NCBI RefSeq assembly: GCF_000196855.1
Contig: NC_014319.1
Coordinates: 372,001 to 436,000, forward strand
Reading direction: 5' to 3'
DNA from: Leuconostoc gasicomitatum LMG 18811
Lineage (GTDB): Bacteria > Bacillota > Bacilli > Lactobacillales > Lactobacillaceae
Length of the DNA stretch: 64,000 nt
Both the position numbers and the translations under genes were made by a program. The notes under the pieces were generated by a model. The model ran no database searches. It saw only the letters and a program-made list of their open reading frames with translations, and was not told the DNA's origin. Shown piece by piece: positions 1-64,000 of the stretch. The number at the start of each line of letters is the position of its first letter. Positions within the stretch are counted from its first letter, which is position 1.

Positions 1-549
1 GCAATTGAAAATAATGTTACTGTTGTACCGATTCCAGGTGCAACGGCTGGTATTACGGCCTTAATTGCTAGTGGACTGGTCCCGCAACCCTTTTATTTTT
101 ATGGCTTTTTACAACGAAAAAACAATGAACAGTTGGCAGAGTTACAACAATTATCTAGCATAAGAGATACTATTATTTTTTATGAATCACCACATCGTAT
201 AAAAAAAACATTAGAAAATATACAAAAAGTTATGGGTGATGACCGACGTGTGGTTCTTGCTCGTGAACTAACTAAACGTTACGAGGAATTTTTGCGGGGC
301 ACAACACAAGAATTAGTTGAATGGGCAAAAGACAATGAAATTCGTGGTGAGTTTGTAGTCATGATTGCTGGTTATCAAGGTGTAGTAGAAGAACAAAAAA
401 AATCTGATGACCGCGATTTATCTGTTCATGATGCTGTTGAGACCTTGATCAGTAGGGGATTAAAACCTAACGCAGCAATTAAGCAGATCGCAAAATCACG
501 TGATCTTGATAGACAAGCAGTTTATTCTGATTATCACGGTATTGACTAA
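1..549 (+). CDS. rsmI: 16S rRNA (cytidine1402-2'-O)-methyltransferase, 5' end missing
   Basis: This is the C-terminal part of RsmI, which uses S-adenosylmethionine to 2'-O-methylate C1402 in the ribosomal P site. The frame is open from the first base of the window to the TAA at 547-549, giving 182 residues; the N-terminal third lies upstream. Visible family signatures are PIPGATAG early in the fragment (SAM-binding cleft), FYESPHR and ARELTKRYEE, followed by GEFVVMI. The ATG at 133 is internal, because the conserved PIPGA segment lies upstream of it in the same frame. The thioesterase gene follows 45 bases later and may be cotranscribed. Confidence 0.93.
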   Translation, partial: AIENNVTVVPIPGATAGITALIASGLVPQPFYFYGFLQRKNNEQLAELQQLSSIRDTIIFYESPHRIKKTLENIQKVMGDDRRVVLARELTKRYEEFLRGTTQELVEWAKDNEIRGEFVVMIAGYQGVVEEQKKSDDRDLSVHDAVETLISRGLKPNAAIKQIAKSRDLDRQAVYSDYHGID

Positions 550-594
550 CAATTTATTGTGAGAAAAACTGTTACATATAAAGGAACTACTATT

Positions 595-1332
595 ATGCAT
601 ACATTTGAAATTAAACGACATGTCGAATATTATGAAGCTGACACGACTGGGAAGTTAACATTACCAATGATTTTAAATTGGGCAGTGTTGGCTTCAAAGA
701 AACAGAGTGACGCATTAGGTGTTGGGCAAAAAATATATTTGGGTCGTGGTTTAGGTTGGATTATTTTGCAGTATGAGGTACATATCACACGTCGTCCAAA
801 AATCAACGAAGAAATTACGATTAAGACATATGCCGCAAAATATAATCCTTTTTTTGTCAGTCGGCCATTTGTTTTTTTTGACACTAATGGCAACGAAATT
901 ATCCGTGTTGATTCAATTTGGGCAATGATTGATATTGAAAATAGACGCATGGCACGTTTACCGCAAGACATTATTGATAAGTATCAAGCAGAGCGTGTTA
1001 AACAAATACCACGCATTGCAAAACCTGCGCAATTTGGTATTGATGACGTGTTTGAAGAAAATGATTATCATGTACGGTATCTTGATATTGATGCCAATAA
1101 GCATGTCAATAACTCAAAATATTTTGAGTGGATGCAAGACGTTATCACACCAGAATTCTTAGCGACTCATGAAGTAACTGATATTAATTTGAAATTTGAG
1201 AATGAAGTTCGCTTAGGACATACGATTCAATCGCAAGTGATTTTACAAGAACATACGAGTAAACATCGTATTATGCTGGGTGATGTTGTTAGTGCAGAAG
1301 CTGAGTTTCAGTGGCGTGATGTGTCCTTTTAG
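595..1332 (+). CDS. Acyl-ACP thioesterase (FatA/FatB-like)
   Basis: This is a double-hotdog acyl-[acyl carrier protein] thioesterase, which would release free fatty acids from acyl-ACP in the cytoplasm. The 245-residue protein starts HTFEIKRHVEYYEADTTGK, as bacterial members of PF01643 do, and carries the second hotdog signature DIDANKHVNNSKYFEW near residue 165. I chose the ATG at 595 because AAGGAA lies at 581-586, eight bases upstream; an in-frame GTG at 559 would add 12 residues but lacks a good ribosome site. It sits between rsmI and galE, which gives no functional hint. The family call is firm; the chain-length preference cannot be read. Confidence 0.88.
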   Translation: MHTFEIKRHVEYYEADTTGKLTLPMILNWAVLASKKQSDALGVGQKIYLGRGLGWIILQYEVHITRRPKINEEITIKTYAAKYNPFFVSRPFVFFDTNGNEIIRVDSIWAMIDIENRRMARLPQDIIDKYQAERVKQIPRIAKPAQFGIDDVFEENDYHVRYLDIDANKHVNNSKYFEWMQDVITPEFLATHEVTDINLKFENEVRLGHTIQSQVILQEHTSKHRIMLGDVVSAEAEFQWRDVSF

Positions 1333-1372
1333 TGTAAACTGAAGATATAATTCTAAAATAGAGAGGTCTATT

Positions 1373-2365
1373 ATGTCAGTATTAGTATTAGGTGGGGCGG
1401 GTTACATTGGCTCACATATGGTAAAAACACTTGTTGAGAGTGGACGTGATGTTGTTGTTGTAGATGCACTTTTTACGGGGCACCGTGATGCAGTCAATCC
1501 AGCGGCTAAATTTTATCAAGTTGATATTCGTAACAAAACTGCGCTATCAGACGTTTTTGATAAAGAAAATATTGAACAAGTTGTGCATTTTGCAGCTTTT
1601 TCAATTGTGCCTGAATCAGTCGCAAATCCATTGAAATACTTCGATAATAATACAAGTGGTATGATCACATTACTTGAAGTGATGAAAGATCATGATGTGA
1701 AGCAAATTGTCTTTTCATCGACTGCTGCCACATATGGTAATCCAGTAAATATTCCAATTAAAGAAACTGATCCACAAAATCCTATTAATCCTTATGGTGA
1801 ATCAAAGCTCATGATGGAAAAAATCATGGCTTGGTCAGACAAATCTGATGGCGTAAAATGGGTTGCTTTGCGCTACTTTAACGTTGCCGGAGCTGCTGAA
1901 GATGGCTCAATTGGTGAAGATCACACACCTGAAACACATCTTGTACCAATTATTTTACAGGCTGGTTTAGGACAGCGTGAGTATATTGAAATGTTTGGTG
2001 ATGATTACAAGACGCCAGACGGGTTCAATGTCCGAGATTATGTACATGTGCTTGATTTAGCTGATGCGCATATACGTGCTTTGAAATATTTAGCTGATGG
2101 GCACGAGTCAAATCAATTCAATTTGGGTTCTGCAACTGGCTTTTCTGTTAAAGAAATGGTTGAGGCAGCACGTGAAGCGACAGGCGTTGATATACCATCA
2201 AAAATTGGGCCACGTCGAGCTGGCGATCCAGATATTTTGATTGCTAATTCTGATAAGGCACGTGATGTTTTAGGTTGGGCACCAAAGTATGATAATGTAC
2301 AAGATATTATTAAAACAGCTTGGCATTGGCATCAAAATCATCCAACTGGTTATGATGATAAATAA
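1373..2365 (+). CDS. galE: UDP-glucose 4-epimerase
   Basis: GalE interconverts UDP-glucose and UDP-galactose with bound NAD, serving the Leloir pathway and supplying UDP-galactose for surface polysaccharides. The 330-residue protein has the Rossmann motif GGAGYIGSH at residues 7-15, the SST motif near 115-117 and the catalytic pair Y141/K145 in NPYGESK. Length is normal for the family. AGAGAGG lies just before the ATG, and a TATAAT at 1346-1351 suggests its own promoter. No other gal genes are adjacent, so a role in envelope sugar supply is as likely as galactose catabolism. A hairpin terminator follows directly. Confidence 0.95.
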
Positions 2366-2377
2366 ATTTTCAAAAAG

Positions 2378-2406
2378 TGGTCCTACAACTTGTAGGATCA
2401 TTTTTT
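2378..2406 (+). terminator. Intrinsic terminator after galE
   Basis: A hairpin with arms near 2378-2388 and 2390-2400 (GGTCCTAC against GTAGGATC, one G-T pair) is followed by TTTTTT at 2401-2406. Confidence 0.85.
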
Positions 2407-2471
2407 GCTCAAAATTATTAAAAGAAATGATGTGATTAATAGATGGGGAATAGGCAAAATGTCAAAACTGG

Positions 2472-2500
2472 TTGCGTAAGCACTAAATTTATGATATACT
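2472..2500 (+). promoter_or_regulatory. Promoter of tRNA-Lys
   Basis: TTGCGT at 2472-2477, a 17-base spacer and TATACT at 2495-2500. TGA directly upstream of the -10 makes it an extended -10 element. The tRNA begins 26 bases downstream, which suits a stable RNA promoter. Confidence 0.7.
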
Positions 2501-2525
2501 AATTTTTGTTGTGAAAGTGACAAAT

Positions 2526-2598
2526 GGACAGCTAGCTCAGTTGGTAGAGCAACGGACTCTTAATCCGTGGGTCCAGGGTTCGAGCCCCTGGCTGTCCA
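2526..2598 (+). tRNA. tRNA-Lys, anticodon CTT
   Basis: This is a complete cloverleaf of 73 bases. The acceptor arms are GGACAGC at 2526-2532 and GCTGTCC at 2591-2597, with discriminator A at 2598. The D-arm is GCTC...GAGC, the T-loop is GGTTCGAGCCCC-like, and the anticodon loop CTCTTAA carries CTT, which reads the AAG lysine codon. CCA is not encoded, so the tail must be added after transcription. It is a single tRNA with its own promoter and terminator, not part of a tRNA cluster. Confidence 0.95.
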
Positions 2599-2606
2599 CT
2601 AAATAA

Positions 2607-2637
2607 ATGCCAATACAGAGATGTATTGGTATTTTTG
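2607..2637 (+). terminator. Intrinsic terminator after tRNA-Lys
   Basis: A ten-pair stem (2607-2616 with 2623-2632, CCAATAC against GTATTGG at the core) is followed by a T-rich run. Confidence 0.85.
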
Positions 2638-2711
2638 TATTATAATCAAAATAAGCGTTGTTCACTTTGTGTACCAAGTCGTAATGATTAATAAATGGGG
2701 GAATTTGTTGT

Positions 2712-3485
2712 ATGAAAGTACATTCGAAAAAATTTGGTGGTTTAATATTGGGATTAGTTATCATTATTTTTGTGATAATTTCTGTAATCTGTTACGTTAA
2801 TCATAGTAACGGATTGATTAAAAAACAGCAAGAGATGCAAAAATCACCTGTCAAAAGCTTACGATACACATTACCAAAGCATACGAAAGTGTCAGATTGG
2901 CAATTAATTTTGGTCAATAAACAGCATCCACGTACATCTGAAATCCAGTTTAATAAAGTGACAGTTGATGGCAAACAAATGGATCAGAGAATTGAAAAAC
3001 CTTTAAACGATTTTCGTGCCGGTGCTAAGATAGCAGGATACGATACAACTCTTGTATCAGCATATCGGTCGATTGCTGATCAATCTGAAGTTTATCAAAA
3101 TTCTCTGAGACAAAATGAAGCAAACGGAATGGATGAAAAAGCTGCAACAAAGTTGACGCAAAGTGTTATTCAAACACCTGGTTCATCTGAACATCAAACA
3201 GGTTTGGCAGTTGATGTAGCGGGGAACGATGCCTTAGCAAAATATCCTGCATTAATGGCACAAATGGATGAATTTAAATCACAAAGATGGTTAATTAAAC
3301 ATGCGTCTGATTATGGTTTTGTTTTACGATATTTAAATGATTCTAAATCAATTTCACAAACCGGCATCGATTATGAATCATGGCATTTTCGTTATGTTGG
3401 TATTGCCAACGCACGATACATGGTACAACATCATCTTACTTTAGAAGCCTATAGAAATATGCTTAGAAAGGCAGCTCAAAATTAG
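2712..3485 (+). CDS. VanY-family D-Ala-D-Ala carboxypeptidase, membrane anchored
   Basis: This is a zinc peptidase of family M15B that removes the terminal D-alanine from peptidoglycan stem peptides outside the cell. The 257-residue protein has an N-terminal membrane segment at about residues 9-30 with no lipobox, so it is probably a signal anchor. Catalytic-domain signatures are SAYRS, SSEHQTGLAVDV (zinc His and Asp) and ESWHFRYVG (catalytic Glu and zinc His), in the usual order. It lies alone between the tRNA terminator and the deoxynucleoside kinase. The family trims muropeptides in lactobacilli in general; no resistance genes are present here, so a vancomycin-resistance role is not implied. 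Confidence 0.9.
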   Translation: MKVHSKKFGGLILGLVIIIFVIISVICYVNHSNGLIKKQQEMQKSPVKSLRYTLPKHTKVSDWQLILVNKQHPRTSEIQFNKVTVDGKQMDQRIEKPLNDFRAGAKIAGYDTTLVSAYRSIADQSEVYQNSLRQNEANGMDEKAATKLTQSVIQTPGSSEHQTGLAVDVAGNDALAKYPALMAQMDEFKSQRWLIKHASDYGFVLRYLNDSKSISQTGIDYESWHFRYVGIANARYMVQHHLTLEAYRNMLRKAAQN

Positions 3486-3554
3486 CTCTGAAAAGCATGT
3501 TAATTTTTGATATACTAGGTATGTATTAAATTGACTGAAATTAGGAGAATTGGC

Positions 3555-4199
3555 ATGATTGTATTATCAGGCACTATTGGTGCCGGCAAAACAAGTTTAA
3601 CGGAGATGTTAGCGAACCATTTAGATTCAAAGGCATTTTACGAAAGCGTTGATGACAATCCAATTCTGCCGTTATTCTATGAAAACCCAAAAAAATATGG
3701 TTTTTTATTGCAAATTTATTTTTTGAATAAACGTCTAGCACAGATAAAAGTGGCACAAACTACTGGAAAAAATAATATTGTAGATCGTTCGATCTATGAA
3801 GACGCACTCTTGTTCCAATTAACAGCAGATCTGAATCGTGCAACTCAAACTGAAGTAGATATTTATAAATCACTTGTTGACAATATGATGGCTGATATCA
3901 CTGGTGTTGATGATATTAAAAATCCGGATTTACTGATTCATGTGCGGGTTAGTTTTGAAACTATGCTTGAACGCATTGAAAAGCGCGGACGTTCATTTGA
4001 ACAAATTGCTGCAAATCCCGATTTATATGAATATTACAAAGAATTAAATAAACGCTATGACGCTTGGTTTGAATCATATGATCGATCACCAAAAGTGCAA
4101 ATAGATGGTGATCGCTTTGATTTTGTCATGAACGATGAGGCGCGTTACAAAGTCCTAGATATGATTGATACAAAATTATCAGAAGTTGACACAAAATAA
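3555..4199 (+). CDS. Deoxynucleoside kinase (dAdo/dGuo kinase type)
   Basis: This cytoplasmic kinase would phosphorylate salvaged purine deoxynucleosides with ATP. Its 214 residues start with the P-loop GTIGAGKTS and later carry the DRS motif (IVDRSIYED) that defines the dNK family, then the arginine-rich lid region (RIEKRGRSFEQ). I chose the ATG at 3555 because AGGAGA lies six bases upstream; a TTG at 3531 in the same frame would add eight residues. An extended -10 (TGATATACT at 3508-3516) is a plausible promoter. Lactobacilli often encode two such kinases side by side; here there is one. Substrate preference is not readable. Confidence 0.9.
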   Translation: MIVLSGTIGAGKTSLTEMLANHLDSKAFYESVDDNPILPLFYENPKKYGFLLQIYFLNKRLAQIKVAQTTGKNNIVDRSIYEDALLFQLTADLNRATQTEVDIYKSLVDNMMADITGVDDIKNPDLLIHVRVSFETMLERIEKRGRSFEQIAANPDLYEYYKELNKRYDAWFESYDRSPKVQIDGDRFDFVMNDEARYKVLDMIDTKLSEVDTK

Positions 4200-4200
4200 A

Positions 4201-4235
4201 AAGCGATGGGTTATTTAAGACTCATCGCTTTTTAT
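4201..4235 (+). terminator. Intrinsic terminator after the deoxynucleoside kinase
   Basis: AAGCGATGGG at 4201-4210 pairs with CTCATCGCTT at 4221-4230 (one G-T pair), followed by T residues. Confidence 0.88.
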
Positions 4236-4286
4236 AAAATATCATAAAAATAACCACGAATTCAGAATAAAATTTGGAGGATAGAA

Positions 4287-5054
4287 ATGATTAAATATGG
4301 TTTTATTGGTACAGGAAATATGGCCCAAGCAATGATTAAGGGTTTACTAGGTAAAGGTGTTTCAGCAAACAATATTGCAGTAAGTTCACCACGTTCTGCT
4401 GCTAAACTAACTGAAAAATGGGGCGTAATATCCTTATCTGCGCAAAAGCTTATTGATGAAAGTTCTCTAATTGTGCTGGCATTTCTACCAAACCAATTAG
4501 AAAATGTTACAGCTAAATTAGATTTCCAGGATAAACTTGTTGTATCTGTTTTGGCAGGAATAACACTTGAACAACTAATATCTGCGACACATACCACACA
4601 AATAGTTCGAACATTGCCTAATGTCAACGTGGCCATTAATCAAGGTGTGACAGCTTTTTCTAAAACTGAGTTAACAACAACTAACAGCACAACATTTAAG
4701 ATTTTTTCAGATTACCTGGGTAGTAGCGTTGTCCTAGCAGAATCGCAATTTGCTATATTTTCTGCCGTTGCCGGTTCGGGACCAGCGTACGTATTTAAAT
4801 ATATTGATGCATTAGCACAAGCAGGCATTGCTAATGGATTGGAAGCTAAATTAGCAACTGATATTGCCACACAAACAGTACTTGGATCTGCTAAAACATT
4901 AGCATTATCAACACAAACGGCCAAAGAGTTACAAAATGCGGTTACCTCACCGGGAGGTTCAACACGTGCGGGGTTAGACGATTTTGACACACACAATTTT
5001 GATGATGTGATAGCACATGCAATTAAAGCGACGGTAGAACATAAACATTTATAA
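4287..5054 (+). CDS. proC: Pyrroline-5-carboxylate reductase
   Basis: ProC catalyses the last step of proline synthesis, the NAD(P)H reduction of pyrroline-5-carboxylate. The 255-residue protein starts with the dinucleotide-binding motif GFIGTGNMAQAM and has the family signature region GSGPAYVF near residue 165 and SPGGSTRAGLDD near the C-terminus. GGAGG lies just upstream of the ATG. No proA or proB is adjacent, so substrate must come from elsewhere or from ornithine. Confidence 0.94.
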   Translation: MIKYGFIGTGNMAQAMIKGLLGKGVSANNIAVSSPRSAAKLTEKWGVISLSAQKLIDESSLIVLAFLPNQLENVTAKLDFQDKLVVSVLAGITLEQLISATHTTQIVRTLPNVNVAINQGVTAFSKTELTTTNSTTFKIFSDYLGSSVVLAESQFAIFSAVAGSGPAYVFKYIDALAQAGIANGLEAKLATDIATQTVLGSAKTLALSTQTAKELQNAVTSPGGSTRAGLDDFDTHNFDDVIAHAIKATVEHKHL

Positions 5055-5128
5055 AAAGGGAGATGATACCCTCATGCTTCGGAATGTTAATTTAGTATAT
5101 TTAATGAGCGGTTTACTGATAAATTTTG

Positions 5129-5134
5129 TATAAT
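5129..5134 (+). promoter_or_regulatory. -10 element immediately before the GH25-like gene
   Basis: A perfect TATAAT at 5129-5134 ends seven bases before the ATG at 5142. There is no convincing -35 at 17 bases and no Shine-Dalgarno sequence, so a transcript from here would start at or next to the ATG. Confidence 0.4.
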
Positions 5135-5141
5135 GGATATT

Positions 5142-5879
5142 ATGACGAATAACGCTGGAAAAACAAAACAAATTAGAACAAAAAAAACGCTAACATCAAT
5201 GACTTGGGTCTTGATCGTTGGTGGATTGATTGCAACTCTGGCAGTGTGGCTATTTGCCAAGCCAATTGTATTAACGACAAACACGATACCGACTGGTTTT
5301 TCAGTGCAGGGGGTGGCAATTAACCAAGCATCAGGTTACGTGGATTATAGTAATTTAGCATCAAATGGCGTTGATTACGTTTATTTACGTGCCACTACAG
5401 GAACATCTTTTGTGGATGATAGTTATCAATCAAGTTATAATCGTGCACGGTCTGCACAATTAAAAGTTGGTAGTATTCAAGTTTACGATGCAAGTGTTGA
5501 TGCGCTAACACAAGCACAATATTTTATTGATAATGTTGGTAATCGTGTTGGACAGCTACCTATTGCATTTTATGTGACAGATAATCAAATTGACACACAA
5601 GCTAGCATTGATAGATTAGCCAAATTAATACAAATTTTAAACACACACTATAACAAATCAACTGTAATTTATACAACACCGAGTGTGAAGAGTAAGTTAT
5701 CATCGACTATTTCTGAAGCTAAATATTGGTTGATCGACACAGATACAACTAATAAATCGCATGTAAACCAGTTCATTCAATACAGTGAGGACCATACGAT
5801 TGGTAGTGGATTGAAAGCAATCAAAATGCCAACAAGCGTGTTTAACGGTACAGAAAAAGAATTTGAGGGTATAAAATGA
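5142..5879 (+). CDS. Membrane-anchored GH25 (lysozyme)-like protein, catalytic residues missing
   Basis: A 245-residue protein with a basic N-terminus, one membrane segment (about residues 20-40) and an extracellular domain that follows the GH25 muramidase fold: a DYSNL...GVDYVYLRATTG region, a repeated helix/strand pattern and a short FYVTDNQ strand where the family has its D-x-E. The first catalytic Asp (GxDxS in active enzymes) is replaced in GVAIN, ATEG reads ATTG, and the D-x-E pair is not preserved. It may bind peptidoglycan without cutting it. The ATG at 5133 is an alternative start. The next gene overlaps by four bases (ATGA). Confidence 0.7.
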   Translation: MTNNAGKTKQIRTKKTLTSMTWVLIVGGLIATLAVWLFAKPIVLTTNTIPTGFSVQGVAINQASGYVDYSNLASNGVDYVYLRATTGTSFVDDSYQSSYNRARSAQLKVGSIQVYDASVDALTQAQYFIDNVGNRVGQLPIAFYVTDNQIDTQASIDRLAKLIQILNTHYNKSTVIYTTPSVKSKLSSTISEAKYWLIDTDTTNKSHVNQFIQYSEDHTIGSGLKAIKMPTSVFNGTEKEFEGIK

Positions 5880-6877
5880 TTAAATTTGGTGTTATTGGCA
5901 CAAATTGGATTACCAAAATGTTCATTGCAGCAGCAATTGAAACTGGCGAGTATGAATTGTCAAAAATTTATTCTCGAACACAAGAACGTGGGGAATCCTT
6001 TTTAAGGACACTTACAGTTGACGATGTAGATATTGTCACGACATTAAGTGACTTATATACAGGAATTGATTTGGTCTATATTGCTTCACCAAACTCACTT
6101 CATTTTGAACAATCAAAAGTGGCAATTGAAGCAGGTGTGCATGTGATCGTTGAAAAACCAACAACGAGCAATCCAGCAGAGTTTTCAGAGATAGAAAAGT
6201 TATTGACATTGTATCCAGAAGTGCGTTATTTTGAAGCAGCGCGTCATGTTCATCAGCCTAATTTTAAAGTGATTCAGCAGACAATGGGTGAACTAACGCA
6301 ATTACAGGGTGCGACTTTAGTTTATCAAAAATATTCATCACGTTATGATGCCTACTTAGCTGGTGAGGAACCAAATGTCTTATCGCGTAATTTTAGCGCA
6401 GGTGCTTTGTATGACTTAGGTGTTTATCCCATTTATGCAGCTATTGCTTTATTTGGTGCACCACGTGCAGTGCAATATTTACCAATCTTATTAACTAATG
6501 GTGCAGATGGCAAAGGCACAGCCAGTTTGTTTTATGATGACTTCAATGTGACGCTATTATTCGGCAAGACTGCGAATTCTTATCTATCAAGTGAGATATA
6601 TGGTTTAAAAGAAACAATTGCAATATCAAATATTGCTGAACTTGATACAATAACATACCATGATGGTGACGGCCATGCTGACAATATTGGACAAAAAACA
6701 GATGATAATCCCATGATACATGAAGCACAAGATTTTGCAGATATTATTAATGATCCTGTTGAAAATCACACCAAATATAATCAGTGGTTTCAACTTGCCA
6801 AACAAGTGAACCAAACATTGTTTGACTTACGTTCGTCTGCTGACATCGAATTTCTAGCAGACAAGAAAGAATACTAA
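5876..6877 (+). CDS. Gfo/Idh/MocA family NAD(P)-dependent oxidoreductase
   Basis: A 333-residue cytoplasmic dehydrogenase with an N-terminal Rossmann domain (GVIGTNWI), the family motif VEKPTTSNPAE near residue 100 that carries the conserved EKP lysine, and a C-terminal alpha/beta substrate domain with the GALYDLGVYPI segment. Relatives act on sugars, inositol or dihydrodiols; the substrate cannot be read here. The start codon overlaps the stop of the GH25-like gene (ATGA), which implies translational coupling although the two products have no obvious shared function. Confidence 0.88.
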   Translation: MIKFGVIGTNWITKMFIAAAIETGEYELSKIYSRTQERGESFLRTLTVDDVDIVTTLSDLYTGIDLVYIASPNSLHFEQSKVAIEAGVHVIVEKPTTSNPAEFSEIEKLLTLYPEVRYFEAARHVHQPNFKVIQQTMGELTQLQGATLVYQKYSSRYDAYLAGEEPNVLSRNFSAGALYDLGVYPIYAAIALFGAPRAVQYLPILLTNGADGKGTASLFYDDFNVTLLFGKTANSYLSSEIYGLKETIAISNIAELDTITYHDGDGHADNIGQKTDDNPMIHEAQDFADIINDPVENHTKYNQWFQLAKQVNQTLFDLRSSADIEFLADKKEY

Positions 6878-6881
6878 TTTA

Positions 6882-8198
6882 ATGGCAATTAAACCAGAGT
6901 TACAAGATAAATTTAATAACCAATTTGAACAACCAACCCCGATACAAGACGCTGTTTGGGAACGTTTTTCAACAGGCGAAAATATTTTTGGTTTAGCACC
7001 AACTGGTACTGGTAAAACATTGGCTTTTATTTTGCCGATGTTATCGCGTATTGATGTTAAAGTAAAGCGAACACAGGTGTTAATTTTAGCACCGAGTCAA
7101 GAGTTGGCGATGCAAACAACAGCCGTTGCTCGTGAGTGGGGTGCACTAGTTGGTGTCTCCGTAGCTAGTCTAATTGGCGGGGCAAATGGGCGACGCCAAT
7201 CAGATAAATTAAAAAAAGAAAAGCCGCACATCGTTATTGGTACATTAGGCCGCGTATTGACGATGGTCGATGGTGGTGCCTTAAAATTAAATGGTATTCA
7301 AACTGTTATCTTTGATGAAGCTGATGCCATGTTAACGGAAGAGCGCCATGATAGTTTGCAAGAATTGGCAGATCAATTACCTGAAACTGTTCAACTTGGG
7401 TTATTTTCAGCGACATCTGGTGTTGATTTGAAGTATGTCGCTGATACATTTCATCAAGAAGTGCGCCCAATTTCAGTTGGTACAGATGCGCCAGCATCTA
7501 TTAGACATGAATTTCAGTATGTTGATCAAAAAGCACGGGCTAACATGCTGATTCAATTGGCAAGACATGATAAACAGGCACTTGTTTTTTTTAACACAAT
7601 TAGTGGTTTGGTTAATATGCAGGCGACATTACGTCATGCACATGTGAGTGTCATGAGCATTGGTAGTAATGACAAGCGCCAGGTGCAACGTGCTGATGCG
7701 TTACGCTTGTTCAAAAAAGGCGAGGTAACTTTGTTATTAGTGACTGATGTTGCTGCCCGCGGATTAGATATTGAAGACTTGCCTTTAGTTGTGAATGCGC
7801 AACTACCACAAAGTAAAAAAATTTATGTTCATCGTACAGGTCGTACAGGTCGCATGGGTAAACCTGGTCGTGTATTAAATCTTGGTAATGATCATGATAT
7901 ACGGGACTTGAAACGCGAATTAGGGGATGATTTCGAATTGATTAAGGCAGCTAATGCGTTTGCTGATAAAAAGGACGCGCTGACTAAAAATAAACCATCC
8001 GAACGTGAGCGTTCAAATGGAAATGATCGTGAGAAAACAGATACAACACTTTCAGTAACACAAAATACTCAAAATGTGACACCTAAAATGAAGCAAAAAT
8101 CAACGTCTGAAATAATTGACAAGCCAAAAAAGAAAAAACGCTTGAAAGTATCTAAGGATAAAGGTAAGCCAAAGTGGGCTAACAAACGTGAAAACTAA
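6882..8198 (+). CDS. DEAD-box ATP-dependent RNA helicase
   Basis: This is an RNA helicase of the CshA/CshB type, active in ribosome assembly or mRNA turnover in the cytoplasm. The 438-residue protein shows the Q motif (PTPIQ), motif I APTGTGKT, DEAD at about residue 146, SAT, and HRTGRTGRMG, followed by a highly charged tail of about 80 residues rich in Lys and ending in a basic patch. The tail is typical of RNA-binding extensions. The start is four bases after the oxidoreductase stop, with only a weak AAGAAAG upstream, so it may be coupled. Resembles CshB most, but I do not assign a symbol. Confidence 0.92.
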   Translation: MAIKPELQDKFNNQFEQPTPIQDAVWERFSTGENIFGLAPTGTGKTLAFILPMLSRIDVKVKRTQVLILAPSQELAMQTTAVAREWGALVGVSVASLIGGANGRRQSDKLKKEKPHIVIGTLGRVLTMVDGGALKLNGIQTVIFDEADAMLTEERHDSLQELADQLPETVQLGLFSATSGVDLKYVADTFHQEVRPISVGTDAPASIRHEFQYVDQKARANMLIQLARHDKQALVFFNTISGLVNMQATLRHAHVSVMSIGSNDKRQVQRADALRLFKKGEVTLLLVTDVAARGLDIEDLPLVVNAQLPQSKKIYVHRTGRTGRMGKPGRVLNLGNDHDIRDLKRELGDDFELIKAANAFADKKDALTKNKPSERERSNGNDREKTDTTLSVTQNTQNVTPKMKQKSTSEIIDKPKKKKRLKVSKDKGKPKWANKREN

Positions 8199-8214
8199 GT
8201 TACTTTCGTTATGT

Positions 8215-8246
8215 AAAAGTGTCATTTTATGAATGATACTTTTTTG
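8215..8246 (+). terminator. Intrinsic terminator after the DEAD-box helicase
   Basis: AAAAGTGTCATT pairs with AATGATACTTTT (one G-T pair) and runs into a T tract. Confidence 0.8.
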
Positions 8247-8437
8247 TTTGAAATGGTATGACAACTCACGTCCAGTGTACACAGCATTGGAGACGATTGA
8301 ATTACTAAATATAATCTTAATTTGAAGAGTTATCACTTTATATGAGAGAGGTATTGTAGTCATGGACAAATTTAATCTCCTATTAATCATAAAGTAGTAC
8401 ACTGAAGTCAATAAAACAGTACAATGGAGATATGAAA

Positions 8438-9127
8438 ATGGCAAAAGCAATTAGAATATTATTAATAGAAGACGATGTGAATTTAGCAGATAATATTGTC
8501 GGCTTTTTAGAGGATTTTGCGGACGTCAATGTTGTTAATAATGGTCTTGATGGTGAGTTTGAAGGTCAGGAGTCACCTTATGACTTAATTATCTCTGATT
8601 TAATGTTGCCGGGAGAAAATGGTTTTGAGGTGATTAAATATTTGCGAAAAAACGGTATTGAAACACCAGTTTTGATTTTGACAGCTAAAAGTTCACTTGA
8701 TGATAAAATTGAAGGTTTTAATGTTGGCGCAGATGATTATCTTACAAAGCCATTCTATCGTGAGGAATTATTGGTACGTGTCAAAGCACTACTTCGGCGC
8801 GCAGGTGTTTACTCCGAGGATAATATGATTGCTGTAGGTGATGTATTAATTAACTTAGAAAACCGTGGGGTGCAAGTCCATGGGCAACAAATTAAGTTAG
8901 TCGGAAAAGAATTTGATATTCTGACATATTTAGCGCAAAATAAAAATATTATTGTCACACGTGATCAGATTTTTGATCGCGTCTGGGGCATTGATTCTGA
9001 TACAACAATTAACGTTGTTAATATTTATCTCAACAATTTGCGTCGAAAATTAGAATCTGTTGGGCAAAATGATTTAATTAAAACTTTGCGTAACATTGGT
9101 TTTATTCTAGAGGTTAAAGATGCCTAA
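8438..9127 (+). CDS. ciaR: Response regulator, CiaR-like (OmpR family)
   Basis: A 229-residue transcription regulator with a receiver domain (acidic pocket EDD, phospho-acceptor Asp in ISDLMLPGENG, Lys in LTKPF) and a C-terminal winged helix. Several stretches closely follow streptococcal CiaR: FLEDFADV, DLMLPGENGF, GADDYLTKPF, LVGKEFDIL, and IFDRVWGIDSDTTI. In streptococci CiaRH responds to envelope stress and controls htrA; here an htrA-like gene follows the kinase, which supports the call. I prefer the ATG at 8438 because GGAGA at 8426-8430 is seven bases away; the ATG at 8432 is too close. The 230-base gap upstream holds a terminator and no clear gene. Confidence 0.87.
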   Translation: MAKAIRILLIEDDVNLADNIVGFLEDFADVNVVNNGLDGEFEGQESPYDLIISDLMLPGENGFEVIKYLRKNGIETPVLILTAKSSLDDKIEGFNVGADDYLTKPFYREELLVRVKALLRRAGVYSEDNMIAVGDVLINLENRGVQVHGQQIKLVGKEFDILTYLAQNKNIIVTRDQIFDRVWGIDSDTTINVVNIYLNNLRRKLESVGQNDLIKTLRNIGFILEVKDA

Positions 9128-10403
9128 TGTGATTAACAAACAACAGCAAATTCGCGGGTTCTTGCTGTTAATTGCGAGTTTTTTTGTTATATTTTCAGTT
9201 CTTGGAAGTGTTATTTATTGGTCCTATACGCGGACAATATTTCAGAATTCAGATACAGCTATTACACAACAAATTAAGCAATATGATTTGGCAGGTGCGC
9301 TTCAAAATTCGGCCGATGCGAATAGAAAATCACCGTTGTTGCTACAATCAAATATGTTAGCAGATGTCTGGGTGTATGATAAAGATAAGAAGTTGGTTGT
9401 TGATGATCGTATACCAGAACCAATGCAATCTACTTATAAAAAGAAATTTAAATATACGTCCAAATTTATTTTATCCAGACCTAAAACTGTACAGATAGGG
9501 AACGATTACTATCGCGGTGTCAAAGTGAACTTTATCAATGGTGCGAAAAATAATGATGGTAAATCTGTTAAATATGGCGTTATAACCGTCAACGTCACAG
9601 ATACAATTTTTAATCTTAACCAATTCAAAAAGGTTATTTTGTGGTCATTTGGTACATTTGGACTACTTGCCTTGATGGTTTCTTACTGGATTAGTTTAAA
9701 AAATATGAAACCTATTCTCAAGGCTTGGCAACAACAACAAGATTTCGTTAATAATGCAGCGCATGAATTACGTACGCCAATGGCTGTTATTCAGGGTAAA
9801 TTAGAGAATATGCTCACGCGGCCAGAGTCAACTGTTCGAGAGCAATCTGATGCGATTATACTGTCTTTATCTGAAGTTCGGCGATTGACATCCTTGACTA
9901 ATAATATGCTTACTTTAGCAAAATCAGGCTCTAACATGACACGAATTGAAAAAGAATCAACTGATATTGCTGAATTTTTGTCACGAATTGTGGCACCTTA
10001 TCAAGAAATGGCTGAGTTTGAAGGTAAACAAGTACTACTATCCACACAAGTTAATCAGCCAGTGTTTATTGACCAAAAACGTATTCATCAGTTACTTGTT
10101 TTGTTAGTAGATAATGCGATGAAGTATTCAGAGTCGGGCGCAACAGTATCAATTTCGGCAATGATTGAGAAACGGAAATTTGTGTTGAGTGTTGCTGATA
10201 CGGGGCGAGGAATTAGTGATAAAGCTAAAAAGCATGTTTTTGATCGCTTTTATCGCGAAGATAAAACAGGGAGCCGACAAACTGGTGGCACTGGTCTCGG
10301 GTTATCGATTGCGGAATGGATAGTCCATGCACATGGTGGTAAGATTATTGTATTAGACAATCAACCGAAGGGAACGATAATTAAAGTGACACTGCCACTT
10401 TAA
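9120..10403 (+). CDS. ciaH: Sensor histidine kinase, CiaH-like
   Basis: A 427-residue membrane kinase. It has a transmembrane helix at about 14-36, an extracellular sensor of roughly 140 residues, a second helix at about 176-196, then the H-box NNAAHELRTPMAV, N-box DNAMKYSES, G1 box DTGRGIS, F-box FDRFYRED and G2 box GGTGLGLSI. It overlaps the end of the regulator gene by eight bases, so the two are cotranscribed and translationally coupled. The partner assignment follows from this arrangement and from CiaR's similarity. Confidence 0.88.
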   Translation: MPNVINKQQQIRGFLLLIASFFVIFSVLGSVIYWSYTRTIFQNSDTAITQQIKQYDLAGALQNSADANRKSPLLLQSNMLADVWVYDKDKKLVVDDRIPEPMQSTYKKKFKYTSKFILSRPKTVQIGNDYYRGVKVNFINGAKNNDGKSVKYGVITVNVTDTIFNLNQFKKVILWSFGTFGLLALMVSYWISLKNMKPILKAWQQQQDFVNNAAHELRTPMAVIQGKLENMLTRPESTVREQSDAIILSLSEVRRLTSLTNNMLTLAKSGSNMTRIEKESTDIAEFLSRIVAPYQEMAEFEGKQVLLSTQVNQPVFIDQKRIHQLLVLLVDNAMKYSESGATVSISAMIEKRKFVLSVADTGRGISDKAKKHVFDRFYREDKTGSRQTGGTGLGLSIAEWIVHAHGGKIIVLDNQPKGTIIKVTLPL

Positions 10404-10457
10404 TTATCATTAAATGTTGTGACGTTATATTATATGTTATAAGAGGAGGATTATATT

Positions 10458-11327
10458 ATGAAACATTCCCTGATTACTGTGGCTGTCGTAGCGGCTGTTG
10501 TGGGTGGTGGTGTCGTCTATTCTGGTACGCAAACCAATTCTTGGTTTCAACAGCAAGCAGCTACCAAAAAAGTGGCTCATATATCTGGCCAAACATCGAT
10601 CGCACAAACTGCCTATACAAGTAATGATAGCGCCACGACAGCATATAATAAGGTAAAAAATGCAGTGGTAACGGTTCAGAATTTAAAAAATAATTCGGCA
10701 CAGCAAAGCGATGGTTTTGCAGGGCTATTTGGACAAGCACAACAAGAAGGTGGTCAAAGTTCACCAAAAATCGAAACAGCTTCTGAAGGTTCTGGTGTGA
10801 TTTATAAGATTACCAATGGCACTGCTTATATCATTACTAATAATCATGTAGTAGCTAATTCTGATGCCTTACAAGTGATTACAGCAGGTGGTACTAAAAT
10901 AAAGGCAACTGTGGTAGGTACGGATGTTGAAAAAGATCTTGCATTGATTAAAGTTCAAACGACTGTTATTAAGTCAGCTGCATCATTTGGTAAAATTGAT
11001 GGTTTACAATCAGGGCAGCAAGTATTAGCCATTGGCTCACCATTAGGATCTGATTATGCAACATCAGTAACAAGTGGTATTATTTCGGCGCCACGACGTG
11101 AATTATCAAGTCAGCAAACTGGTTTTAGTACGGCTAAAGTGATTCAAACGGATGCTGCAATTAATCCTGGAAATTCTGGTGGGCCACTTATTAATTTAGC
11201 CGGTGAAGTTATTGGTATTAATTCTTCAAAAATTGCATCATCAAATGATGGTGTCAGCGTTGAGGGAATGGGTTTTGCAATTCCAGCAGACATCGTGCAA
11301 AGTTTTATTGCTAAGACTGAAAAATAG
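10458..11327 (+). CDS. htrA: HtrA-like serine protease lacking a PDZ domain
   Basis: A membrane-anchored, extracellular quality-control protease. The 289 residues comprise an N-terminal signal anchor (about 5-22), a low-complexity linker and a trypsin-like domain with the full triad: His130 (TNNHVV), Asp160 (KDLALI) and Ser240 (NPGNSGGP). The protein stops at residue 289 straight after the protease domain, whereas usual HtrA/DegP proteins continue into one PDZ domain of about 90 residues. The stop is followed by a perfect terminator hairpin, with no PDZ-like sequence in any frame. GAGGAGG precedes the ATG. Position after ciaRH suggests CiaR control, but I see no clear TTTAAG direct repeat. 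Confidence 0.88.
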   Translation: MKHSLITVAVVAAVVGGGVVYSGTQTNSWFQQQAATKKVAHISGQTSIAQTAYTSNDSATTAYNKVKNAVVTVQNLKNNSAQQSDGFAGLFGQAQQEGGQSSPKIETASEGSGVIYKITNGTAYIITNNHVVANSDALQVITAGGTKIKATVVGTDVEKDLALIKVQTTVIKSAASFGKIDGLQSGQQVLAIGSPLGSDYATSVTSGIISAPRRELSSQQTGFSTAKVIQTDAAINPGNSGGPLINLAGEVIGINSSKIASSNDGVSVEGMGFAIPADIVQSFIAKTEK

Positions 11328-11330
11328 TCA

Positions 11331-11376
11331 AAAAATGAAGGTATCTTCCTAATTAGGAAGATACCTTCATTTTTTA
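11331..11376. terminator. Bidirectional terminator between htrA and the thioredoxin gene
   Basis: A perfect 20-pair stem (11331-11350 with 11355-11374, loop AATT) has A residues on one side and T residues on the other, so it can stop the converging transcripts of htrA and the thioredoxin-like gene. Confidence 0.93.
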
Positions 11377-11396
11377 TAAGCTAGAGTATCGATGTC

Positions 11397-11726
11397 TTAC
11401 AAAGTTTTTTGATACCAGTCGAGTACTTGGTCGGGCGTTAAACGTTCACCGTGACCAATACGAGATATTTCTGTGCCATTTTCAAACAAAACAAATGAAG
11501 GGATACCACGCATATTGTATTTTGTGGCAACATCAAGGTTTTCATCACGATCAGCATCGAACCAATTAGCAGTTTTACTAATGGTATCTTTAATATTTTG
11601 GACGAAAGGCTTGATAGCACGGCAGTCGCCACACCAATCAGCAGATAAAAACATGACATTACGACCAGAATGTTGAATATTTTCTTCGACGACAGTATTG
11701 GTATTGTGTGTTGGTTGATACATCAT
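11397..11726 (-). CDS. Thioredoxin-like protein with WCGDC active site
   Basis: A 109-residue single-domain thioredoxin fold without signal peptide, so cytoplasmic. The active site is WCGDC instead of the classical WCGPC, and the cis-proline loop is present (MRGIPSFVLF). It could reduce disulfides or act as a reductase for a specific partner; the Asp in place of Pro usually raises or lowers redox potential relative to TrxA. AGGAG lies just upstream on the minus strand; start ATG at 11726 or 11723. It is a lone gene between converging and diverging neighbours. Confidence 0.85.
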   Translation of the reverse strand: MMYQPTHNTNTVVEENIQHSGRNVMFLSADWCGDCRAIKPFVQNIKDTISKTANWFDADRDENLDVATKYNMRGIPSFVLFENGTEISRIGHGERLTPDQVLDWYQKTL

Positions 11727-11824
11727 TTACTCCTTTGATTACATTATAAAGAGTATACCATAATATTGTTAAAGTTTTTAATTTTATGAAATGAGAAAAA
11801 TAAAAATATAATTTGAAAAAAGTG

Positions 11825-11853
11825 TTGACATCTCACAAAATGAAAGTTATAGT
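11825..11853 (+). promoter_or_regulatory. Promoter of the methionine T-box operon
   Basis: TTGACA at 11825-11830, a 17-base spacer and TATAGT at 11848-11853. This is near-consensus for the housekeeping sigma factor and places the transcript start close to 11860, just ahead of the T-box leader. Confidence 0.82.
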
Positions 11854-11859
11854 AAAGAC

Positions 11860-12188
11860 AACATAAACGTTGAAAAGATAAGTACAATTTTAGGTCTTAA
11901 CAAGAGAGCTCGTGGTTGGTGAAAGCGAGTAAGATATGTCGTTGGAAAATGGTCTTGGAGTTTCATGGATACGAGCCAGCGCGTACTCATATGTACGGCG
12001 CAGTGAGTTGAAATCGGTAGTGCTCGTTAACGCACAACGTATAACCTGGAAGTTTTCACAGATGTTCTCGACGATTTCTAACGGGCGTACGTTAAGGTGT
12101 GGGCGCGAGAGCCCTGCATGAACACCGGGTGGTACCACGTTATTGAAGCGTCCCGTAATCTACATTATAGATTACGGGACGCTTTTTA
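11860..12188 (+). promoter_or_regulatory. T-box riboswitch leader, probably methionine (ATG) specific
   Basis: A long leader with all T-box landmarks: AGAGAGCTCG followed by GGTTGGTG at the base of stem I, AGTAAG, the T-box core GGGTGGTACCACG at about 12127-12139, and a terminator (12146-12162 with the complementary arm ending at 12184) running into T residues. The stem I base pairs GCTCGT (11908-11913) with ACGAGC (11971-11976). The likely specifier ATG lies at 11965-11967 on the 3' side of that internal loop, matching tRNA-Met. Binding of uncharged tRNA-Met should favour the antiterminator and expression of the methionine genes that follow. The T-box call is firm; the specifier assignment is by eye and by context. 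Confidence 0.9.
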
Positions 12189-12239
12189 TTTTATAATTTG
12201 TCATATTATTAAGTGAAAAATTAGGGAAGGCGATAAAAA

Positions 12240-12695
12240 ATGAGTGTGATATTACAAAACGGTTTGTTGAAACGTGAACGATTGACATTTGGTGTCCGTA
12301 TGGCACATGTCAGTCGGTATGCTCAAAAAATTGCTGAGTATCTTTCAGCACACATCAAAGTAACACGGGTCTTATATCCTGCGTTAGTCAATCATGACGG
12401 GCATGATATTCAAATGAAACAGGCCAATTCAGGTGATGCAATATTAAGCTTTGACGTAAATTCTGCGGCTCATGCGAGACCGGTTGTGCAATTTTTTAAA
12501 TTGCCAGTGTTTTCTGTTTGTTTAGGTGCAGTGGACATAATTATTAGTTTTCTATCGAAGATGAGTCATGCGGCGTTAAACGCGAAGCTATTAGCAAATG
12601 TGGGTATTTCACCAGGATTACTTCGTTTCTCAGTCGGTTTGGAAGATACGGATGATTTAATTGCCGATCTAGAACAATCACTTGTACAAATTTAA
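12240..12695 (+). pseudogene. Remnant of a cystathionine gamma-synthase/beta-lyase family gene
   Basis: This open frame of 151 codons encodes only the C-terminal domain of a PLP-dependent trans-sulfuration enzyme. The intact families are about 380 residues. Recognisable pieces are the RM-x-H segment, VLYPAL, and FKLPVFSVCLGAVDI through MSHA to LLRFSVGLED-DDLIADLEQSL. The PLP-binding lysine region and the whole N-terminal domain are absent, and the segment ahead of RMAH appears shortened compared with the usual WLLLRGLKTL region. It directly follows the T-box, so it was presumably the first structural gene of a methionine operon (metB/metC type). It cannot be catalytically active as it stands. 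Confidence 0.82.
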
Positions 12696-12745
12696 AAAAG
12701 GAAAAAAGGCTGTTAATAACTCAGAAACAGCGTGGGTAAAAATTT

Positions 12746-13870
12746 ATGATAACAACTACAACTAAATTGCATTATCGTTTTGATCAGGTTGGCTCTTATT
12801 TACGTCCTGATCGATTAAAAAAAGCCCGTGAGCAATTTGCTAACGGTCAGATTGATAAACAAGCATTATTGATCATACAACATGAAGAAATAAAAAAAGT
12901 TGTTGATGAGCAGGTAAAGGTTGGTTTATCGGCGGTGACTGATGGTGAATTTAATCGCTCATGGTGGCATTTAGATTTTTTAGGGCAACTCGGAGGTTTT
13001 GAATTTTATGAACAAGAAAATTCGTATAAATTCCATGGTGCTAATACACGGACTACTAATGTACGTTTGAATGGTAAGGTTCACGCGAACTTTGCACATC
13101 CTTTTTTTGAGGATTTTACTTATCTGCAATCAATTGTACCAGCTGGGATTGAAGTGAAACAGACGATACCATCACCGACCTTAGTCATTAAACGTGATCA
13201 TCGATCCGATTTGTGGTCAAACTATTACGCGACTTGGACAGGATTTTTGGATGATGTCGCACAGGCGTATCATGATACTTTGCAACATTTTTATGATTTA
13301 GGTGCACGTTATATTCAGTTAGATGATACAACTTGGGCATATTTAATTACACAATTGAATGCAAATCGTGATAACCTAAAAGAGCGGGAAAAGTATGAAC
13401 AACTTGCTGAAGATAATGTTTACGTGATTAATAAAGCGTTGTCAAATTTACCAGATGATTTGAAATTATCGACACATATTTGTCGTGGCAATTTTAAATC
13501 AACTTATTTGTTCGAGGGTGGGTATGAACCTGTTGCAAAATACTTGGGGCAATTAAATTATGATGGCTTTTTCTTAGAATATGATGATGCACGTTCAGGC
13601 GATTTCAAGCCGCTATCTGATATTTGGCATAATCGACAAAATGTCGAAATTGTTCTTGGGTTATTAACCTCCAAGTCAGCTGATCTAGAGGATGAAAAAA
13701 CCATTATATCTCGCATTATTGCGGCACAAAAATATGTACCAAAAAGTAATCTTGCATTATCTACACAGTGTGGCTTTTCTTCAACCGAGGAAGGTAATGT
13801 ACTAACAATTCCTGATCAATGGCAAAAATTAGCTTTAGTTAAAAAAATAGCTGACGAACAATTAAGTTAA
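12746..13870 (+). CDS. MetE-like cobalamin-independent methionine synthase family protein (YxjG/YxjH type)
   Basis: A 374-residue protein matching only the C-terminal catalytic half of MetE. Members of this shorter family transfer a methyl group to homocysteine or a related thiol to give methionine. Zinc-ligand motifs are visible: THICRGN (His and Cys), a Glu in FFLEYDD and the late Cys in STQCGFSS. It begins RFDQVGSYLRPDR, the usual start of YxjG/YxjH proteins. It lies 50 bases after the broken trans-sulfuration gene in the T-box operon, so control by methionine supply is expected. The ribosome site is weak; a small hairpin (GCTGTT with AACAGC, 12709-12731) precedes it. Confidence 0.87.
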   Translation: MITTTTKLHYRFDQVGSYLRPDRLKKAREQFANGQIDKQALLIIQHEEIKKVVDEQVKVGLSAVTDGEFNRSWWHLDFLGQLGGFEFYEQENSYKFHGANTRTTNVRLNGKVHANFAHPFFEDFTYLQSIVPAGIEVKQTIPSPTLVIKRDHRSDLWSNYYATWTGFLDDVAQAYHDTLQHFYDLGARYIQLDDTTWAYLITQLNANRDNLKEREKYEQLAEDNVYVINKALSNLPDDLKLSTHICRGNFKSTYLFEGGYEPVAKYLGQLNYDGFFLEYDDARSGDFKPLSDIWHNRQNVEIVLGLLTSKSADLEDEKTIISRIIAAQKYVPKSNLALSTQCGFSSTEEGNVLTIPDQWQKLALVKKIADEQLS

Positions 13871-13978
13871 AAATTTTCGTGCAGATTAATGAACTGGGAG
13901 AATGTGATAAACTAAACTGATATTATAGAGTAAAATAAGAGATGAAACACAAGAAGATATGCTTAAAGGAGAAAAATA

Positions 13979-14455
13979 ATGGCAGAAACAGTTGTTGAAA
14001 GTTTTACATTAGATCACACAAAGGTTAAGGCACCTTATGTACGCGTTATTGAGTCACAAAATGGTCCACAGGGTGGACACATCACAAACTATGATTTACG
14101 TTTGACACAACCTAATGAAACAGCTATTGAAACTGGTGGATTGCATACGTTAGAACATCTATTTGCAGGGCTTGTGCGTGATGAAATTGATGGGATTATT
14201 GATATGTCGCCATTTGGTTGCCGCACAGGATTTCACGTTATTTCTTGGGTAGATTATGATGCTGAAACACTGGCGAAAGTATTCAAAAAAGTACTTGAAA
14301 AAATTGTTAGTGATGAAATAACGGAAGTACCAGCTGCTGAAATTGAGAGCTGCGGTAATTTTAAAGATCACAGTTTACATTCAGCAAAAGAATGGGCTAA
14401 AATTATTTTGGCACAAGGCATTTCAAGTGATGCATTTGAACGCAAAGTTGTCTGA
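13979..14455 (+). CDS. luxS: S-ribosylhomocysteine lyase
   Basis: LuxS splits S-ribosylhomocysteine into homocysteine and the AI-2 precursor DPD, feeding the activated methyl cycle. The 158-residue protein carries the metal-binding HTLEHLFAG (H-x3-EH) motif, the GCRTGF segment with the catalytic Cys, and the late ESCGNF metal Cys. AAGGAG lies just ahead of the ATG. The neighbouring MetE-like gene could remethylate the homocysteine it releases, so the pair forms a short recycling unit. It ends 370 bases before oppA. Confidence 0.95.
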
Positions 14456-14829
14456 ATACAGCATTACAATCAATTGCTAATATGACACTAGCAACAAAGA
14501 AGAGCAAAGTATAGATGAATCATTAAACAGAGAGCTTCATACAAAGGGTAACATTAGGAAAATGGTTTCGGGGTTATCGTCATTGTGAGTGTGTTGTTAT
14601 AAACACAAACAATTATCGGATAGTGACACGAAATGTCGTCGCGCAGTCTTATATAAGGCTGCGTTTTTTTATATGTTATATTGAAAATGCTGATGATTTG
14701 ATTTTGGCACTTGAATAAGCTGTAAAGAATGTTTAATACGAGACAATGTCAGTAGTTGTAACAGCACTGATTGGTAAATATGTGTTAATCTTAAATATAA
14801 TCGATTACATAATCAAGGGGAATTGAGAG
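14456..14829 (+). other. 374-base intergenic leader region upstream of oppA
   Basis: No gene is visible. The stretch includes ACAGAGAGCTTC at 14527-14538 and GGAAAATGGT near 14557, both resembling landmarks of the methionine T-box upstream, then a hairpin-rich segment and a strong terminator at 14642-14670. A canonical T-box core (TGGTACC) is absent. It may be a decayed or divergent leader, or simply the luxS terminator region. A TTGGTA (14771-14776) and TATAAT (14796-14801) 19 bases apart could form the oppA promoter. Confidence 0.4.
14642..14670 (+). terminator. Intrinsic terminator between luxS and oppA
   Basis: CGCAGTCTT at 14642-14650 pairs with AAGGCTGCG at 14655-14663 (one G-T pair, loop ATAT), followed by seven T residues. 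Confidence 0.88.
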
Positions 14830-16428
14830 ATGAACAACAAAATTATCATTGGACTTGTGGCTACAGGTGTGATTATTGGTGGCATTGTCGTAGCTACAAA
14901 ATCGCAACAATCAACGGATGGAAAAGTCTTACGTATTGCAACACAAAATAACATATCAACACTTGATCCTAATTACGCTGATGAAATAGGTGCTAATTGG
15001 GCGGAGGTACAAACGCTAGAAGGCCTCTATACCACTGGAAAAAATGGTGAAATCGTGGCCGGCGTGGCTCAAAAGGTTGTAAAACCAACAGAAAATAATA
15101 CAATATATACACTACATTTGCGGAAAAATGCAAAATGGTCAGACGGTACGAGAGTAACAGCGCAAGATTTTGTTTCCTCAGTCAAACGACAAGTGGATCC
15201 AAAAACAAAGTCAACGCGTGCCAATCATTTTAAGGATATTGCTGGATACGATGCTGTTTATAATCATCATGCAAATTTGGATCAGTTAGGTATTCAGGCT
15301 GTTGATCAATATACAGTTAAAATTCAATTATCACATCCTGTCCCTTACTTTGATTTTATTTTAGCTAACCAACTGTATCCTATTAATCGCGCTAAGGTGA
15401 AAGAATACGGTAAAAAATATGGGCAAACTGCGGCGACAACAGTTTCCAATGGTGCGTACACGATTAAAAAATGGAATCAAGCATCAACAACATGGGAATT
15501 TGCAAAAAACAAGTACTATAGTGATAGTAAAGATGTGCACTATGACACCATTAAAGCGACTCAAGTAACAGACACAACGTTAGCAGCAAAACAATTTCAA
15601 ACGAAAAAAGTAGATGAAGCAACTGTTTCAGGTAGTGTATTGTCTAATTTGAAAAAGACCAATGCCGATGACATTAAAGCAACTGCTGCAGGACGTGTTG
15701 CCTTTATTGTTTGGAATGCTAATGATAAAGTTGCTAGTAACTCTAATTTAAAAAAGGCTGTGAGTTTAGCAATCAATCGTCAAACCTTGGCTGACGAAGC
15801 ATTGGGTGATGGCTCTAAACCAGCAAAATCAATTATACCTAGTGGTGAAATTAAAATTGCTGGTAAAGATTTAAATGATGGTTTATCACTACCTTATAAT
15901 AAAATCCAAGCACAACAATACCTTAAAAAAGCGCAGTTAGAATTAGGTCAGAAAAAAATTGATATGACGCTTAATACAGCAGATACGGACGCTTACAAAG
16001 CAGTGGGTGTTTTCTTGAAGCAAAGTATTGAATCTGCATTGCCTGATGTCACGATTAATTTGAACCGATTACCTTTAAATGCTGAAATTTCAGCTTTTAA
16101 TAATCACAATTTCCAAGCGGGCACACTTTCGTGGTCAACGGACTATGATGATCCAATTGACTTTTTGGATATTGCTTATTCAAAGGGTGCTATTAACTTT
16201 ACAAAATGGAAAAATGATGCCTATGATAAAGTTTATGAACAAATTAATAGTCAAAATACTGCTAATGATGCACGTTATCAATTAGAACGAGAAGCAGCCA
16301 AGATTAATAATGAAGAAAATGGTGTTACGCCACTGTACCAGACATCAAATGTGCATTTACAAAGTAAGACCGTTAAAAATCTAAATTATCCATTAGTTGG
16401 TTATCAAAACTATAAATATGCTAAATAA
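14830..16428 (+). CDS. oppA: Peptide ABC transporter substrate-binding protein (OppA-like) without a lipobox
   Basis: A 532-residue extracellular solute-binding protein of family 5, which captures oligopeptides for an Opp-type importer. Signatures include TLDPNYADE near residue 45, WSDGTRVTAQDF, and SWSTDYDDPIDFLD in the C-terminal lobe. The N-terminus (MNNKIIIGLVATGVIIGG) is a signal or anchor segment with no cysteine, so the lipid attachment used by nearly all Gram-positive OppA proteins is not possible; it may be held by an uncleaved helix. No permease or ATPase genes are adjacent, so it is an orphan that would use a transporter encoded elsewhere. Confidence 0.9.
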   Translation: MNNKIIIGLVATGVIIGGIVVATKSQQSTDGKVLRIATQNNISTLDPNYADEIGANWAEVQTLEGLYTTGKNGEIVAGVAQKVVKPTENNTIYTLHLRKNAKWSDGTRVTAQDFVSSVKRQVDPKTKSTRANHFKDIAGYDAVYNHHANLDQLGIQAVDQYTVKIQLSHPVPYFDFILANQLYPINRAKVKEYGKKYGQTAATTVSNGAYTIKKWNQASTTWEFAKNKYYSDSKDVHYDTIKATQVTDTTLAAKQFQTKKVDEATVSGSVLSNLKKTNADDIKATAAGRVAFIVWNANDKVASNSNLKKAVSLAINRQTLADEALGDGSKPAKSIIPSGEIKIAGKDLNDGLSLPYNKIQAQQYLKKAQLELGQKKIDMTLNTADTDAYKAVGVFLKQSIESALPDVTINLNRLPLNAEISAFNNHNFQAGTLSWSTDYDDPIDFLDIAYSKGAINFTKWKNDAYDKVYEQINSQNTANDARYQLEREAAKINNEENGVTPLYQTSNVHLQSKTVKNLNYPLVGYQNYKYAK

Positions 16429-16490
16429 TGTGTTAATTAACTGATGAATAATGGTTACGTCGTCAATAGCTTTCAATTTGGAGAAATAAA

Positions 16491-17210
16491 ATGATTAAAA
16501 AAATAGGAATTCCGTCTAATAATGTATTACATGCCAATCCGAGATTTGGTACGAATTATGTTGACTATGTTCAAAAAAATTATATTGATGGATTGACAAA
16601 CGCCGGTGCATTACCTGTGATATTACCCATTGCCCAACCGGAATTAGCAAAAGCGTATGTTGATATCGTCGATGCGTTAGTTTTTGTGGGTGGACAGGAT
16701 GTGTCACCTGAATATTTTGGGGAAGAACCACACTTAAAATTAGCTGAAATAGATCGCGGACGAGATGCTTTTGAAATAGCATTAGTGGCAGAGGCAATTA
16801 GACAAGAAAAACCTATTTTTGGTATTTGTCGTGGATTACAGATTATTAATGTTGCCCTAGGTGGCACATTATATCAAGATTTACCAAGTCAGTATCATAC
16901 ACTAACGGTGAAACATGATCAATATCCAACCAAATGGTATATGCCTACGCATCATTTAGTTGTAAAAAGCGATAGCTGGTTGAATGGTGTTATTAATGAA
17001 AACACGCTGGTTAATTCATTCCATCATCAAGCAGCTAAAAACTTAGCCGCGGGTCTAACGCTAGACGCAACTAGCACTGATGGTGTAGTTGAAGCATTTT
17101 CTGATGAGAATCGCCGAATTTATGCAGTCCAGTGGCATCCTGAAATGTTATTGATGGGCCAAGTGCCAGAAGCCCAAGCACTATTTAATGCTTTTGTTGG
17201 TAAGATTTAA
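16491..17210 (+). CDS. Class I glutamine amidotransferase / gamma-glutamyl hydrolase family (peptidase C26)
   Basis: A 239-residue cytoplasmic hydrolase resembling PuuD, which hydrolyses gamma-glutamyl-GABA. The nucleophile elbow FGICRGLQI carries the catalytic Cys, VQWHPE carries the catalytic His and Glu, and FVGGQDVSPEYF is the usual early motif. Members also act on other gamma-glutamyl compounds, and the substrate cannot be set here. TTGGAGAA precedes the ATG. No synthase partner domain or gene is adjacent. A terminator follows. Confidence 0.87.
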   Translation: MIKKIGIPSNNVLHANPRFGTNYVDYVQKNYIDGLTNAGALPVILPIAQPELAKAYVDIVDALVFVGGQDVSPEYFGEEPHLKLAEIDRGRDAFEIALVAEAIRQEKPIFGICRGLQIINVALGGTLYQDLPSQYHTLTVKHDQYPTKWYMPTHHLVVKSDSWLNGVINENTLVNSFHHQAAKNLAAGLTLDATSTDGVVEAFSDENRRIYAVQWHPEMLLMGQVPEAQALFNAFVGKI

Positions 17211-17258
17211 ATTAAAGTAAGCAGTACAAGCGTTAATCAGCTAAAAAATCAAGTGTCA

Positions 17259-17297
17259 CCCTATGTTGAACATAAATCTAACTTAGGGATTTTTTTA
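17259..17297 (+). terminator. Intrinsic terminator after the C26 hydrolase
   Basis: CCCTATGTT at 17259-17267 pairs with AACTTAGGG at 17280-17288 (one mismatch), then a run of seven T residues. Confidence 0.8.
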
Positions 17298-17355
17298 TTT
17301 GTTAAAAGAGCGTACAATATGTTGAGTAATAAATAACTGTATTGAGAGAAATAAT

Positions 17356-19200
17356 ATGTTTCAAAATATGAAACGCATTTTAATTGGGAAACCTCTAAAA
17401 ACACTAGATGAGGGCGGTCAACAATTATCAAAGACAAAAGCATTAGCATTATTATCGTCAGATGCTTTATCATCAGTTGCTTATGGTACTGAATCAATCA
17501 CAACAGCCCTATTGGCTGCTGGTGCTGTCGCATTATGGTTGCAGCTACCGATTGCTTTATTGGTATTAATATTGCTGGCAGCGATTGTCATGAGTTACCG
17601 GCAAATTATTCATGCATACCCTTCTGGTGGTGGCGCTTACGCTGTTGCAAGTGAGAACTGGGGACCAAAAGCCGGCTTAATTGCCGGCGGCTCGCTATTG
17701 GTTGACTATATGTTAACGGTGGCGGTTTCGGCTTCGGCCGCTGCTGATGCGATTACAGCTGCTGTGCCAGCGGTGTTACCTTTTGCAGTGCCACTAGCGA
17801 TTATAGTTGTTATTTTACTCACTGGTATGAATTTGCGTGGATTACGTGAAAGTGCTAATTTTTTGATGTTTCCAGTTTATTTTTTTGTGGCTGTCATAGC
17901 GTTAATGATTATTTGGGGCCTTTTTCAGGCAATAACAGGTCAATTACCTTATCATGCTGCCGCAAAGGTTGGCACAAGTTTTTCTGGCTTATCATTTGTT
18001 TTATTTATGCGCGCGTTTTCAAGTGGTTCATCATCATTAACAGGTGTCGAGGCAATTTCAAATGCTGTGCCAAACTTTAAAGTGCCCAAAGAACGACATG
18101 CTGCCGCAACATTAACAACAATGGCTCTTATTTTGGCTACATTCTTTGGTGGTATTACATTTTTGAGCTACTGGTATGGTATTAGACCAGATGCACATTC
18201 AACCGTATTATCACAAATTGCGGCTATGACATTTGGCGGTCATGGTGTTGGTTTTTATGTGGTGCAATTAGCAACGGCTATGATATTGGCAGTTGCTGCC
18301 AATACTGGTTTCTCAGCTTTTCCGATGCTTGCTTTGAATTTGGCTCGCGATAAATATTTGCCACATCTTTACATGGATAAGGGTGATCGTTTAGGATATT
18401 CTAATGGTATTTTATCACTTGCTTTTGGTGCAGTGGTGTTGTTGTTGATTTTTCATGGCTCAACGGACGCATTAATCCCATTATATGCCGTTGGTGTTTT
18501 CGTCCCATTCACCTTATCGCAATCAGGCATGATTATTCACTGGTGGCGTAAGCGACCAAAAAACTGGCTGATTAAAGCAATCATTAACTTTATTGGTGCT
18601 TTTATTTCGGCCGTATTAGTTATAACATTGTTTGCGACGCGTATTGAACATGTATGGCCTTACTTATTAATTATGCCTATTGTCATGTACATGTTCTTGA
18701 AAATTAAGGGTCATTATACGAGTATTGCAAGGCAATTAAGATTAGCATATGCTAAAAATGACCATGCGGTGCGCCACCACTATGATGGATCAACAGTCAT
18801 TGTATTAATATCAAATGTCACAAAGGTGACGACTGAAGCAGTTGATTATGCTTTATCAATCGGTGACAACGTTGTGGCCATGCATGTGAGTTTTGATGTG
18901 AATCCCAAAAAAGAATTAGAAACATCCAACCAATTTAAAGTTGATTTTCCAGATGTCCGTTATGTGGATATCCATTCTTCTTATCGATCAATTATTAAAC
19001 CAGCAGTGAGTTTTGTAGACGCGGTAGTTAAGCAGGCAGAAAAGCGCAATCATTCGGTGACGGTGTTGGTACCACAGTTTGTACCTAAAAAGCCTTGGCA
19101 AAATATTTTGCACAATCAAAATTCGTTACGTTTGCGAACAGCCTTTGCTTTACGAAAAGATATCTCAGTATCAACTTATTATTACCATTTATCAGAGTAA
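17356..19200 (+). CDS. kimA: APC-superfamily potassium importer, KimA-like
   Basis: A 614-residue membrane protein with about twelve hydrophobic helices in the first 470 residues and a soluble C-terminal domain of about 140 residues (DGSTVIVLISNVTKVT onward). Length, the KTKALALLSSDALSSVAYGTE start and the SGGGAYAVASENWG segment match Bacillus KimA (YdaO), a high-affinity potassium importer inhibited by cyclic di-AMP. In Bacillus the gene lies behind a c-di-AMP riboswitch; the 145 bases upstream here hold only a terminator and AT-rich sequence, so that switch is not evident. An amino acid permease is the main alternative. Confidence 0.85.
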   Translation: MFQNMKRILIGKPLKTLDEGGQQLSKTKALALLSSDALSSVAYGTESITTALLAAGAVALWLQLPIALLVLILLAAIVMSYRQIIHAYPSGGGAYAVASENWGPKAGLIAGGSLLVDYMLTVAVSASAAADAITAAVPAVLPFAVPLAIIVVILLTGMNLRGLRESANFLMFPVYFFVAVIALMIIWGLFQAITGQLPYHAAAKVGTSFSGLSFVLFMRAFSSGSSSLTGVEAISNAVPNFKVPKERHAAATLTTMALILATFFGGITFLSYWYGIRPDAHSTVLSQIAAMTFGGHGVGFYVVQLATAMILAVAANTGFSAFPMLALNLARDKYLPHLYMDKGDRLGYSNGILSLAFGAVVLLLIFHGSTDALIPLYAVGVFVPFTLSQSGMIIHWWRKRPKNWLIKAIINFIGAFISAVLVITLFATRIEHVWPYLLIMPIVMYMFLKIKGHYTSIARQLRLAYAKNDHAVRHHYDGSTVIVLISNVTKVTTEAVDYALSIGDNVVAMHVSFDVNPKKELETSNQFKVDFPDVRYVDIHSSYRSIIKPAVSFVDAVVKQAEKRNHSVTVLVPQFVPKKPWQNILHNQNSLRLRTAFALRKDISVSTYYYHLSE

Positions 19201-19226
19201 AGAAAACAAATAAACATGAAAGGTGA

Positions 19227-19260
19227 TAGCGTGGGATAGTGTTAAATAGTTCTCACGCTA
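19227..19260 (+). repeat. Inverted repeat before the small membrane protein gene
   Basis: TAGCGTGGGA at 19227-19236 pairs with TCTCACGCTA at 19251-19260 (one G-T pair) around a 14-base loop. No T tract follows, so it is not a terminator. An in-frame GTG of the next gene sits in the loop. Confidence 0.6.
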
Positions 19261-19271
19261 CTGATAGTCTT

Positions 19272-19436
19272 ATGTCGCAAGATACAAAATTAATGCTATT
19301 TTTTATTTGGGTAGTGATTGCCATGTTGATCTCGACAATTGGCTTAATTATAATTATGCGTTGGTATCATCGTGAGGTGAATAAGGTCAAACAAGCTAAA
19401 CGTGATGAAAAAATGAAACAGCATGATAATGAATAG
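19272..19436 (+). CDS. Small single-pass membrane protein
   Basis: A 54-residue protein with one hydrophobic helix (about residues 7-29) followed by a strongly charged tail rich in Lys, Arg and Asp (MRWYHREVNKVKQAKRDEK). I do not recognise the family. The ATG at 19272 has no clear Shine-Dalgarno sequence; an in-frame GTG at 19239 lies in the loop of the hairpin 19227-19260 and would add 11 residues. It starts 71 bases after the potassium importer and could be cotranscribed with it. A strong terminator follows, supporting a real transcription unit. Confidence 0.6.
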   Translation: MSQDTKLMLFFIWVVIAMLISTIGLIIIMRWYHREVNKVKQAKRDEKMKQHDNE

Positions 19437-19443
19437 TTGAAAA

Positions 19444-19523
19444 AACACCAACAGTGAAAGATGCCAAGTGGATTAGATGTTATCTAACTTTCTTTTAGTC
19501 TTTTACTGTTGGTGTTATTTTTT
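19444..19523. terminator. Terminator between the small membrane protein and gatD
   Basis: A 17-pair stem (19444-19460 with 19500-19516, one G-T pair) around a 39-base loop ends in a T tract; A residues on the opposite side may serve the converging gatD transcript. Confidence 0.78.
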
Positions 19524-19576
19524 TAATAAGTTATTGTCGCTTTTTAACAACGAGCTTTAAAATAGTGTTTATTTCA

Positions 19577-20308
19577 TTAAAATGTTTCTGTTTCAATTTG
19601 GTCTAATTTCTCAGTCCAATCAACTTCAGGATACTTACGAGACAAGGCCGTTGCTAAAACACGCTTTGCTAAATTACCATTACGGGTAAAAATCGGGCCA
19701 TGAAAATATGATCCGTAGACATTACGGTAAATCACGCCTTCAGTTTGATCCATCCCGTTGTTACCATTACCTGAAATAACAGTCCCTAAGGCGCGTTCAT
19801 TTTTACCTAAGAAAGTACGACCTTGGTGGTTTTCAAAGCCATGATAAGTTTCATCCGTATCATTATTTTTAATCACAATATTGCCAGTAAGTCGTTTATT
19901 ATTTAACGTCGTTAATTTAGGCTCATGCATGTTAATTGTGTAATGATCCATGACGCCGATACCATCAACTCTAGTGCCATCAGCCATGACCATATAATGG
20001 CCAAGAAGTTGAAAACCACCGCAAACAGCCAATAAAGGGCCATCGTTTTCAATATAATGGCGCAGTTGGTCGGCCTTATTTTTCAAATCTTTGGCAACAA
20101 TTGTTTCTTCATAATCTTGCCCGCCACCAAACAAAGCAAAATCAAAGCTATCAGCATCAAAATCATCTCCAAGTGATACCAGATGATAATTAACAGCAAC
20201 ACCAATTTGTTTGGCATAATATGTTAATGCAATAATATTGCCGTAATCACCGTATGTATTCATCAAATTACCATAAAGGTGCGCAACAGAAATCTCGAAA
20301 TTTGCCAT
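19577..20308 (-). CDS. gatD: Lipid II isoglutaminyl synthase, glutaminase subunit
   Basis: GatD is a CobB/CobQ-like glutaminase that delivers ammonia to MurT for amidation of D-glutamate in lipid II, at the inner face of the membrane. The 243-residue protein has the catalytic Cys96 in LLAVCGGFQLLG and His203 in GSYFHGPIF, and the opening SVAHLYGNLMNTYGDYGN is typical. It overlaps murT by one base, so the pair is translationally coupled. Both active-site residues are intact. Confidence 0.93.
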   Translation of the reverse strand: MANFEISVAHLYGNLMNTYGDYGNIIALTYYAKQIGVAVNYHLVSLGDDFDADSFDFALFGGGQDYEETIVAKDLKNKADQLRHYIENDGPLLAVCGGFQLLGHYMVMADGTRVDGIGVMDHYTINMHEPKLTTLNNKRLTGNIVIKNNDTDETYHGFENHQGRTFLGKNERALGTVISGNGNNGMDQTEGVIYRNVYGSYFHGPIFTRNGNLAKRVLATALSRKYPEVDWTEKLDQIETETF

Positions 20309-21666
20309 TAAAATCCTCCTTTGATATAGCCGGCTGCGCCAAGTTGTTCACGTAACTGCAGCATAGCTGTATAAGTTGCTGCGATATACACTTTATCGGT
20401 TGGTAGTGATTTAATTGCAGTCACAATTTGAGTTAAATCTTCATAGACAGCTTGATCCGGAAAACCGGCCATTTTCAAACGGACACGCAAATCTTTATAG
20501 CGTTCACCACCAGTAGCAACTGCTTTGATGTTGGTATCATGTAGTTTTTCAAATTCTGCATCCCAAATCCAACTGGTATCGATGCCATCCGCGTAATTGG
20601 CATTTAGCAAAGCTAACAATGAAAAATCATCTTTTTCAGTGACCATCATGTCGATAACAGAATTTGTGCCAACGGGATTTTTAATCAAAACAATGATGAC
20701 GTCTTTACCATCAACATGAAGCGCTTCTTGACGACCAAATATTTGCGCATTGGATTCAAAGGCTGTTTTTATTTTTTCGGGATCGACATTAAACTCACGG
20801 CCAACTGCAAAAGCAGTCAGTGCGTTGTAAATATTGTACAACCCACCAATTTCAATGCGCAGTGGCGTGTTATCAATGCTAAAAGTTGAATATTTGGGTG
20901 TTAAGTCAGTGATACTAGTGACTTGATAGTTTAATTTTGGACGTACAAAGCTGTCTGTTGTACTGAAATACTTACCTAAATTAGCGTAAGTTATAAAATC
21001 ATAGTTTAAAACAGAATGATCTGTAGGGGATAAGATGCCGTCGGTATTGATTGGTGCAACAGTTGGGTTATAATCAGCTGGTTGTATATGATTAAAGCCA
21101 AAGTATTTGCGTTCATTGGTGAAATCACCACGTGTAAAAATTGGTGAATCACCATTAGCTAGAACAATAGCCTCGGGCGCATGCTTAATACCAGCAATAA
21201 TTTTATCGTATGTCGTATAAATTTCACCATAACGATCAAGTTGATCACGGAAAATATTGGTCAGCACAAACATTTTTGGCTTTATTGCTGCAGCAATCTT
21301 TTCAACGTTTGCCTCATCTACTTCAAGTACAGCAACTGGCTTTTGGCCATTTGGTGAGGGTTTAACTTTTGCTGTGACAAGCGTGCCTGTGATGCCTTGA
21401 ATCATGTTTGAACCAGAAGGATTAGTAATGACAGTATAACCACCTGCCTGCAAGACACGTGTGATAAGGGCAGTTGTTAGTGTTTTACCATTTGTACCAG
21501 TCACGATGATTAACTCAAAATCCTGTTGGATTTTTGTTAAAATATTGGGATCGATTGATACCGCGAGTTTACCTGGTAAGCTTGTGCCACCACGATGTAA
21601 AATGTCATGCAAAAGCCAATAAGAACTTTTTGCAGTGATGCGTGCTAGTGTGCTTTTAAGTGTCAT
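20308..21666 (-). CDS. murT: Lipid II isoglutaminyl synthase, Mur-ligase subunit, zinc ribbon cysteines lost
   Basis: MurT activates the alpha-carboxyl of D-glutamate in lipid II with ATP so GatD-derived ammonia can form isoglutamine; this is needed for efficient crosslinking. The 452-residue protein has the Mur-ligase ATP motif TGTNGKTLTT near residue 56, the central domain (NIFRDQLDRYGEI), and the C-terminal DUF1727 domain. Other MurT proteins carry an inserted ribbon with two CxxC pairs. Here the insert is kept (VLNYDFITYANLGKYF) but the pairs read SPTD at 213-216 and STTD at 235-238; the whole protein has no cysteine. Function is probably kept, but the ribbon cannot bind zinc. Confidence 0.93.
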   Translation of the reverse strand: MTLKSTLARITAKSSYWLLHDILHRGGTSLPGKLAVSIDPNILTKIQQDFELIIVTGTNGKTLTTALITRVLQAGGYTVITNPSGSNMIQGITGTLVTAKVKPSPNGQKPVAVLEVDEANVEKIAAAIKPKMFVLTNIFRDQLDRYGEIYTTYDKIIAGIKHAPEAIVLANGDSPIFTRGDFTNERKYFGFNHIQPADYNPTVAPINTDGILSPTDHSVLNYDFITYANLGKYFSTTDSFVRPKLNYQVTSITDLTPKYSTFSIDNTPLRIEIGGLYNIYNALTAFAVGREFNVDPEKIKTAFESNAQIFGRQEALHVDGKDVIIVLIKNPVGTNSVIDMMVTEKDDFSLLALLNANYADGIDTSWIWDAEFEKLHDTNIKAVATGGERYKDLRVRLKMAGFPDQAVYEDLTQIVTAIKSLPTDKVYIAATYTAMLQLREQLGAAGYIKGGF

Positions 21667-21842
21667 AATTTCCCCGCTTTCATGATTATAATTTTACCAC
21701 GAGCAAGCGTGTGGTGGGAATATTTACTTAAAAGTTAAGTCATATCTAGCAATATTATGATCAAGCTGTTTTAATATTCATGAAAGCTGAAAGTGTTAGT
21801 ATTAAAAGAGAGATATAAAGCAACTGCGTTTGAAGGAGTTAT

Positions 21843-22703
21843 ATGGGGATGTTACCGAATAAAAAAAGAAAAAACCAGCGCTTGTGGTTAAATATAACGA
21901 TTGTTGGCGGTCTGACGGGTGTTTTATTGATAGCCAATGTCAGTAACTTATCTCAATTGATTGAACCTGTTCAAGCGATGGCAATTAATGCATTACCAAC
22001 TCAAACAACTGCAACTGGTCAAAAAGTAACTTTCACAAGAACATTCACTAAGCGATATTTAGTGGCAAATGCAACGCAAAAAAGATTAGTGGGATTTCAA
22101 ACAATTGGCTCAAAGACATATTATTTTGAACCAAAAACAGGTGAAATGGTCTATGGCTTAAAAACGATTGCCGGAAACAGTTACTATTTTGATGAAAATG
22201 GCGTGAGTAACACACAATTAGCATATAAAAAAACAGTTGCATCAGTTGATGGTAACAATAAAATTGTCGAAAAAGCGATTGCAGATGGTATGAAACTTGT
22301 TGGAAAAAGTCCTTATGTTTATGGTGGTGGTAGAACATCAAAATCTATTGCCAATAATGAATTTGATTGTTCATCTTTTATCGCTTGGTTATATCGTCAG
22401 GCAGGACAACCGTTAGTTGTCCAGTCAGCCGCATCTACAACCATATTGAATCAAATTGGAACAACAGTGGCGTGGTCTGATATGAGACGTGGTGATATAC
22501 TGGTGACCCCTGATACGTATACAGAAGAGCGACTTCATACTGCTATTTATTTAGGTAATGGTTTCATATTACATGACTCTGCACCGACTCATGGTGTCGC
22601 AATTAGTCGATTAGTTGACCTAGTAAATTCTAAAACGTCGCAAACATTGACATGGTCGGGATTATTTAAACCTGGAGCGGTGCGACAAGTTGTTGATAAT
22701 TAA
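21843..22703 (+). CDS. Secreted NlpC/P60 peptidoglycan endopeptidase with glucan/cell-wall binding repeats
   Basis: A 286-residue secreted or anchored cell-wall hydrolase. It has a hydrophobic N-terminal segment (about 16-37), then two short tandem repeats of the choline/glucan-binding type (GSKTYYFEPKTGEMVYG and GNSYYFDENG), and a C-terminal NlpC/P60 domain with Cys in FDCSSFI and His in LHTAIYLGNG, followed by ILHDS. NlpC/P60 enzymes cut between D-Glu and the third residue or within bridges. The same repeat type occurs in Leuconostoc glucansucrases, which fits the host. GAAGGAG precedes the ATG at 21843 by five bases; ATG at 21849 is an alternative. Confidence 0.88.
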   Translation: MGMLPNKKRKNQRLWLNITIVGGLTGVLLIANVSNLSQLIEPVQAMAINALPTQTTATGQKVTFTRTFTKRYLVANATQKRLVGFQTIGSKTYYFEPKTGEMVYGLKTIAGNSYYFDENGVSNTQLAYKKTVASVDGNNKIVEKAIADGMKLVGKSPYVYGGGRTSKSIANNEFDCSSFIAWLYRQAGQPLVVQSAASTTILNQIGTTVAWSDMRRGDILVTPDTYTEERLHTAIYLGNGFILHDSAPTHGVAISRLVDLVNSKTSQTLTWSGLFKPGAVRQVVDN

Positions 22704-22749
22704 TTTTAAGATATCACTTCAAATCATGGTTTTTTGTTGTGTTAAAAAT

Positions 22750-22758
22750 TGCTATAAT
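22750..22758 (+). promoter_or_regulatory. Extended -10 promoter for tdk
   Basis: TGCTATAAT, a full TGn extended -10 with a perfect TATAAT. No -35 is evident, as is common with this class. Confidence 0.6.
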
Positions 22759-22837
22759 AGTAAGAGACTGTTTTTGTTTGAACAACTTAACTGAGATGTT
22801 CAACATAAATTTTATTTAATAAGTCAGGGGGTAAGTG

Positions 22838-23515
22838 TTGATAAACGATGGGGTTATTAAGGTTATGAAATCACATCGTCAACACGTTAAAGATATGGCA
22901 CAACTATTCTTTGAATACGGCGCAATGAGTTCAGGTAAATCGATTGAAATTTTAAAAGTAGCGCACAATTACGAATCACAAGGTCGACAGGTACTTTTGA
23001 TGACGCCAATTACTGATACACGTGCAGGTATTGGGGTTGTCGCAAGTCGTATCGGGTTATCCCGTGAGGCTTTAGCAGTCAAACCAGCAGACGATTTATA
23101 TGTTTTGATTAAAAGTATGGCAGCTAATGATTTGGCCGTTGTTTTAGTGGATGAGGCACAGTTTTTAACACCAGAACAGGTAGATCAACTAGCCTATACA
23201 GTAGATAACTTACATATTCCAGTGATGGCGTTTGGCTTAAAACAAGATGCTTTCAACAATTTATTTGCTGGATCAAAACGATTGATCGAATTAGCGGATA
23301 AACTAGAAGAAATGAAAACCATTTGTTCATTTTGTGGCAAAAAAGCAACAACCCAACTGAGAATAGTCAATGGTAAACCGCAACGGCAAGGCGCACAAGT
23401 ATTCATTGGGGGTGACGAAGCTTACATTCCAACGTGCCGCCGTCATTGGTTCAATCCTGATCTAGACAAAATTGCGACAATGTTTCCATATGAAGCAACT
23501 GAACATGCCAAATAA
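22838..23515 (+). CDS. tdk: Thymidine kinase
   Basis: This is a type II (TK1-like) thymidine kinase of nucleotide salvage. The P-loop region reads YGAMSSGKSIEIL, VLVDEAQFL is the Walker B-like segment, and the lasso and zinc domain are complete: ICSFCGKKA and PTCRRHW supply the zinc ligands. That matters here because other zinc ribbons in the window have been lost. The start is uncertain: AGGGGG at 22826-22831 best fits the TTG at 22838 (six bases); GTG 22835, ATG 22865 and ATG 22895 (the last giving the usual MAQLFF start) are in frame. It is followed by prfA, a common Firmicutes order. Confidence 0.92.
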   Translation: MINDGVIKVMKSHRQHVKDMAQLFFEYGAMSSGKSIEILKVAHNYESQGRQVLLMTPITDTRAGIGVVASRIGLSREALAVKPADDLYVLIKSMAANDLAVVLVDEAQFLTPEQVDQLAYTVDNLHIPVMAFGLKQDAFNNLFAGSKRLIELADKLEEMKTICSFCGKKATTQLRIVNGKPQRQGAQVFIGGDEAYIPTCRRHWFNPDLDKIATMFPYEATEHAK

Positions 23516-23611
23516 ACAGGTAATAAGAATTAACAGGTAGTTAATTCGTACATAACATAAATACGTGAACTGTAACATGTAGCAATCAGTTCACATCTTG
23601 GAGAATAATAG

Positions 23612-24685
23612 ATGGACCCAATATTTCAATCATTACAAACAGTTGTTGATCGCTATGATGAGCTAAATGAGCAGTTGGCTGATCCAGATGTTGCTGGTGA
23701 TGGCCAACAATATATGGCGTTGTTAAAAGAAGCAGGCGAAATGCGAGAAACTGTTGAAGTGTATACCCACTATCAACAAGTGATGCAAGGTATTTCGGAT
23801 GCTGAAGACATGCTTGATGATGCCGAAATGGCACCACTTGCCAAAGAAGATTTGAACACGTTAAAACCTGAAAAAATTGTATTAGAAGATCAACTTAAAA
23901 TTTTGATGTTACCAAAAGATCCAAATGATGATAAAAACATCATCATGGAAATACGTGGCGCAGCGGGTGGCGACGAGTCATCGCTATTTGCTGCAGATTT
24001 ACTTGATATGTACCGCCGTTATGCAGAAAAGCAACGTTGGGTTGTGAGCATTATTGATGAAACAATCACTGAAGTTGGTGGCTATAAAGAAGTAGCTATT
24101 ATGATTACTGGTGATAATGTCTATTCGAAGCTAAAATTTGAATCTGGTGCACATCGTGTTCAGCGTGTACCGTCAACAGAAACACAAGGTCGTGTACATA
24201 CGTCGACTGCGACTGTTGGGGTGATGCCCGAATTTGAGGAAATTGATTTCGAATTGGCTGAATCTGATTTGGAAGAGGAATTTTTCCGATCAGGGGGTGC
24301 TGGTGGACAAAACGTCAACAAGGTGTCAACAGCTGTACGCTTAGTGCACAAACCAACTGGTATTATGGTTAAAATGCAAGAAGAACGTACGCAAATCAAA
24401 AACCGTGATAAAGCACGTAAATTACTTGCTAGCCGTGTATATGATTTTTATGCACAACAAAACGAAGCCGAATATGCAGAGAAACGTAAATCTGCTGTTG
24501 GTACTGGTGATCGTTCTGAACGTATCCGGACCTATAATTATCCGCAAAATCGTGTCACGGATCATCGTATTGGCTTGACGCTCAATAAACTTGACCGTAT
24601 TATGAATGGTGAACTGGGTGAAATTGTGGATGCACTTGTTATTGCAGATCAAACAGCTAAGTTAGCTGAATTAAACCAAGCCTGA
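23612..24685 (+). CDS. prfA: Peptide chain release factor 1
   Basis: RF1 ends translation at UAA and UAG. The 357-residue protein has the anticodon-like PxT motif as PST within [10 protein letters not shown], which separates RF1 from RF2 (SPF), and the catalytic GGQ in [10 protein letters not shown]. Gln of GGQ is methylated by PrmC, whose gene starts two bases after the prfA stop. TTGGAG precedes the ATG. Length is normal. Confidence 0.97.
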
Positions 24686-24687
24686 AA

Positions 24688-25695
24688 ATGACTGAAAAAC
24701 AATTTGAAACACCAAAACAATTTAAGCAGGTTGGTAATTATGAACCTACACGTCAAATAATGCCAGATAAATTGACCGCACCAAAATGGTATGACTGGGA
24801 CGATATTAAGAAACCTACAAAGCCAAGCCAAGTTAAAATTTCGTTACTTGAGGGCCGTAAGTGGGCAATTGCAGAATTGACAAGTGTTGGCATGCCAAAA
24901 GAAGATGCCCAAGACAACGTCGATTTTTTATTGAGTGGTGCATTAAATATTAATTATGCCTACTTACGTGCAAACATAACACGCACGATGCCGTCTGATT
25001 TAGCAGCTATTTGGCCAAAATGGCTGGCCAAGTTGATGAATAATGAACCTGTGCAATATATTTTAGGCCATGCACCTTTTTATGGTCGTGAGTTTATGGT
25101 TGATTCCAGGGTTTTGATACCACGCCCTGAAACGGAACAATTAGTTGAATGGATCTTAAAAGATGCTGGTAGTAAAAATGGCAAACCAGTTTCAGTGTTA
25201 GATATTGGGACAGGAACTGGCGCGATTATTGAGACTTTGATGTTAGAAAATCCTCGTGTACGCGGATTTGCGGCAGATATTTCATCAGGTGCTTTAGCAG
25301 TTGCAGAAATGAATGCGCAGCGTTTTGGTTTAAATTATCTACATCTGGTACAAAGTGATGTCTATAGCGCTGTAGAAGGACTCGAATTTGATATTATTGT
25401 TAGTAATCCACCCTACATTGCAACAACTGATGAAGATGAGATGGCTGACAATGTGCTTGAATATGAACCGCACACTGCATTATTTGCCGATCATGATGGT
25501 TTAGCAATTTATGAAAAAATAGCAGCGGATTTAGCACTTTATTTATCTGATAACGGCCGTGCGTATTTTGAAATTGGCTATAAACAAGGACAGCAGGTTG
25601 TGTCAATGATGCAGCATGCCCTGCCACAGGCAGAAGTGACACTGAAAAAAGATTTCTCAGGCCTAGATAGAATGGTCAGAGTAGTGAAAGGATAG
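24688..25695 (+). CDS. prmC: Release factor glutamine methyltransferase with N-terminal extension
   Basis: PrmC methylates the Gln of the GGQ motif in release factors using SAM. The catalytic domain has the SAM motif DIGTGTGAI and the active-site NPPY (VSNPPYIA). The protein is 335 residues, longer than the roughly 280 of most PrmC; the excess is a 50-residue N-terminal stretch rich in Lys, Pro and Trp (KWYDWDDIKKPTKPSQ) before the usual ISLLEGRKWA helical domain. The gene starts two bases after prfA, so translational coupling is likely and this start is well placed, despite the extra length. Confidence 0.93.
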   Translation: MTEKQFETPKQFKQVGNYEPTRQIMPDKLTAPKWYDWDDIKKPTKPSQVKISLLEGRKWAIAELTSVGMPKEDAQDNVDFLLSGALNINYAYLRANITRTMPSDLAAIWPKWLAKLMNNEPVQYILGHAPFYGREFMVDSRVLIPRPETEQLVEWILKDAGSKNGKPVSVLDIGTGTGAIIETLMLENPRVRGFAADISSGALAVAEMNAQRFGLNYLHLVQSDVYSAVEGLEFDIIVSNPPYIATTDEDEMADNVLEYEPHTALFADHDGLAIYEKIAADLALYLSDNGRAYFEIGYKQGQQVVSMMQHALPQAEVTLKKDFSGLDRMVRVVKG

Positions 25696-25736
25696 TCGCG
25701 TAAGCTTATTATTAAGCATTGACGCATATGGTTATA

Positions 25737-26744
25737 ATGAAGACTGAATTATTAACAAGTAACGATATAAAACGAGCCGGTGAATTACTTAGGGCCGGTG
25801 AAGTAGTTGCTTTTCCGACGGAAACCGTTTATGGATTAGGCGCCGATGCAACGAATGAAACAGCTGTCAAAAAAGTCTTTACAGCTAAGGGACGACCAGC
25901 AGATAATCCGTTAATTATGACTATTGCTGATGAAAAGCAATTGGATGAGTTTGTTTTGATTTCACAAGCAGCACGACAATTAATGACAGCCTTTTGGCCG
26001 GGATCTCTGACAATTATTTTACCTATTAAACCAAAAAAAGTAGCAATGATCGTAACTGGTGGCTTACAAACAGTAGCATTTCGTTTGCCTGATAATGATG
26101 TGGCTCGTGTGGTGATTCGTGACGCAGGTGTGCCAATTGTCGGGCCAAGTGCAAATACTTCTGGTAAACCGTCGCCAACAACTGCGCAACACGTTTGGCA
26201 TGATATGAATGGTAAAATTGCTGCCATTGTTGATGATGGTCCAACACAAATTGGTGTGGAGTCGACAGTTATTGATATGTCTGCTAACGTGCCAACTATT
26301 TTACGACCTGGCGCTGTCACGCAGCAACAGCTGCAAGATGTATTAGGTGTCACAGTGATTGATGCGACAAGCACGACATCAGTGGCGAGTGACGTGACAC
26401 CTAAAGCACCGGGGATGAAATATCGGCATTATGCACCGGATAAAAAAGTTGTTATGTTTGATAGGCTAGATGCGATAGATCTAATGCATAGTTTACAAAC
26501 ACATGATGTTGTCATGGCACAGGATACAACAATTGAAGTGATGCAGTTATCGTTAGAACAATCATGGTCGCTTGGTGAAACACTTGAAACTGCCACGGAG
26601 CAATTATTTGCAGGTCTACGTTTTTATGATGATGAGGCACAAGTGGCGACGATTTATGTTGAAAAAATGTCACCAATTGGCATTGGTAAAGCATTCAATA
26701 ATCGTTTAGCAAAGGCAGCGGGTAATCAGGAATTTAATCTGTGA
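25737..26744 (+). CDS. tsaC: Threonylcarbamoyl-AMP synthase (Sua5 type)
   Basis: This enzyme makes threonylcarbamoyl-AMP from threonine, bicarbonate and ATP, the first step of the t6A modification at position 37 of ANN-decoding tRNAs. The YrdC domain is seen in EVVAFPTETVYGLGADATNE, KGRPADNPLI and GPSANTSGKPSPT; a second, Sua5-type C-terminal domain brings the length to about 335 residues (PGMKYRHYAP linker). The start is uncertain among ATG 25737, ATG 25728 and TTG 25719; none has a clear ribosome site, so coupling to prmC is plausible. tsaB and tsaD lie 5-6 kb downstream. Confidence 0.93.
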   Translation: MKTELLTSNDIKRAGELLRAGEVVAFPTETVYGLGADATNETAVKKVFTAKGRPADNPLIMTIADEKQLDEFVLISQAARQLMTAFWPGSLTIILPIKPKKVAMIVTGGLQTVAFRLPDNDVARVVIRDAGVPIVGPSANTSGKPSPTTAQHVWHDMNGKIAAIVDDGPTQIGVESTVIDMSANVPTILRPGAVTQQQLQDVLGVTVIDATSTTSVASDVTPKAPGMKYRHYAPDKKVVMFDRLDAIDLMHSLQTHDVVMAQDTTIEVMQLSLEQSWSLGETLETATEQLFAGLRFYDDEAQVATIYVEKMSPIGIGKAFNNRLAKAAGNQEFNL

Positions 26745-26746
26745 GT

Positions 26747-26772
26747 AAAAGAGGAGAATCCCTCTTTTTTAT
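26747..26772 (+). terminator. Intrinsic terminator after tsaC
   Basis: AAAAGAGG at 26747-26754 pairs with CCTCTTTT at 26761-26768 and runs into more T residues. Confidence 0.85.
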
Positions 26773-26792
26773 TTACAGAAAACGATTTGTGG

Positions 26793-26818
26793 TTCATATG
26801 TAAACGTTTACATATGAA
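26793..26818 (+). promoter_or_regulatory. 26-bp perfect palindrome with cre core upstream of ptsH
   Basis: The central 14 bases TGTAAACGTTTACA match every position of the cre consensus TGWAANCGNTNWCA, and the symmetry extends without mismatch for six further bases on each side. It lies 66 bases upstream of the ptsHI -35. CcpA or another LacI-family regulator is the expected binder. Confidence 0.85.
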
Positions 26819-26883
26819 ACGCCGTCAGATGGGCATTCTAGATGATTTTGCCTGATATAACAAGGATTTACCCGACAATTCAC

Positions 26884-26912
26884 TTGATATTTTGTAAGCG
26901 CTTTGATAAACT
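26884..26912 (+). promoter_or_regulatory. ptsHI promoter with an embedded cre site
   Basis: TTGATA at 26884-26889, a 17-base spacer and TAAACT at 26907-26912. The spacer contains TGTAAGCGCTTTGA (26893-26906), a near-consensus cre, so a bound CcpA would cover the promoter and block it. Confidence 0.65.
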
Positions 26913-26954
26913 AATAACAGAGGCTGTTTAACAGCTAAAAAGGAGAAATTAATT

Positions 26955-27224
26955 ATGACACAATCAAAAGACTTTCATATCGTAGCAGAAACAGGGATCC
27001 ATGCACGTCCAGCAACTTTGTTGGTACAAGCAGCATCAAAATTCACTTCAGATGTGACATTGTCATACCAAGGTAAAGATGTTAACTTGAAGTCAATCAT
27101 GGGTGTGATGTCATTGGGTGTTGGTCAAGGTGCTGATGTGACAATCAAAACAGACGGTGACGATGAGGAAGCTGCTATGGCAGCCATCGTTGAAGCAATG
27201 GAAACAGAAGGACTTGCAGAATAA
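26955..27224 (+). CDS. ptsH: Phosphocarrier protein HPr
   Basis: HPr carries phosphate from Enzyme I to the sugar-specific PTS components and, when phosphorylated on serine by HPr kinase, is the co-effector of CcpA. The 89-residue protein has the catalytic His16 in GIHARPA and the regulatory Ser47 in [19 protein letters not shown] lies at a good distance from the ATG. ptsI follows after two bases. The upstream cre elements suggest feedback by CcpA on its own co-effector. Confidence 0.97.
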
Positions 27225-27226
27225 CA

Positions 27227-28942
27227 ATGTCTAATAACTTCAAAGGAATCGCGGCAAGTAATGGGATAGCAATTGCTAAAGCTTATTTGTTAGTTGATCC
27301 AGATTTGTCTTTTACAAAGACAACAATTACAGATGTGACGGCTGAACAGGCACGTGTCGACGATGCTTTGAAGGCTGCTAGTGCTGATGTTGAGATCATT
27401 AAATCTCGCGCTGAAAAAAACTTAGGTGCTGATGAAGCACAGGTATTCGAGGCGCATTTAATGGTTCTGTCAGATCCAGAAATGTCTGGCGCATTCAAAC
27501 AGAAGATTGCTGATGATAAAGTGAATGCTGAACAAGCAGTCAAAGAAGTGACAGACATGTATATTGGCATGTTTGAAGCTATGACTGATAATGCTTATAT
27601 GCAAGAGCGTGCAGCAGATATTCGTGATGTGACTAAACGTATTTTGTCACATCTTTTGAATGTGGCATTGCCTAACCCGGCTCTAATTGATGAAGAAGTC
27701 GTTCTAGTATCAAAAGATTTAACGCCTTCTGATACTTCTCAACTTGATCGTCAATTCGTTAAGGGCATTTTAACTGATTTGGGTGGTCGCACAGCACATG
27801 CTTCAATTATGGCACGTACATTAGAAATTCCTGCAGTGGTAGGTTCTGAAGTAGCTACGCAAAAAATCACGGCAGGTGTGACAGTGATTGTCGATGGATT
27901 AACTGGTGACGTGATTGTTGATCCAGATTCAGAGACGTTGGCAACTTACCAACAAAAAGCCGCTAATTATTTGGCTCAGCGTGCAGAATGGGCCTTATTA
28001 AAAGACCAACAATCTGTTAGTGCGGACGGTAAGAACTTTGTGTTGGGTGCTAATATTGGCTCACCTAAGGATATGGATGCTGTATTAGAAAATGGTTCGG
28101 AAGGCGTTGGTTTATATCGTACTGAATTCTTATATATGGAATCAGATCACTTACCAACCGAAGACGAGCAATTTGTTGCCTATAAAGCAGTTGTCGAAAA
28201 GATGGCGGGTAAGCCAGTTACTGTGCGTACCATGGATATTGGCGGTGACAAAAACTTAAGTTATTGGAAATTACCAAAAGAGGAAAATCCTTTCTTAGGT
28301 TATCGTGCCATTCGTATTTCTTTGGATCAAACAGAAATTTTCCGGACACAGTTACGCGCGTTGCTACGTGCATCTGCTTATGGTAATTTATGGATTATGT
28401 TCCCAATGATTGCTACGTTAGGTGAATTCCGTGCGGCTAAAAAAGTCTACTTAGAAGAACGCGCTAAGCTTGAAGAAGCTGGCGTGTCAATGGGTGAGAT
28501 CAAGCTAGGAATTATGATTGAAATTCCAGCAGCAGCCGTTTTGGCAGATAAATTTGCCAAAGAAGTTGATTTCTTCTCAATCGGTACAAATGATTTGATT
28601 GGTTATACAATGGCCGCTGATCGTGGTAATGATAAAGTTGCCTATTTGTATCAACCTTATAACCCATCTATTTTACGTTTAATTAGTAACGTCATTACAG
28701 CAGCTCACAATGAAGGCAAATTCGTTGCGATGTGTGGCGAAATGGCTGGTGACCCGATTGCTGTACCTGTTTTGATGGGTATGGGATTAGATGAATTTTC
28801 AATGAGCGCGCCATCTGTTTTGCAGACACGTTCGTTGATGAAAAAGCTGAATACTGTTGACATGAAGTTGTTAGCTGAGAAAGCCTTAGACGCGGAAACC
28901 AATGATGACGTTATTGCATTGGTTGAAGCAGCGACAAAATAA
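27227..28942 (+). CDS. ptsI: PTS Enzyme I (PEP-protein phosphotransferase)
   Basis: EI takes phosphate from phosphoenolpyruvate and passes it to HPr in the cytoplasm. The 571-residue protein has the active histidine in [12 protein letters not shown] near residue 190, the PEP-binding region [10 protein letters not shown], and the C-terminal signatures [18 protein letters not shown] and MCGEMAGD. It is of normal length and directly follows ptsH. Its sugar partner in this window is the mannose PTS at 43.5-46.2 kb. Confidence 0.97.
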
Positions 28943-28978
28943 TGTGTTACAATTTTAAACTAAATTAATATAAATCAG

Positions 28979-29031
28979 AACAACTGCAAATATGACTTGA
29001 ATGTTGAAGTCGAGTTTGCAGTTGTTTTTAT
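28979..29031 (+). terminator. Intrinsic terminator after ptsI
   Basis: AACAACTGCAAA at 28979-28990 pairs with TTTGCAGTTGTT at 29015-29026 around an inner GACTT/AAGTC hairpin, then a T-rich run. Confidence 0.85.
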
Positions 29032-29042
29032 TTGTGTTTTTT

Positions 29043-29070
29043 TGTAACCATTTGCCATTTTGTTCGTTAT
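29043..29070 (+). promoter_or_regulatory. ECF-type promoter upstream of the ECF sigma gene
   Basis: TGTAAC at 29043-29048 and CGTTAT at 29065-29070, 16 bases apart, match the TGAAAC-N16-CGT pattern of ECF sigma promoters in Firmicutes. It would start transcription about 13 bases before the sigma gene's ATG. This suggests autoregulation. Confidence 0.5.
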
Positions 29071-29089
29071 ATCTATGAAAGGGGGGAAT

Positions 29090-29572
29090 ATGAAAATTAA
29101 TCACTATGAAAAAGAACTTATCAATATTGCAAATGAAATCATTGGCTTTTTGATTAATAATGGCGCTAAAAAAAATGATGCGCAAGACATCATGCAGGAT
29201 GTCTTTGTAAAATTACTTCAAGCAGATATTCTATTGGCACCAGATAAACTAAGACCATGGCTATATCGCGTTGCGTTATCGCGTTTTTACGACATTTATC
29301 GTCGACAAAAACGTTATCGTGATATTTTGCTAGAACAATATGCACAATATTCTGAAGTTGAACCAATACTGGCAGATTATAGTGGTTTACAACGCGCATT
29401 GGAAAAATTAAATGATTACCAAAGCGCGTTGATTGTATTATATTATGATGATCGAAAACACATCAACGATATCGCTATGATATATGATGTCAGTTCATCT
29501 AAAATTAAAGTCGATTTATATCGAACGAGACAGCAACTAAAAGACATAATGATGGGGTATGAAAATGAGTGA
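29090..29572 (+). CDS. ECF-type RNA polymerase sigma factor
   Basis: A 160-residue sigma-70 family factor with only regions 2 and 4. Region 2 is seen in KKNDAQDIMQDVFVKLL and PWLYRVALSRFYDIYRRQ; region 4 in LYYDDRKHINDIAMIYDVSSSKIKVDLYRTRQQL. The ATG at 29090 follows the strong ribosome site AAAGGGGGG; upstream in-frame TTG and ATG codons would lie before it. The downstream gene overlaps by eight bases and encodes the likely anti-sigma factor. ECF factors of this type respond to envelope stress. Confidence 0.9.
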   Translation: MKINHYEKELINIANEIIGFLINNGAKKNDAQDIMQDVFVKLLQADILLAPDKLRPWLYRVALSRFYDIYRRQKRYRDILLEQYAQYSEVEPILADYSGLQRALEKLNDYQSALIVLYYDDRKHINDIAMIYDVSSSKIKVDLYRTRQQLKDIMMGYENE

Positions 29573-30590
29573 CAATGTTAATTTTGAAAAGATTATTAAA
29601 ACAGAGAAACGCAAAAAATGGTTAAAAACAATAGCTGTTTCTGGTGCAGCAACAGTGATAATTGGAGGTAGTGTATTCTATGCTATTCATAAACAAGTAG
29701 GCATACAAATGGCAAAACAAGCATCAAAACAACAACGGCAATTTAATATTGATGATCTTATATCTTCGCCAAACATTATATCGACTTCACAATATTTTTC
29801 AATGACAAAAACAACACAGAGCACATTGAAAAGTGATCGTGAAAAAAATATTGATGGTTACCGTGTTGCCTACCCAGAAAAAAATGTGACATTTAACACG
29901 CATGGTGTTGAAAGTGCTTCTGCACAAACACCAAATATTTATAATAAAAATCCAGCAACTAAAGAAATCATTGCCACTAACCGGCAGTCACAACAAAAAG
30001 AACCACTATTTTTCAATGTGAAGTATGAACATGCATACCAATCTGAAAAAGATAAAAAAGAATTGTTAGCGTCAAGTATACCAACGCATGAGGCCGAAAC
30101 ATTAAGTCAGTTATCAAATACTTTAGGTGAAGTGGCAATTACTTTTGATAAACGCTATTCCTATGATGACATTCGACAAATGATGCCCGAAAATGTCATG
30201 ATTAATTATTATTGGTTAGGGATTCATAGTGATAAATTGGATACAATGAGTGCGGCAGGGTCTTACATTGGTTTAAATGCTAGTGATGATGGTACTGGAA
30301 AGTTGACTGAGGGAGCTGAAGTAAAAGCAGGAAAAAATGATTTTTCTGGTTATCAAGGACTAAAAAGTGCGTTAGAGCAACAATCTGGGCAACGAACGGT
30401 TAATGATATTGATATTGCAAAAGACGGTCAAAGGCAAATGTCAAAGAACCTCAAAACAGCAAAGTTTGCTGGTGTAATTGTGACTGGTCGGACACAGAAT
30501 TTAGCTAAATTGGATAATCAAAAGTATACATTTGCGACAAATGTTGGTGTTACAACACCAATTATGCCATATCAAGCCCCTATCAAATAA
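29565..30590 (+). CDS. Membrane anti-sigma factor (sigma factor regulator family)
   Basis: A 341-residue protein with a short cytoplasmic N-terminus, one membrane helix at about 20-42 (TIAVSGAATVIIGGSVFYAI) and a large extracellular part. The layout matches the Sigma_reg_N / Sigma_reg_C families that pair with ECF sigma factors. In the C-terminal half the segment LGEVAITFDKRYSYDDIRQMMPENVMIN leads a domain ending in GVIVTGRTQNLAKL, as in that family. The overlap with the sigma gene and the shared promoter support the pairing. GGGG at 29554-29557 fits the ATG at 29565; ATG at 29559 is also possible. The signal is unknown. Confidence 0.83.
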   Translation: MSDNVNFEKIIKTEKRKKWLKTIAVSGAATVIIGGSVFYAIHKQVGIQMAKQASKQQRQFNIDDLISSPNIISTSQYFSMTKTTQSTLKSDREKNIDGYRVAYPEKNVTFNTHGVESASAQTPNIYNKNPATKEIIATNRQSQQKEPLFFNVKYEHAYQSEKDKKELLASSIPTHEAETLSQLSNTLGEVAITFDKRYSYDDIRQMMPENVMINYYWLGIHSDKLDTMSAAGSYIGLNASDDGTGKLTEGAEVKAGKNDFSGYQGLKSALEQQSGQRTVNDIDIAKDGQRQMSKNLKTAKFAGVIVTGRTQNLAKLDNQKYTFATNVGVTTPIMPYQAPIK

Positions 30591-30598
30591 CTTCTATC

Positions 30599-30625
30599 AC
30601 AACCACCGTTTGGTGGTTGTTTTTG
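30599..30625 (+). terminator. Intrinsic terminator after the anti-sigma gene
   Basis: ACAACCACC at 30599-30607 pairs with GGTGGTTGT at 30612-30620, followed by TTTT. Confidence 0.88.
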
Positions 30626-30641
30626 TGTTAAAATATAACTT

Positions 30642-31352
30642 ATGAAGATTCTAGCATTTGATACAAGTAACCAACCACTGACAGTGAGTTTGGCGGAAGA
30701 TAATCAGGTAAAACGTGTTTTTTCAACCAATGAGGCGCGTAACCATTCGATTCAACTTTTACCTGCAATTCAGGAAACAATTGCAGCTCAAAATTGGACG
30801 CTGACAGATATTGATCGCATCGTAGTTGCGCAAGGTCCAGGCTCATTCACTGGCTTGCGAATTGGTATTACTGTGGCTAAAGTATTAGCTGATACTTTAA
30901 AAATAGATCTTGTTGGTGTCTCTAGTCTCGCTGTGTTAGCAGAACAAGTAACGACACAAGGGCTGATTGTGCCCTTGTTTAATGCGCGTAATGAGAATGT
31001 TTTTGCCGGTGTTTATCGCGAAGGCAACAATATTTTAGCTGACGCACATCAGCCAATTGCTAATTTATTTAACTGGTTGCAGACTTTTGATGAACCAATT
31101 ATTTTTTTAGGTGATACTGATGTTTTTTCTGCGCTTATTATTGAGACATTTGGCACGCGGGCTCATATGTTAACGCCAAGTGAGAGCTTACCAGATGGCC
31201 ACGGTATTGTATCGTTAGGCATACAGGCAAGCCCAGTCACCAGTATTGCTGACTTTAACCCACAATATTTGCGTAAAACACAAGCAGAGTTGAACTGGCT
31301 TGCCGCACATCCTGGTGAGGATAACCCTGAAAATTATGTTTTTGAAGTTTAA
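30642..31352 (+). CDS. tsaB: tRNA threonylcarbamoyladenosine biosynthesis protein TsaB
   Basis: TsaB is the ASKHA-fold partner of TsaD in the complex that transfers the threonylcarbamoyl group to A37 of tRNA. The 236-residue protein has LAFDTSNQPLTVSL at the start and GPGSFTGLRIG near residue 65, the family's main signature. There is no Shine-Dalgarno sequence; an extended -10 (TGTTAAAAT, 30626-30634) ends eight bases before the ATG, so the mRNA may be leaderless. The first acetyltransferase gene overlaps its 3' end by 17 bases. Confidence 0.94.
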   Translation: MKILAFDTSNQPLTVSLAEDNQVKRVFSTNEARNHSIQLLPAIQETIAAQNWTLTDIDRIVVAQGPGSFTGLRIGITVAKVLADTLKIDLVGVSSLAVLAEQVTTQGLIVPLFNARNENVFAGVYREGNNILADAHQPIANLFNWLQTFDEPIIFLGDTDVFSALIIETFGTRAHMLTPSESLPDGHGIVSLGIQASPVTSIADFNPQYLRKTQAELNWLAAHPGEDNPENYVFEV

Positions 31353-31893
31353 TCGCAATAATAAATTACCAAAGATACTCTTTAAATTTGAACAAAAATC
31401 TGTTGATTCAAAAGGCTATTCATTTACGCTACGACGAGCTAATGTTGAAGATATTGATATTCTTGTGCATATTGAAGAGGCTGTGTATGCTGGCACTGCG
31501 CCTTGGCTACTGCGCGATTTTTTGAGTGAACTGTCACGACCAAATGTACGTTTATATTTGGTTATGGAACGTAAGGGGCAAGTGATTGGTTTTGCCGGTG
31601 TTGCCTATCAGCGTGATCAACGTGATATGCACATCACAAACATTGCAATTGTGCCAGTTTGGCAAAATAAAGGGTTAGGCACCCTGATGATCAATGAACT
31701 ACTTGATTTCTCAAGAAAGCTAGGTGTTGACTCTATGAGTCTAGAAGCACGTGCTTCAAATCGTAGTGCCATTATGTTGTACTCACGATTAGGTTTTGAA
31801 CAAAGTGGCATCAAAAAAAGCTATTATATCGGTGATCACGAAGATGCAATTTCAATGGTAAATAATCTTGATAGTAAAACGCGCAACAATTGA
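31336..31893 (+). CDS. rimI: GNAT acetyltransferase, RimI-like (first copy)
   Basis: A 185-residue GNAT-fold acetyltransferase, probably acting on a protein N-terminus such as ribosomal protein S18. It has a 30-residue basic N-terminal extension before the domain (TLRRANVEDIDILVHIEE), the acetyl-CoA motif VPVWQNKGLGTLMI, and the C-terminal ASNRSAIMLYSRLGFEQ. The ATG at 31336 lies inside the end of tsaB; a second RimI-like gene overlaps its own 3' end. The tsaB-rimI-tsaD order is common in Firmicutes; which of the two copies performs RimI's task is open. Confidence 0.85.
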   Translation: MFLKFNRNNKLPKILFKFEQKSVDSKGYSFTLRRANVEDIDILVHIEEAVYAGTAPWLLRDFLSELSRPNVRLYLVMERKGQVIGFAGVAYQRDQRDMHITNIAIVPVWQNKGLGTLMINELLDFSRKLGVDSMSLEARASNRSAIMLYSRLGFEQSGIKKSYYIGDHEDAISMVNNLDSKTRNN

Positions 31894-32290
31894 AGATAGT
31901 AATCGCATATTTAATCTCGCAAATGCTGCGTTTGTGCCATCACCTTGGCCTAAATCAGTGTTTGAACATGAATTAAAAAGTCCGCGAAGCCAGTATTTTA
32001 TACTTGATGGTGGATTTTTAGGTATGACGCAGATTTTAGATGAAGTTGAAATTAATAGCCTTGCTGTTCATCCCGACAATCAGAATCAAGGCATTGCGCA
32101 ACAATTATTGACAACTGTTCTTGCTTTACCAAATGTCACACGTTTTTTGTTAGAGGTAGACGAATCAAATGTAGCAGCTATTTGTCTATATGAAAAAATG
32201 GGATTCAGTGTCTACTATCATCGTGAAAAATACTATAAAAATGGCCATGCTGCTATTATGATGGAAAGGAAAGTGTCCGTAACGAATTAA
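31868..32290 (+). CDS. rimI: GNAT acetyltransferase, RimI-like (second copy)
   Basis: A 140-residue GNAT acetyltransferase of standard RimI length. Domain marks are the opening VKRATIEDSNRIFNLA, PSPWPKSVFEHEL, the acetyl-CoA loop VHPDNQNQGIAQQLL, and VDESNVAAICLYEKMGFSVYYHREKYY, which is closest to true RimI. The start is a TTG at 31868 inside the previous gene (26-base overlap) with no clear ribosome site, so expression probably depends on coupling. tsaD follows after 24 bases. Confidence 0.87.
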   Translation: MIVKRATIEDSNRIFNLANAAFVPSPWPKSVFEHELKSPRSQYFILDGGFLGMTQILDEVEINSLAVHPDNQNQGIAQQLLTTVLALPNVTRFLLEVDESNVAAICLYEKMGFSVYYHREKYYKNGHAAIMMERKVSVTN

Positions 32291-32314
32291 TTCGTTAGGT
32301 GCACGAAACATATT

Positions 32315-33331
32315 ATGACTAAAATTATATCGTTTGAGTCAAGTGCAGATGAAACCAGCGTGGCAATTGTTGAAGATGGCTGTACAATATTAAGTAATGC
32401 GGTTGCGACACAAATTAATTCACATCAACGATTTGGCGGTATTGTGCCCGAAGTGGCTAGTCGTCATCACATTGAGTGGATAACACGTGTGTTAGATGAT
32501 GCACTGCAGACAGCTCATGTTAAACCAACAGAACTGGATGCTGTGGCTGTTACCTATGGCCCAGGTTTGGTAGGGTCATTACTTGTTGGTTTGATGGGAG
32601 CAAAGACTTTTGCTTTAGCACATAACTTACCAATTATACCGGTTAATCATTTAGCAGGACATATTGCTGCTGCCAATTTTAATACACCAATTATATATCC
32701 AGCACTAGCATTAATGGTTTCTGGTGGACATACAGAGTTGGTTTTAATGCGCGAAGAAAATAGTTTCTTAGTTCTCGGAGAAACACGAGATGATGCTGCC
32801 GGAGAAAGTTTTGATAAGGTCGGGCGTTTACTTAAACTTCCCTATCCAGCAGGTAAAACAATTGACGATATGGCCCACCTTGGTCAAGCAACGATTAAAT
32901 TTCCAACGGCTATGGCGCATGAGGATAATTATGATTTTAGTTTTTCTGGCCTAAAAAGCGCTGTGATTAATTATGTTCACCACGCAGAACAAAAAGGTGA
33001 AACGATTAATCGCAATGACTTGGCTACTAGTTTTCAAAATGCGGTTGTGGATGCCTTATTAGGTCGTACGCGTCGTGCGTTACAAGATTTTCCAGTGAAA
33101 AGTTTTGTTTTGGCAGGCGGGGTGGCAGCGAATTCACAATTACGCCAAACATTGTCAGAACTGTTAGAACAATTTCCAAATACACAATTTATACCTGTAC
33201 CGCGACAATATACTGGAGATAATGCTGCGATGATTGGGGCAGCCGGTTATTGGAATTATAAAGAGAAAAAGTTCGCTGGATTAGACCTTAATACAAACCC
33301 TGGATTAGATTTTGAGTTACTTGAATCATAA
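32315..33331 (+). CDS. tsaD: tRNA N6-adenosine threonylcarbamoyltransferase
   Basis: TsaD transfers threonylcarbamoyl from its AMP carrier to tRNA A37 together with TsaB and TsaE. The 338-residue ASKHA protein has metal-binding HLAGH ([13 protein letters not shown]), VSGGHTELV, and [11 protein letters not shown] near the end. The opening motif reads FESSADETS: the Cys found in most homologues (SCDET) is Ala11 here. All other signatures look intact. TsaE is not encoded in the window. Confidence 0.95.
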
Positions 33332-33336
33332 CAAGT

Positions 33337-33413
33337 TTGTGAATAACTCACTATCTTTTGATAAAGAGCCTGTTTTTATGGTATAATTGTTATGCAAAAG
33401 TTCACAAAGTGAA
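33337..33413 (+). promoter_or_regulatory. rex promoter with two operator-like repeats
   Basis: TTGATA at 33358-33363 and TATAAT at 33382-33387, 18 bases apart, with TGG before the -10 (extended). TTGTGAATAACTCAC at 33337-33351 resembles a Rex half-site pair, and TTCACAAAGTGAA at 33401-33413 is a perfect 13-bp palindrome just after the expected start. Rex autoregulation is plausible. Confidence 0.55.
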
Positions 33414-33493
33414 TAAAACATGCAACATGAATATATGTCCGGATCTGTTAGAATTTTCTGATGAATCTGGCACACAATAAACTGGAGAAACTT

Positions 33494-34144
33494 ATGACAC
33501 AACAACCTAAAATTCCACGTGCAACAGCAAAACGATTACCTATTTATTACCGCTATTTGACGTTTTTACATGATGCTGGCACAAATCGCATTTCGTCAGC
33601 TGAACTGAGTGATGCCATTAAATTTGATGCAGCGACGATTCGTCGAGATTTCTCTTATTTTGGTGCCTTGGGTAAACGAGGTTATGGATATGACGTTAAA
33701 GCATTGCTTGATTTTTTTGCAAATGTGCTTGACCAAGATAGTTTAATTAACGTTGCTTTAATTGGTGCCGGCAACTTAGGGCAAGCTTTGATGAACTTTA
33801 ACTTTCACCAATCATCAAACATGCGTATTTCTGCTGCATTTGATGTTGATGAATCACGTGCTGGTACGATTTTGGCTGGTGTACCAATATATGCCATGAC
33901 TGATTTAAAAGAACAGATGACGGCACAGCGTATTAATATCGCGATTTTAACCGTTCCACAAGAAGTTGCACAAGATATCACAAATCAACTTGTTGATGCT
34001 GGTGTTAAGGGTATTTTGAACTTTACACCATTACGTGTAACTGTACCAACGGGTGTTCGTGTGCAAAACGTTGATTTAACAAACGAGTTACAAACATTGG
34101 TTTATTTTATTGATAACTACGGTTCAATTACGACAGGATTATAA
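33494..34144 (+). CDS. rex: Redox-sensing transcriptional repressor Rex
   Basis: Rex represses fermentation and respiration genes when NADH is low and is released by NADH. The 216-residue protein has an N-terminal winged helix ([26 protein letters not shown]) and a Rossmann domain with [12 protein letters not shown], then a C-terminal domain-swapping helix. I chose the ATG at 33494 because GGAG lies seven bases upstream; an ATG at 33461 would add 11 residues. femX follows five bases after the stop and may be cotranscribed. Confidence 0.94.
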
Positions 34145-34149
34145 ATCGC

Positions 34150-35187
34150 ATGACCATTTTAAATTTAAACGATACAGAAAAAGTTAACGCATATCAAAGT
34201 TTCGTACGTGAAGATCCACGTGGTCAAGTAACTCAAGACCCCTTGTGGGGAGAATTAAAAGCTAATTGGGGGCATGTCTATGTTTATCATGAAACAGATG
34301 GGCAAATAGATGCCGTCTTAACTGTGCTAACTGTTGAGGCTGTTCCAGGCAAACTATTGGGATACGCAGGTCGAGGCCCCATTGGAGACGTGACAAATAT
34401 TGCGCTCATAAAATCGTTGCTTGAAGAAGCACTTGCGGCATTACCAGAAAATGTATTTTTAATCCGTTTAGATCCTGAAGTAGCGTACAGTGACATATTG
34501 AATGATGCTTACCAAGCAGCTGGATTTGTGACACGTAATCGCGATATTAAAAATATGCATGGTAATATACAACCTCGGAAAAATGTTGTTTTGTACTATG
34601 ATGGTCGCGGAGAGGGTGCTGTACCAATTACCAATGATACTGAATTAATGACGCATTTTAAAAGAGACTATCGTAATCAAATCCGTCGTGCTGCAAAAGA
34701 TGGCGTCACGGTGACGAGTGGTGATACACAAGATGATGTACGCGCATTTTTTGATACGTATGTGATGATGGCTGCTGCACAAAATATTACGCATAGACCA
34801 ATAGATTACTTTCTACATATGCAAAAATTGTGGCAAAATACAGGATTGTTTAAAGTATTTTTAGCACATTTTGAAGGTCAAGTCATTGCTAGTGGTATTG
34901 GTTTTAGTTATGGAGATGAAATTTGGTATATGTATGCTGGATCTAATCGACAATACGCAAAACACTATGGCCCTTATGCGGTACAATGGGAAATGTTGAA
35001 GTGGGGATTATCACTTGGCAAAGTTGAATATGACTTTGGTGGGGTTGGTGATTTTGTACCCGAAGATGGTCTTTATAAATTCAAACATGGTTTTGCGTAT
35101 CATGACCCACACGCTGAATATATTGGTGAATTAGACTGGGTAGTTGATGAAATGGGCTATCAAGAGTATCTCAAGCAATTTGATTAA
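34150..35187 (+). CDS. femX: FemX-type peptidyltransferase (FemABX family)
   Basis: FemX uses aminoacyl-tRNA to add the first residue of the peptidoglycan interpeptide bridge to the stem lysine. The 345-residue protein follows Weissella viridescens FemX along its length: LNLNDTEKVNAYQSFVRE, GQVTQDPLWGELK, LIRLDPEVAYSDIL, GFVTRNR, ITHRPIDYF, and DEIWYMYAGSNRQY. The Weissella enzyme attaches L-Ala; Leuconostoc bridges contain Ala or Ser, so the amino acid here is not certain. It starts five bases after rex, an unusual pairing. Confidence 0.9.
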   Translation: MTILNLNDTEKVNAYQSFVREDPRGQVTQDPLWGELKANWGHVYVYHETDGQIDAVLTVLTVEAVPGKLLGYAGRGPIGDVTNIALIKSLLEEALAALPENVFLIRLDPEVAYSDILNDAYQAAGFVTRNRDIKNMHGNIQPRKNVVLYYDGRGEGAVPITNDTELMTHFKRDYRNQIRRAAKDGVTVTSGDTQDDVRAFFDTYVMMAAAQNITHRPIDYFLHMQKLWQNTGLFKVFLAHFEGQVIASGIGFSYGDEIWYMYAGSNRQYAKHYGPYAVQWEMLKWGLSLGKVEYDFGGVGDFVPEDGLYKFKHGFAYHDPHAEYIGELDWVVDEMGYQEYLKQFD

Positions 35188-35189
35188 GT

Positions 35190-35215
35190 CTGTCAGCAGT
35201 TGACGGCTTTTTTTT
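35190..35215 (+). terminator. Intrinsic terminator after femX
   Basis: A short stem (CTGTCA with TGACGG, one G-T pair) around GCAGT is followed by nine or more T residues. Confidence 0.6.
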
Positions 35216-35255
35216 ATGGCATATGATATAATTAATAGATTATATTGGAGCAGTT

Positions 35256-35684
35256 ATGTTGAATTTAAAAAATATTTTTATTAAGTATCAGTCGTTTTTG
35301 TTATACGTTATATTTGGTGTATTAACAACAATTGTTAATATCATTGTTTTCTTTATATTATACAATATGCTCCATACTGGTCATAATATAGCCTATGTTG
35401 TTGCTTGGTTTTGGGCAGTTTTATTTGCTTATCTCACAAATCGAGTCTGGGTATTTCATTCGACAAGTACGACGACCGCAAGCATTATAAAAGAAGTTTG
35501 GCAGTTTTATTTAGCGCGTGTTTTGACGGGGATTATTGGTTATTTTATATTGACATTTGGCGTAGATTTGCTGCGTCAAGATGCAAATATTTGGAACATT
35601 ATTCAAAATATATTTGTAATTGTTTCTAACTTTGTATTGAGTAAATTAATTATTTTTAAAAAGGACAATGAACATGACAATTAA
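35256..35684 (+). CDS. GtrA-like membrane protein
   Basis: A 142-residue protein with four predicted membrane helices, of the GtrA family that helps flip or transfer undecaprenyl-linked sugars for surface glycans. The family pattern appears in YVIFGVLTTIVNIIVFF near residue 17, AYLTNRVWVFHS in the middle and NFVLSKLIIFKK at the end. GGAG lies before the ATG. No glycosyltransferase is adjacent; the next gene, a HAD phosphatase, overlaps its 3' end by 11 bases. Confidence 0.87.
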   Translation: MLNLKNIFIKYQSFLLYVIFGVLTTIVNIIVFFILYNMLHTGHNIAYVVAWFWAVLFAYLTNRVWVFHSTSTTTASIIKEVWQFYLARVLTGIIGYFILTFGVDLLRQDANIWNIIQNIFVIVSNFVLSKLIIFKKDNEHDN

Positions 35685-36492
35685 AATGATTGCATCTGAT
35701 ATGGATGGCACGTTTTTGACAGCCAATGATACATACAGTCAGGGGCGGTTTGAACGCATATTGGATAACTTAAAGGCACGTGATATGAGATTTATTGCTG
35801 CGTCAGGACGTCAAGTTAAAAATTTACAAGAACTTTTTGAACCAACAATTTCGAAGGGCTATGAAATTGATTATGTTGGATCAAATGGTGCGATGGTTGC
35901 AACGCATGAAGAACAACTTTATTCAGTACATTTGTCGCCAGAACAACTGCATAAAGTCATTGATTGGAACGCTAAAAATCCAGATTCGGCCGAAAATATT
36001 ATTATTATGACTGGTGATAAGGCAACCTATGTCTCAAATCATGCTACCGGACCTGTCGCAAAAATGGTATTTCAATTTTATCCAAATGTGAAACAAGTTG
36101 AAAAACTGATGACAGTTGATGATCATATTTTGGAAATCACCTTTGTATGGCCAAATGATGAAGTACAACAACATGTGTCAGAATTACGAGAGATATTTGG
36201 TGACGAGTTACATGCTACTGGTTCTGGTTTTGGCTCAGTTGATGTTTTAGGTAAAGGTGTTGATAAAGCTGCTGGTCTACAAGTATTGCAAGATTATTAT
36301 AATGTGCTTGATCGTGAGGTCATGACTTTTGGTGATAACGGAAATGACCTAGAAATGCTACAGAAGTATGAGCATGGGTATGTTATGCCCAATGCAGACA
36401 ACTTTATGCTTGAAGTGATACAAAAAAAAGCCCTTAACACGAACGTCAACGATGGCGTGTTAGAGACAATTGAAAACTATTTGAGTATTTGA
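35674..36492 (+). CDS. HAD-superfamily phosphatase (Cof-type)
   Basis: A 272-residue cytoplasmic sugar-phosphate or nucleotide phosphatase of the Cof/IIB subfamily. Catalytic motifs are SDMDGTFL (Asp nucleophile), SGRQ, a central cap domain, and FGDNGNDLEML (motif IV). AAGGA at 35660-35664 favours the ATG at 35674 over 35668. Its substrate is not readable. Confidence 0.9.
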   Translation: MTIKMIASDMDGTFLTANDTYSQGRFERILDNLKARDMRFIAASGRQVKNLQELFEPTISKGYEIDYVGSNGAMVATHEEQLYSVHLSPEQLHKVIDWNAKNPDSAENIIIMTGDKATYVSNHATGPVAKMVFQFYPNVKQVEKLMTVDDHILEITFVWPNDEVQQHVSELREIFGDELHATGSGFGSVDVLGKGVDKAAGLQVLQDYYNVLDREVMTFGDNGNDLEMLQKYEHGYVMPNADNFMLEVIQKKALNTNVNDGVLETIENYLSI

Positions 36493-36513
36493 AAGCGCAC
36501 AAGCGTTTTTTTT
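36492..36513. terminator. Terminator between the HAD and FUSC genes
   Basis: AAAGCGC with GCGTTTT around ACAA (one G-T pair), then a T run; short, but placed between converging genes. Confidence 0.6.
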
Positions 36514-36994
36514 ATCGTTTTGGTTTTGGAGATGCAAATCGATTAACACCAATTGATACAAGGACACCAATAAATGTATCAATGATACGATCAATCACAT
36601 AAAGTACAGTGGCACCTGCCGGAATATTTAGTGAAATCATTAGCAGAGCTGCAAGTGCACCAATGACACCACTATTGAAATTAAAGCCATCCAAAAAGAC
36701 AATTGCAATAATAACAAGTAATGGCAGAAAAATCATTGATACCCACGTTGCATTATGTGTTTGTGCGTGTACTAAGAAATAAATTAAGGCGAGTAAACCA
36801 CCAACTGTATTTGAAACCAGACGAATTTTTGCAAAACTCAGTGTTTTGTCCCAACTTTCACGTAACGCAAAGACAGATGCCAATGCAGCAATAAAAGGGG
36901 GCCGATGGAAAAAATAAAAAGCCGTGATAATAATCATAACGGCCAACGCTGTTTTTAAAGTACGTAGTCCTATTCGAAATCGACCAAACTGCAT
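36512..36994 (-). CDS. FUSC-family (aromatic acid exporter-like) membrane protein
   Basis: A 160-residue integral membrane protein with about four helices, matching the N-terminal half of the FUSC/ArAE family (GLRTLKTALAVMI start, LASVFALRESWDKTL, RLVSNTVGGLLAL). Full exporters are longer and have a soluble domain; short forms like this are frequent in lactic acid bacteria and have no defined substrate. GGAGG fits the ATG at 36994 on the minus strand; an ATG at 37006 would overlap that ribosome site. Confidence 0.8.
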   Translation of the reverse strand: MQFGRFRIGLRTLKTALAVMIIITAFYFFHRPPFIAALASVFALRESWDKTLSFAKIRLVSNTVGGLLALIYFLVHAQTHNATWVSMIFLPLLVIIAIVFLDGFNFNSGVIGALAALLMISLNIPAGATVLYVIDRIIDTFIGVLVSIGVNRFASPKPKR

Positions 36995-37068
36995 AACTAC
37001 CTCCACTAATATTCTTGTTATTTTAGCATAAAAAAATGGTAAAATCTATGTATCATAATGGAAAGGAA

Positions 37069-37108
37069 TTGTGACAGTCGCTATGTTCATTAGTATAACT
37101 TGTCACAA
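37069..37108 (+). repeat. Inverted repeat upstream of the nitroreductase gene
   Basis: TTGTGACA at 37069-37076 and TGTCACAA at 37101-37108, perfect arms 24 bases apart. It may be an operator or an RNA hairpin within the leader. Confidence 0.55.
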
Positions 37109-37118
37109 ATTAAAATAA
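37071..37118 (+). CDS. Possible 15-codon leader ORF coupled to the nitroreductase gene
   Basis: A GTG at 37071 after GAAAGGAA opens a reading frame of 15 residues (MTVAMFISITCHKLK) whose TAA overlaps the nitroreductase ATG as TAATG. The main ORF has no ribosome site of its own. The spacing between the putative Shine-Dalgarno and the GTG is short, so this is a suggestion. Confidence 0.35.
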   Translation: MTVAMFISITCHKLK

Positions 37119-37858
37119 TGTCAAATATAACAATAGATTTACTCAATAATCATAAGTCAATTCGCGCATTCACAGATCAACCAGTGTCTGATGAAATAGT
37201 TAAAACAATTTTGACAGCAGCGAGTGCAGGACCAAATATTAATAATTATCAACCCGTAACATTTGTTGAAATTACAGATCAAGCGCTAAAAGCTGAGATA
37301 ACTACCCAAGTTGGTATGGCATACATTGAAAGTGCTATGCGTTATTTTGTCGTGACAGTAGATTTTAATAAAGATTTGATTGGTTTGACACCAGAGATAC
37401 GCAAACAGGCTGAAGAGGTGTTGTCAAGTTATGCTATGCTTGAAGGCGGTATTATTTCTGCCGGGATCGCACTTGGTCGTGCACAAGTTGCAGCGGAATC
37501 ACTCGGACTAGGTAGTGTGACAATGGCTGGTGCCTTACGTGCTTTTGAACTGTACGAAGAAAAGTTGCAATTACCAAAATTAGTTAAAGCCGTCATGGGA
37601 TTTTCGATTGGTTATCCGGCACAGGAGCCAGGGATCAAACCTAAACTACCACTAGCTGGTACGTGGATGAAAAGTCAATACAGTCAGAAACAAATGGTAG
37701 ATGCTGTTACGATTTATGATAAGACGATGATAAAATATTACGCAGCTCGTGGTATAGATAGTTCTTGGACACAAAATAATGCTAAAATGTTGACACGTAA
37801 GCAAGATTTTTCACAACTTGGAAAATATCCTAAGCGTAAAGGATTCACATTAAATTAA
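37118..37858 (+). CDS. NADPH-dependent FMN oxidoreductase, nitroreductase family
   Basis: A 246-residue flavoprotein of the NfsA/FRP type that reduces nitroaromatics, quinones or flavins with NAD(P)H. Signatures are HKSIRAFTDQPVSDE at the N-terminus (FMN phosphate contacts) and VKAVMGFSIGYPAQEPGIKPKLP in the C-terminal half. The ATG at 37118 overlaps the stop of a small leader frame. The opposite-strand phage-like switch follows after a shared terminator. Confidence 0.9.
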   Translation: MSNITIDLLNNHKSIRAFTDQPVSDEIVKTILTAASAGPNINNYQPVTFVEITDQALKAEITTQVGMAYIESAMRYFVVTVDFNKDLIGLTPEIRKQAEEVLSSYAMLEGGIISAGIALGRAQVAAESLGLGSVTMAGALRAFELYEEKLQLPKLVKAVMGFSIGYPAQEPGIKPKLPLAGTWMKSQYSQKQMVDAVTIYDKTMIKYYAARGIDSSWTQNNAKMLTRKQDFSQLGKYPKRKGFTLN

Positions 37859-37893
37859 AAATAGTGTATGACAATTTGTCATACACTATTTTT
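37857..37893. terminator. Bidirectional terminator between nitroreductase and immA
   Basis: A perfect 17-pair stem (37857-37873 with 37877-37893) with A residues at one end and T residues at the other, serving converging genes. It overlaps the last bases of both reading frames. Confidence 0.9.
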
Positions 37894-38313
37894 AATTGGG
37901 TTTAATATTTTTTCAACTAAGTGCGTTAATGGCCCCAGTCCAAATGTTGAAATAAATTGAAAGCGATAGTTCCAGCGTAGTTTACCTGAAGCTATTTCTG
38001 AAAAATAAAAATTAATTAATAATTGAATGCCATCAATATTTGCTTGTTTTTCAATATCATTTTTTGTCAGTAAGCTTAAATTATAATTCTCAGATGATGT
38101 TGTGCATAAAAGGTGGGCAAGTTCGTGAGCAATACGAAATTCATAGCTAAAGTTAGATTGATAATTATTGTTAATGATAATAGCTTTTTTTTGTATATTC
38201 ACGACGTCCGGATCGTATGTTGTGCCAGAAAGATGAATAATTGTAATATGGTTTAAATCTATAATATTTTCTAAATATTCACGACTAGCATTACTTTTAA
38301 AATCATATGACAT
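37879..38313 (-). CDS. immA: ImmA/IrrE family metallopeptidase
   Basis: A 144-residue protein with the zinc-protease motif HELAH in FRIAHELAHLLC. In ICEBs1 and many prophages the ImmA protease cleaves its partner repressor ImmR and so induces the element. The adjacent repressor gene lies two bases upstream on the same strand, which fits exactly. No integrase or structural phage genes are present, so this looks like a domesticated or remnant switch. Confidence 0.85.
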   Translation of the reverse strand: MSYDFKSNASREYLENIIDLNHITIIHLSGTTYDPDVVNIQKKAIIINNNYQSNFSYEFRIAHELAHLLCTTSSENYNLSLLTKNDIEKQANIDGIQLLINFYFSEIASGKLRWNYRFQFISTFGLGPLTHLVEKILNPIKNSV

Positions 38314-38315
38314 GG

Positions 38316-38696
38316 TTAATCATTTTTTGCGTCAGGCAGTGTCTTTAAAACTGAAAGTATAGCCTGTCGGTATTTCGGAGAAAGATCTTTACCCTCAAAT
38401 GATAAAAGAATATCAGTATTTTCTAGTTGTTCGCCAAGATCAATATGTGCTGATGGTGTTTCGGCAGATTTATTTTTTGTAATGCCAGCTAAATTTAAAA
38501 TATCATCATTTGAAATTCGAAGGCCACTTGCAATTTTGTATAGCGTTTCTACCTTTGGAATGTTTTTATTACCATTTTCTATTTGTGATAAATAAGCAGG
38601 AGAAATATGACCTTGCATAGCGGTTTGACGCACTGTAAAACCTTTTATTTCACGTATTTTTTTAAGTTGCGAACCAAACGTTTCTTTAGTTACCAT
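38316..38696 (-). CDS. immR: XRE-family repressor, ImmR-like
   Basis: A 126-residue repressor with an N-terminal helix-turn-helix (VRQTAMQGHISPAYLSQIENGNK) and a C-terminal region likely to dimerise and to be cut by the neighbouring ImmA protease. It is transcribed divergently from a small Cro-like gene, across a 150-base region with two back-to-back promoters. ImmR of ICEBs1 is the model; sequence identity was not tested. Confidence 0.85.
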   Translation of the reverse strand: MVTKETFGSQLKKIREIKGFTVRQTAMQGHISPAYLSQIENGNKNIPKVETLYKIASGLRISNDDILNLAGITKNKSAETPSAHIDLGEQLENTDILLSFEGKDLSPKYRQAILSVLKTLPDAKND

Positions 38697-38723
38697 AATT
38701 TCATAAGTATCCTAATCGTATTA

Positions 38724-38811
38724 TTGTATACAATTATAAAGGAAACATAATACAAATGTAAAACAAACACTAGGAAAAGTGTTTGACAATGTGATACACA
38801 ATTTGTATAAT
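38724..38811. promoter_or_regulatory. Divergent promoter and operator region of the ImmR/Cro-like switch
   Basis: Rightward: a perfect consensus TTGACA at 38783-38788, 17 bases, TATAAT at 38806-38811. Leftward (minus strand): TTTACA at 38762-38757, 18 bases, TATAAT at 38738-38733. TTGTATACAA (38724-38733) is a palindrome, and its half TTGTAT recurs at 38803-38808 and inverted at 38749-38754, so these are candidate operator half-sites. Confidence 0.72.
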
Positions 38812-38846
38812 AACAGTATCATAATAATTTTAAGAGGGTAAAGTAT

Positions 38847-39059
38847 ATGGCATTCACACTTAAGTTTCGTGATCCAGTCAATGTTAAAGGAAAAATTGCC
38901 ATGAAAGGTGAAAGTGTAGCAGGATTTGCACGACGAATTGAAGTAAACTATTCACTAATGATTGAGTATCTCAATTGTAAAAAATATCCATCGCCACCTA
39001 CAGCTAAAAAAATAGCCGAAGGTTTAGGATGTGAAATTGAAGACATTTTTTTCATTTGA
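38847..39059 (+). CDS. Small HTH protein, Cro-like
   Basis: A 70-residue XRE-type DNA-binding protein. The helix-turn-helix core is GESVAGFARRIEVNYSLMIEYLN, followed by KKIAEGLGCEIEDIFF, the typical end of this class. AGAGGG lies before the ATG. It faces the repressor gene, with the arrangement of a cI/cro switch. It is the only gene in its transcript before the adhesin. Confidence 0.82.
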   Translation: MAFTLKFRDPVNVKGKIAMKGESVAGFARRIEVNYSLMIEYLNCKKYPSPPTAKKIAEGLGCEIEDIFFI

Positions 39060-39130
39060 ACGTTTACTAATGTGATATATACTATTGTAATTAATATTAT
39101 TATTGTGTTATAGTTGTACTTTAATTGTCA

Positions 39131-39162
39131 AACGTCTGCTAGGATTGTTGAAAGCAGATGTT
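39131..39162 (+). repeat. Hairpin upstream of the adhesin gene
   Basis: AACGTCTGCT at 39131-39140 pairs with AGCAGATGTT at 39153-39162 (one G-T pair). A few T residues follow after five bases, so it may be a weak terminator of the Cro-like gene or a 5' leader element. Confidence 0.5.
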
Positions 39163-39193
39163 AAGAATTTTTGTTAGGGGTAGGGGACACTAA

Positions 39194-42142
39194 ATGGAAA
39201 AATCAAAAAAGCACTATAAGTTATACAAATCGGGGAAACTATGGATTACAGCTGCTATAGCAGTCGGTATGTTTAGCGTGACTTCTGTGACAGCACAGGC
39301 AAGTAGCAGTGCCAACGCAATGACTGCTGGTCAACCAACACAACGGGTAGTGCCAACACAGCAAGTAGATACAAAATCGCAACTTATTGATAACAAGCCG
39401 GCTGAAAATGTTAACACGAGTGATCAATCAGTTGATGATACTAAGTTAAATCAATCAGTTGATGAGGCTAAAAAAGCAAATGTAGCAGTTACCGAGGATA
39501 ATAAGGCAGCAAAAACAACAGAAATCCAAGGAACTGAATCTGCTGACGCTAGTGCACAAGTGACTGCAGCACAAGCATCAGATAAAGCTGATTATGCACA
39601 ACAAATTACTGATCTGAATGTAGCTAAGGAAAAAGAAGTTGCGTACGAAAAGGCCGTAAATACTGGTAAGAAGGACAATATTGATGGGAAAACACAAATT
39701 GCAACTTCTAGTAATACTCAGGCGCTGAAGTTAGATAAAAGTAAACCAGTTGATGAGAGCACCCCTACTGGGAATATCCAGCCAACCAATGTCTATTCTG
39801 GTTCAGATGAAAAAGCTTCACCTAATATGGCTAGTAGTACTAAGGTATGGGAATACTCCGGTAACCAAGTGATCGGTGCTACGATTACCAAAAATTGGGC
39901 GAAAGCTGGGACAATTGCTATTAGAGATTCGAGTGGCCAAATTGTAGAAAAATCAGTTGATTTGAATGAAACATTTCATGATTTTCAAGTTCAAAACGGG
40001 AACTGGTCAGATACATCTGATTATCATGATCAAGGGATTCCCAAAGTAACTATCAGTAGTAATGCAGTTGATAATGTTGAAATGTGGAATGTCAATTGGC
40101 AAACAACATTTTGGTTTACTTATAGTGGGACAAAGCAAATCGTCCCTATTTCCAAATTGACGGGTAGCAATGACGATCCTAAATTTTATTTTTTGAGTGC
40201 TTCTATAAGTGGTTCATTATATACTGGAGCGAAAAATCCAACACAATGGGAAGACGGTAACTGGCAACCTAATGAGCGTGAATATGTTCAGACAAATGAT
40301 GCTAGTACGGTAGTTATTCAACCAAATTCTACAGTCGGGTTGGAGACGTTGGCTCAAAATGGTGTGGTGACAAATCTGCCTCATGGCATGGGATATACAC
40401 AAACTGGTGCAGTATATCCAAAGACTGATGATGATGATCCCGATGTCTACGCATTACAAGAAGGCGTATCATTTGCGGACTTTAATACTGATAAACCGAC
40501 ACTCTATTTGGGTGCTGTACCAATTGAGAAAAGTGCACGTTGGTGGCACAGTAACCATAATATGAATTCGGATGAACTAGCCTTTGTTCAAAAACCAAAA
40601 GCGACATACCATAAAGCTAAGATTTCTCATACACAAGTACCAATAGTCACAATAAATGAAAAAATTAATTATGTAGACGAGTTTGAGAATCCTATTCATA
40701 CTGTTTACGATACGAATAACGCAACGAATAAAAAATTTGTTACGATAACAAGAACAACAGCTGATGGCAACCAATATCAGGAGATGTGGGTTGCAACTGG
40801 TGAAGTAGCTAATCCTAATATCGTTAGAACAACGACTAAAGACGTTAATACTGGAAAAGATGTCATTGATGAGGTAATAACAAATACTGGTTGGACAATT
40901 GCTGATGCAGGTGTGTTTCCTGCAGTTAGAAATCCAATAATTACAGGTTACCACGTTATAAAAACGACAGATGCTGCTCAAGATTTAAATGAGACGACAA
41001 ATCAAACAGTAACAAATACCGAGCCCAATCAATTACGTGAAATCACAGTTATTTATGTTCATAATAACGAAAAAGCAATAGTATCGTATATCGATGATAA
41101 TACTGGTAAAACATTAGAAACAAAAGAATTAATTGGTAAATATGGTACGACAGATCAATATCGTACAGCAGGCACGATTAAAAACTATGAAGATAAAGGC
41201 TATGTTTTAAACACTGATAATCCTACAGCTGCAGATAATTATCCTCGAGATGGTATTACATATGATCAGGATGGTGTGATTCAAAGTTTTGAGGTTCACT
41301 TAAAGCATACGAGTGAAACGATCAGCCCAAGTCATCCAAAGACACCAGGGGACGCGATTAATCCGAACGATCCAGCGAGTCCAAGTTGGCCAAAGGAAAC
41401 AGGTGACGTTGAACGCGCCGGCAGTCAAACGGTGAGTTATAGTGGGGCCGGTGACAAGACACCGGGCGCAGTGGTGACCACAGACGCGCATGCGTTCCAA
41501 CGCGAAGTGACGGTCGATAAAGTGACTGGCGCAGTGACGCAGACGAGTGATTGGACAACGCAGACCTTTAAGAGCGTTTTGACACCAACGGTTGAAGGCT
41601 ATCATGCGGATAAGGGCGTCGCCGGTGGGTTAACAGCAACCGTCGACCAGCCAGATGTGAAGGAAGCGGTGGTTTATACAGCGAATGGGAAGCTCGTGCC
41701 AGTCGATCAAGATGGGCAAGAGATTCCAGGCGCAGACCAACCCATCTATCCAACCGATCCAACGGATCCAACCAAGGTGGTACCAAATGAAGCGGTACCA
41801 GGCGTTGAAAACTACACCCCAGATGCGACCACACCGGTAACGCCAAGTGATCCGAGTGCAGATACGACAGTACCGTATCACAAGAATGGTCAAATCACGG
41901 TTACTGATAACACTAAGAACAATAATGATGTTAAACCGAACAACAAACACACTATAAACAAATCGTCTACTGTTAATCAGCAGACAAAAACGTCGAATAA
42001 AGCAAGAAATGATGAACATACAGGTAATGTCTCGTTACCAAAAACAGCAGTCGCAGAACACTCTAACAATGGTGTTCTAGGAATGATGAGTTTGGGACTT
42101 ATTGGTATGATGTCGGTAATTGTTAAAAAGCGTCGTAAATAA
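39194..42142 (+). CDS. Cell-wall-anchored MucBP adhesin with KxYKxGKxW signal
   Basis: A 982-residue surface protein. Order: KxYKxGKxW signal peptide (HYKLYKSGKLW near residue 7), low-complexity Ser/Thr/Ala/Lys region to about 190, a globular N-terminal domain to about 500, MucBP-like repeats (KAIVSYIDDNTGKTLETKELIG and neighbours, about 610-700), then a Mub B2-like unit (QTVSYSGAGDKTPG to DVKEAVVYT) and a Pro/Thr/Asp-rich stalk, and a C-terminal anchor with LPKTA at 948-952, membrane helix and KKRRK. The motif is LPxTA instead of LPxTG. Bases of about 41330-41890 are far more GC-rich than the rest, pointing to acquired sequence. It probably binds mucus or other matrices. Confidence 0.9.
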   Translation: MEKSKKHYKLYKSGKLWITAAIAVGMFSVTSVTAQASSSANAMTAGQPTQRVVPTQQVDTKSQLIDNKPAENVNTSDQSVDDTKLNQSVDEAKKANVAVTEDNKAAKTTEIQGTESADASAQVTAAQASDKADYAQQITDLNVAKEKEVAYEKAVNTGKKDNIDGKTQIATSSNTQALKLDKSKPVDESTPTGNIQPTNVYSGSDEKASPNMASSTKVWEYSGNQVIGATITKNWAKAGTIAIRDSSGQIVEKSVDLNETFHDFQVQNGNWSDTSDYHDQGIPKVTISSNAVDNVEMWNVNWQTTFWFTYSGTKQIVPISKLTGSNDDPKFYFLSASISGSLYTGAKNPTQWEDGNWQPNEREYVQTNDASTVVIQPNSTVGLETLAQNGVVTNLPHGMGYTQTGAVYPKTDDDDPDVYALQEGVSFADFNTDKPTLYLGAVPIEKSARWWHSNHNMNSDELAFVQKPKATYHKAKISHTQVPIVTINEKINYVDEFENPIHTVYDTNNATNKKFVTITRTTADGNQYQEMWVATGEVANPNIVRTTTKDVNTGKDVIDEVITNTGWTIADAGVFPAVRNPIITGYHVIKTTDAAQDLNETTNQTVTNTEPNQLREITVIYVHNNEKAIVSYIDDNTGKTLETKELIGKYGTTDQYRTAGTIKNYEDKGYVLNTDNPTAADNYPRDGITYDQDGVIQSFEVHLKHTSETISPSHPKTPGDAINPNDPASPSWPKETGDVERAGSQTVSYSGAGDKTPGAVVTTDAHAFQREVTVDKVTGAVTQTSDWTTQTFKSVLTPTVEGYHADKGVAGGLTATVDQPDVKEAVVYTANGKLVPVDQDGQEIPGADQPIYPTDPTDPTKVVPNEAVPGVENYTPDATTPVTPSDPSADTTVPYHKNGQITVTDNTKNNNDVKPNNKHTINKSSTVNQQTKTSNKARNDEHTGNVSLPKTAVAEHSNNGVLGMMSLGLIGMMSVIVKKRRK

Positions 42143-42156
42143 TATAATGAATAATG

Positions 42157-42208
42157 AAAAAGATTGTTTTTTAAATGGGTCAATATTTGAAAACAGTCTT
42201 TTTTATAT
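42157..42208 (+). terminator. Terminator after the adhesin gene
   Basis: AAAAGATTGTTTT pairs with AAAACAGTCTTTT (one G-T pair) around a loop of about 20 bases, then T residues. Confidence 0.7.
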
Positions 42209-42215
42209 GTTAAAA

Positions 42216-42229
42216 TGAAAGCGCATACA
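42216..42229 (+). promoter_or_regulatory. cre-like site upstream of manA
   Basis: TGAAAGCGCATACA matches the cre consensus TGWAANCGNTNWCA at 13 of 14 positions; the departure is the A at the consensus T after the N. Confidence 0.55.
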
Positions 42230-42296
42230 ATTTTAATAACATATTATGTCAGCATATGTAGCAAATAAGCTATTATATGAAAAGGAGAATTAGACA

Positions 42297-43277
42297 ATGA
42301 CAGTGTTGATTTTACAACCAGAACTTCATAATAAGATTTGGGGTGGTACAAATCTGAAACAATTCAATTATGATTTAGCATCTGATCATGTTGGCGAGGC
42401 GTGGGTTATTGCAGCGCATAATAATGGTGTTTCAACCGTTATTAATGGCCAATATAAGGGTAAAACATTAACCGAAATATGGAATGAACAGCCGGATTTG
42501 TTTGGTGGCCATGATGAAAATCAAGAGTTTCCATTGTTAGTTAAAATACTTGATGCACATGAAAACTTATCAATTCAAGTGCATCCAAATGATAAGCAAT
42601 CCTCAGAAAATTTTGGGAAAACTGAAAGTTGGTATATCTTAGATTCAACACCCGATGCCAAATTATATTATGGTCATTATGCCACTGATCAAGCTGATCT
42701 TAAAAATCTAGTAGCAGAAAAAGCATGGGATAAACTATTACGAACAATTCCTGTTCAAAAAGGTGACTTTTTTTATGTCCCTGCTGGTACATTTCACGCG
42801 TTAGGTGCAGGTGTATTAGCTTTGGAAATTCAACAGAGTTCTGATACGACCTATCGTTTTTATGATTTTGATAGAGTAGATTTGACAACAAACAAGTTAC
42901 GTCCACTGCAGATTGAAGAAGCTATCGCAGTGACAAAAGTACCGCACGTTGATCCGATTTTAAATCAACGGACCCGTATCCAAGGCAGTACAATTTTAAC
43001 ACGGCTTTTAACATCTCCTAAATTTACAATTGATAAATTATCAGTTCGTGGTTTAAGTAACTTCAATCAGCACCATTCTTATGAACTTTTTAATGTTATT
43101 GCCGGAGAAGTGACATTAACTGACAATGAAACAACATATTATCTCAAAAAAGGTGATAATTTTATTATGTTAAAAGACACTGGTAATTATACATTAGATG
43201 GTCATGGGGACATCATGGTTAGCTTTGTAACACCGGATAGTTATAGTAATCAAGAACTAGCCTATTTAGATAATTAA
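42297..43277 (+). CDS. manA: Mannose-6-phosphate isomerase, class I
   Basis: ManA converts mannose-6-phosphate, the product of the adjacent mannose PTS, to fructose-6-phosphate. The 326-residue cupin enzyme opens with LILQPELHNKIWGG and has the zinc site SIQVHPNDKQS near residue 98 and the late FFYVPAGTFHALG segment. AAGGAG lies before the ATG. It is placed just upstream of manXYZ but is separated from it by 206 bases with two promoters, so the genes are probably coordinated by cre sites and not by one transcript. Confidence 0.95.
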   Translation: MTVLILQPELHNKIWGGTNLKQFNYDLASDHVGEAWVIAAHNNGVSTVINGQYKGKTLTEIWNEQPDLFGGHDENQEFPLLVKILDAHENLSIQVHPNDKQSSENFGKTESWYILDSTPDAKLYYGHYATDQADLKNLVAEKAWDKLLRTIPVQKGDFFYVPAGTFHALGAGVLALEIQQSSDTTYRFYDFDRVDLTTNKLRPLQIEEAIAVTKVPHVDPILNQRTRIQGSTILTRLLTSPKFTIDKLSVRGLSNFNQHHSYELFNVIAGEVTLTDNETTYYLKKGDNFIMLKDTGNYTLDGHGDIMVSFVTPDSYSNQELAYLDN

Positions 43278-43340
43278 AGAATCTTGTAAATTTTCAGAAA
43301 GCTGCGTGTAATTTTTACGATTAAAGCGTGTAAAGTGTAA

Positions 43341-43377
43341 TGAAAGCGTTTACTTTCTTTCATAACTAGCGTATACT
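43341..43377 (+). promoter_or_regulatory. manXYZ upstream promoter with overlapping cre
   Basis: TTTACT at 43349-43354, 17-base spacer, TATACT at 43372-43377. The cre TGAAAGCGTTTACT at 43341-43354 covers the -35 hexamer, so CcpA binding should repress it. Confidence 0.72.
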
Positions 43378-43410
43378 AGTAAATGTAAATGATAGTACAA
43401 TATATTATCA

Positions 43411-43447
43411 TGAAAGCGTTTACAATTTGAGAGTACTCCGTTATAAT
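43411..43447 (+). promoter_or_regulatory. manXYZ downstream promoter with overlapping cre
   Basis: TTTACA at 43419-43424, 17-base spacer, TATAAT at 43442-43447. A full-consensus cre TGAAAGCGTTTACA at 43411-43424 again covers the -35. The start would lie about 30 bases upstream of the manX ATG. Confidence 0.75.
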
Positions 43448-43483
43448 CAATAGGTAAACAATTTATGTAGAAGGAGATTATCG

Positions 43484-44434
43484 ATGGTTAATCTTATTGT
43501 TGCCAGTCATGGTGACTTTGCAAAAGGCATTTTAATGTCAGGTTCAATGATTTTCGGAGAACAAAAAAACGTCGAAGTCGTCACGTTTCAACCCACAGAG
43601 GGACCAGACGATTTAGATAAGCATTATCAAGAAGCATTAGCAAAGTTTGATAATGATGATGACACATTGTTTTTGGTCGATTTATGGGGAGGATCACCGT
43701 TCAACCGAGCTAGCTTAATTCAAAAGCAAGATGCAGAACATAAAGCAATTGTTGCTGGTTTGAATTTGCCCATGCTTATTGAAGCATATGGTGGTCGACT
43801 TGGGATGAACACAGCGGCCGATTTGGCCAAGTATTTAGTACCAGTTGCCAAAGATGGTGTTCGTTCTGTTCCAGAAGCGGAAGAAGAGAAGCCAAAGGCG
43901 GTTGTAAAAGCTGACGCAACAGCTGGCTTAAAAGCAGGTCACATCAATATAAAATTAGTACGGTTAGACACACGACTGTTACACGGTCAGGTTGCAACTG
44001 CTTGGACACCAGATTCAAAAGCAAACCGTATTATTGTTGTTTCCGATGCAGTTGCTCACGACGAATTGCGTAAGAGTTTGATTCAACAAGCTGCACCTAA
44101 CGGAGTTCAAGCTAATATCGTACCAATTAGTAAAATGGTAGAGGTTGCTTCTGATGACCGCTTAGGTGGTGTTGATGCGTTCTTATTGTTTGAAACAGTG
44201 GAGGATGTGCTAAGAGCCGTAGAAGGTGGTGTGCCAATTAAATCGCTGAACGTTGGTTCTATGGCACATTCAGAAGGCAAAACGATGGTTAACAAAGTGT
44301 TGTCAATGGATAAAACAGATGTTGCAGCCTTTGAGAAGTTGCGTGACATGGGCGTTGTGTTCGATGTTCGTAAGGTACCAAGTGATAACAGTGCGAACTT
44401 GTTTGATTTAATTAAGAAAGCTAACGTTAAGTAA
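43484..44434 (+). CDS. manX: Mannose PTS EIIAB fused subunit
   Basis: This cytoplasmic protein passes phosphate from HPr to the sugar. Its 316 residues hold an EIIA domain (phospho-His9 in VASHGDFAKG), a charged linker of about 25 residues (EAEEEKPKAVVKADA) and an EIIB domain (phospho-His167 in RLDTRLLHGQV). The fused AB form is normal for the glucose/mannose permease of lactic acid bacteria. AAGGAG precedes the ATG. It heads a three-gene operon and lies behind two cre-overlapped promoters. Confidence 0.95.
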   Translation: MVNLIVASHGDFAKGILMSGSMIFGEQKNVEVVTFQPTEGPDDLDKHYQEALAKFDNDDDTLFLVDLWGGSPFNRASLIQKQDAEHKAIVAGLNLPMLIEAYGGRLGMNTAADLAKYLVPVAKDGVRSVPEAEEEKPKAVVKADATAGLKAGHINIKLVRLDTRLLHGQVATAWTPDSKANRIIVVSDAVAHDELRKSLIQQAAPNGVQANIVPISKMVEVASDDRLGGVDAFLLFETVEDVLRAVEGGVPIKSLNVGSMAHSEGKTMVNKVLSMDKTDVAAFEKLRDMGVVFDVRKVPSDNSANLFDLIKKANVK

Positions 44435-44469
44435 TTTAAAAAACGTTTATTAGGAAAGGTGTTTAAACT

Positions 44470-45279
44470 ATGTCTATAATCGCAATGGTTTTAGTCGTAA
44501 TCATTGCCTTCTTTGCAGGTATGGAAGGTATTTTGGATGAATTTCAAATTCATCAACCATTGGTTTCGGCAACATTAATTGGATTGGTTACTGGTCATTT
44601 AACAGCAGGAATTATGCTAGGTGGTTCATTACAAATGATCGCCCTTGGTTGGGCCAACATTGGTGCCGCTGTGGCACCAGATATTGCGCTAGCCTCAGTT
44701 GCTTCGTCAATTATCATGGTTAAAGGTGGTAACTTTACGTCAACTGGTATTGGTGTTGCCGTTGCTTCAGCTATTCCATTGGCTGTTGCTGGTTTGTTCC
44801 TAACCATGATTGTTCGTACAATCGCTGTTGGTTTGACCCATGGCGCTGATGCGGCAGCCAAGGAGGGTAAGTATCAGACCATTGAACGCTTACATTTGGT
44901 TGGTATCTTGCTACAAGGTTTGCGTATTGCTATTCCGGCTGGTTTGTTAATTGCTATTCCAGCTTCTGCAGTGCAAGCGGCACTAACTGCAATGCCTGCT
45001 TGGCTTACCGGTGGTATGACAATCGGTGGTGGTATGGTTGTTGCGGTTGGTTATGCAATGGTTATTAATATGATGGCAACACGTGAAGTATGGCCATTCT
45101 TTGCTATTGGCTTTGCCTTGGCTGCTGTTAGTCAGTTAACATTAATTGCTCTTGGTGCCATTGGTGTTTCACTTGCTTTGATTTACATCAATCTATCAAA
45201 GATGGGTGGCAATAATGGCGGTGGTTCAAATGGCGGTAATTCGGGTGATCCGGTTGGCGACATTTTGAACCAGTATTAG
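44470..45279 (+). CDS. manY: Mannose PTS EIIC subunit
   Basis: A 269-residue multi-helix membrane protein that with EIID forms the sugar channel. Features are GMEGILDEFQIHQPLVSATLIGLVTG and the GGSLQMIALGWANIGAA motif of EIIC. The C-terminus ends in a Gly/Asn/Ser-rich tail. It begins 35 bases after manX and manZ follows 14 bases later. The mannose-family EIIC/EIID pair is also the receptor for class IIa bacteriocins in many lactic acid bacteria. Confidence 0.95.
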   Translation: MSIIAMVLVVIIAFFAGMEGILDEFQIHQPLVSATLIGLVTGHLTAGIMLGGSLQMIALGWANIGAAVAPDIALASVASSIIMVKGGNFTSTGIGVAVASAIPLAVAGLFLTMIVRTIAVGLTHGADAAAKEGKYQTIERLHLVGILLQGLRIAIPAGLLIAIPASAVQAALTAMPAWLTGGMTIGGGMVVAVGYAMVINMMATREVWPFFAIGFALAAVSQLTLIALGAIGVSLALIYINLSKMGGNNGGGSNGGNSGDPVGDILNQY

Positions 45280-45293
45280 AAGGGAGCGATACG

Positions 45294-46205
45294 ATGACTG
45301 AAAAGATTGAACTAACACGTAATGATCGTTTGTCTGTCGCATGGCGTTCACAATTTTTACAGGGTTCATGGAACTACGAACGTATGCAAAACGTCGGCTG
45401 GGCGTATACTTTAATTCCAGCTATTAAAAAGTTATACACAACAAAAGAAGACCGTACAGCCGCTTTGAAGCGACACTTGGAATTCTTTAATACTCATCCA
45501 TATGTTGCTTCACCTATTATTGGTGTGACGTTGGCTTTGGAAGAAGAACGTGCCAACGGTGCTGCAATTGATGATACTGCGATTCAAGGTGTTAAAATTG
45601 GTATGATGGGTCCTTTGGCCGGTATTGGCGATCCAGTCTTCTGGTTCACCGTTCGTCCTATATTAGGGGCACTGGGTGCTTCATTAGCACTTTCAGGAAA
45701 CATATTGGGTCCAATCTTGTTCTTTGTTTTGTGGAACCTGATCCGTATGTCATTTATCTGGTATACACAAGAATTTGGTTACCGCGCTGGATCTGCTATT
45801 ACACAGGATCTTTCAGGTGGCTTGTTGAAGGATATTACTAAGGGAGCGTCAATTCTTGGTATGTTTATCCTAGCAGTCTTAGTGGAACGTTGGGTTTCGA
45901 TTAAATTTGCTGTTTCATTGCCAGCTAAGAAACTAGCCGAAGGTGCTTACATTAACTTCCCTAATGGTTCAGTTACTGGTGGTAAATTACAACAAATATT
46001 GGCCGATCAAGCTTCTGGATTGTCTCTGACAAAGATGGCACCCAATACGTTGCAAGCTAACTTAGATAGCTTGATTCCTGGATTGATGGGCTTGTTGTTA
46101 ACATTCTTGGCTATGTGGTTGCTTAAGAAAAAAGTTTCACCAATTGTTATGATTATAGGCATCTTTATCTTTGGTATCTTGATGCGTGTACTTCACATTA
46201 TGTAA
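45294..46205 (+). CDS. manZ: Mannose PTS EIID subunit
   Basis: A 303-residue membrane protein. Typical EIID stretches are SWNYERMQNVGWAYTLIPAIKKLY, NTHPYVASPIIGVTLALEEERANG, and GMMGPLAGIGDPVFWFTVRPI. It completes the mannose/glucose permease. GGGAGCG lies before the ATG. A terminator-like hairpin follows before the DUF956 gene. Confidence 0.95.
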   Translation: MTEKIELTRNDRLSVAWRSQFLQGSWNYERMQNVGWAYTLIPAIKKLYTTKEDRTAALKRHLEFFNTHPYVASPIIGVTLALEEERANGAAIDDTAIQGVKIGMMGPLAGIGDPVFWFTVRPILGALGASLALSGNILGPILFFVLWNLIRMSFIWYTQEFGYRAGSAITQDLSGGLLKDITKGASILGMFILAVLVERWVSIKFAVSLPAKKLAEGAYINFPNGSVTGGKLQQILADQASGLSLTKMAPNTLQANLDSLIPGLMGLLLTFLAMWLLKKKVSPIVMIIGIFIFGILMRVLHIM

Positions 46206-46223
46206 TTTAATAATTGAATTAAT

Positions 46224-46256
46224 AAAGTGCGCTCGCCAATTTGACGAGCGCCTTTG
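46224..46256 (+). terminator. Hairpin after manZ
   Basis: GCGCTCG at 46229-46235 pairs with CGAGCGC at 46245-46251. The T run (CTTT) is short, so termination may be partial and allow read-through into the DUF956 gene. Confidence 0.6.
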
Positions 46257-46324
46257 TACATATTGCTTGTTTAAATAATTGTTGTCATGATACAAACAAG
46301 CATAGAAAAAAGGGGGACAAATAA

Positions 46325-46702
46325 ATGGTACAATCTCTGAATAAAAAGGTAGAAATCACTGCGCAAGGCATCTCCTTTTTGGGTATTGGCGCACAATATG
46401 GTAAGTTCTTAATTGGTGACAAAGCTTTTGAATTTTTCAATGACAATAATGTTGATGATTTTATTCAAATTCCCTGGGATAACATCACAGCCGTGTACAC
46501 CAGTGTATCTTCAAATAATAAAGTGAGTCGGCGTTTTCGAATAGAAACTGATAAAGGCAAGTTTGATTTTTCGTCAGCAGAATCTGGTCGATTATTAAAA
46601 ACAGCACGTGGGCATATTGGAAATGATAAAATACTAAAAAATCCAACAGTTCTAAAGCGATTATCGATGATGTTTAAGAAGAAAAACAAGAAGGGCGTTT
46701 AA
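46325..46702 (+). CDS. DUF956 family protein (ManO-like)
   Basis: A 125-residue soluble protein of DUF956, often encoded directly after manXYZ in Firmicutes; the name ManO is used in lactobacilli. It opens VQSLNKKVEITAQGISFLGI and has IPWDNITAVYTSVSSNNKVSRRFRI, the main family pattern. The fold is PH/GRAM-like by reputation; its exact role in the mannose system is not settled. GGGGGAC precedes the ATG. Its stop overlaps the YitT start as TAATG. Confidence 0.88.
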   Translation: MVQSLNKKVEITAQGISFLGIGAQYGKFLIGDKAFEFFNDNNVDDFIQIPWDNITAVYTSVSSNNKVSRRFRIETDKGKFDFSSAESGRLLKTARGHIGNDKILKNPTVLKRLSMMFKKKNKKGV

Positions 46703-47535
46703 TGAAATTATTGCAGAAATTTCAAGTTGTACGTTATTTAACAATTGTTATTGCCTTAGAAATTGTCGCGGTGAGTATTAATTTTTTCTATGTACCAGCG
46801 AAAGTTGCTGCAGGCGGTGCGACAGGTTTTGCCATCTTGATGTATGAGTTAGTTGGTTTTGACAGAGCAATCACAGTTTTGGTTGTCAATTTACTGATGA
46901 TTATCTTGGCGGCGATCTTTTTAGATCGTGGCACAACTGCTCGTATTACGTTTGGTAGTTTAGTATTACCAATATTATTAAAATTAACACCAAGTTTTCA
47001 AATATTGACAGATCGGACTTTTGCAGTATTAGTTGGTGGGACCATTTTTGCCATAGGCGTTGCAATGCTTTATCGTGTTGATGCTTCTAGTGGTGGAACA
47101 GCCGTGCCACCTATGATTTTAAAAAAATACTTTAGAATTGCGCCGGCATTATCACTATTAGTTATTGATACCGTTGTGTCTCTTGGCAACTTATTAACAG
47201 AGGGACTCGGGGCATTAATATTGGCAATGTTTTCTTTGATCATTACAGCAGCCGTAATGAACTACATAGAAACAGGATTAGATCGTCGCAAGATGATTTA
47301 TATTACGAGTAATGCACGCATCGAAGATGTGAAAGTCTATTTAACTGAAAATGAAACTAGTTATACGGTGATGGGTGTACATGGTGGCTATACAGGCGAT
47401 GCGCGTGAAATGTTGATGGTTATCTTAGATAACCATGAATATAATCATTTAGTGCGCGGCCTGCATGCAGTAGATCCGCAAGCGTTCATAATTGCATATG
47501 ACATAAGCGAAGCACATGGTGGGACATTTGTGTAA
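46702..47535 (+). CDS. YitT family membrane protein (DUF2179)
   Basis: A 277-residue protein with about five or six membrane helices followed by a soluble DUF2179 domain (GLDRRKMIYITSNARIEDVKVYLTENET to the end). The substrate is unknown; the family is widespread in Firmicutes. It is translationally coupled to the DUF956 gene through TAATG. Confidence 0.87.
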   Translation: MKLLQKFQVVRYLTIVIALEIVAVSINFFYVPAKVAAGGATGFAILMYELVGFDRAITVLVVNLLMIILAAIFLDRGTTARITFGSLVLPILLKLTPSFQILTDRTFAVLVGGTIFAIGVAMLYRVDASSGGTAVPPMILKKYFRIAPALSLLVIDTVVSLGNLLTEGLGALILAMFSLIITAAVMNYIETGLDRRKMIYITSNARIEDVKVYLTENETSYTVMGVHGGYTGDAREMLMVILDNHEYNHLVRGLHAVDPQAFIIAYDISEAHGGTFV

Positions 47536-47560
47536 TTAAAAGTATCACTATAAATGTGAT

Positions 47561-47616
47561 AAAAAGCGCTTCAAATTAGTGAGATAAAACCTAACCAATT
47601 TGAGACGCTTTTTATT
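47561..47616 (+). terminator. Intrinsic terminator after the YitT gene
   Basis: AAAAAGCG...TTCAAATT pairs with AATTTGAG...CGCTTTTT around a loop of about 15 bases; the T run reaches into the groES promoter region. Confidence 0.8.
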
Positions 47617-47680
47617 GACAATAAATGCCAAAGTGATATACTTAAAGTTGTATTTAGCACTCAATTAAAAAGAGTGCTAA
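47615..47680 (+). promoter_or_regulatory. groESL promoter and CIRCE operator
   Basis: Promoter TTGACA at 47615-47620, 16-base spacer, TATACT at 47637-47642. The CIRCE element TTAGCACTC-N9-GAGTGCTAA occupies 47654-47680 with perfect arms. HrcA repression of the groE operon is expected; hrcA itself is outside the window. Confidence 0.95.
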
Positions 47681-47705
47681 AACTAAAAATCGGAGGTGTT
47701 TTCTC

Positions 47706-47990
47706 ATGTTAAAGCCATTAGGTGATCGCGTGATTATTGAAGTAACAGAAGCTGCAGAACAAACGGTTGGTGGCATTGTGTTAGCAAATAATGCTAAGGA
47801 TAAGCCAGTAACTGGTAAGATTGTTGCTGCAGGCACAGGATATGTATTAAATGATGGGTCTGTTCGTGAATTAGCAGTTAAAATTAACGACGAAGTATTG
47901 TTTGACAAGTATGCAGGACAAGAAGTATCCTTTGAGGGTACAGATTACCTCGCACTCCATGAAAAAGATATTGTTGCAATTGTAGAATAA
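47706..47990 (+). CDS. groS: Co-chaperonin GroES
   Basis: The 94-residue lid of the GroE chaperonin. It starts [25 protein letters not shown], contains the mobile loop, and ends [18 protein letters not shown] precedes the ATG. It is followed by groEL after 65 bases. Confidence 0.97.
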
Positions 47991-48040
47991 ATAACACAAA
48001 TAATCGACGTCAAAAATTAGTATTAAATAAAAAATTCTAA

Positions 48041-49675
<1,635 letters not shown>

Positions 49676-49717
49676 TTTAATTTTAGTTTTATTGTTGTCA
49701 TTAATTATAAATATTTT

Positions 49718-49758
49718 AAAAACGGGTGCTAGGTTATGATACGTAGCACCCGTTTTTT
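49718..49758 (+). terminator. Intrinsic terminator after groEL
   Basis: AAAACGGGTGCTA pairs with TAGCACCCGTTTT, followed by T residues. Confidence 0.92.
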
Positions 49759-49858
49759 GTATATAGCAGATTATGCCATATATTAAATTTGATATTATTT
49801 TCACAATAAACTATAATACTATCAATGACTTTACTATAAGATATTTACGGGAGAAATG

Positions 49859-50257
49859 ATGATTATTTATTATTCTTTAACTGGGCATACTAAAAAAGTA
49901 GCGCTAGAAATTGCCAAAAAAACTGAAGATGAGCTTTACGAAATACAACTTGATAAACCATATAAAAGTAACCCCCTTGTTTTGGCGCGGTTTACAAGAG
50001 AAAAAGCAAAGGGTGTTATCCCAACTGCTCATAAAATTGATATAGACGACGATGTGATCTATTTAGGTTATCCTATGTGGGGAGGGGATATGTCTTTAGC
50101 GATGCAAGGATTTTTAATGGCAAATGATTTATCAGGTAAACATATTAAACCGTTCATTACAAGTGGAAAAAGTACGCTGGAAATGAGTTTAAAGACACTA
50201 AAAAAGTTAGCACCTGATGCAATGATTGATGCTAACTTTAACCCTGACATGTTATAA
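49859..50257 (+). CDS. Flavodoxin-like protein
   Basis: A 132-residue protein of the flavodoxin fold. It begins IIYYSLTGHTKKVALEIA, with the phosphate-binding loop of FMN proteins (SLTGHT), and has LGYPMWGGDMSLAM, an isoalloxazine contact region. The length is slightly short for a flavodoxin. GGGAG is five bases from the ATG at 49859; ATG 49856 is closer but less well placed. An NAD(P)H-flavin partner is not adjacent. Confidence 0.82.
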   Translation: MIIYYSLTGHTKKVALEIAKKTEDELYEIQLDKPYKSNPLVLARFTREKAKGVIPTAHKIDIDDDVIYLGYPMWGGDMSLAMQGFLMANDLSGKHIKPFITSGKSTLEMSLKTLKKLAPDAMIDANFNPDML

Positions 50258-50269
50258 CCACAGAATTAT

Positions 50270-51607
50270 TTATGCTAAGGCACCCATGGGATCCCATGGT
50301 GCTAATAGTTTTGGTGTGGCATTATCGTAGATATTGACTAATTCTGGACCAAGATATTCTTTTTTGACAACAACTTGATAGGCGTATTCGCTCATCCATT
50401 CATCTGACATTGTGAAGTAACCATTTTTACCAGCTTCTTCACCCCATGAGTTTTCAACTTGCCATTTTATTGGGTGACCGTTCTCATCCAAATCAACACC
50501 CGTCAAAACCATGGCATGTGTCATTAAGCTATCACCATAGGCTAAACGTTGTGCTTTTGTCATATCTGAATGAACTTGGAATAAGTCATCTGTGGCAAAA
50601 ATACCGTCAGCCATGAGACCGTTTGCACGATCGACTTGTGGACCCATGTCAACACCGAACCAGACGGATTTGCCATCTTTTAGTTGCGCGATAGCAAATG
50701 ATTTCATTGTTTCAATAGGCACATTTAAATGTTTCACTTGACGTCCACCAATAACATTACCTAACATGTCAACATTGTACGTTGCATTGAAAGGCTTATC
50801 TGCGGTTGGCGCGTTAATAATTGATATATATTCTGACAAGTCCCAGTTAACAAATTTTTCAAAGTAAGTTTGTGGTGTTAACTGTCGTTCAATTTGAAAT
50901 TGCTTTTCAGTATCACGGTATTCAAAATCAAAAGTGACTGGTGGTTCACCAAATGTAATCGATAGGACACGATAAATATGAGATAACATATTTTTACGAG
51001 TGCTGTCTATATCATGCTGTGATGATTTTTGAGACACAAGGTCACGTAAGATAATCGCATCATGGCGTAATAAAGTGTTAAATGTTATGTTAAACTCATG
51101 AGAATCTGATGATGCCGCTGACTCTGGGTAAACAGATTGAGGTACGACACCGTATTTTTCGATTAGTGAGACAATCATATCCCACTGACCACCATCTTGT
51201 TGTGGCGTTGCCATTAAAAAAGAAACTTGGCGTGAGTCAAGAGGAGAATTAGCAGTGTTTAGCACATTTTCGTAAAAGTAATTCGCCTTTTCAAATTTAT
51301 CCCAAAAAAAAGTGTAGCTTTGAGACAATTGAAAATCACCATCTAAATGAAATAAATCTTTAATATCATGACGCATCGTATTAAGTGCGGCAAACATCCA
51401 GCAACGGCCAGATTTTTTCTGATTAGCTACTTTACCTGTGTTCAAATCAATTGAAAAAGTCGGTACATTTGCATTAACAATTTCTTGATTAAAACTTGCA
51501 TTGTGAATCCCGTTTTTTGTGGTAGCACGACGAGCGATTGTCGTTAACGGTGATTGTGCTGATTGTTTAAATTCAGTGAGTTGTTGTTTTGTTATTTCTG
51601 AAGACAT
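50270..51607 (-). CDS. pepC: Aminopeptidase C (bleomycin hydrolase family)
   Basis: PepC is a cytoplasmic cysteine aminopeptidase (C1B) that trims oligopeptides imported by Opp. The 445-residue protein has the catalytic Cys in KKSGRCWMFAALN, the His in THAMVLTGV and the Asn in VENSWGEEAGKNGYF. The C-terminus ends MGALA, consistent with the self-compartmentalising hexamer whose tail reaches the active site. Reading AAGGAG, the ATG at 51607 is preferred; 51625 would put the ribosome site inside the gene. It likely works downstream of peptide uptake (oppA at 14.8 kb). Confidence 0.96.
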   Translation of the reverse strand: MSSEITKQQLTEFKQSAQSPLTTIARRATTKNGIHNASFNQEIVNANVPTFSIDLNTGKVANQKKSGRCWMFAALNTMRHDIKDLFHLDGDFQLSQSYTFFWDKFEKANYFYENVLNTANSPLDSRQVSFLMATPQQDGGQWDMIVSLIEKYGVVPQSVYPESAASSDSHEFNITFNTLLRHDAIILRDLVSQKSSQHDIDSTRKNMLSHIYRVLSITFGEPPVTFDFEYRDTEKQFQIERQLTPQTYFEKFVNWDLSEYISIINAPTADKPFNATYNVDMLGNVIGGRQVKHLNVPIETMKSFAIAQLKDGKSVWFGVDMGPQVDRANGLMADGIFATDDLFQVHSDMTKAQRLAYGDSLMTHAMVLTGVDLDENGHPIKWQVENSWGEEAGKNGYFTMSDEWMSEYAYQVVVKKEYLGPELVNIYDNATPKLLAPWDPMGALA

Positions 51608-51658
51608 TATGAGCTCCTTTTTCATATAAATACAATATAACGCGATTAAGTATAAAGA

Positions 51659-51670
51659 ACAAGTACTTGT
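51659..51670. repeat. 12-bp palindrome upstream of a small ORF and pepC
   Basis: ACAAGTACTTGT is a perfect palindrome between the divergent pepC start and the small frame at 51698. It could be an operator for either direction. Confidence 0.4.
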
Positions 51671-51697
51671 GAAATAAAACTAATCAGGAGACACACA

Positions 51698-51772
51698 ATG
51701 ATTAAACTTGCTTTACAGCCTCGTGTTATAAGAGCTATAACTTGCAAATTTTGTAATAAGGTGCATAGTTAA
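51698..51772 (+). CDS. Candidate 24-residue small protein with CxxCxxxH
   Basis: A frame of 24 codons from an ATG at 51698 to a TAA, with CAGGAGA seven bases upstream, which is one of the better ribosome sites in the area. The product is MIKLALQPRVIRAITCKFCN then KVHS: basic, with a CxxCxxxH metal-knuckle-like ending. I do not recognise it. A perfect inverted repeat, AACTTGCA (51739-51746) and TGCAAGTT (51782-51789), starts within it. Conservation would decide whether it is real. Confidence 0.4.
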   Translation: MIKLALQPRVIRAITCKFCNKVHS

Positions 51773-51828
51773 GGTAGACTGTGCAAGTTGTCTGACATGG
51801 TCAAAAACTGAAAATAAGGATCATGATA

Positions 51829-52209
51829 ATGAAAAAACACGGCTTAACTGAAAAAGAACAAGGCGAAGCATTGACTGCTGCCGCCGAAATTATTAATATT
51901 CCCTACACATTTGAAAGCCAAGCACCTTTTCGCGTATGGATTGATAAAGATGAAAACATTTACGTTGATATTAAATCAGCTGCTGTAGGCTTTCGTGCAG
52001 AGCTAAATTATGGTGATATTGGCGTTGCAACACTCAAAAATAATGTTGATGTGCCAACTTCTGATGACTTGATGTCCTTGGTGGAACAATTAATTGATGA
52101 TGATGTGCAGGACTTTTTGTTAGGATTTGCTATGGACGCACCAGTGCGTGACAATGGCGAGTATGCTAGTAGTTTGCGTGAAGCTTTCCAAGCCTTCACT
52201 ACTAAATAA
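51829..52209 (+). CDS. Hypothetical acidic protein
   Basis: A 126-residue soluble, acidic protein with no signal peptide or membrane segment and no motif I recognise. It opens MKKHGLTEKEQGEALTAAAE and has repeated mixed strands (RVWIDKDENIYVDIKSAAVGF) and a C-terminal helical part. AAGGA at 51816-51820 fits the ATG at 51829 (eight bases) better than that at 51823. It lies between pepC (opposite strand) and the prenyltransferase gene. Confidence 0.75.
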   Translation: MKKHGLTEKEQGEALTAAAEIINIPYTFESQAPFRVWIDKDENIYVDIKSAAVGFRAELNYGDIGVATLKNNVDVPTSDDLMSLVEQLIDDDVQDFLLGFAMDAPVRDNGEYASSLREAFQAFTTK

Positions 52210-52296
52210 TTTGTAGTCTGTTATAAAAATTAAGATGCGAGAAACCGTTTGGGGTTGTTTTCTGGTAAAATGTTTTATTAGAGGTTTAAATTAAGA

Positions 52297-53184
52297 ATGA
52301 CACCAAAACAGTTTTTAGATTTAGTTGAAATTCGCGTGGTAATTCCTAGCGTTGCACCTTTGATGGTTGGCTTGGCGTATAGTCAATGGCAGTATGCTCG
52401 CGTTAATTGGTTGAATGCAATATTATTAATTATTGCGACCATCAGTGTACATCTGGCAGTTAATACATTTAACCGATATGAAGATGCCAAACGTCAAAAA
52501 TCCAATGAATTTTTACGTGAAAAGGCGCAAGGTGAGGTAATAACTAATAAGCAAGTGCTTCATGTTGCTGAAACTTTAGCTGGTATTGCTGTGTTAGCTG
52601 GGATCGCTGTTGCGTTAAGAACGGATTATATTACGTGGATTATCGGTATTATTAGTTTTTTGATTGGCTATCTATATTCTGCTGGTCCAAAACCAATTAC
52701 AAATACACCGTTTGGTGAAGTTGTGTCTGGTATAACAATGGGATATTTCATTTTTATCGCACAAGTTTACGTTAATACACGTATGGTACCCACAATAAAT
52801 GTCTTGTTCCAATGGTTAATTGTTAGTTTACCTTTAACTATTTTCATTGCTGAAATTATGTTTGCTAACAACATTGCAGACCACGATGAGGATGAGGAAA
52901 ATCAACGGCAAACACTTGTCCATTACCTTGGCATGGCGTCAAGTAAAAAAGTCTATATGTTTTGGACTATTGCTGCTTTTATTGAGGTTATAATTGCGAC
53001 ATTAGTTGGCTGGTTACCGATTACGAGCTATGCTATGGTAATATTATTGCCAATTGTCATTAAAAATGCTCGTGCATTTATTAGACGACCAGTGAAGCAA
53101 GAAACCTTTGTTTTGGCCATTAAAAACTTGGTCATTGTGATGTGCGGCATGACAATAGTTATTTTAGCTGGTATATGGTTATAA
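52297..53184 (+). CDS. menA: UbiA-family prenyltransferase (MenA-like)
   Basis: A 295-residue membrane protein with about eight helices. The two Asp-rich motifs of the family are visible: NTFNRYEDAKRQKSNEF (N-x-x-x-D) near residue 55 and NNIADHDEDEENQRQT near residue 190. Relatives attach a polyprenyl chain to 1,4-dihydroxy-2-naphthoate in menaquinone synthesis. No other men genes are in the window. Some Leuconostoc make menaquinone, so the MenA call is reasonable but not proven. Confidence 0.82.
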   Translation: MTPKQFLDLVEIRVVIPSVAPLMVGLAYSQWQYARVNWLNAILLIIATISVHLAVNTFNRYEDAKRQKSNEFLREKAQGEVITNKQVLHVAETLAGIAVLAGIAVALRTDYITWIIGIISFLIGYLYSAGPKPITNTPFGEVVSGITMGYFIFIAQVYVNTRMVPTINVLFQWLIVSLPLTIFIAEIMFANNIADHDEDEENQRQTLVHYLGMASSKKVYMFWTIAAFIEVIIATLVGWLPITSYAMVILLPIVIKNARAFIRRPVKQETFVLAIKNLVIVMCGMTIVILAGIWL

Positions 53185-53208
53185 AAAAAGCCCGTTAGGG
53201 CTTTTTTA
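53184..53208. terminator. Terminator between menA and the CBS-ACT gene
   Basis: AAAAAAGCCC with GGGCTTTTTT around GTTA; it lies between converging genes and can work in both directions. Confidence 0.85.
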
Positions 53209-53850
53209 GTTAAAACGTTGTAAATTTTCAATACTGATCACTTCAAAGTGTCTTTTTTCTAAATGTTTCACGAGTTTTTGTAATGTGATGCTATCAAATA
53301 CAAGTGGTAAAGTGAACATTAACGTAATGGTGCCATTTGATGGCTGTAAACTTAACACGGATTCAATATTTGAATATTTAGCTATGATTGTTGAAATTTT
53401 TTTAAGATCGCCTTGTGCCTTATGTGTTGCAACAGAGAGGGCAACACCACCAGTGCGAACAGACCAGCTTTGTGATAATAAATCCATTAATGCATCGTGC
53501 GTGAATATACCGGTAAAATGGTGATTATCATCTAATACAGCAATAAAAGGCAGATCACGGATGGCAAAAAAAACTTCATAAAATTGGCTTGTTGTATAAA
53601 TAAATTTAGTCGAATTGCGCATAATAGTCGTGACTGGCAGGTTCATATCACCATTTTTAGCGATATGTTCGTAAACATGTTGCTTATAAACGTTGCCACG
53701 AAAAAGGTTGCCAGATTCATCTAAAATTGGCATAGTACGCGTATGTGACTCGCTTGGTGAATTAAATAAATCGTTCACTTGTGCAATAGTTGTATTTTCA
53801 GTCACAGTAGTTAGTTTTGACTTTGGGGTGATTAAACTTTCATGGAGCAT
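53206..53850 (-). CDS. CBS-ACT domain protein, possibly cyclic di-AMP-binding (CbpA-like)
   Basis: A 214-residue cytoplasmic protein with two CBS motifs (first: TTIAQVNDLF...TRTMPILDESGNLFRG; second: FYEVFFAIRDLPFIAVLDDNHHFTGIFTHDAL) and a C-terminal ACT-like domain (VRTGGVALSVATHKAQGDLKKI onward). The same architecture occurs in Listeria CbpA, which binds cyclic di-AMP. With the KimA-like importer in the same window, a role in potassium/c-di-AMP signalling is an attractive guess, but the ligand is not shown by sequence. Confidence 0.72.
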   Translation of the reverse strand: MLHESLITPKSKLTTVTENTTIAQVNDLFNSPSESHTRTMPILDESGNLFRGNVYKQHVYEHIAKNGDMNLPVTTIMRNSTKFIYTTSQFYEVFFAIRDLPFIAVLDDNHHFTGIFTHDALMDLLSQSWSVRTGGVALSVATHKAQGDLKKISTIIAKYSNIESVLSLQPSNGTITLMFTLPLVFDSITLQKLVKHLEKRHFEVISIENLQRFN

Positions 53851-53959
53851 ATACTTATCCTAAAATTAATTTTTTTATCATTAAATAGCCATATATCATG
53901 ATAACACAGAATTCTGTTATACTGGTAATTAAGATTGAGAATTTTAGTAAGGAAACGCG

Positions 53960-53965
53960 TATAAT
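53960..53965 (+). promoter_or_regulatory. -10 element immediately before pth
   Basis: TATAAT at 53960-53965 ends four bases before the pth ATG at 53970; TTGAGA at 53935-53940 is a possible -35 with a 19-base spacer. A start 6-7 bases after the -10 would fall on the ATG. Confidence 0.4.
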
Positions 53966-53969
53966 TAAT

Positions 53970-54539
53970 ATGAAATATATCATTGGATTAGGTAATATTG
54001 GTTTAGAATATGATAAAACAAGGCATAATATTGGATTTATGGCTATTGATGCCTTTGCGTCAGCGCATAGTGTGTCATTTGCACCTAGCAAACAATTTGC
54101 TACAATAGCGAAGTTAACTGTTGATGGTGAGCAAGTAGTACTTGTTAAGCCAACGACGTATATGAATGACTCTGGTAAAGCAGTTCGCGCAATATTAGAT
54201 TACTATGGGGGTGACATCAACACTGATGTGATGGTGTTAGTTGATGATATGGATTTACCTTTTAGTAAATTGCGTTTTCGCGCAAAAGGGTCAGCAGGTG
54301 GTCATAATGGTTTGAAATCCATCATGGCACATACTGGTTCACAAACATTCTTACGACTTAAGTTTGGTTTAGGGCATCCAAATCATGAACAGCAGGCAGT
54401 CATTCATTATGTTCTAGGCAAATTTTCACGCGCTGAAACAGATGATGTTAATCATATGTTAGATCGTAGCACGCTGGCAATAGAAGAATGGATTCAAGGT
54501 AACAGCGTATCAGAATTGAGTAATAAATATAACGGCTAA
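53970..54539 (+). CDS. pth: Peptidyl-tRNA hydrolase
   Basis: Pth frees tRNA from peptidyl-tRNA that has dropped off the ribosome. The 189-residue protein has the catalytic His region TRHNIGFMAIDAF, KPTTYMNDSGKAV, LVDDMDLPFSKLR, and GSAGGHNGLKSI. An open frame extends upstream to 53898, but the conserved start KYIIGLGNIG begins with the ATG at 53970. AAGGA lies 16 bases upstream, too far for a normal ribosome site. mfd follows, as in many Firmicutes. Confidence 0.95.
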   Translation: MKYIIGLGNIGLEYDKTRHNIGFMAIDAFASAHSVSFAPSKQFATIAKLTVDGEQVVLVKPTTYMNDSGKAVRAILDYYGGDINTDVMVLVDDMDLPFSKLRFRAKGSAGGHNGLKSIMAHTGSQTFLRLKFGLGHPNHEQQAVIHYVLGKFSRAETDDVNHMLDRSTLAIEEWIQGNSVSELSNKYNG

Positions 54540-54598
54540 TATTTAAGAACGATTTAACGCGTATATCAAACGACTGATAGGGGAACAAGTTTTAAAGT

Positions 54599-57500
54599 AT
54601 GTTAACTCATTTTTTAGCGCAATCAGATACAATTAAACATCTTAACGAGCAAGCAGCTGATGGTTCTTCACAGCTGCTTTTAGGCGTCAATGGTAGCGCT
54701 CGAGCTGCGAGCGTCGCAGCCTTATATGAAGCAAATCCACGTCAAATGTTAGTCGTTACAGACACACAAGTACATGCTGATCAACTATTTTCCGAGTTAT
54801 CAAGTCTGATGACAAGTGTTTTTAATTTTCCGGCAGAAGAGTCTTTGGCAACAGAAATTGCTATTAGTTCACCTGACTTACGATTGCAACGAGTTGCTAG
54901 TTTATTAGCCTTGAGAAAAGGCGAGGCAAAGGTTATTGTGACAAGCTTAGCCGGAGTTGAACGTTTATTACCTAGACCAGAAACAGTTGATGCGGCGAAA
55001 TTGTCATTAACAGTTGGTCAAACTTATCAGTTAAATGATATAAAAAAAACCTTAATGATGATGGGTTACACACCTACAAAATTAGTTCAAGGTGCTGGTG
55101 AATTCGCACAACGTGGTTCTATTATTGATATTTACCCATTGACTAGTGATGAGCCTATTCGTTTAGACTTTTTTGATGATGAATTGGACCAATTGAAAAA
55201 TTTTGATGTATCGACACAAAAAAGTACGACTGTACTTAAAAAATATCATGTGCAGCCAGCGACTGATTTCATTGTGTCAGAGACGCAGTATGATATTGCT
55301 AAACAAACGATTGAGACGGCATTTAATAACTATCGCAAAGAGTTGACTGGTGTTGCAAAAAAACATGCGACAGAAGGATTTGCAGCAACACAACATGTGT
55401 TAAATGAGCATGGACGTGTGAACCAATTATTACCTTATGCGACCCATTTTTTTGATGGTGAAACAACTTTATTGGATTATTTTTCGGATGATGTTTTGGT
55501 CTTTGTGGATGAATTCACGCGATTAAAAGATATGCAGATCCAACAGTTAACTTATGATCAAGAATGGTTAGACAAACAGTTATCAACCTATCAACTCATT
55601 CCTGGACAAGTGTTACGCGCAGATTTTGCTGATTTGTTAACGCAAAATAAAAGTGCGGTTATTTATTTAGCAAATTTTCAACGTGGTTTGAATAATATTA
55701 AGTTTACCAATATTGAAGAAGTCACTACGCGACCGGCTAACCAATACTATGGTCAAATTGAGACACTTAGAACTGATTTACAGTATGCACAAGATGCGGG
55801 TATGACAGTTATTTTATTGATTAACGATGAAAAACAAAGCCACCATCTCAGCGAGTCTTTAAGTGATTTTAAGGTACCAATTATTGAAACCCGTCAGGTT
55901 CAACCAAATCAGGTGCAGATAATGAAAGGCAACCTGGCCATAGGATTTGAATGGCCTAAATTACATTTAATCGTATTAACAGCACATGAATTATTTACTC
56001 AAACTCGGCAAGTGGCGCCAAGACAGCGTAAAATTAATAATGCGGAGCGTTTAAAGTCATATAGTGAATTAAATGTTGGTGACTACGTTGTTCATATCAA
56101 CCATGGCATTGGTCGTTATGAAGGTTTACAGACAATGACAGTCGATGGTGGCAAACAAGATTATTTATCTATTGCCTATCAAAAAAATGCTAAGATTTTT
56201 ATTCCAGTCACGCAGTTGAATTTAATCCAGAAGTATATTGGTGCGTCAGATGCTGCAAAAGCACCTAAATTAAATAAACTCGGGGGTGTTGAATGGGCTA
56301 AAACTAAGCGCCAAGTTGCTGCAAAAATTGAAGATATTGCTGATGATTTATTAGAGCTTTATGCCAAGCGTGAAGCACAACAGGGCTATGCTTTTCCGCC
56401 AGATGATACAGAACAATTAAAATTTGACATGGCATTTGGTTATCCAGAAACACCAGATCAAATCCGCTCGATTGAAGAAATTAAAGTTGACATGCAAAAA
56501 GTGCGACCAATGGATCGTCTGTTAGTAGGGGATGTTGGCTTTGGCAAAACAGAGGTGGCTTTGCGTGCAGTTTTTAAAGCAGTACATGCGGGAAAACAGG
56601 TGGCGTTTTTAGCACCAACAACAATTTTGGTCCAACAACATTATGAAACGATGTTAGCACGCTTCAATGATTTTCCAAATATTAAAATTGGCGTACTCAG
56701 TCGTTTCCAGACAACTGCGCAAAATAAATTTGTAATTAAACAATTAAATGAACATCAAATTGATATTGTTGTTGGCACACATCGTTTACTGAGTAAAGAT
56801 GTTGATTTTTTGGATCTTGGTCTGCTAATTATTGATGAAGAACAACGTTTTGGGGTCAAGCATAAGGAGCGTCTCAAACAATTGCGTCATAGCGTTGATG
56901 TATTAACGCTAACTGCAACACCAATTCCACGAACATTAAACATGGCGATGGTTGGTGCACGTGATTTATCAATTATCGAAACACCTCCGGCTAATCGTTA
57001 TCCGATTCAAACCTATGTTCTAGAGGCAGATTGGATAATTGTGAGAAATGCCATTGAAAAGGAACTTGCCCGTGGTGGTCAGGCATTTTATTTGCATAAT
57101 CGCGTAGCCGATATTGATCGTGTTGCTAGTCAAATAGAGGATTTAGTACCATCTGCACGCGTTGGTGCCATTCATGGACAAATGTCTGAAACACAGTTAG
57201 AAAGTGTTTTATACGATTTTCTAAATGGTAATTATGATGTTTTAGTCACAACAACAATTATCGAAACAGGTGTTGATATTCCCAATGCAAATACGTTAAT
57301 TGTTGAAAACGCAGATCATATGGGCTTGTCACAACTATATCAACTACGTGGTCGTGTCGGCCGTTCAGCCCGTTTAGCATATGCTTACTTTACTTATCCA
57401 TTTTCAAGAACGCCAAGTGAAGAAGCGGAGAAACGCCTAGAAGCCATTCGTGATTTTACAGAATTAGGTTCAGGATTTCGTATTGCCATGCGTGATTTAA

Positions 57501-58117
57501 GTATTCGTGGCGCAGGTGATATACTCGGTAAACAACAGCATGGGTTTATTGACTCAGTTGGCTATGATATGTATACGAAGATGTTAAAAGACGCTGTTGC
57601 TACAAAACAAGGGTACACAGTGACAACAAGCAAACCGACAGAAACAGATGCTGAATTAATTCTTGGTGTATTGGCATACTTACCAGATACTTATGTGCCC
57701 GATAATGCACAAAAAATTGAGTTATATACACGTATTCGTGAAGCACGAACAGATAAAGAATTTGAAGAGATTGAAACTGATATGCTGGACCGTTTTGGTG
57801 ACATGCCAGATGAAGTGGCTAGGCTATTGCTTGTTGGTCAAATCAAACAACTGGCTGATCAGGCACGAGTAACGAATATAAGACGACAGAAACAACAGCT
57901 AGTCATAATATTTAATTCTGATGCGACGGCGGCATTGGCTGGTGAAGCAATTTTTGAAACATTAGTCAATGTGCCATTAAAGGTAGCTGTGCGAACAGAG
58001 ACCGGTAATTTACAAGTTAGCATCACAGTCAATGATGTGGCTGAGAGTAGTATTTGGTTGAATATTTTACGTGATTTTTTGTTGGTCGTAATCGCACGTC
58101 AACAAGTAACGAAATAA
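54599..58117 (+). CDS. mfd: Transcription-repair coupling factor
   Basis: Mfd displaces RNA polymerase stalled at DNA lesions and recruits UvrA. The 1172-residue protein has the N-terminal UvrB-like module, the polymerase-interacting domain ([18 protein letters not shown] near residue 490), the helicase motifs [34 protein letters not shown], and QLRGRVGRS, and the C-terminal TRCF domain. All motifs look intact. AGGGGA lies 16 bases before the ATG, a long spacing. Confidence 0.97.
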
Positions 58118-58158
58118 AATTTTGTCATAAAAATTAAGAATATCAAGAGGAAAAAACT

Positions 58159-58443
58159 ATGCGTTTAGATAAATATTTAAAAGTGTCACGCTTAATTAAG
58201 CGTCGAACTGTTGCTAAAGAAATTGCTGATCAAGGCCGCATTTCGATTAATGGTAAAGTAGCTAAATCGTCATCAGATGTTTCGACAAATGATGAACTTG
58301 AGGTGCGATTTGGAAATAAAACCTTGACAGTAAAGGTAGCTAAAATTGTTGAAACAACAAAAAAAGAGGCTTCAGCTGATATGTATGAAATTGTAAGTGA
58401 GACTTTTTCACAAGATTTCCGAGAGACTAGTGATGAAAAATAA
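58159..58443 (+). CDS. rqcP: RNA-binding S4 protein, RqcP
   Basis: A 94-residue single S4 domain protein ([31 protein letters not shown]-like INGKVAKSS). In Bacillus the orthologue RqcP (YabO) acts in ribosome quality control with RqcH, moving tRNA-bound alanine tails. Its place between mfd and divIC matches the Firmicutes order. AGAGG precedes the ATG. Confidence 0.93.
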
Positions 58444-58517
58444 CTTAATGTTTAAACAAATCTAAAGATTGTTGAAAAAATGATAAGAACATGCGACACT
58501 AGGGATAGGTAAAATTC

Positions 58518-58913
58518 ATGTCGACTTACAACAGAAGACAATCGCATAAACAGCGTGTTAACCCAGAGATACGAGCTATTATTCGTAATTCTGAACCGGC
58601 CAATATGCAAGCTAAAAAGCATTATCAAAGGGCACATGCTAATCGTGAGAAGAAGATTCTCTTTTTTGGTGCAGTTTTTGCAACAATATTTGCGATACAA
58701 TTATTAATCAGCCAAGTTAAATTGCATACGGCAAATGTGACGTTAACCGCTTCTCAAGATCGTTTAACAGCTGTTCAAAAAACAAATAGTGACTTGAAAT
58801 CTAGTCGAAAACGTTTAGATGATCCCACTTACTTACAGCAAATTTTACGTGATAAATACGGTTACACAAAGCAAGGTGAGATAATTTATAACTTGCCATC
58901 AGATAATAATTAA
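58518..58913 (+). CDS. divIC: Cell-division protein DivIC / FtsB family
   Basis: A 131-residue bitopic division protein. It has a basic cytoplasmic N-terminus, one membrane helix at about 49-67 (ILFFGAVFATIFAIQLLI), and an extracellular coiled coil (VKLHTANVTLTASQDRLTAVQKTNSDLKS), then YLQQILRDKYGYTKQGEIIYNLP, the family's end motif. It acts at the septum with DivIB and FtsL. Followed by a terminator hairpin and tilS. Confidence 0.92.
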   Translation: MSTYNRRQSHKQRVNPEIRAIIRNSEPANMQAKKHYQRAHANREKKILFFGAVFATIFAIQLLISQVKLHTANVTLTASQDRLTAVQKTNSDLKSSRKRLDDPTYLQQILRDKYGYTKQGEIIYNLPSDNN

Positions 58914-58916
58914 CTC

Positions 58917-58938
58917 AGCACCTAATTGGTGCTTTTTC
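58917..58938 (+). terminator. Hairpin between divIC and tilS
   Basis: AGCACC at 58917-58922 pairs with GGTGCT at 58928-58933, then TTTTT. The tilS start codon follows within ten bases. Confidence 0.75.
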
Positions 58939-58942
58939 TATA

Positions 58943-60250
58943 ATGACTAAAAAAATTCAAAAACAATTACAATTATATCATTGGGAAGCCACAGTTATTG
59001 TGGCTGTTTCTGGTGGCGTCGATTCTGTTGTGCTATTGCATACATTACGGCAACAGTTACCAGATGCAAAACTTGTTGTTGCTCATGTTAACTATCATTT
59101 ACGTGAGGAAAGTGATGCGGACGAAAAATTTGTTCACCACTTAGCAGATAAATATCATGCAATATTTGAGCAAACAGCATGGCTGAATGTGCCAGATATT
59201 GCAGTAGAAAAGCAAGCACGTGATTTCCGATATCAGTTTTTTGAGCAGCTTGCTAGTAAATACCATACGACGACTGTTGTAGTTGCACATCATGCAGATG
59301 ATCAAGCAGAAACGGTATTATTAAAGTTAATACGTGGTGGACAATTGATGCAATTAGCTGGAATGAGTCAACAAAACCGGCGTATTGTTAGACCTTTTTT
59401 GTGCATAACCAAGCAAGAATTGGTTAGTTATGCACAAAAGCACAACTTGAATTGGCATGAAGACAAAACAAATCATGATGCCATGTATACGCCTCGAAAT
59501 TTTTTGCGACAAATCATTATCCCACAACTTAAAAAAATTAATCCCCGTGTGGTTCCTCATATTAATTCATTTGCTGAGCAAATCAAAAAACAAGATGATT
59601 TAATCACTGCTCAAGTTGAACTATATGTGCAAACAATTGAGAACAGTTGGCAAACTATTCCCAATATTTGGTTGGAGCCGACTATTAAACATTATATTCA
59701 AAAAAAGGGTATTTATCAGTTTAAACAAGCACAAATTTTGCAAGTCGTTCAGTTACTCAATAACGATAAAAAGCCCACTGGTAGGATACAATTATCGAAA
59801 AATATTAACTTTGTTAAGTCTTATCAATATATTCATCTTGAAAACAGTGCAAAAATGACAAATACACTGCAAGTTTTGCCACCAATTATGTTAAAATTAA
59901 ACCAGTGGCAAAATTTCGCAGAAAACACGTTTTTGTGGACAAATTCTGAACCAAACAGTGATGAACAAAGCTTCTCATTTAATCTAGCGCAATTGCCGAC
60001 GCACTTATATTTGCGTTCAGTGAAAACAAGTGATAGACTGGCACTCATATATGGACATAAAAAGTTGCGACGGTTAGCAATTGATGAGAAATTATCAACA
60101 TTAGAACGTCAAGATATGCAAGTCTTGGCAAATCAAAATGATGAGGTTATCGCAGTCAAAATGCGTAAGCATTGGCGTGTGAATGTGGATTTTGTTAGCA
60201 AACAAGATGTGAAACCATATTGGTTAGCATGGCGAATTGAGGAAAAGTAG
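58943..60250 (+). CDS. tilS: tRNA(Ile)-lysidine synthase
   Basis: TilS adds lysine to C34 of the tRNA-Ile with a CAT anticodon, so that it reads AUA. The 435-residue protein has the PP-loop AVSGGVDSVVLLH and HHADDQAETVLLKLIRGG, followed by the C-terminal substrate domains. The ATG at 58943 lies just after the T run of a terminator and has no Shine-Dalgarno sequence. Its stop overlaps the hpt start (TAGTG). Confidence 0.95.
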   Translation: MTKKIQKQLQLYHWEATVIVAVSGGVDSVVLLHTLRQQLPDAKLVVAHVNYHLREESDADEKFVHHLADKYHAIFEQTAWLNVPDIAVEKQARDFRYQFFEQLASKYHTTTVVVAHHADDQAETVLLKLIRGGQLMQLAGMSQQNRRIVRPFLCITKQELVSYAQKHNLNWHEDKTNHDAMYTPRNFLRQIIIPQLKKINPRVVPHINSFAEQIKKQDDLITAQVELYVQTIENSWQTIPNIWLEPTIKHYIQKKGIYQFKQAQILQVVQLLNNDKKPTGRIQLSKNINFVKSYQYIHLENSAKMTNTLQVLPPIMLKLNQWQNFAENTFLWTNSEPNSDEQSFSFNLAQLPTHLYLRSVKTSDRLALIYGHKKLRRLAIDEKLSTLERQDMQVLANQNDEVIAVKMRKHWRVNVDFVSKQDVKPYWLAWRIEEK

Positions 60251-60789
60251 TGAATAATGATATACAAGAAGTGTTGTTTAATCAAGATAACATACACGAT
60301 GCAGCAGTACGATTAGGTCAACAAATTACACAAGACTATGCTGGAGAAAAACCAGTTGTGTTGTCAGTGCTGAAGGGTGCCTATCTTTGGACAGCCGATT
60401 TATTACGCGAGGTAGATTTGTATATTGATTTAGAATTTATCAATGTTTCAAGCTATCATGGTGGTGTTAAAAGTACAGATGAAATCACCCTAGTGACTGA
60501 TATTCGTTCTGATATTATGGGACGTCAAGTCATTATCTTAGAAGACATTGTAGATACTGGGCAATCTTTACTCTTTATGAAAGAGTTACTCGCAAAACGT
60601 GGTGCAGCGTCAATTAAAGTGGCCACGTTACTTGATAAAAAGGCTGGACGAAAAGTAGACATTGAGGCTGATTATGTTGGTTTCAATGTGCGCAATGAGT
60701 TTGTTGTTGGCTATGGTTTAGATTACAAAGAGTTGTATCGGAACTTGCCATATGTTGGCATTTTGAAAAAAGAAGTTTATACTAAGTAA
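60250..60789 (+). CDS. hpt: Hypoxanthine phosphoribosyltransferase
   Basis: Hpt makes IMP or GMP from the base and PRPP. The 179-residue protein has the PRPP motif [22 protein letters not shown], and [17 protein letters not shown] near the end. The start is GTG at 60250 overlapping the tilS stop, so translation is coupled. AGGAAAAG lies just ahead of it in tilS. The tilS-hpt-ftsH order is standard in Firmicutes. Confidence 0.96.
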
Positions 60790-60812
60790 CTTCTAGAAAT
60801 TGGGGAAACTTC

Positions 60813-62900
60813 ATGAATAATAATCAAAAAGGTGGTTTCTTAAAGAGTTCTATCTTCTATGTTTTTATTTTTCTTGCTGTAGTTGGAATGATTTATGGTT
60901 TGTTTGGTAACGATAAGTCAACTTCTAAAACCTTAACATCAAGTGAATTTTTGAAAGCATTGAGTGATAAAGACCTTAAGTCAATCACAGTTCAGCCAGG
61001 TAATGGCATTTATAACATTTCTGGTGAATATAGAAAAGCAAAGACTGTTAAATCAGATAAAGGTTTTAGTATTTTACAGCAGTCACAAAAAGTCACAAAG
61101 TTTACTTCAACTGTATTACCAAATGATGCGTCATTGAAGTCAGTGACAGATACAGCTAAAACGACTAAAACTGATCTGGTAACTAAACAACAGGAATCAT
61201 CTGGATTTTGGTTAAACCTCTTAGTTTCAATTGTGCCGATTATACTGATTGTTGGTGTTTTTTATCTGATGATGAGTCAAGCAGGTGGCAAGGGTGGTCA
61301 AGGCGGTATGATGAGCTTTGGTAAATCTAAAGCGAAACCGTCAGATCCAAAAGATAATAAAGTCCGTTTTTCTGATGTTGCTGGTGCAGAAGAAGAAAAA
61401 CAAGAATTAGTTGAAGTTGTTGAATTCTTAAAGTCACCTAAAAAATTCGTTAGTTTGGGCGCCCGCATTCCAAAAGGTGTTTTACTTGAAGGCCCTCCGG
61501 GAACTGGTAAAACATTATTGGCAAAAGCGGTTGCCGGTGAAGCAAACGTGCCATTCTTTTCAATGTCTGGATCAGATTTCGTTGAAATGTTTGTTGGTGT
61601 TGGTGCTTCACGTGTTCGTGATTTGTTTGAAAATGCAAAGAAATCAGCGCCAGCTATTATTTTCATTGATGAAATAGATGCTGTTGGTCGTCGCCGTGGT
61701 ACTGGTATGGGTGGCGGAAACGATGAACGTGAACAAACTCTGAACCAAATTTTGATTGAAATGGATGGTTTTGAAGGCTCAGAAGGTGTTATTATACTTG
61801 CTTCAACTAACCGTTCTGATGTATTAGATCCAGCCTTGCTCCGTTCAGGTCGATTTGATCGTAAAATATTGATTGGGGCACCGGATGTTAAGGGTCGTGA
61901 AGCCATACTTAATGTTCACGCCAAGAACAAGCCATTAGCTGATAATGTTGATTTGAAAGCTGTAGCGCAACAAACACCAGGTTATGTTGGTGCTGACTTG
62001 GAAAACCTTTTGAATGAAGCTGCCTTGTTGGCAGCTCGTCGTAATAAGAAAAAAGTGGATGCGGCAGATATTGATGAAGCTGAAGATCGTATCTTCCAAG
62101 GTCCAGCTAAAACAAATCGCAGCATGTCTGAAAGAGAACGGCGTACAACAGCCTATCATGAAGCAGGTCATGCTTTGGTAGGACTTATCCGTTCTGAGGC
62201 ATCAATTGTTCGTAAAGTAACAATTGTACCGCGTGGCCGTATTGGTGGTTATGCTTTAATGACACCTAAGACGGATCGTTATAATTTACGCTATTCAGAG
62301 GCTAAGGAACAATTAGCTGGGTTAATGGGTGGTCGAGCAGCTGAATTATTCATGTTCAACGAAGCAAGTTCAGGTGCTTCAAATGATTTCCAACAAGCAA
62401 CTGGATTGACACGTCAGATGGTTACTGCATTTGGTATGTCAGATAAATTAGGCATGGTTCAATTAGAAGGCAACGCGAGTGTTGGTTATGCTGAGCAAGC
62501 AGGAAATCGTGGCTATTCTGAAGAAACAGCGCGCTTGATTGATGAAGAAGTGCGTAGGTTATCTAAAGAGGCTTTCGAAGATGCTACAAAAATCATTTCT
62601 GAACATAAAGATAAGCTGATTGCAATTGCTGAAGCTTTGCTAGAAGTCGAAACTTTGGACGAAAAGCAAATTAAAGATATCTATGAAACAGGTAAATTTA
62701 CTCGTAAAGATATTCAAGATAATGATGAGTTGGCGACAGCTAAATCATTTGATGAAGCTAAGGCAGCAGTTGACGCTAAGGATTCTGAAGCGGAAGCACG
62801 CTTTGAAAATCATGATGAAGAACCTGAAAATGATGATCATTCAGAAGCAGATCATTCAAGTGATTCTCCAAATGATGACAAAGTTGATGAAAATAAGTAA
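60813..62900 (+). CDS. ftsH: ATP-dependent zinc metalloprotease FtsH
   Basis: FtsH is a membrane AAA protease that degrades faulty membrane proteins and some regulators. The 695-residue protein has membrane helices at about 11-29 and 131-152 with an extracellular domain between, Walker A GPPGTGKT, Walker [12 protein letters not shown], the second region of homology ([14 protein letters not shown]), and the zinc motif HEAGH. The acidic tail of about 60 residues (Asp/Glu/His-rich) is long. GGGGAAAC lies before the ATG. Confidence 0.97.
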
Positions 62901-62907
62901 AATAAGA

Positions 62908-62933
62908 GTTGACGATAGCGTCAACTTTTTTAT
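62908..62933 (+). terminator. Intrinsic terminator after ftsH
   Basis: AGTTGACG at 62908-62915 pairs with CGTCAACT at 62920-62927 around ATAG, followed by TTTTTT. Confidence 0.92.
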
Positions 62934-62972
62934 TTTAAATAATCGATAATATTTAAAAAGGAAAGGGAAAAA

Positions 62973-63869
62973 ATGGCAGATCAATTTATTAAAACAATCA
63001 CAAAAAATAAATATTTCCGTGCCTTTGCTTTGAATGGCACTAATCTTGTACGCCAAGCAACTGCAGCACATGAAACATCTCGTTTGGCCTCTGTCGTATT
63101 AGGCCGTGGCCTGTTAGCAACAAGTTTAACCGCGCAATCTGTTCTTAAAGGCGAAGAACGCATGGCAATCCAAATTAATGGCCGTGGGCCGATTGGCAAT
63201 GTTGTCGTTGAAGCAGATGCCAAAGGCAGTGTACGTGGTTATGTCACAAATGACAAGCTAGCATCTATTTTTGATGAAAATAATCAATTAGATGTTGCGC
63301 AGGCGGTAGGAACTAATGGCTTTTTGCAGATTACTAAATTTGCGCCATACTCAAATCCTTATATTGGTCAAAGTCAGCTGGTATCTGGTGAAATTGGAGA
63401 CGATTTCACGTATTATTTGGCCCAATCAGAACAAATTCCATCGGTTGTTGGTGTTTCTGTTTATATGAATGATGATGATTCAGTGAAATCTGCTGGAGGA
63501 TTTTTAGTTCAAGCATTGCCAGATGCAACTGATGAAGCAATTGATCAACTCGAAGTAGATTTGAAAAATATGAAACCTTTGTCGGATATGTTGATTGAAA
63601 ATTATACACCTTTGAAGATATTGGAAGCTATTTTTGGAGAAGGTGAAGTCGAAATTTTGCAGGTGGCGGGTGTTGGTTTAGCAGCAGAACCAACAAAAGA
63701 TGCCTATAGAGAAATGTTAACAACACTACCAGCTGTTGAAATTCAAGCTATGATTGATGAAGATAATGGGGCGGAAATTGTTGGAAAGTTTTCAGGTAAA
63801 CGCTATTTCTTTACACCTGAAGAACTGACAGATGTCATTTTGGAAATTAATGCCAATAATGCTGACTGA
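62973..63869 (+). CDS. hslO: Hsp33-like chaperone without its redox cysteines
   Basis: This 298-residue protein follows Hsp33 over its whole length (IKTITKNKYFRAFALNGTNLVRQA, MAIQINGRGPIGNVVVEADAKGSVRGYV, GFLVQALPDATDEAI). Hsp33 normally senses oxidation by a C-terminal zinc site of CxC plus CxxC. Here these positions read A238, P240, G271 and S274 and the protein has no cysteine. The fold around them is kept (AYREML...EIQAMIDEDNGAEIV...KRYFFTPEEL). It can therefore not act by the known redox switch. AAAGGAAAGGG precedes the ATG. It follows ftsH, the usual position of hslO. Confidence 0.93.
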   Translation: MADQFIKTITKNKYFRAFALNGTNLVRQATAAHETSRLASVVLGRGLLATSLTAQSVLKGEERMAIQINGRGPIGNVVVEADAKGSVRGYVTNDKLASIFDENNQLDVAQAVGTNGFLQITKFAPYSNPYIGQSQLVSGEIGDDFTYYLAQSEQIPSVVGVSVYMNDDDSVKSAGGFLVQALPDATDEAIDQLEVDLKNMKPLSDMLIENYTPLKILEAIFGEGEVEILQVAGVGLAAEPTKDAYREMLTTLPAVEIQAMIDEDNGAEIVGKFSGKRYFFTPEELTDVILEINANNAD

Positions 63870-63958
63870 TCTTTGAGATTAAGGCTGTTTTTTGGTATAG
63901 TAATTGTTAGTGAGAAATTTTAGAACTGGTCAATAGATGACGAAATAAACTGGAGGAA

Positions 63959-64000
63959 ATGTACTCGGAACATGGTGGTTTAACGATGTATTCCAAGTGC
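63959..64000 (+). CDS. Possible start of the next gene (dusB-like), cut by the window edge
   Basis: GGAGG at 63952-63956 marks a start region. The ATG at 63959 opens a frame to the window end but is only two bases from the ribosome site. Another frame, from 63970, reads TWWFNDVFQV, which resembles the N-terminus of the tRNA-dihydrouridine synthase DusB that follows hslO in many Firmicutes. That frame has no ATG, GTG or TTG between its upstream stop (63946-63948) and the Trp-Trp. Too little sequence remains to decide. Confidence 0.3.
   Translation, partial: MYSEHGGLTMYSKC

Follow-up and report, generated by a model that had tools for sequence, protein, structure and literature searches.

In the 64,000-nucleotide stretch of Leuconostoc gasicomitatum LMG 18811 DNA analysed here (the window), which is part of a closed genome of 1,954,080 bases, an old internal deletion has very probably reduced a methionine operon to a pseudogenic metA'-'metC fusion followed by intact genes, and the methionine T-box leader of this operon has been kept by selection for the metE-like gene and perhaps for luxS. 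The ancestral operon would have consisted of the T-box, metA, a metB-like, a metC-like and a metE-like gene, followed by luxS, and approximately 2.7 kb of it was lost between direct repeats of short length in metA and the metC-like gene; the loss is evident from comparison with relatives, and from it we infer the mechanism, namely recombination or slippage. The outcome is an in-frame fusion of 151 codons with neither the MetA nor the PLP-binding domain, which by its substitution pattern decays as a pseudogene behind a promoter, T-box and terminator that purifying selection would have retained. As suggested by the T-box anatomy and by the T-box-yxjH-luxS operon of Lactobacillus paracasei, uncharged tRNA-Met would still govern, through this leader, how strongly the metE-like gene (and perhaps luxS) is transcribed, and the unit would now act as a homocysteine-to-methionine recycling operon instead of a de novo operon.

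The methionine T-box leader

The leader, including antiterminator and terminator, occupies positions 11861-12190 of the window (+ strand, as for all window features below) and was delimited with RF00230 and the orthologous leaders. In a covariance-model e-value scan the RF00230 match at 11861-12158 (+) scored 86.9 bits (E 3e-19) and covered the full length of the model (1-219). Since this score is below the curated Rfam gathering score of 93, the T-box is absent from the default Rfam list for the whole window and appears in the e-value scan. All 18 orthologous Leuconostoc leaders, the window leader among them, match RF00230, and only 6/18 reach 93 (11 of the 17 others also score lower), so that 86.9 bits is a normal score for this ortholog set. 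A sigma-70-type promoter, TTGACA-17-TATAGT, was found at 11825-11853 by consensus scan (11/12 matches). Such a match is weak evidence by itself, with 17 sites of this kind in the region versus 15.6 expected, and the TTGACA is present in 18/18 aligned leaders. The original prediction of a complete methionine T-box with its own promoter is thus borne out by the covariance match, the AUG motif, the terminator and the promoter; the element is real, but its start had been placed at the terminator, whereas the leader begins 285 bases upstream.

The AUG at 11949-11951 lies inside the motif GAAAATGGTCTTGGAG (motif start 11945), which is identical in all 19 aligned leaders, including that of L. fallax, and we take this AUG to be the specifier codon, in a register presumed from the Rfam alignment and from the general anatomy of T-boxes. 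A second candidate, the ATG at 11965-11967 (TTTCATGGATACGAG), was rejected because it is unconserved in the alignment, whereas GAAAATGGTCTTGGAG is conserved. The leader alignment and the antiterminator fold place the T-box bulge UGGUACC at 12130-12136, its UGGU being expected to pair with the 3' end of the tRNA. At position 12135 the window leader differs from the UGGUAAC found in 16/17 other-species leaders and from the UGGUAGC in the remaining one (G012); UGGUACC is the Rfam consensus, and UGGUAUC precedes the NlpA gene of the window genome. An intrinsic terminator stem-loop of 18 pairs at 12145-12185 was recognized by both terminator scan and folding, and the segment 12145-12192 has a folding energy of -29 kcal/mol (z -11 versus shuffled sequences). 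RNA ending at 12158 folds as an antiterminator with the UGGUACC bulge and longer RNA folds into the 18-pair terminator; the antiterminator fold by itself does not surpass shuffles in stability (z 0.44). Moreover, 73 pairs are predicted in the consensus fold of the 19 leaders, and for 27 of these at least one sequence has both sides changed with the pairing preserved. Read from its sequence, the element carries the features of the RF00230 methionine class, namely covariance match, AUG specifier, UGGN bulge and alternative predicted antiterminator and terminator folds. A guessed, home-made pattern for tRNA-Met genes gave 0 matches in the genome, a result that is uninformative on its tRNAs.

The fusion ORF and the genes behind it

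As predicted, the ORF at 12240-12695, which encodes 151 amino acids, retains only the C-terminal domain of a PLP enzyme: its PF01053 match (E 4e-36) is limited to profile positions 246-380 of 381. The missing part is the one that carries the catalytic lysine in this family, and in the profile search the PLP-binding domain was absent from the product, which is a remnant and not a PF01053 member enzyme. The first 15 codons (12240-12284) encode residues identical to those with which metA begins in L. gelidum and L. inhae, and these 15 codons are all that is left of metA, the MetA catalytic domain (PF04204) being absent from the ORF. They are followed by the deletion junction at 12285-12293, identified by comparison with L. 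gelidum; codons 16-18 of the ORF (ACATTTGGT) correspond to a short direct repeat common to metA and the metC-like gene. In L. gelidum the repeat ACATTAGGT occurs in both genes in the same codon frame, with the two copies 2,692 bases apart, and the metC-like copy in L. inhae reads ACGTTAGGT. Since the repeats share their codon frame, a deletion between them yields an in-frame metA'-'metC fusion. The remainder of the ORF (12294-12695) comes from the final third of the metC-like gene, as defined by PF01053 positions 246-380, and its substitution pattern is that of neutral decay. The sequence comparison indicates that one deletion removed nearly all of metA, the whole metB-like gene and two thirds of the metC-like gene. 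The idea of a destroyed first gene therefore stands in so far as only the C-terminal domain of a PLP enzyme is left, but the first gene was metA, and the ORF is a fusion.

The two genes that had been named behind the ORF are both present. The first intact gene behind the T-box (12746-13870) encodes a YxjH/MetE-like B12-independent methionine synthase (PF01717). This window protein was scanned with Pfam only; the NF004875 score of 669.8 bits versus a cut-off of 576 is that of its L. inhae ortholog, to which it is 94% identical. It is followed by luxS, encoding S-ribosylhomocysteine lyase (13979-14455; PF02664, E 8e-50, positions 2-150 of 154). Pairwise dN/dS values of 0.06-0.09 for the metE-like gene and 0.01-0.04 for luxS indicate purifying selection on both. 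A consensus scan of the + strand directly upstream of luxS gave no strong promoter-like site.

The ancestral operon across Leuconostoc

The nearest relatives by MetE-like protein, the same-species draft aside, are L. gelidum KCTC 3527 (96%) and L. inhae DSM 15101 (94%). Both carry, in this order, the T-box, metA, one metB-like and one metC-like PLP gene (369 and 379 aa, respectively), the metE-like gene (374 aa) and luxS. The order metA, metB-like, metC-like, metE-like was found in 16/17 other-species genomes of the genus, with the T-box ahead in each, so the comparison with relatives that had been proposed did reveal the PLP genes missing here, both of them in the operon of 16/17 other species (in G003 the metC-like gene contains a stop). 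The genes are named here after their best matches in NCBIfam; because metA and both PLP proteins score below the curated cut-offs, the exact enzyme names are provisional. The stop in G003 (L081) lies at codon 35 of the metC-like gene in an otherwise complete operon and may represent early decay or an error in this 90-contig draft. An additional metE-like copy with three in-frame stops (G008:C6:906738-907843) is likely a pseudogene.

A comparable loss was found in a second genome (G015), in which metA and the metB-like and metC-like genes are gone and the T-box (99.4 bits) stands directly before the metE-like gene; MetA was not found in this genome. Its sister G002, identified in a three-protein tree to which L. 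fallax contributed no luxS and four genomes no permease, has the full operon. Since this sister and L. gelidum, the sister of the window, both keep the full operon, the losses in G015 and in the window are separate events. In the outgroup L. fallax the T-box is likewise followed by the metE-like gene and no MetA match was obtained, loss and original absence being indistinguishable there. The L. fallax permease gene beside the metE-like gene is split into two ORFs (L092 7161-8551), possibly by a frameshift.

Around the locus, an assembly with the title 'UNVERIFIED_ORG: Leuconostoc inhae KCTC 3774' (G004) shows 99.8-99.9% identity to the window. It was counted as the same species and is probably a mislabelled strain, as L. 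inhae DSM 15101 differs (MetE-like protein 94%).

Decay of the remnant and retention of the T-box

Changes were assigned to branches with L. inhae as outgroup and L. gelidum as sister of the window, that is, for one branch with one outgroup. On the window branch the metC tail acquired 30 nonsynonymous and 14 synonymous changes, distributed almost evenly over the codon positions (16/12/16), compared to 2 nonsynonymous and 10 synonymous changes on the L. gelidum branch (p 0.002). The 30N:14S of the remnant also differs from the 8N:17S of the metE-like gene (p 0.005) and from the 54N:193S of seven pooled neighbouring genes on the same branch (p 4e-9), and is no different from the share expected by sites alone (p 0.21). 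With 0.099 nonsynonymous changes per site (30/304), the remnant comes close to the 0.109 synonymous changes per site of the neighbouring genes on the window branch and has therefore probably been unconstrained for most of this branch. Moreover, 13 of 70 residues that are invariant among orthologs are altered in the remnant, versus 0-3 for any usable ortholog tested alike; for this count 16 orthologs were intended, 15 were counted and 13 extended to the end, G003 having been left out because of its stop at codon 35 of the metC-like gene, and G013 and G018 being shortened at the end, where their genes are open further on. The neutral substitution pattern implies that the deletion is old, and the recent deletion that had been offered as an alternative is disfavoured by codon-position and N:S patterns that are neutral over most of the branch.

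The frame of the remnant is still open, with 0 indels over 399 sites. Selection for an open frame was considered and is not established, since simulated neutral substitution leaves the frame open with a probability of about 0.23-0.39. The absence of indels fits full neutrality a little less well, and it lends some weight to an explanation in which selection keeps the frame open for the sake of translation, which would bring ribosomes to the start of the metE-like gene or shield the mRNA, the amino acid sequence being free to vary. At the rate of 8 indels per 126 substitutions by which intergenic DNA of the window differs from that of L. gelidum, about 2.8 indels would be expected along with 44 substitutions, which gives a rough Poisson chance of 0.06 for none at all, a value that we infer; the spacing from the ORF to the metE-like gene, 50 bases in the window and L. 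inhae and 51 in L. gelidum, also fits such coupling. However, the frame stays open by chance in 23-39% of the simulations, the few per cent obtained by combining both chances are a post hoc figure, and G015 has no such ORF, its leader being followed at once by the metE-like gene. We therefore regard coupling or message protection as improbable, and slightly more so its specific form, in which the metA'-'metC ORF would be a content-free translated spacer, selected to stay open and indel-free so that ribosomes support the metE-like gene as the sequence drifts.

In contrast to the remnant, the T-box changed at only 6/330 sites on the window branch versus 44/399 (Fisher p 4e-7), a per-site change approximately six times slower. 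On the L. gelidum branch no such difference was seen (5/330 versus 13/399 for the metC tail, p 0.15), as expected when both are under constraint. None of the six T-box changes falls in the specifier or the UGGU, one of them being UGGUAAC to UGGUACC. A second methionine T-box provides a comparison within the same lineage. In L. inhae this second T-box (L068 11227-11497, 93.2 bits) is followed by another metE-like gene and by a gene for an O-acetylhomoserine sulfhydrylase that scores above the family cut-off, and both genes are absent at this place in L. gelidum and the window. Alignment to the L. inhae T-box revealed its scar at 14476-14670 (+), with all its genes deleted, and alignment to the L. 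inhae gene end revealed a tail scar of the deleted sulfhydrylase gene at 14668-14737 (+; end approximate); no Rfam match was obtained in 14400-14900 up to E 0.5. The scars (14476-14737) are located between luxS and an oppA-like gene, 2.3 kb downstream of the first T-box. In both the window and L. gelidum the scar has lost an internal part, and UGGU has become UAGU. On the window branch the scar changed at 27/189 sites versus 6/330 for the first T-box (p 4e-8) and did not differ from the remnant (p 0.28), and on the L. gelidum branch it changed at 13/189 versus 5/330 (p 0.002).

Since the T-box without genes decayed and the one before the metE-like gene and luxS did not, selection most likely holds the latter for the genes behind it, as the original prediction had proposed. 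The locus thereby represents a natural paired experiment on riboswitch survival, in which, within approximately 3 kb, a gene-backed methionine T-box was conserved and a gene-less one decayed at the pace of a pseudogene. The opposing view that the T-box is a relic, no longer important and surviving only because the deletion is recent, draws on the nearly unchanged leader and the still open ORF, and it appears quite unlikely given the 44 changes of the remnant, spread evenly over codon positions, against 6/330 in the T-box, the altered invariant residues and the decay of the orphan T-box in the same lineage. Still less probable is that the 151-aa protein functions as a C-terminal domain on its own; its ORF has a start codon, a leader and a strong domain match, but the near-neutral N:S ratio, the even codon-position changes, the loss of conserved family positions and the missing PLP-binding part speak against function. 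A truncation by sequencing or assembly error, which had been named as a possible refutation, did not materialise and is hardly credible: no point in its favour was found, 11825-12695 is letter-identical in G004, junction included (a match that confirms the assembly and, at 99.8-99.9% identity, does not represent an independent lineage), and the remnant differs from its relatives throughout, beyond the junction alone.

Comparison with known T-box systems

The closest parallel is found in L. paracasei FAM18149, in which a Met-specific T-box with an ATG specifier, yxjH and luxS are reported to be co-transcribed (PMC6004538). The window shares with this operon the methionine T-box with AUG specifier, the YxjH-type methionine synthase and luxS. 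Unlike in L. paracasei, the T-box is separated here from the yxjH-like gene by a pseudogenic metA'-'metC ORF, and the arrangement is derived by deletion from a larger operon. Since the T-box-yxjH-luxS order is already known in lactobacilli, the unit described here is a reduced form of a known arrangement, and it illustrates the reduction of a de novo methionine operon to a recycling unit of the lactobacillar type. In the L. paracasei study, yxjH exceeded its level in cysteine-deficient medium by 1.3 log2 units when methionine was deficient instead, the difference for luxS was not significant (0.4 log2), and a separate promoter was suggested for luxS (PMC6004538). In view of this result and of the suggested separate promoter, T-box control of luxS in the window is uncertain. 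Ordinary T-box control of the remaining genes is, by analogy, most likely the mechanism here.

In Staphylococcus aureus, another study places a methionine T-box ahead of the biosynthetic operon metICFE-mdh, and its Table 1 gives 6 predicted Met T-boxes for Leuconostoc mesenteroides (PMC3771891). As in that operon, the T-box of the window is located ahead of methionine-synthesis genes; unlike in the S. aureus operon, the homoserine-activating and trans-sulfuration genes are gone. A T-box serving a methionine auxotroph is also known, with which the window leader would share its role; that T-box controls uptake and not recycling enzymes behind a pseudogene. No title or abstract on this L. gasicomitatum locus was found in the literature searched, and an earlier notice is possible.

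Consequences for methionine metabolism

A search for PF04204 gave no MetA match in the window genome and was positive in 8/14 control genomes; likewise, MetX was not found in a search that was positive in 9/14 control genomes, none of them over the cut-off. With MetA and MetX both not found, homoserine is probably not activated. Six PF01053 matches are present in the genome: one full-length, one the remnant, and four partial and weak (17.5-28.1 bits), two of the latter being just over the cut-off of 27. The full-length protein fits best to cystathionine gamma-synthase/lyase models, with scores below their cut-offs, and by best match is not of the O-acetylhomoserine sulfhydrylase type. The expected lack of trans-sulfuration towards homocysteine is therefore supported by the MetA and MetX searches and by the type of this protein, but an intact Cys/Met PLP enzyme remains. 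Its gene lies between a PALP-family (cysK-like) and a hexapeptide-transferase (cysE-like) gene, a cluster that resembles the cysK2-ctl1-cysE2 operon of L. paracasei, which PMC6004538 links to methionine-to-cysteine conversion.

From the gene content, de novo homocysteine synthesis was probably lost, the recycling genes and the one intact Cys/Met PLP enzyme remaining. Homocysteine released by LuxS could be methylated by the MetE-like enzyme together with MetF, or by an S-methyltransferase, and a methionine auxotrophy that is relieved by homocysteine is predicted. Methionine-synthesis genes were reported absent in Ln. lactis and most Ln. pseudomesenteroides lineages (PMC5289962).

Among the 20 T-boxes found in the window genome, three carry the exact motif GAAAATGGTCTTGGAG, namely the window leader and the T-boxes before an NlpA (MetQ-type) lipoprotein gene and before an amino-acid permease gene. 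A fourth T-box (481230-481496) has GAAAATGACC, which was also read as AUG, and the two genes after it resemble NlpA lipoproteins by eye. The permease gene is followed by those for homocysteine S-methyltransferase (1298300-1299163) and MetF (1297275-1298084). Judged by the genes behind them, the methionine T-boxes of this genome serve import and homocysteine methylation. The cluster of methionine T-box, amino-acid permease, homocysteine S-methyltransferase and metF (G000:C1:1297275-1300958, - strand) suggests the use of S-methylmethionine.

Follow-up and report, generated by a model that had tools for sequence, protein, structure and literature searches.

In crystals of MurT-GatD from Staphylococcus aureus, zinc is bound by four cysteines of MurT (PMC6113224). 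The S. aureus complex (6GS2, 6H5E, 7Q8E) is homologous to the enzyme considered here and also carries the ribbon as an insertion. The MurT-GatD pairs of Streptococcus pneumoniae (6FQB) and Streptococcus pyogenes (9SQ9/9SQJ) match it in fold and catalytic residues, with the domains in the same order and the same inserted ribbon, at 44-48% identity, but their MurT ribbons hold four cysteines where that of Leuconostoc holds serine and aspartate. A pneumococcal MurT with all four cysteines changed to serine (4C4S) kept 23% activity in vitro, indicating that zinc is not needed for the chemistry, but the mutant protein was unstable, breaking down in storage, and could not sustain growth (PMC6085368). 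The same report, by Morlot et al. in 2018, described the Ser/Asp replacement in MurT of Oenococcus, Weissella and Leuconostoc, so the basic replacement is already known (PMC6085368). To that report we add a single origin, a parallel change to threonine, further altered forms in one genus-level group (g29) and the cysteine-poor proteome in which the replacement is found.

The Leuconostoc locus

The window, a stretch of 64,000 nucleotides from Leuconostoc gasicomitatum LMG 18811 (NC_014319.1, positions 372,001 to 436,000), encodes on its minus strand murT (20308..21666), the Mur-ligase subunit of lipid II isoglutaminyl synthase (452 aa), and gatD (19577..20308), the glutaminase subunit (243 aa), which retains C96 and H203 (HGP). 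The two genes adjoin, the ATG of gatD and the stop of murT overlapping by one base. Both PF08245 (Mur ligase middle) and PF08353 (MurT_C, 120 bits) scored above their cut-offs on the murT product, and the NCBIfam MurT model (NF045635) ran far ahead of all others at 535 bits, the strict equivalog cut-off being 800 bits. The top PDB sequence match was S. pneumoniae MurT (6fqb, E 4e-123) and the closest named relative was Leuconostoc gelidum (97% protein identity). These matches identify the product as MurT, partner of GatD in the lipid II amidotransferase of a Leuconostoc close to L. gelidum. A profile search returned a single MurT_C match in the genome of the window. Divergent from murT, at 21843-22703, lies a gene for an NlpC/P60-type cell-wall hydrolase with a match to a glucan-binding repeat.

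Alignment to 6fqb, 9sq9 and 6gs2, together with a hairpin in the AF2 model, placed the ribbon insertion at residues 207-245 (20932..21048, minus strand; NTDGILSPTDHSVLNYDFITYANLGKYFSTTDSFVRPKL). The first former zinc knuckle, S213-P-T-D216 (21019..21030, minus), corresponds to CPxC in relatives, and the second, S235-T-T-D238 (20953..20964, minus), to CPNC; homologous PDB sequences, which align here ungapped, read CPDC/CEGC and CPKC/CLNC. The codons concerned are TCC for S213 (21028-21030), GAT for D216 (21019-21021), AGT for S235 (20962-20964) and GAC for D238 (20953-20955). The protein thus has neither of the two CxxC or CxC pairs of a Cys4 ribbon, reading S-P-T-D and S-T-T-D and containing no cysteine. 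An earlier note on this DNA had placed the loss of all four ribbon cysteines at 20953-21030, which the minus-strand reading frame reproduces exactly with the same four residues, and its description of a 452-residue protein devoid of cysteine was borne out by translation. That second property is true but unremarkable by itself, since 37 of the 50 larger open reading frames of the window are likewise free of cysteine. The note had also allowed for a sequencing error or for zinc ligands elsewhere in MurT. Fourteen other Leuconostoc genomes also read SxxD/SxxD, and the clade-wide absence of the tetrad rules out both an error and a strain-only change; ligands elsewhere are ruled out as well, the protein being without cysteine and the clade-specific alignment columns adding no new ligand set.

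Distribution and origin of the Ser/Asp ribbon

A murT match was found in every sampled genome of Lactobacillaceae. When 301 genomes of the family were searched with a DNA pattern for the four-cysteine ribbon, 239 matched, one of them (G112) by chance and away from its murT. This leaves 238 genomes of 31 genera, counted by pattern and with the position inside murT checked among the matches listed; all 238 sampled genomes of these genera carry the four-cysteine ribbon pattern. At murT the pattern occurs in none of the 63 sampled genomes of nine other genera, which they fill completely: Leuconostoc (g1), Fructobacillus (g2), Convivina (g7), g8 (L. fallax), g10 (uncultured), Weissella (g18), Periweissella (g19), g29 and g39. 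Intermediates keeping one pair and lacking the other were found neither by pattern nor by alignment in the 301-genome sample. Among sequences from the class and phylum samples there was likewise no Ser/Asp MurT elsewhere, all having the cysteine tetrad as CxxC or CxC. One ribbon cysteine is missing from each of three MurTs from outside Lactobacillaceae (L209, CCCG; L214, CCSC; L217, CCCD), and the murT match in the genome of L214 has an in-frame stop. A separate observation is a second MurT-like four-cysteine ribbon in genome G047 (C98, 15517-15594), besides the murT on C81, perhaps from a second MurT-like gene.

In a tree built from MurT, with the ribbon columns removed, and GatD, a single branch, supported by an SH-aLRT of 100, separates all 43 cysteine-less rows from the others, as expected of one change. 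Mapped across the sampled Lactobacillaceae, the cysteine loss is confined to nine genera and to one event on the tree. Judged from these sequences, a single loss of the tetrad preceded the split between Leuconostoc, Fructobacillus, Convivina, Weissella, Periweissella and Oenococcus.

The group that we take as Oenococcus is g29, probably so because MutS was absent from the six g29 genomes tested, one of them 65% complete, as mutS-mutL is from O. oeni (PMC6498615). Matches to plasmids and phages yielded no name for g29. Five MurTs of this group (L057, L058, L200, L201, L202) have changed further, to A-P-T-D/N and T-K/P-D-A/G/K, losing S213 and D238 and carrying D or N at 216. The S-x-T-D motif is thus not indispensable. 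A relative of g29 (G168) retains SDSD. If g29 is Oenococcus, the wording of 2018 is inexact for that genus.

Residue pattern, fold and function of the cysteine-less ribbon

Residues were counted in 62 distinct Ser/Asp MurTs and compared with 104 four-cysteine sequences. In the first knuckle of the Ser/Asp set, S213 and P214 are present in all 62 sequences, T215 in 56 and D216 in 61, N standing in the one exception. The second knuckle has S235 in all 62, T237 in 55 (with Ser in five more) and D238 in 58, the remaining four having Q, T or S. In the four-cysteine sequences threonine is outnumbered by another residue at both 215 and 237 (about 1% threonine at 215). The third positions have therefore also moved to threonine, and three of the four positions of each knuckle have changed alike. 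This extends the claim of the earlier note, made from one protein, that both pairs changed in the same way. Across all 67 cysteine-less sequences, a hydroxyl residue at 235 is the only universal feature of the former knuckles.

The hairpin fold of the ribbon is predicted to be retained. AF2 with a 78-sequence alignment, which includes four-cysteine homologues that may impose the ribbon fold, gave a hairpin at 221-227/230-234 with mean pLDDT of 90-96 over blocks spanning 211-240, and the model superposes on S. pyogenes MurT (9sqj) over 395 residues with a Z of 41. With 10 sequences, nine of them cysteine-less, pLDDT of the ribbon fell below 50; the fold prediction thus leans on the deeper alignment with four-cysteine relatives. 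By alignment, the pneumococcal residues that face GatD (I203, L204, I211) correspond to I211, L212 and V219 here, where Ile, Val or Leu is retained.

The MurT P-loop (GTNGKT) and the EVDEA, FRDQ[LM]DR and NANYADGIDTSWI motifs are invariant or almost so across the cysteine-less clade, and the protein of the window has the expected ligase motifs (GTNGKT, EVDEA, FRDQxDR, ADGxDTSWI). Retention of both catalytic residues in GatD, noted earlier for this locus, holds for C96 and H203 (HGP) in all 67 sequences of the clade. Whole-gene pairwise dN/dS, for pairs with unsaturated dS, is about 0.05-0.08 and points to purifying selection. Given retained catalytic residues in both subunits and this selection, MurT-GatD is probably active without zinc in its ribbon, and the view of the earlier note that the pair functions without the metal gains support from sequence conservation. 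That the pair has instead become non-functional or acquired a new function has only the disappearance of a conserved zinc site to recommend it and is highly improbable, given conserved catalytic motifs in both subunits, strong purifying selection, an intact operon and the presence of murT throughout the sampled family.

In zinc knuckles, the sulphur of the first cysteine accepts NH hydrogen bonds from the residues of the following turn. Serine or threonine at this position can accept such bonds, and an aspartate three positions further along is able to cap the turn. The reading that we consider likely is that of a metal-free ribbon, in which the four cysteines were replaced once in an ancestor, the ribbon was kept for docking of GatD and S-x-T-D turns took the place of zinc. 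The ancestor of the clade would have exchanged the four zinc-binding cysteines a single time, both knuckles arriving at S-x-T-D. The ribbon would have persisted because its outer face helps to dock GatD beside the ammonia path, a role established for S. pneumoniae MurT. The first-position serine of each knuckle would probably accept the backbone NH bonds otherwise taken by cysteine sulphur and the fourth-position aspartate would cap the turn, so that hydrogen-bonded turns may hold the GatD-facing hairpin and make the metal dispensable. This mechanism is consistent with the strict Ser/Thr at 235 and the convergence of both knuckles on S-x-T-D. The sequences themselves establish the exchange, its single origin, purifying selection and the conservation of catalytic and fold-defining residues; that Leuconostoc MurT has no zinc in its ribbon, relies on these hydrogen bonds and is normally active, we infer. 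More tentative, and in our judgement somewhat short of an even chance, is a general route for converting zinc ribbons to metal-free forms, in which each CPxC independently became S-x-T-D, Ser hydroxyl and Asp carboxylate replacing the NH-S bonds, and the result became fixed a single time, in the ancestor, and has persisted in Leuconostoc, Fructobacillus, Weissella and Periweissella.

Two further explanations concern the metal and the composition of the proteome. Two aspartates and two serines at unaltered ligand spacing, nearly invariant in 62 sequences, could form a Ser2Asp2 set in which Mg, Ca or Mn, all harder cations than zinc, takes its place. We regard this as very unlikely, since four sequences have Q, T or S for D238 and one has N for D216, no set of ligands survives in g29 (A/D,N/T/A,G,K), and convergence on T215 and T237 would be unexpected from a swap of two ligands. 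Alternatively, the tetrad may have been lost through lineage-wide depletion of cysteine, the ribbon then drifting without special replacement chemistry. Calculated from 100 kb per genome, cysteine content is 0.19% in Leuconostoc, 0.15% in Fructobacillus, 0.20% in Periweissella and 0.25% in Weissella, compared with 0.34-0.56% in five Lactobacillaceae genomes with four-cysteine MurT, and these cysteine-poor proteomes, the renewed changes in g29 and the frequency of cysteine-free L32 in the order agree with such relaxation. It is nonetheless unlikely in view of the near invariance of S213, D216 and S235, the arrival at the same S-x-T-D twice and genome G009, which has an SDSD MurT despite 0.60% cysteine. 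Loss of cysteine from L32 does not follow MurT either, and the zinc ribbons of TopA and the zinc-type CSFC/CRRH site of the thymidine kinase in the window (22835-23515) are retained; zinc sites are thus not generally avoided. A cysteine-poor composition may have helped the loss of the tetrad, but leaves the specific motif unexplained.

The window has 17 cysteines among the 17,512 residues of its 50 larger open reading frames (0.10%); other stretches of the same genome have 0.19%. Ribosomal protein L32 of this genome (L283, G000:C1:754764-754928) has no cysteine, DQTT and SPSG replacing its CxxC pairs. L32 is of the Cys4 type in Periweissella and cysteine-free in Streptococcus and several genera with four-cysteine MurT. 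With L32 not tracking MurT and the TopA and thymidine kinase sites kept, a co-ordinated genome-wide loss of zinc ribbons was rejected.

Comparison with known systems

The MurT of the window is the variant of Morlot et al. (PMC6085368), with nothing essential different, and the variant is here extended to Fructobacillus, Convivina and Periweissella. It stands as a natural counterpart of pneumococcal 4C4S, its putatively metal-free ribbon being maintained in living cells; plain exchange of Cys for Ser failed to support growth, unlike the evolved Ser/Asp ribbon. The comparison points to a structural, replaceable role for zinc in MurT and offers S-x-T-D as a testable motif for a metal-free knuckle. 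A parallel exists in the C- forms of bacterial ribosomal proteins, which resemble MurT in being lineage-wide, consistent replacements of a Cys4 ribbon with the fold kept; the C-(II) form of S4, for example, has two Glu, one Arg and one Ser in place of four Cys (PMC3087516). The ribosomal C- forms are often tied to paralogues, whereas that of MurT is a vertical replacement in one enzyme.
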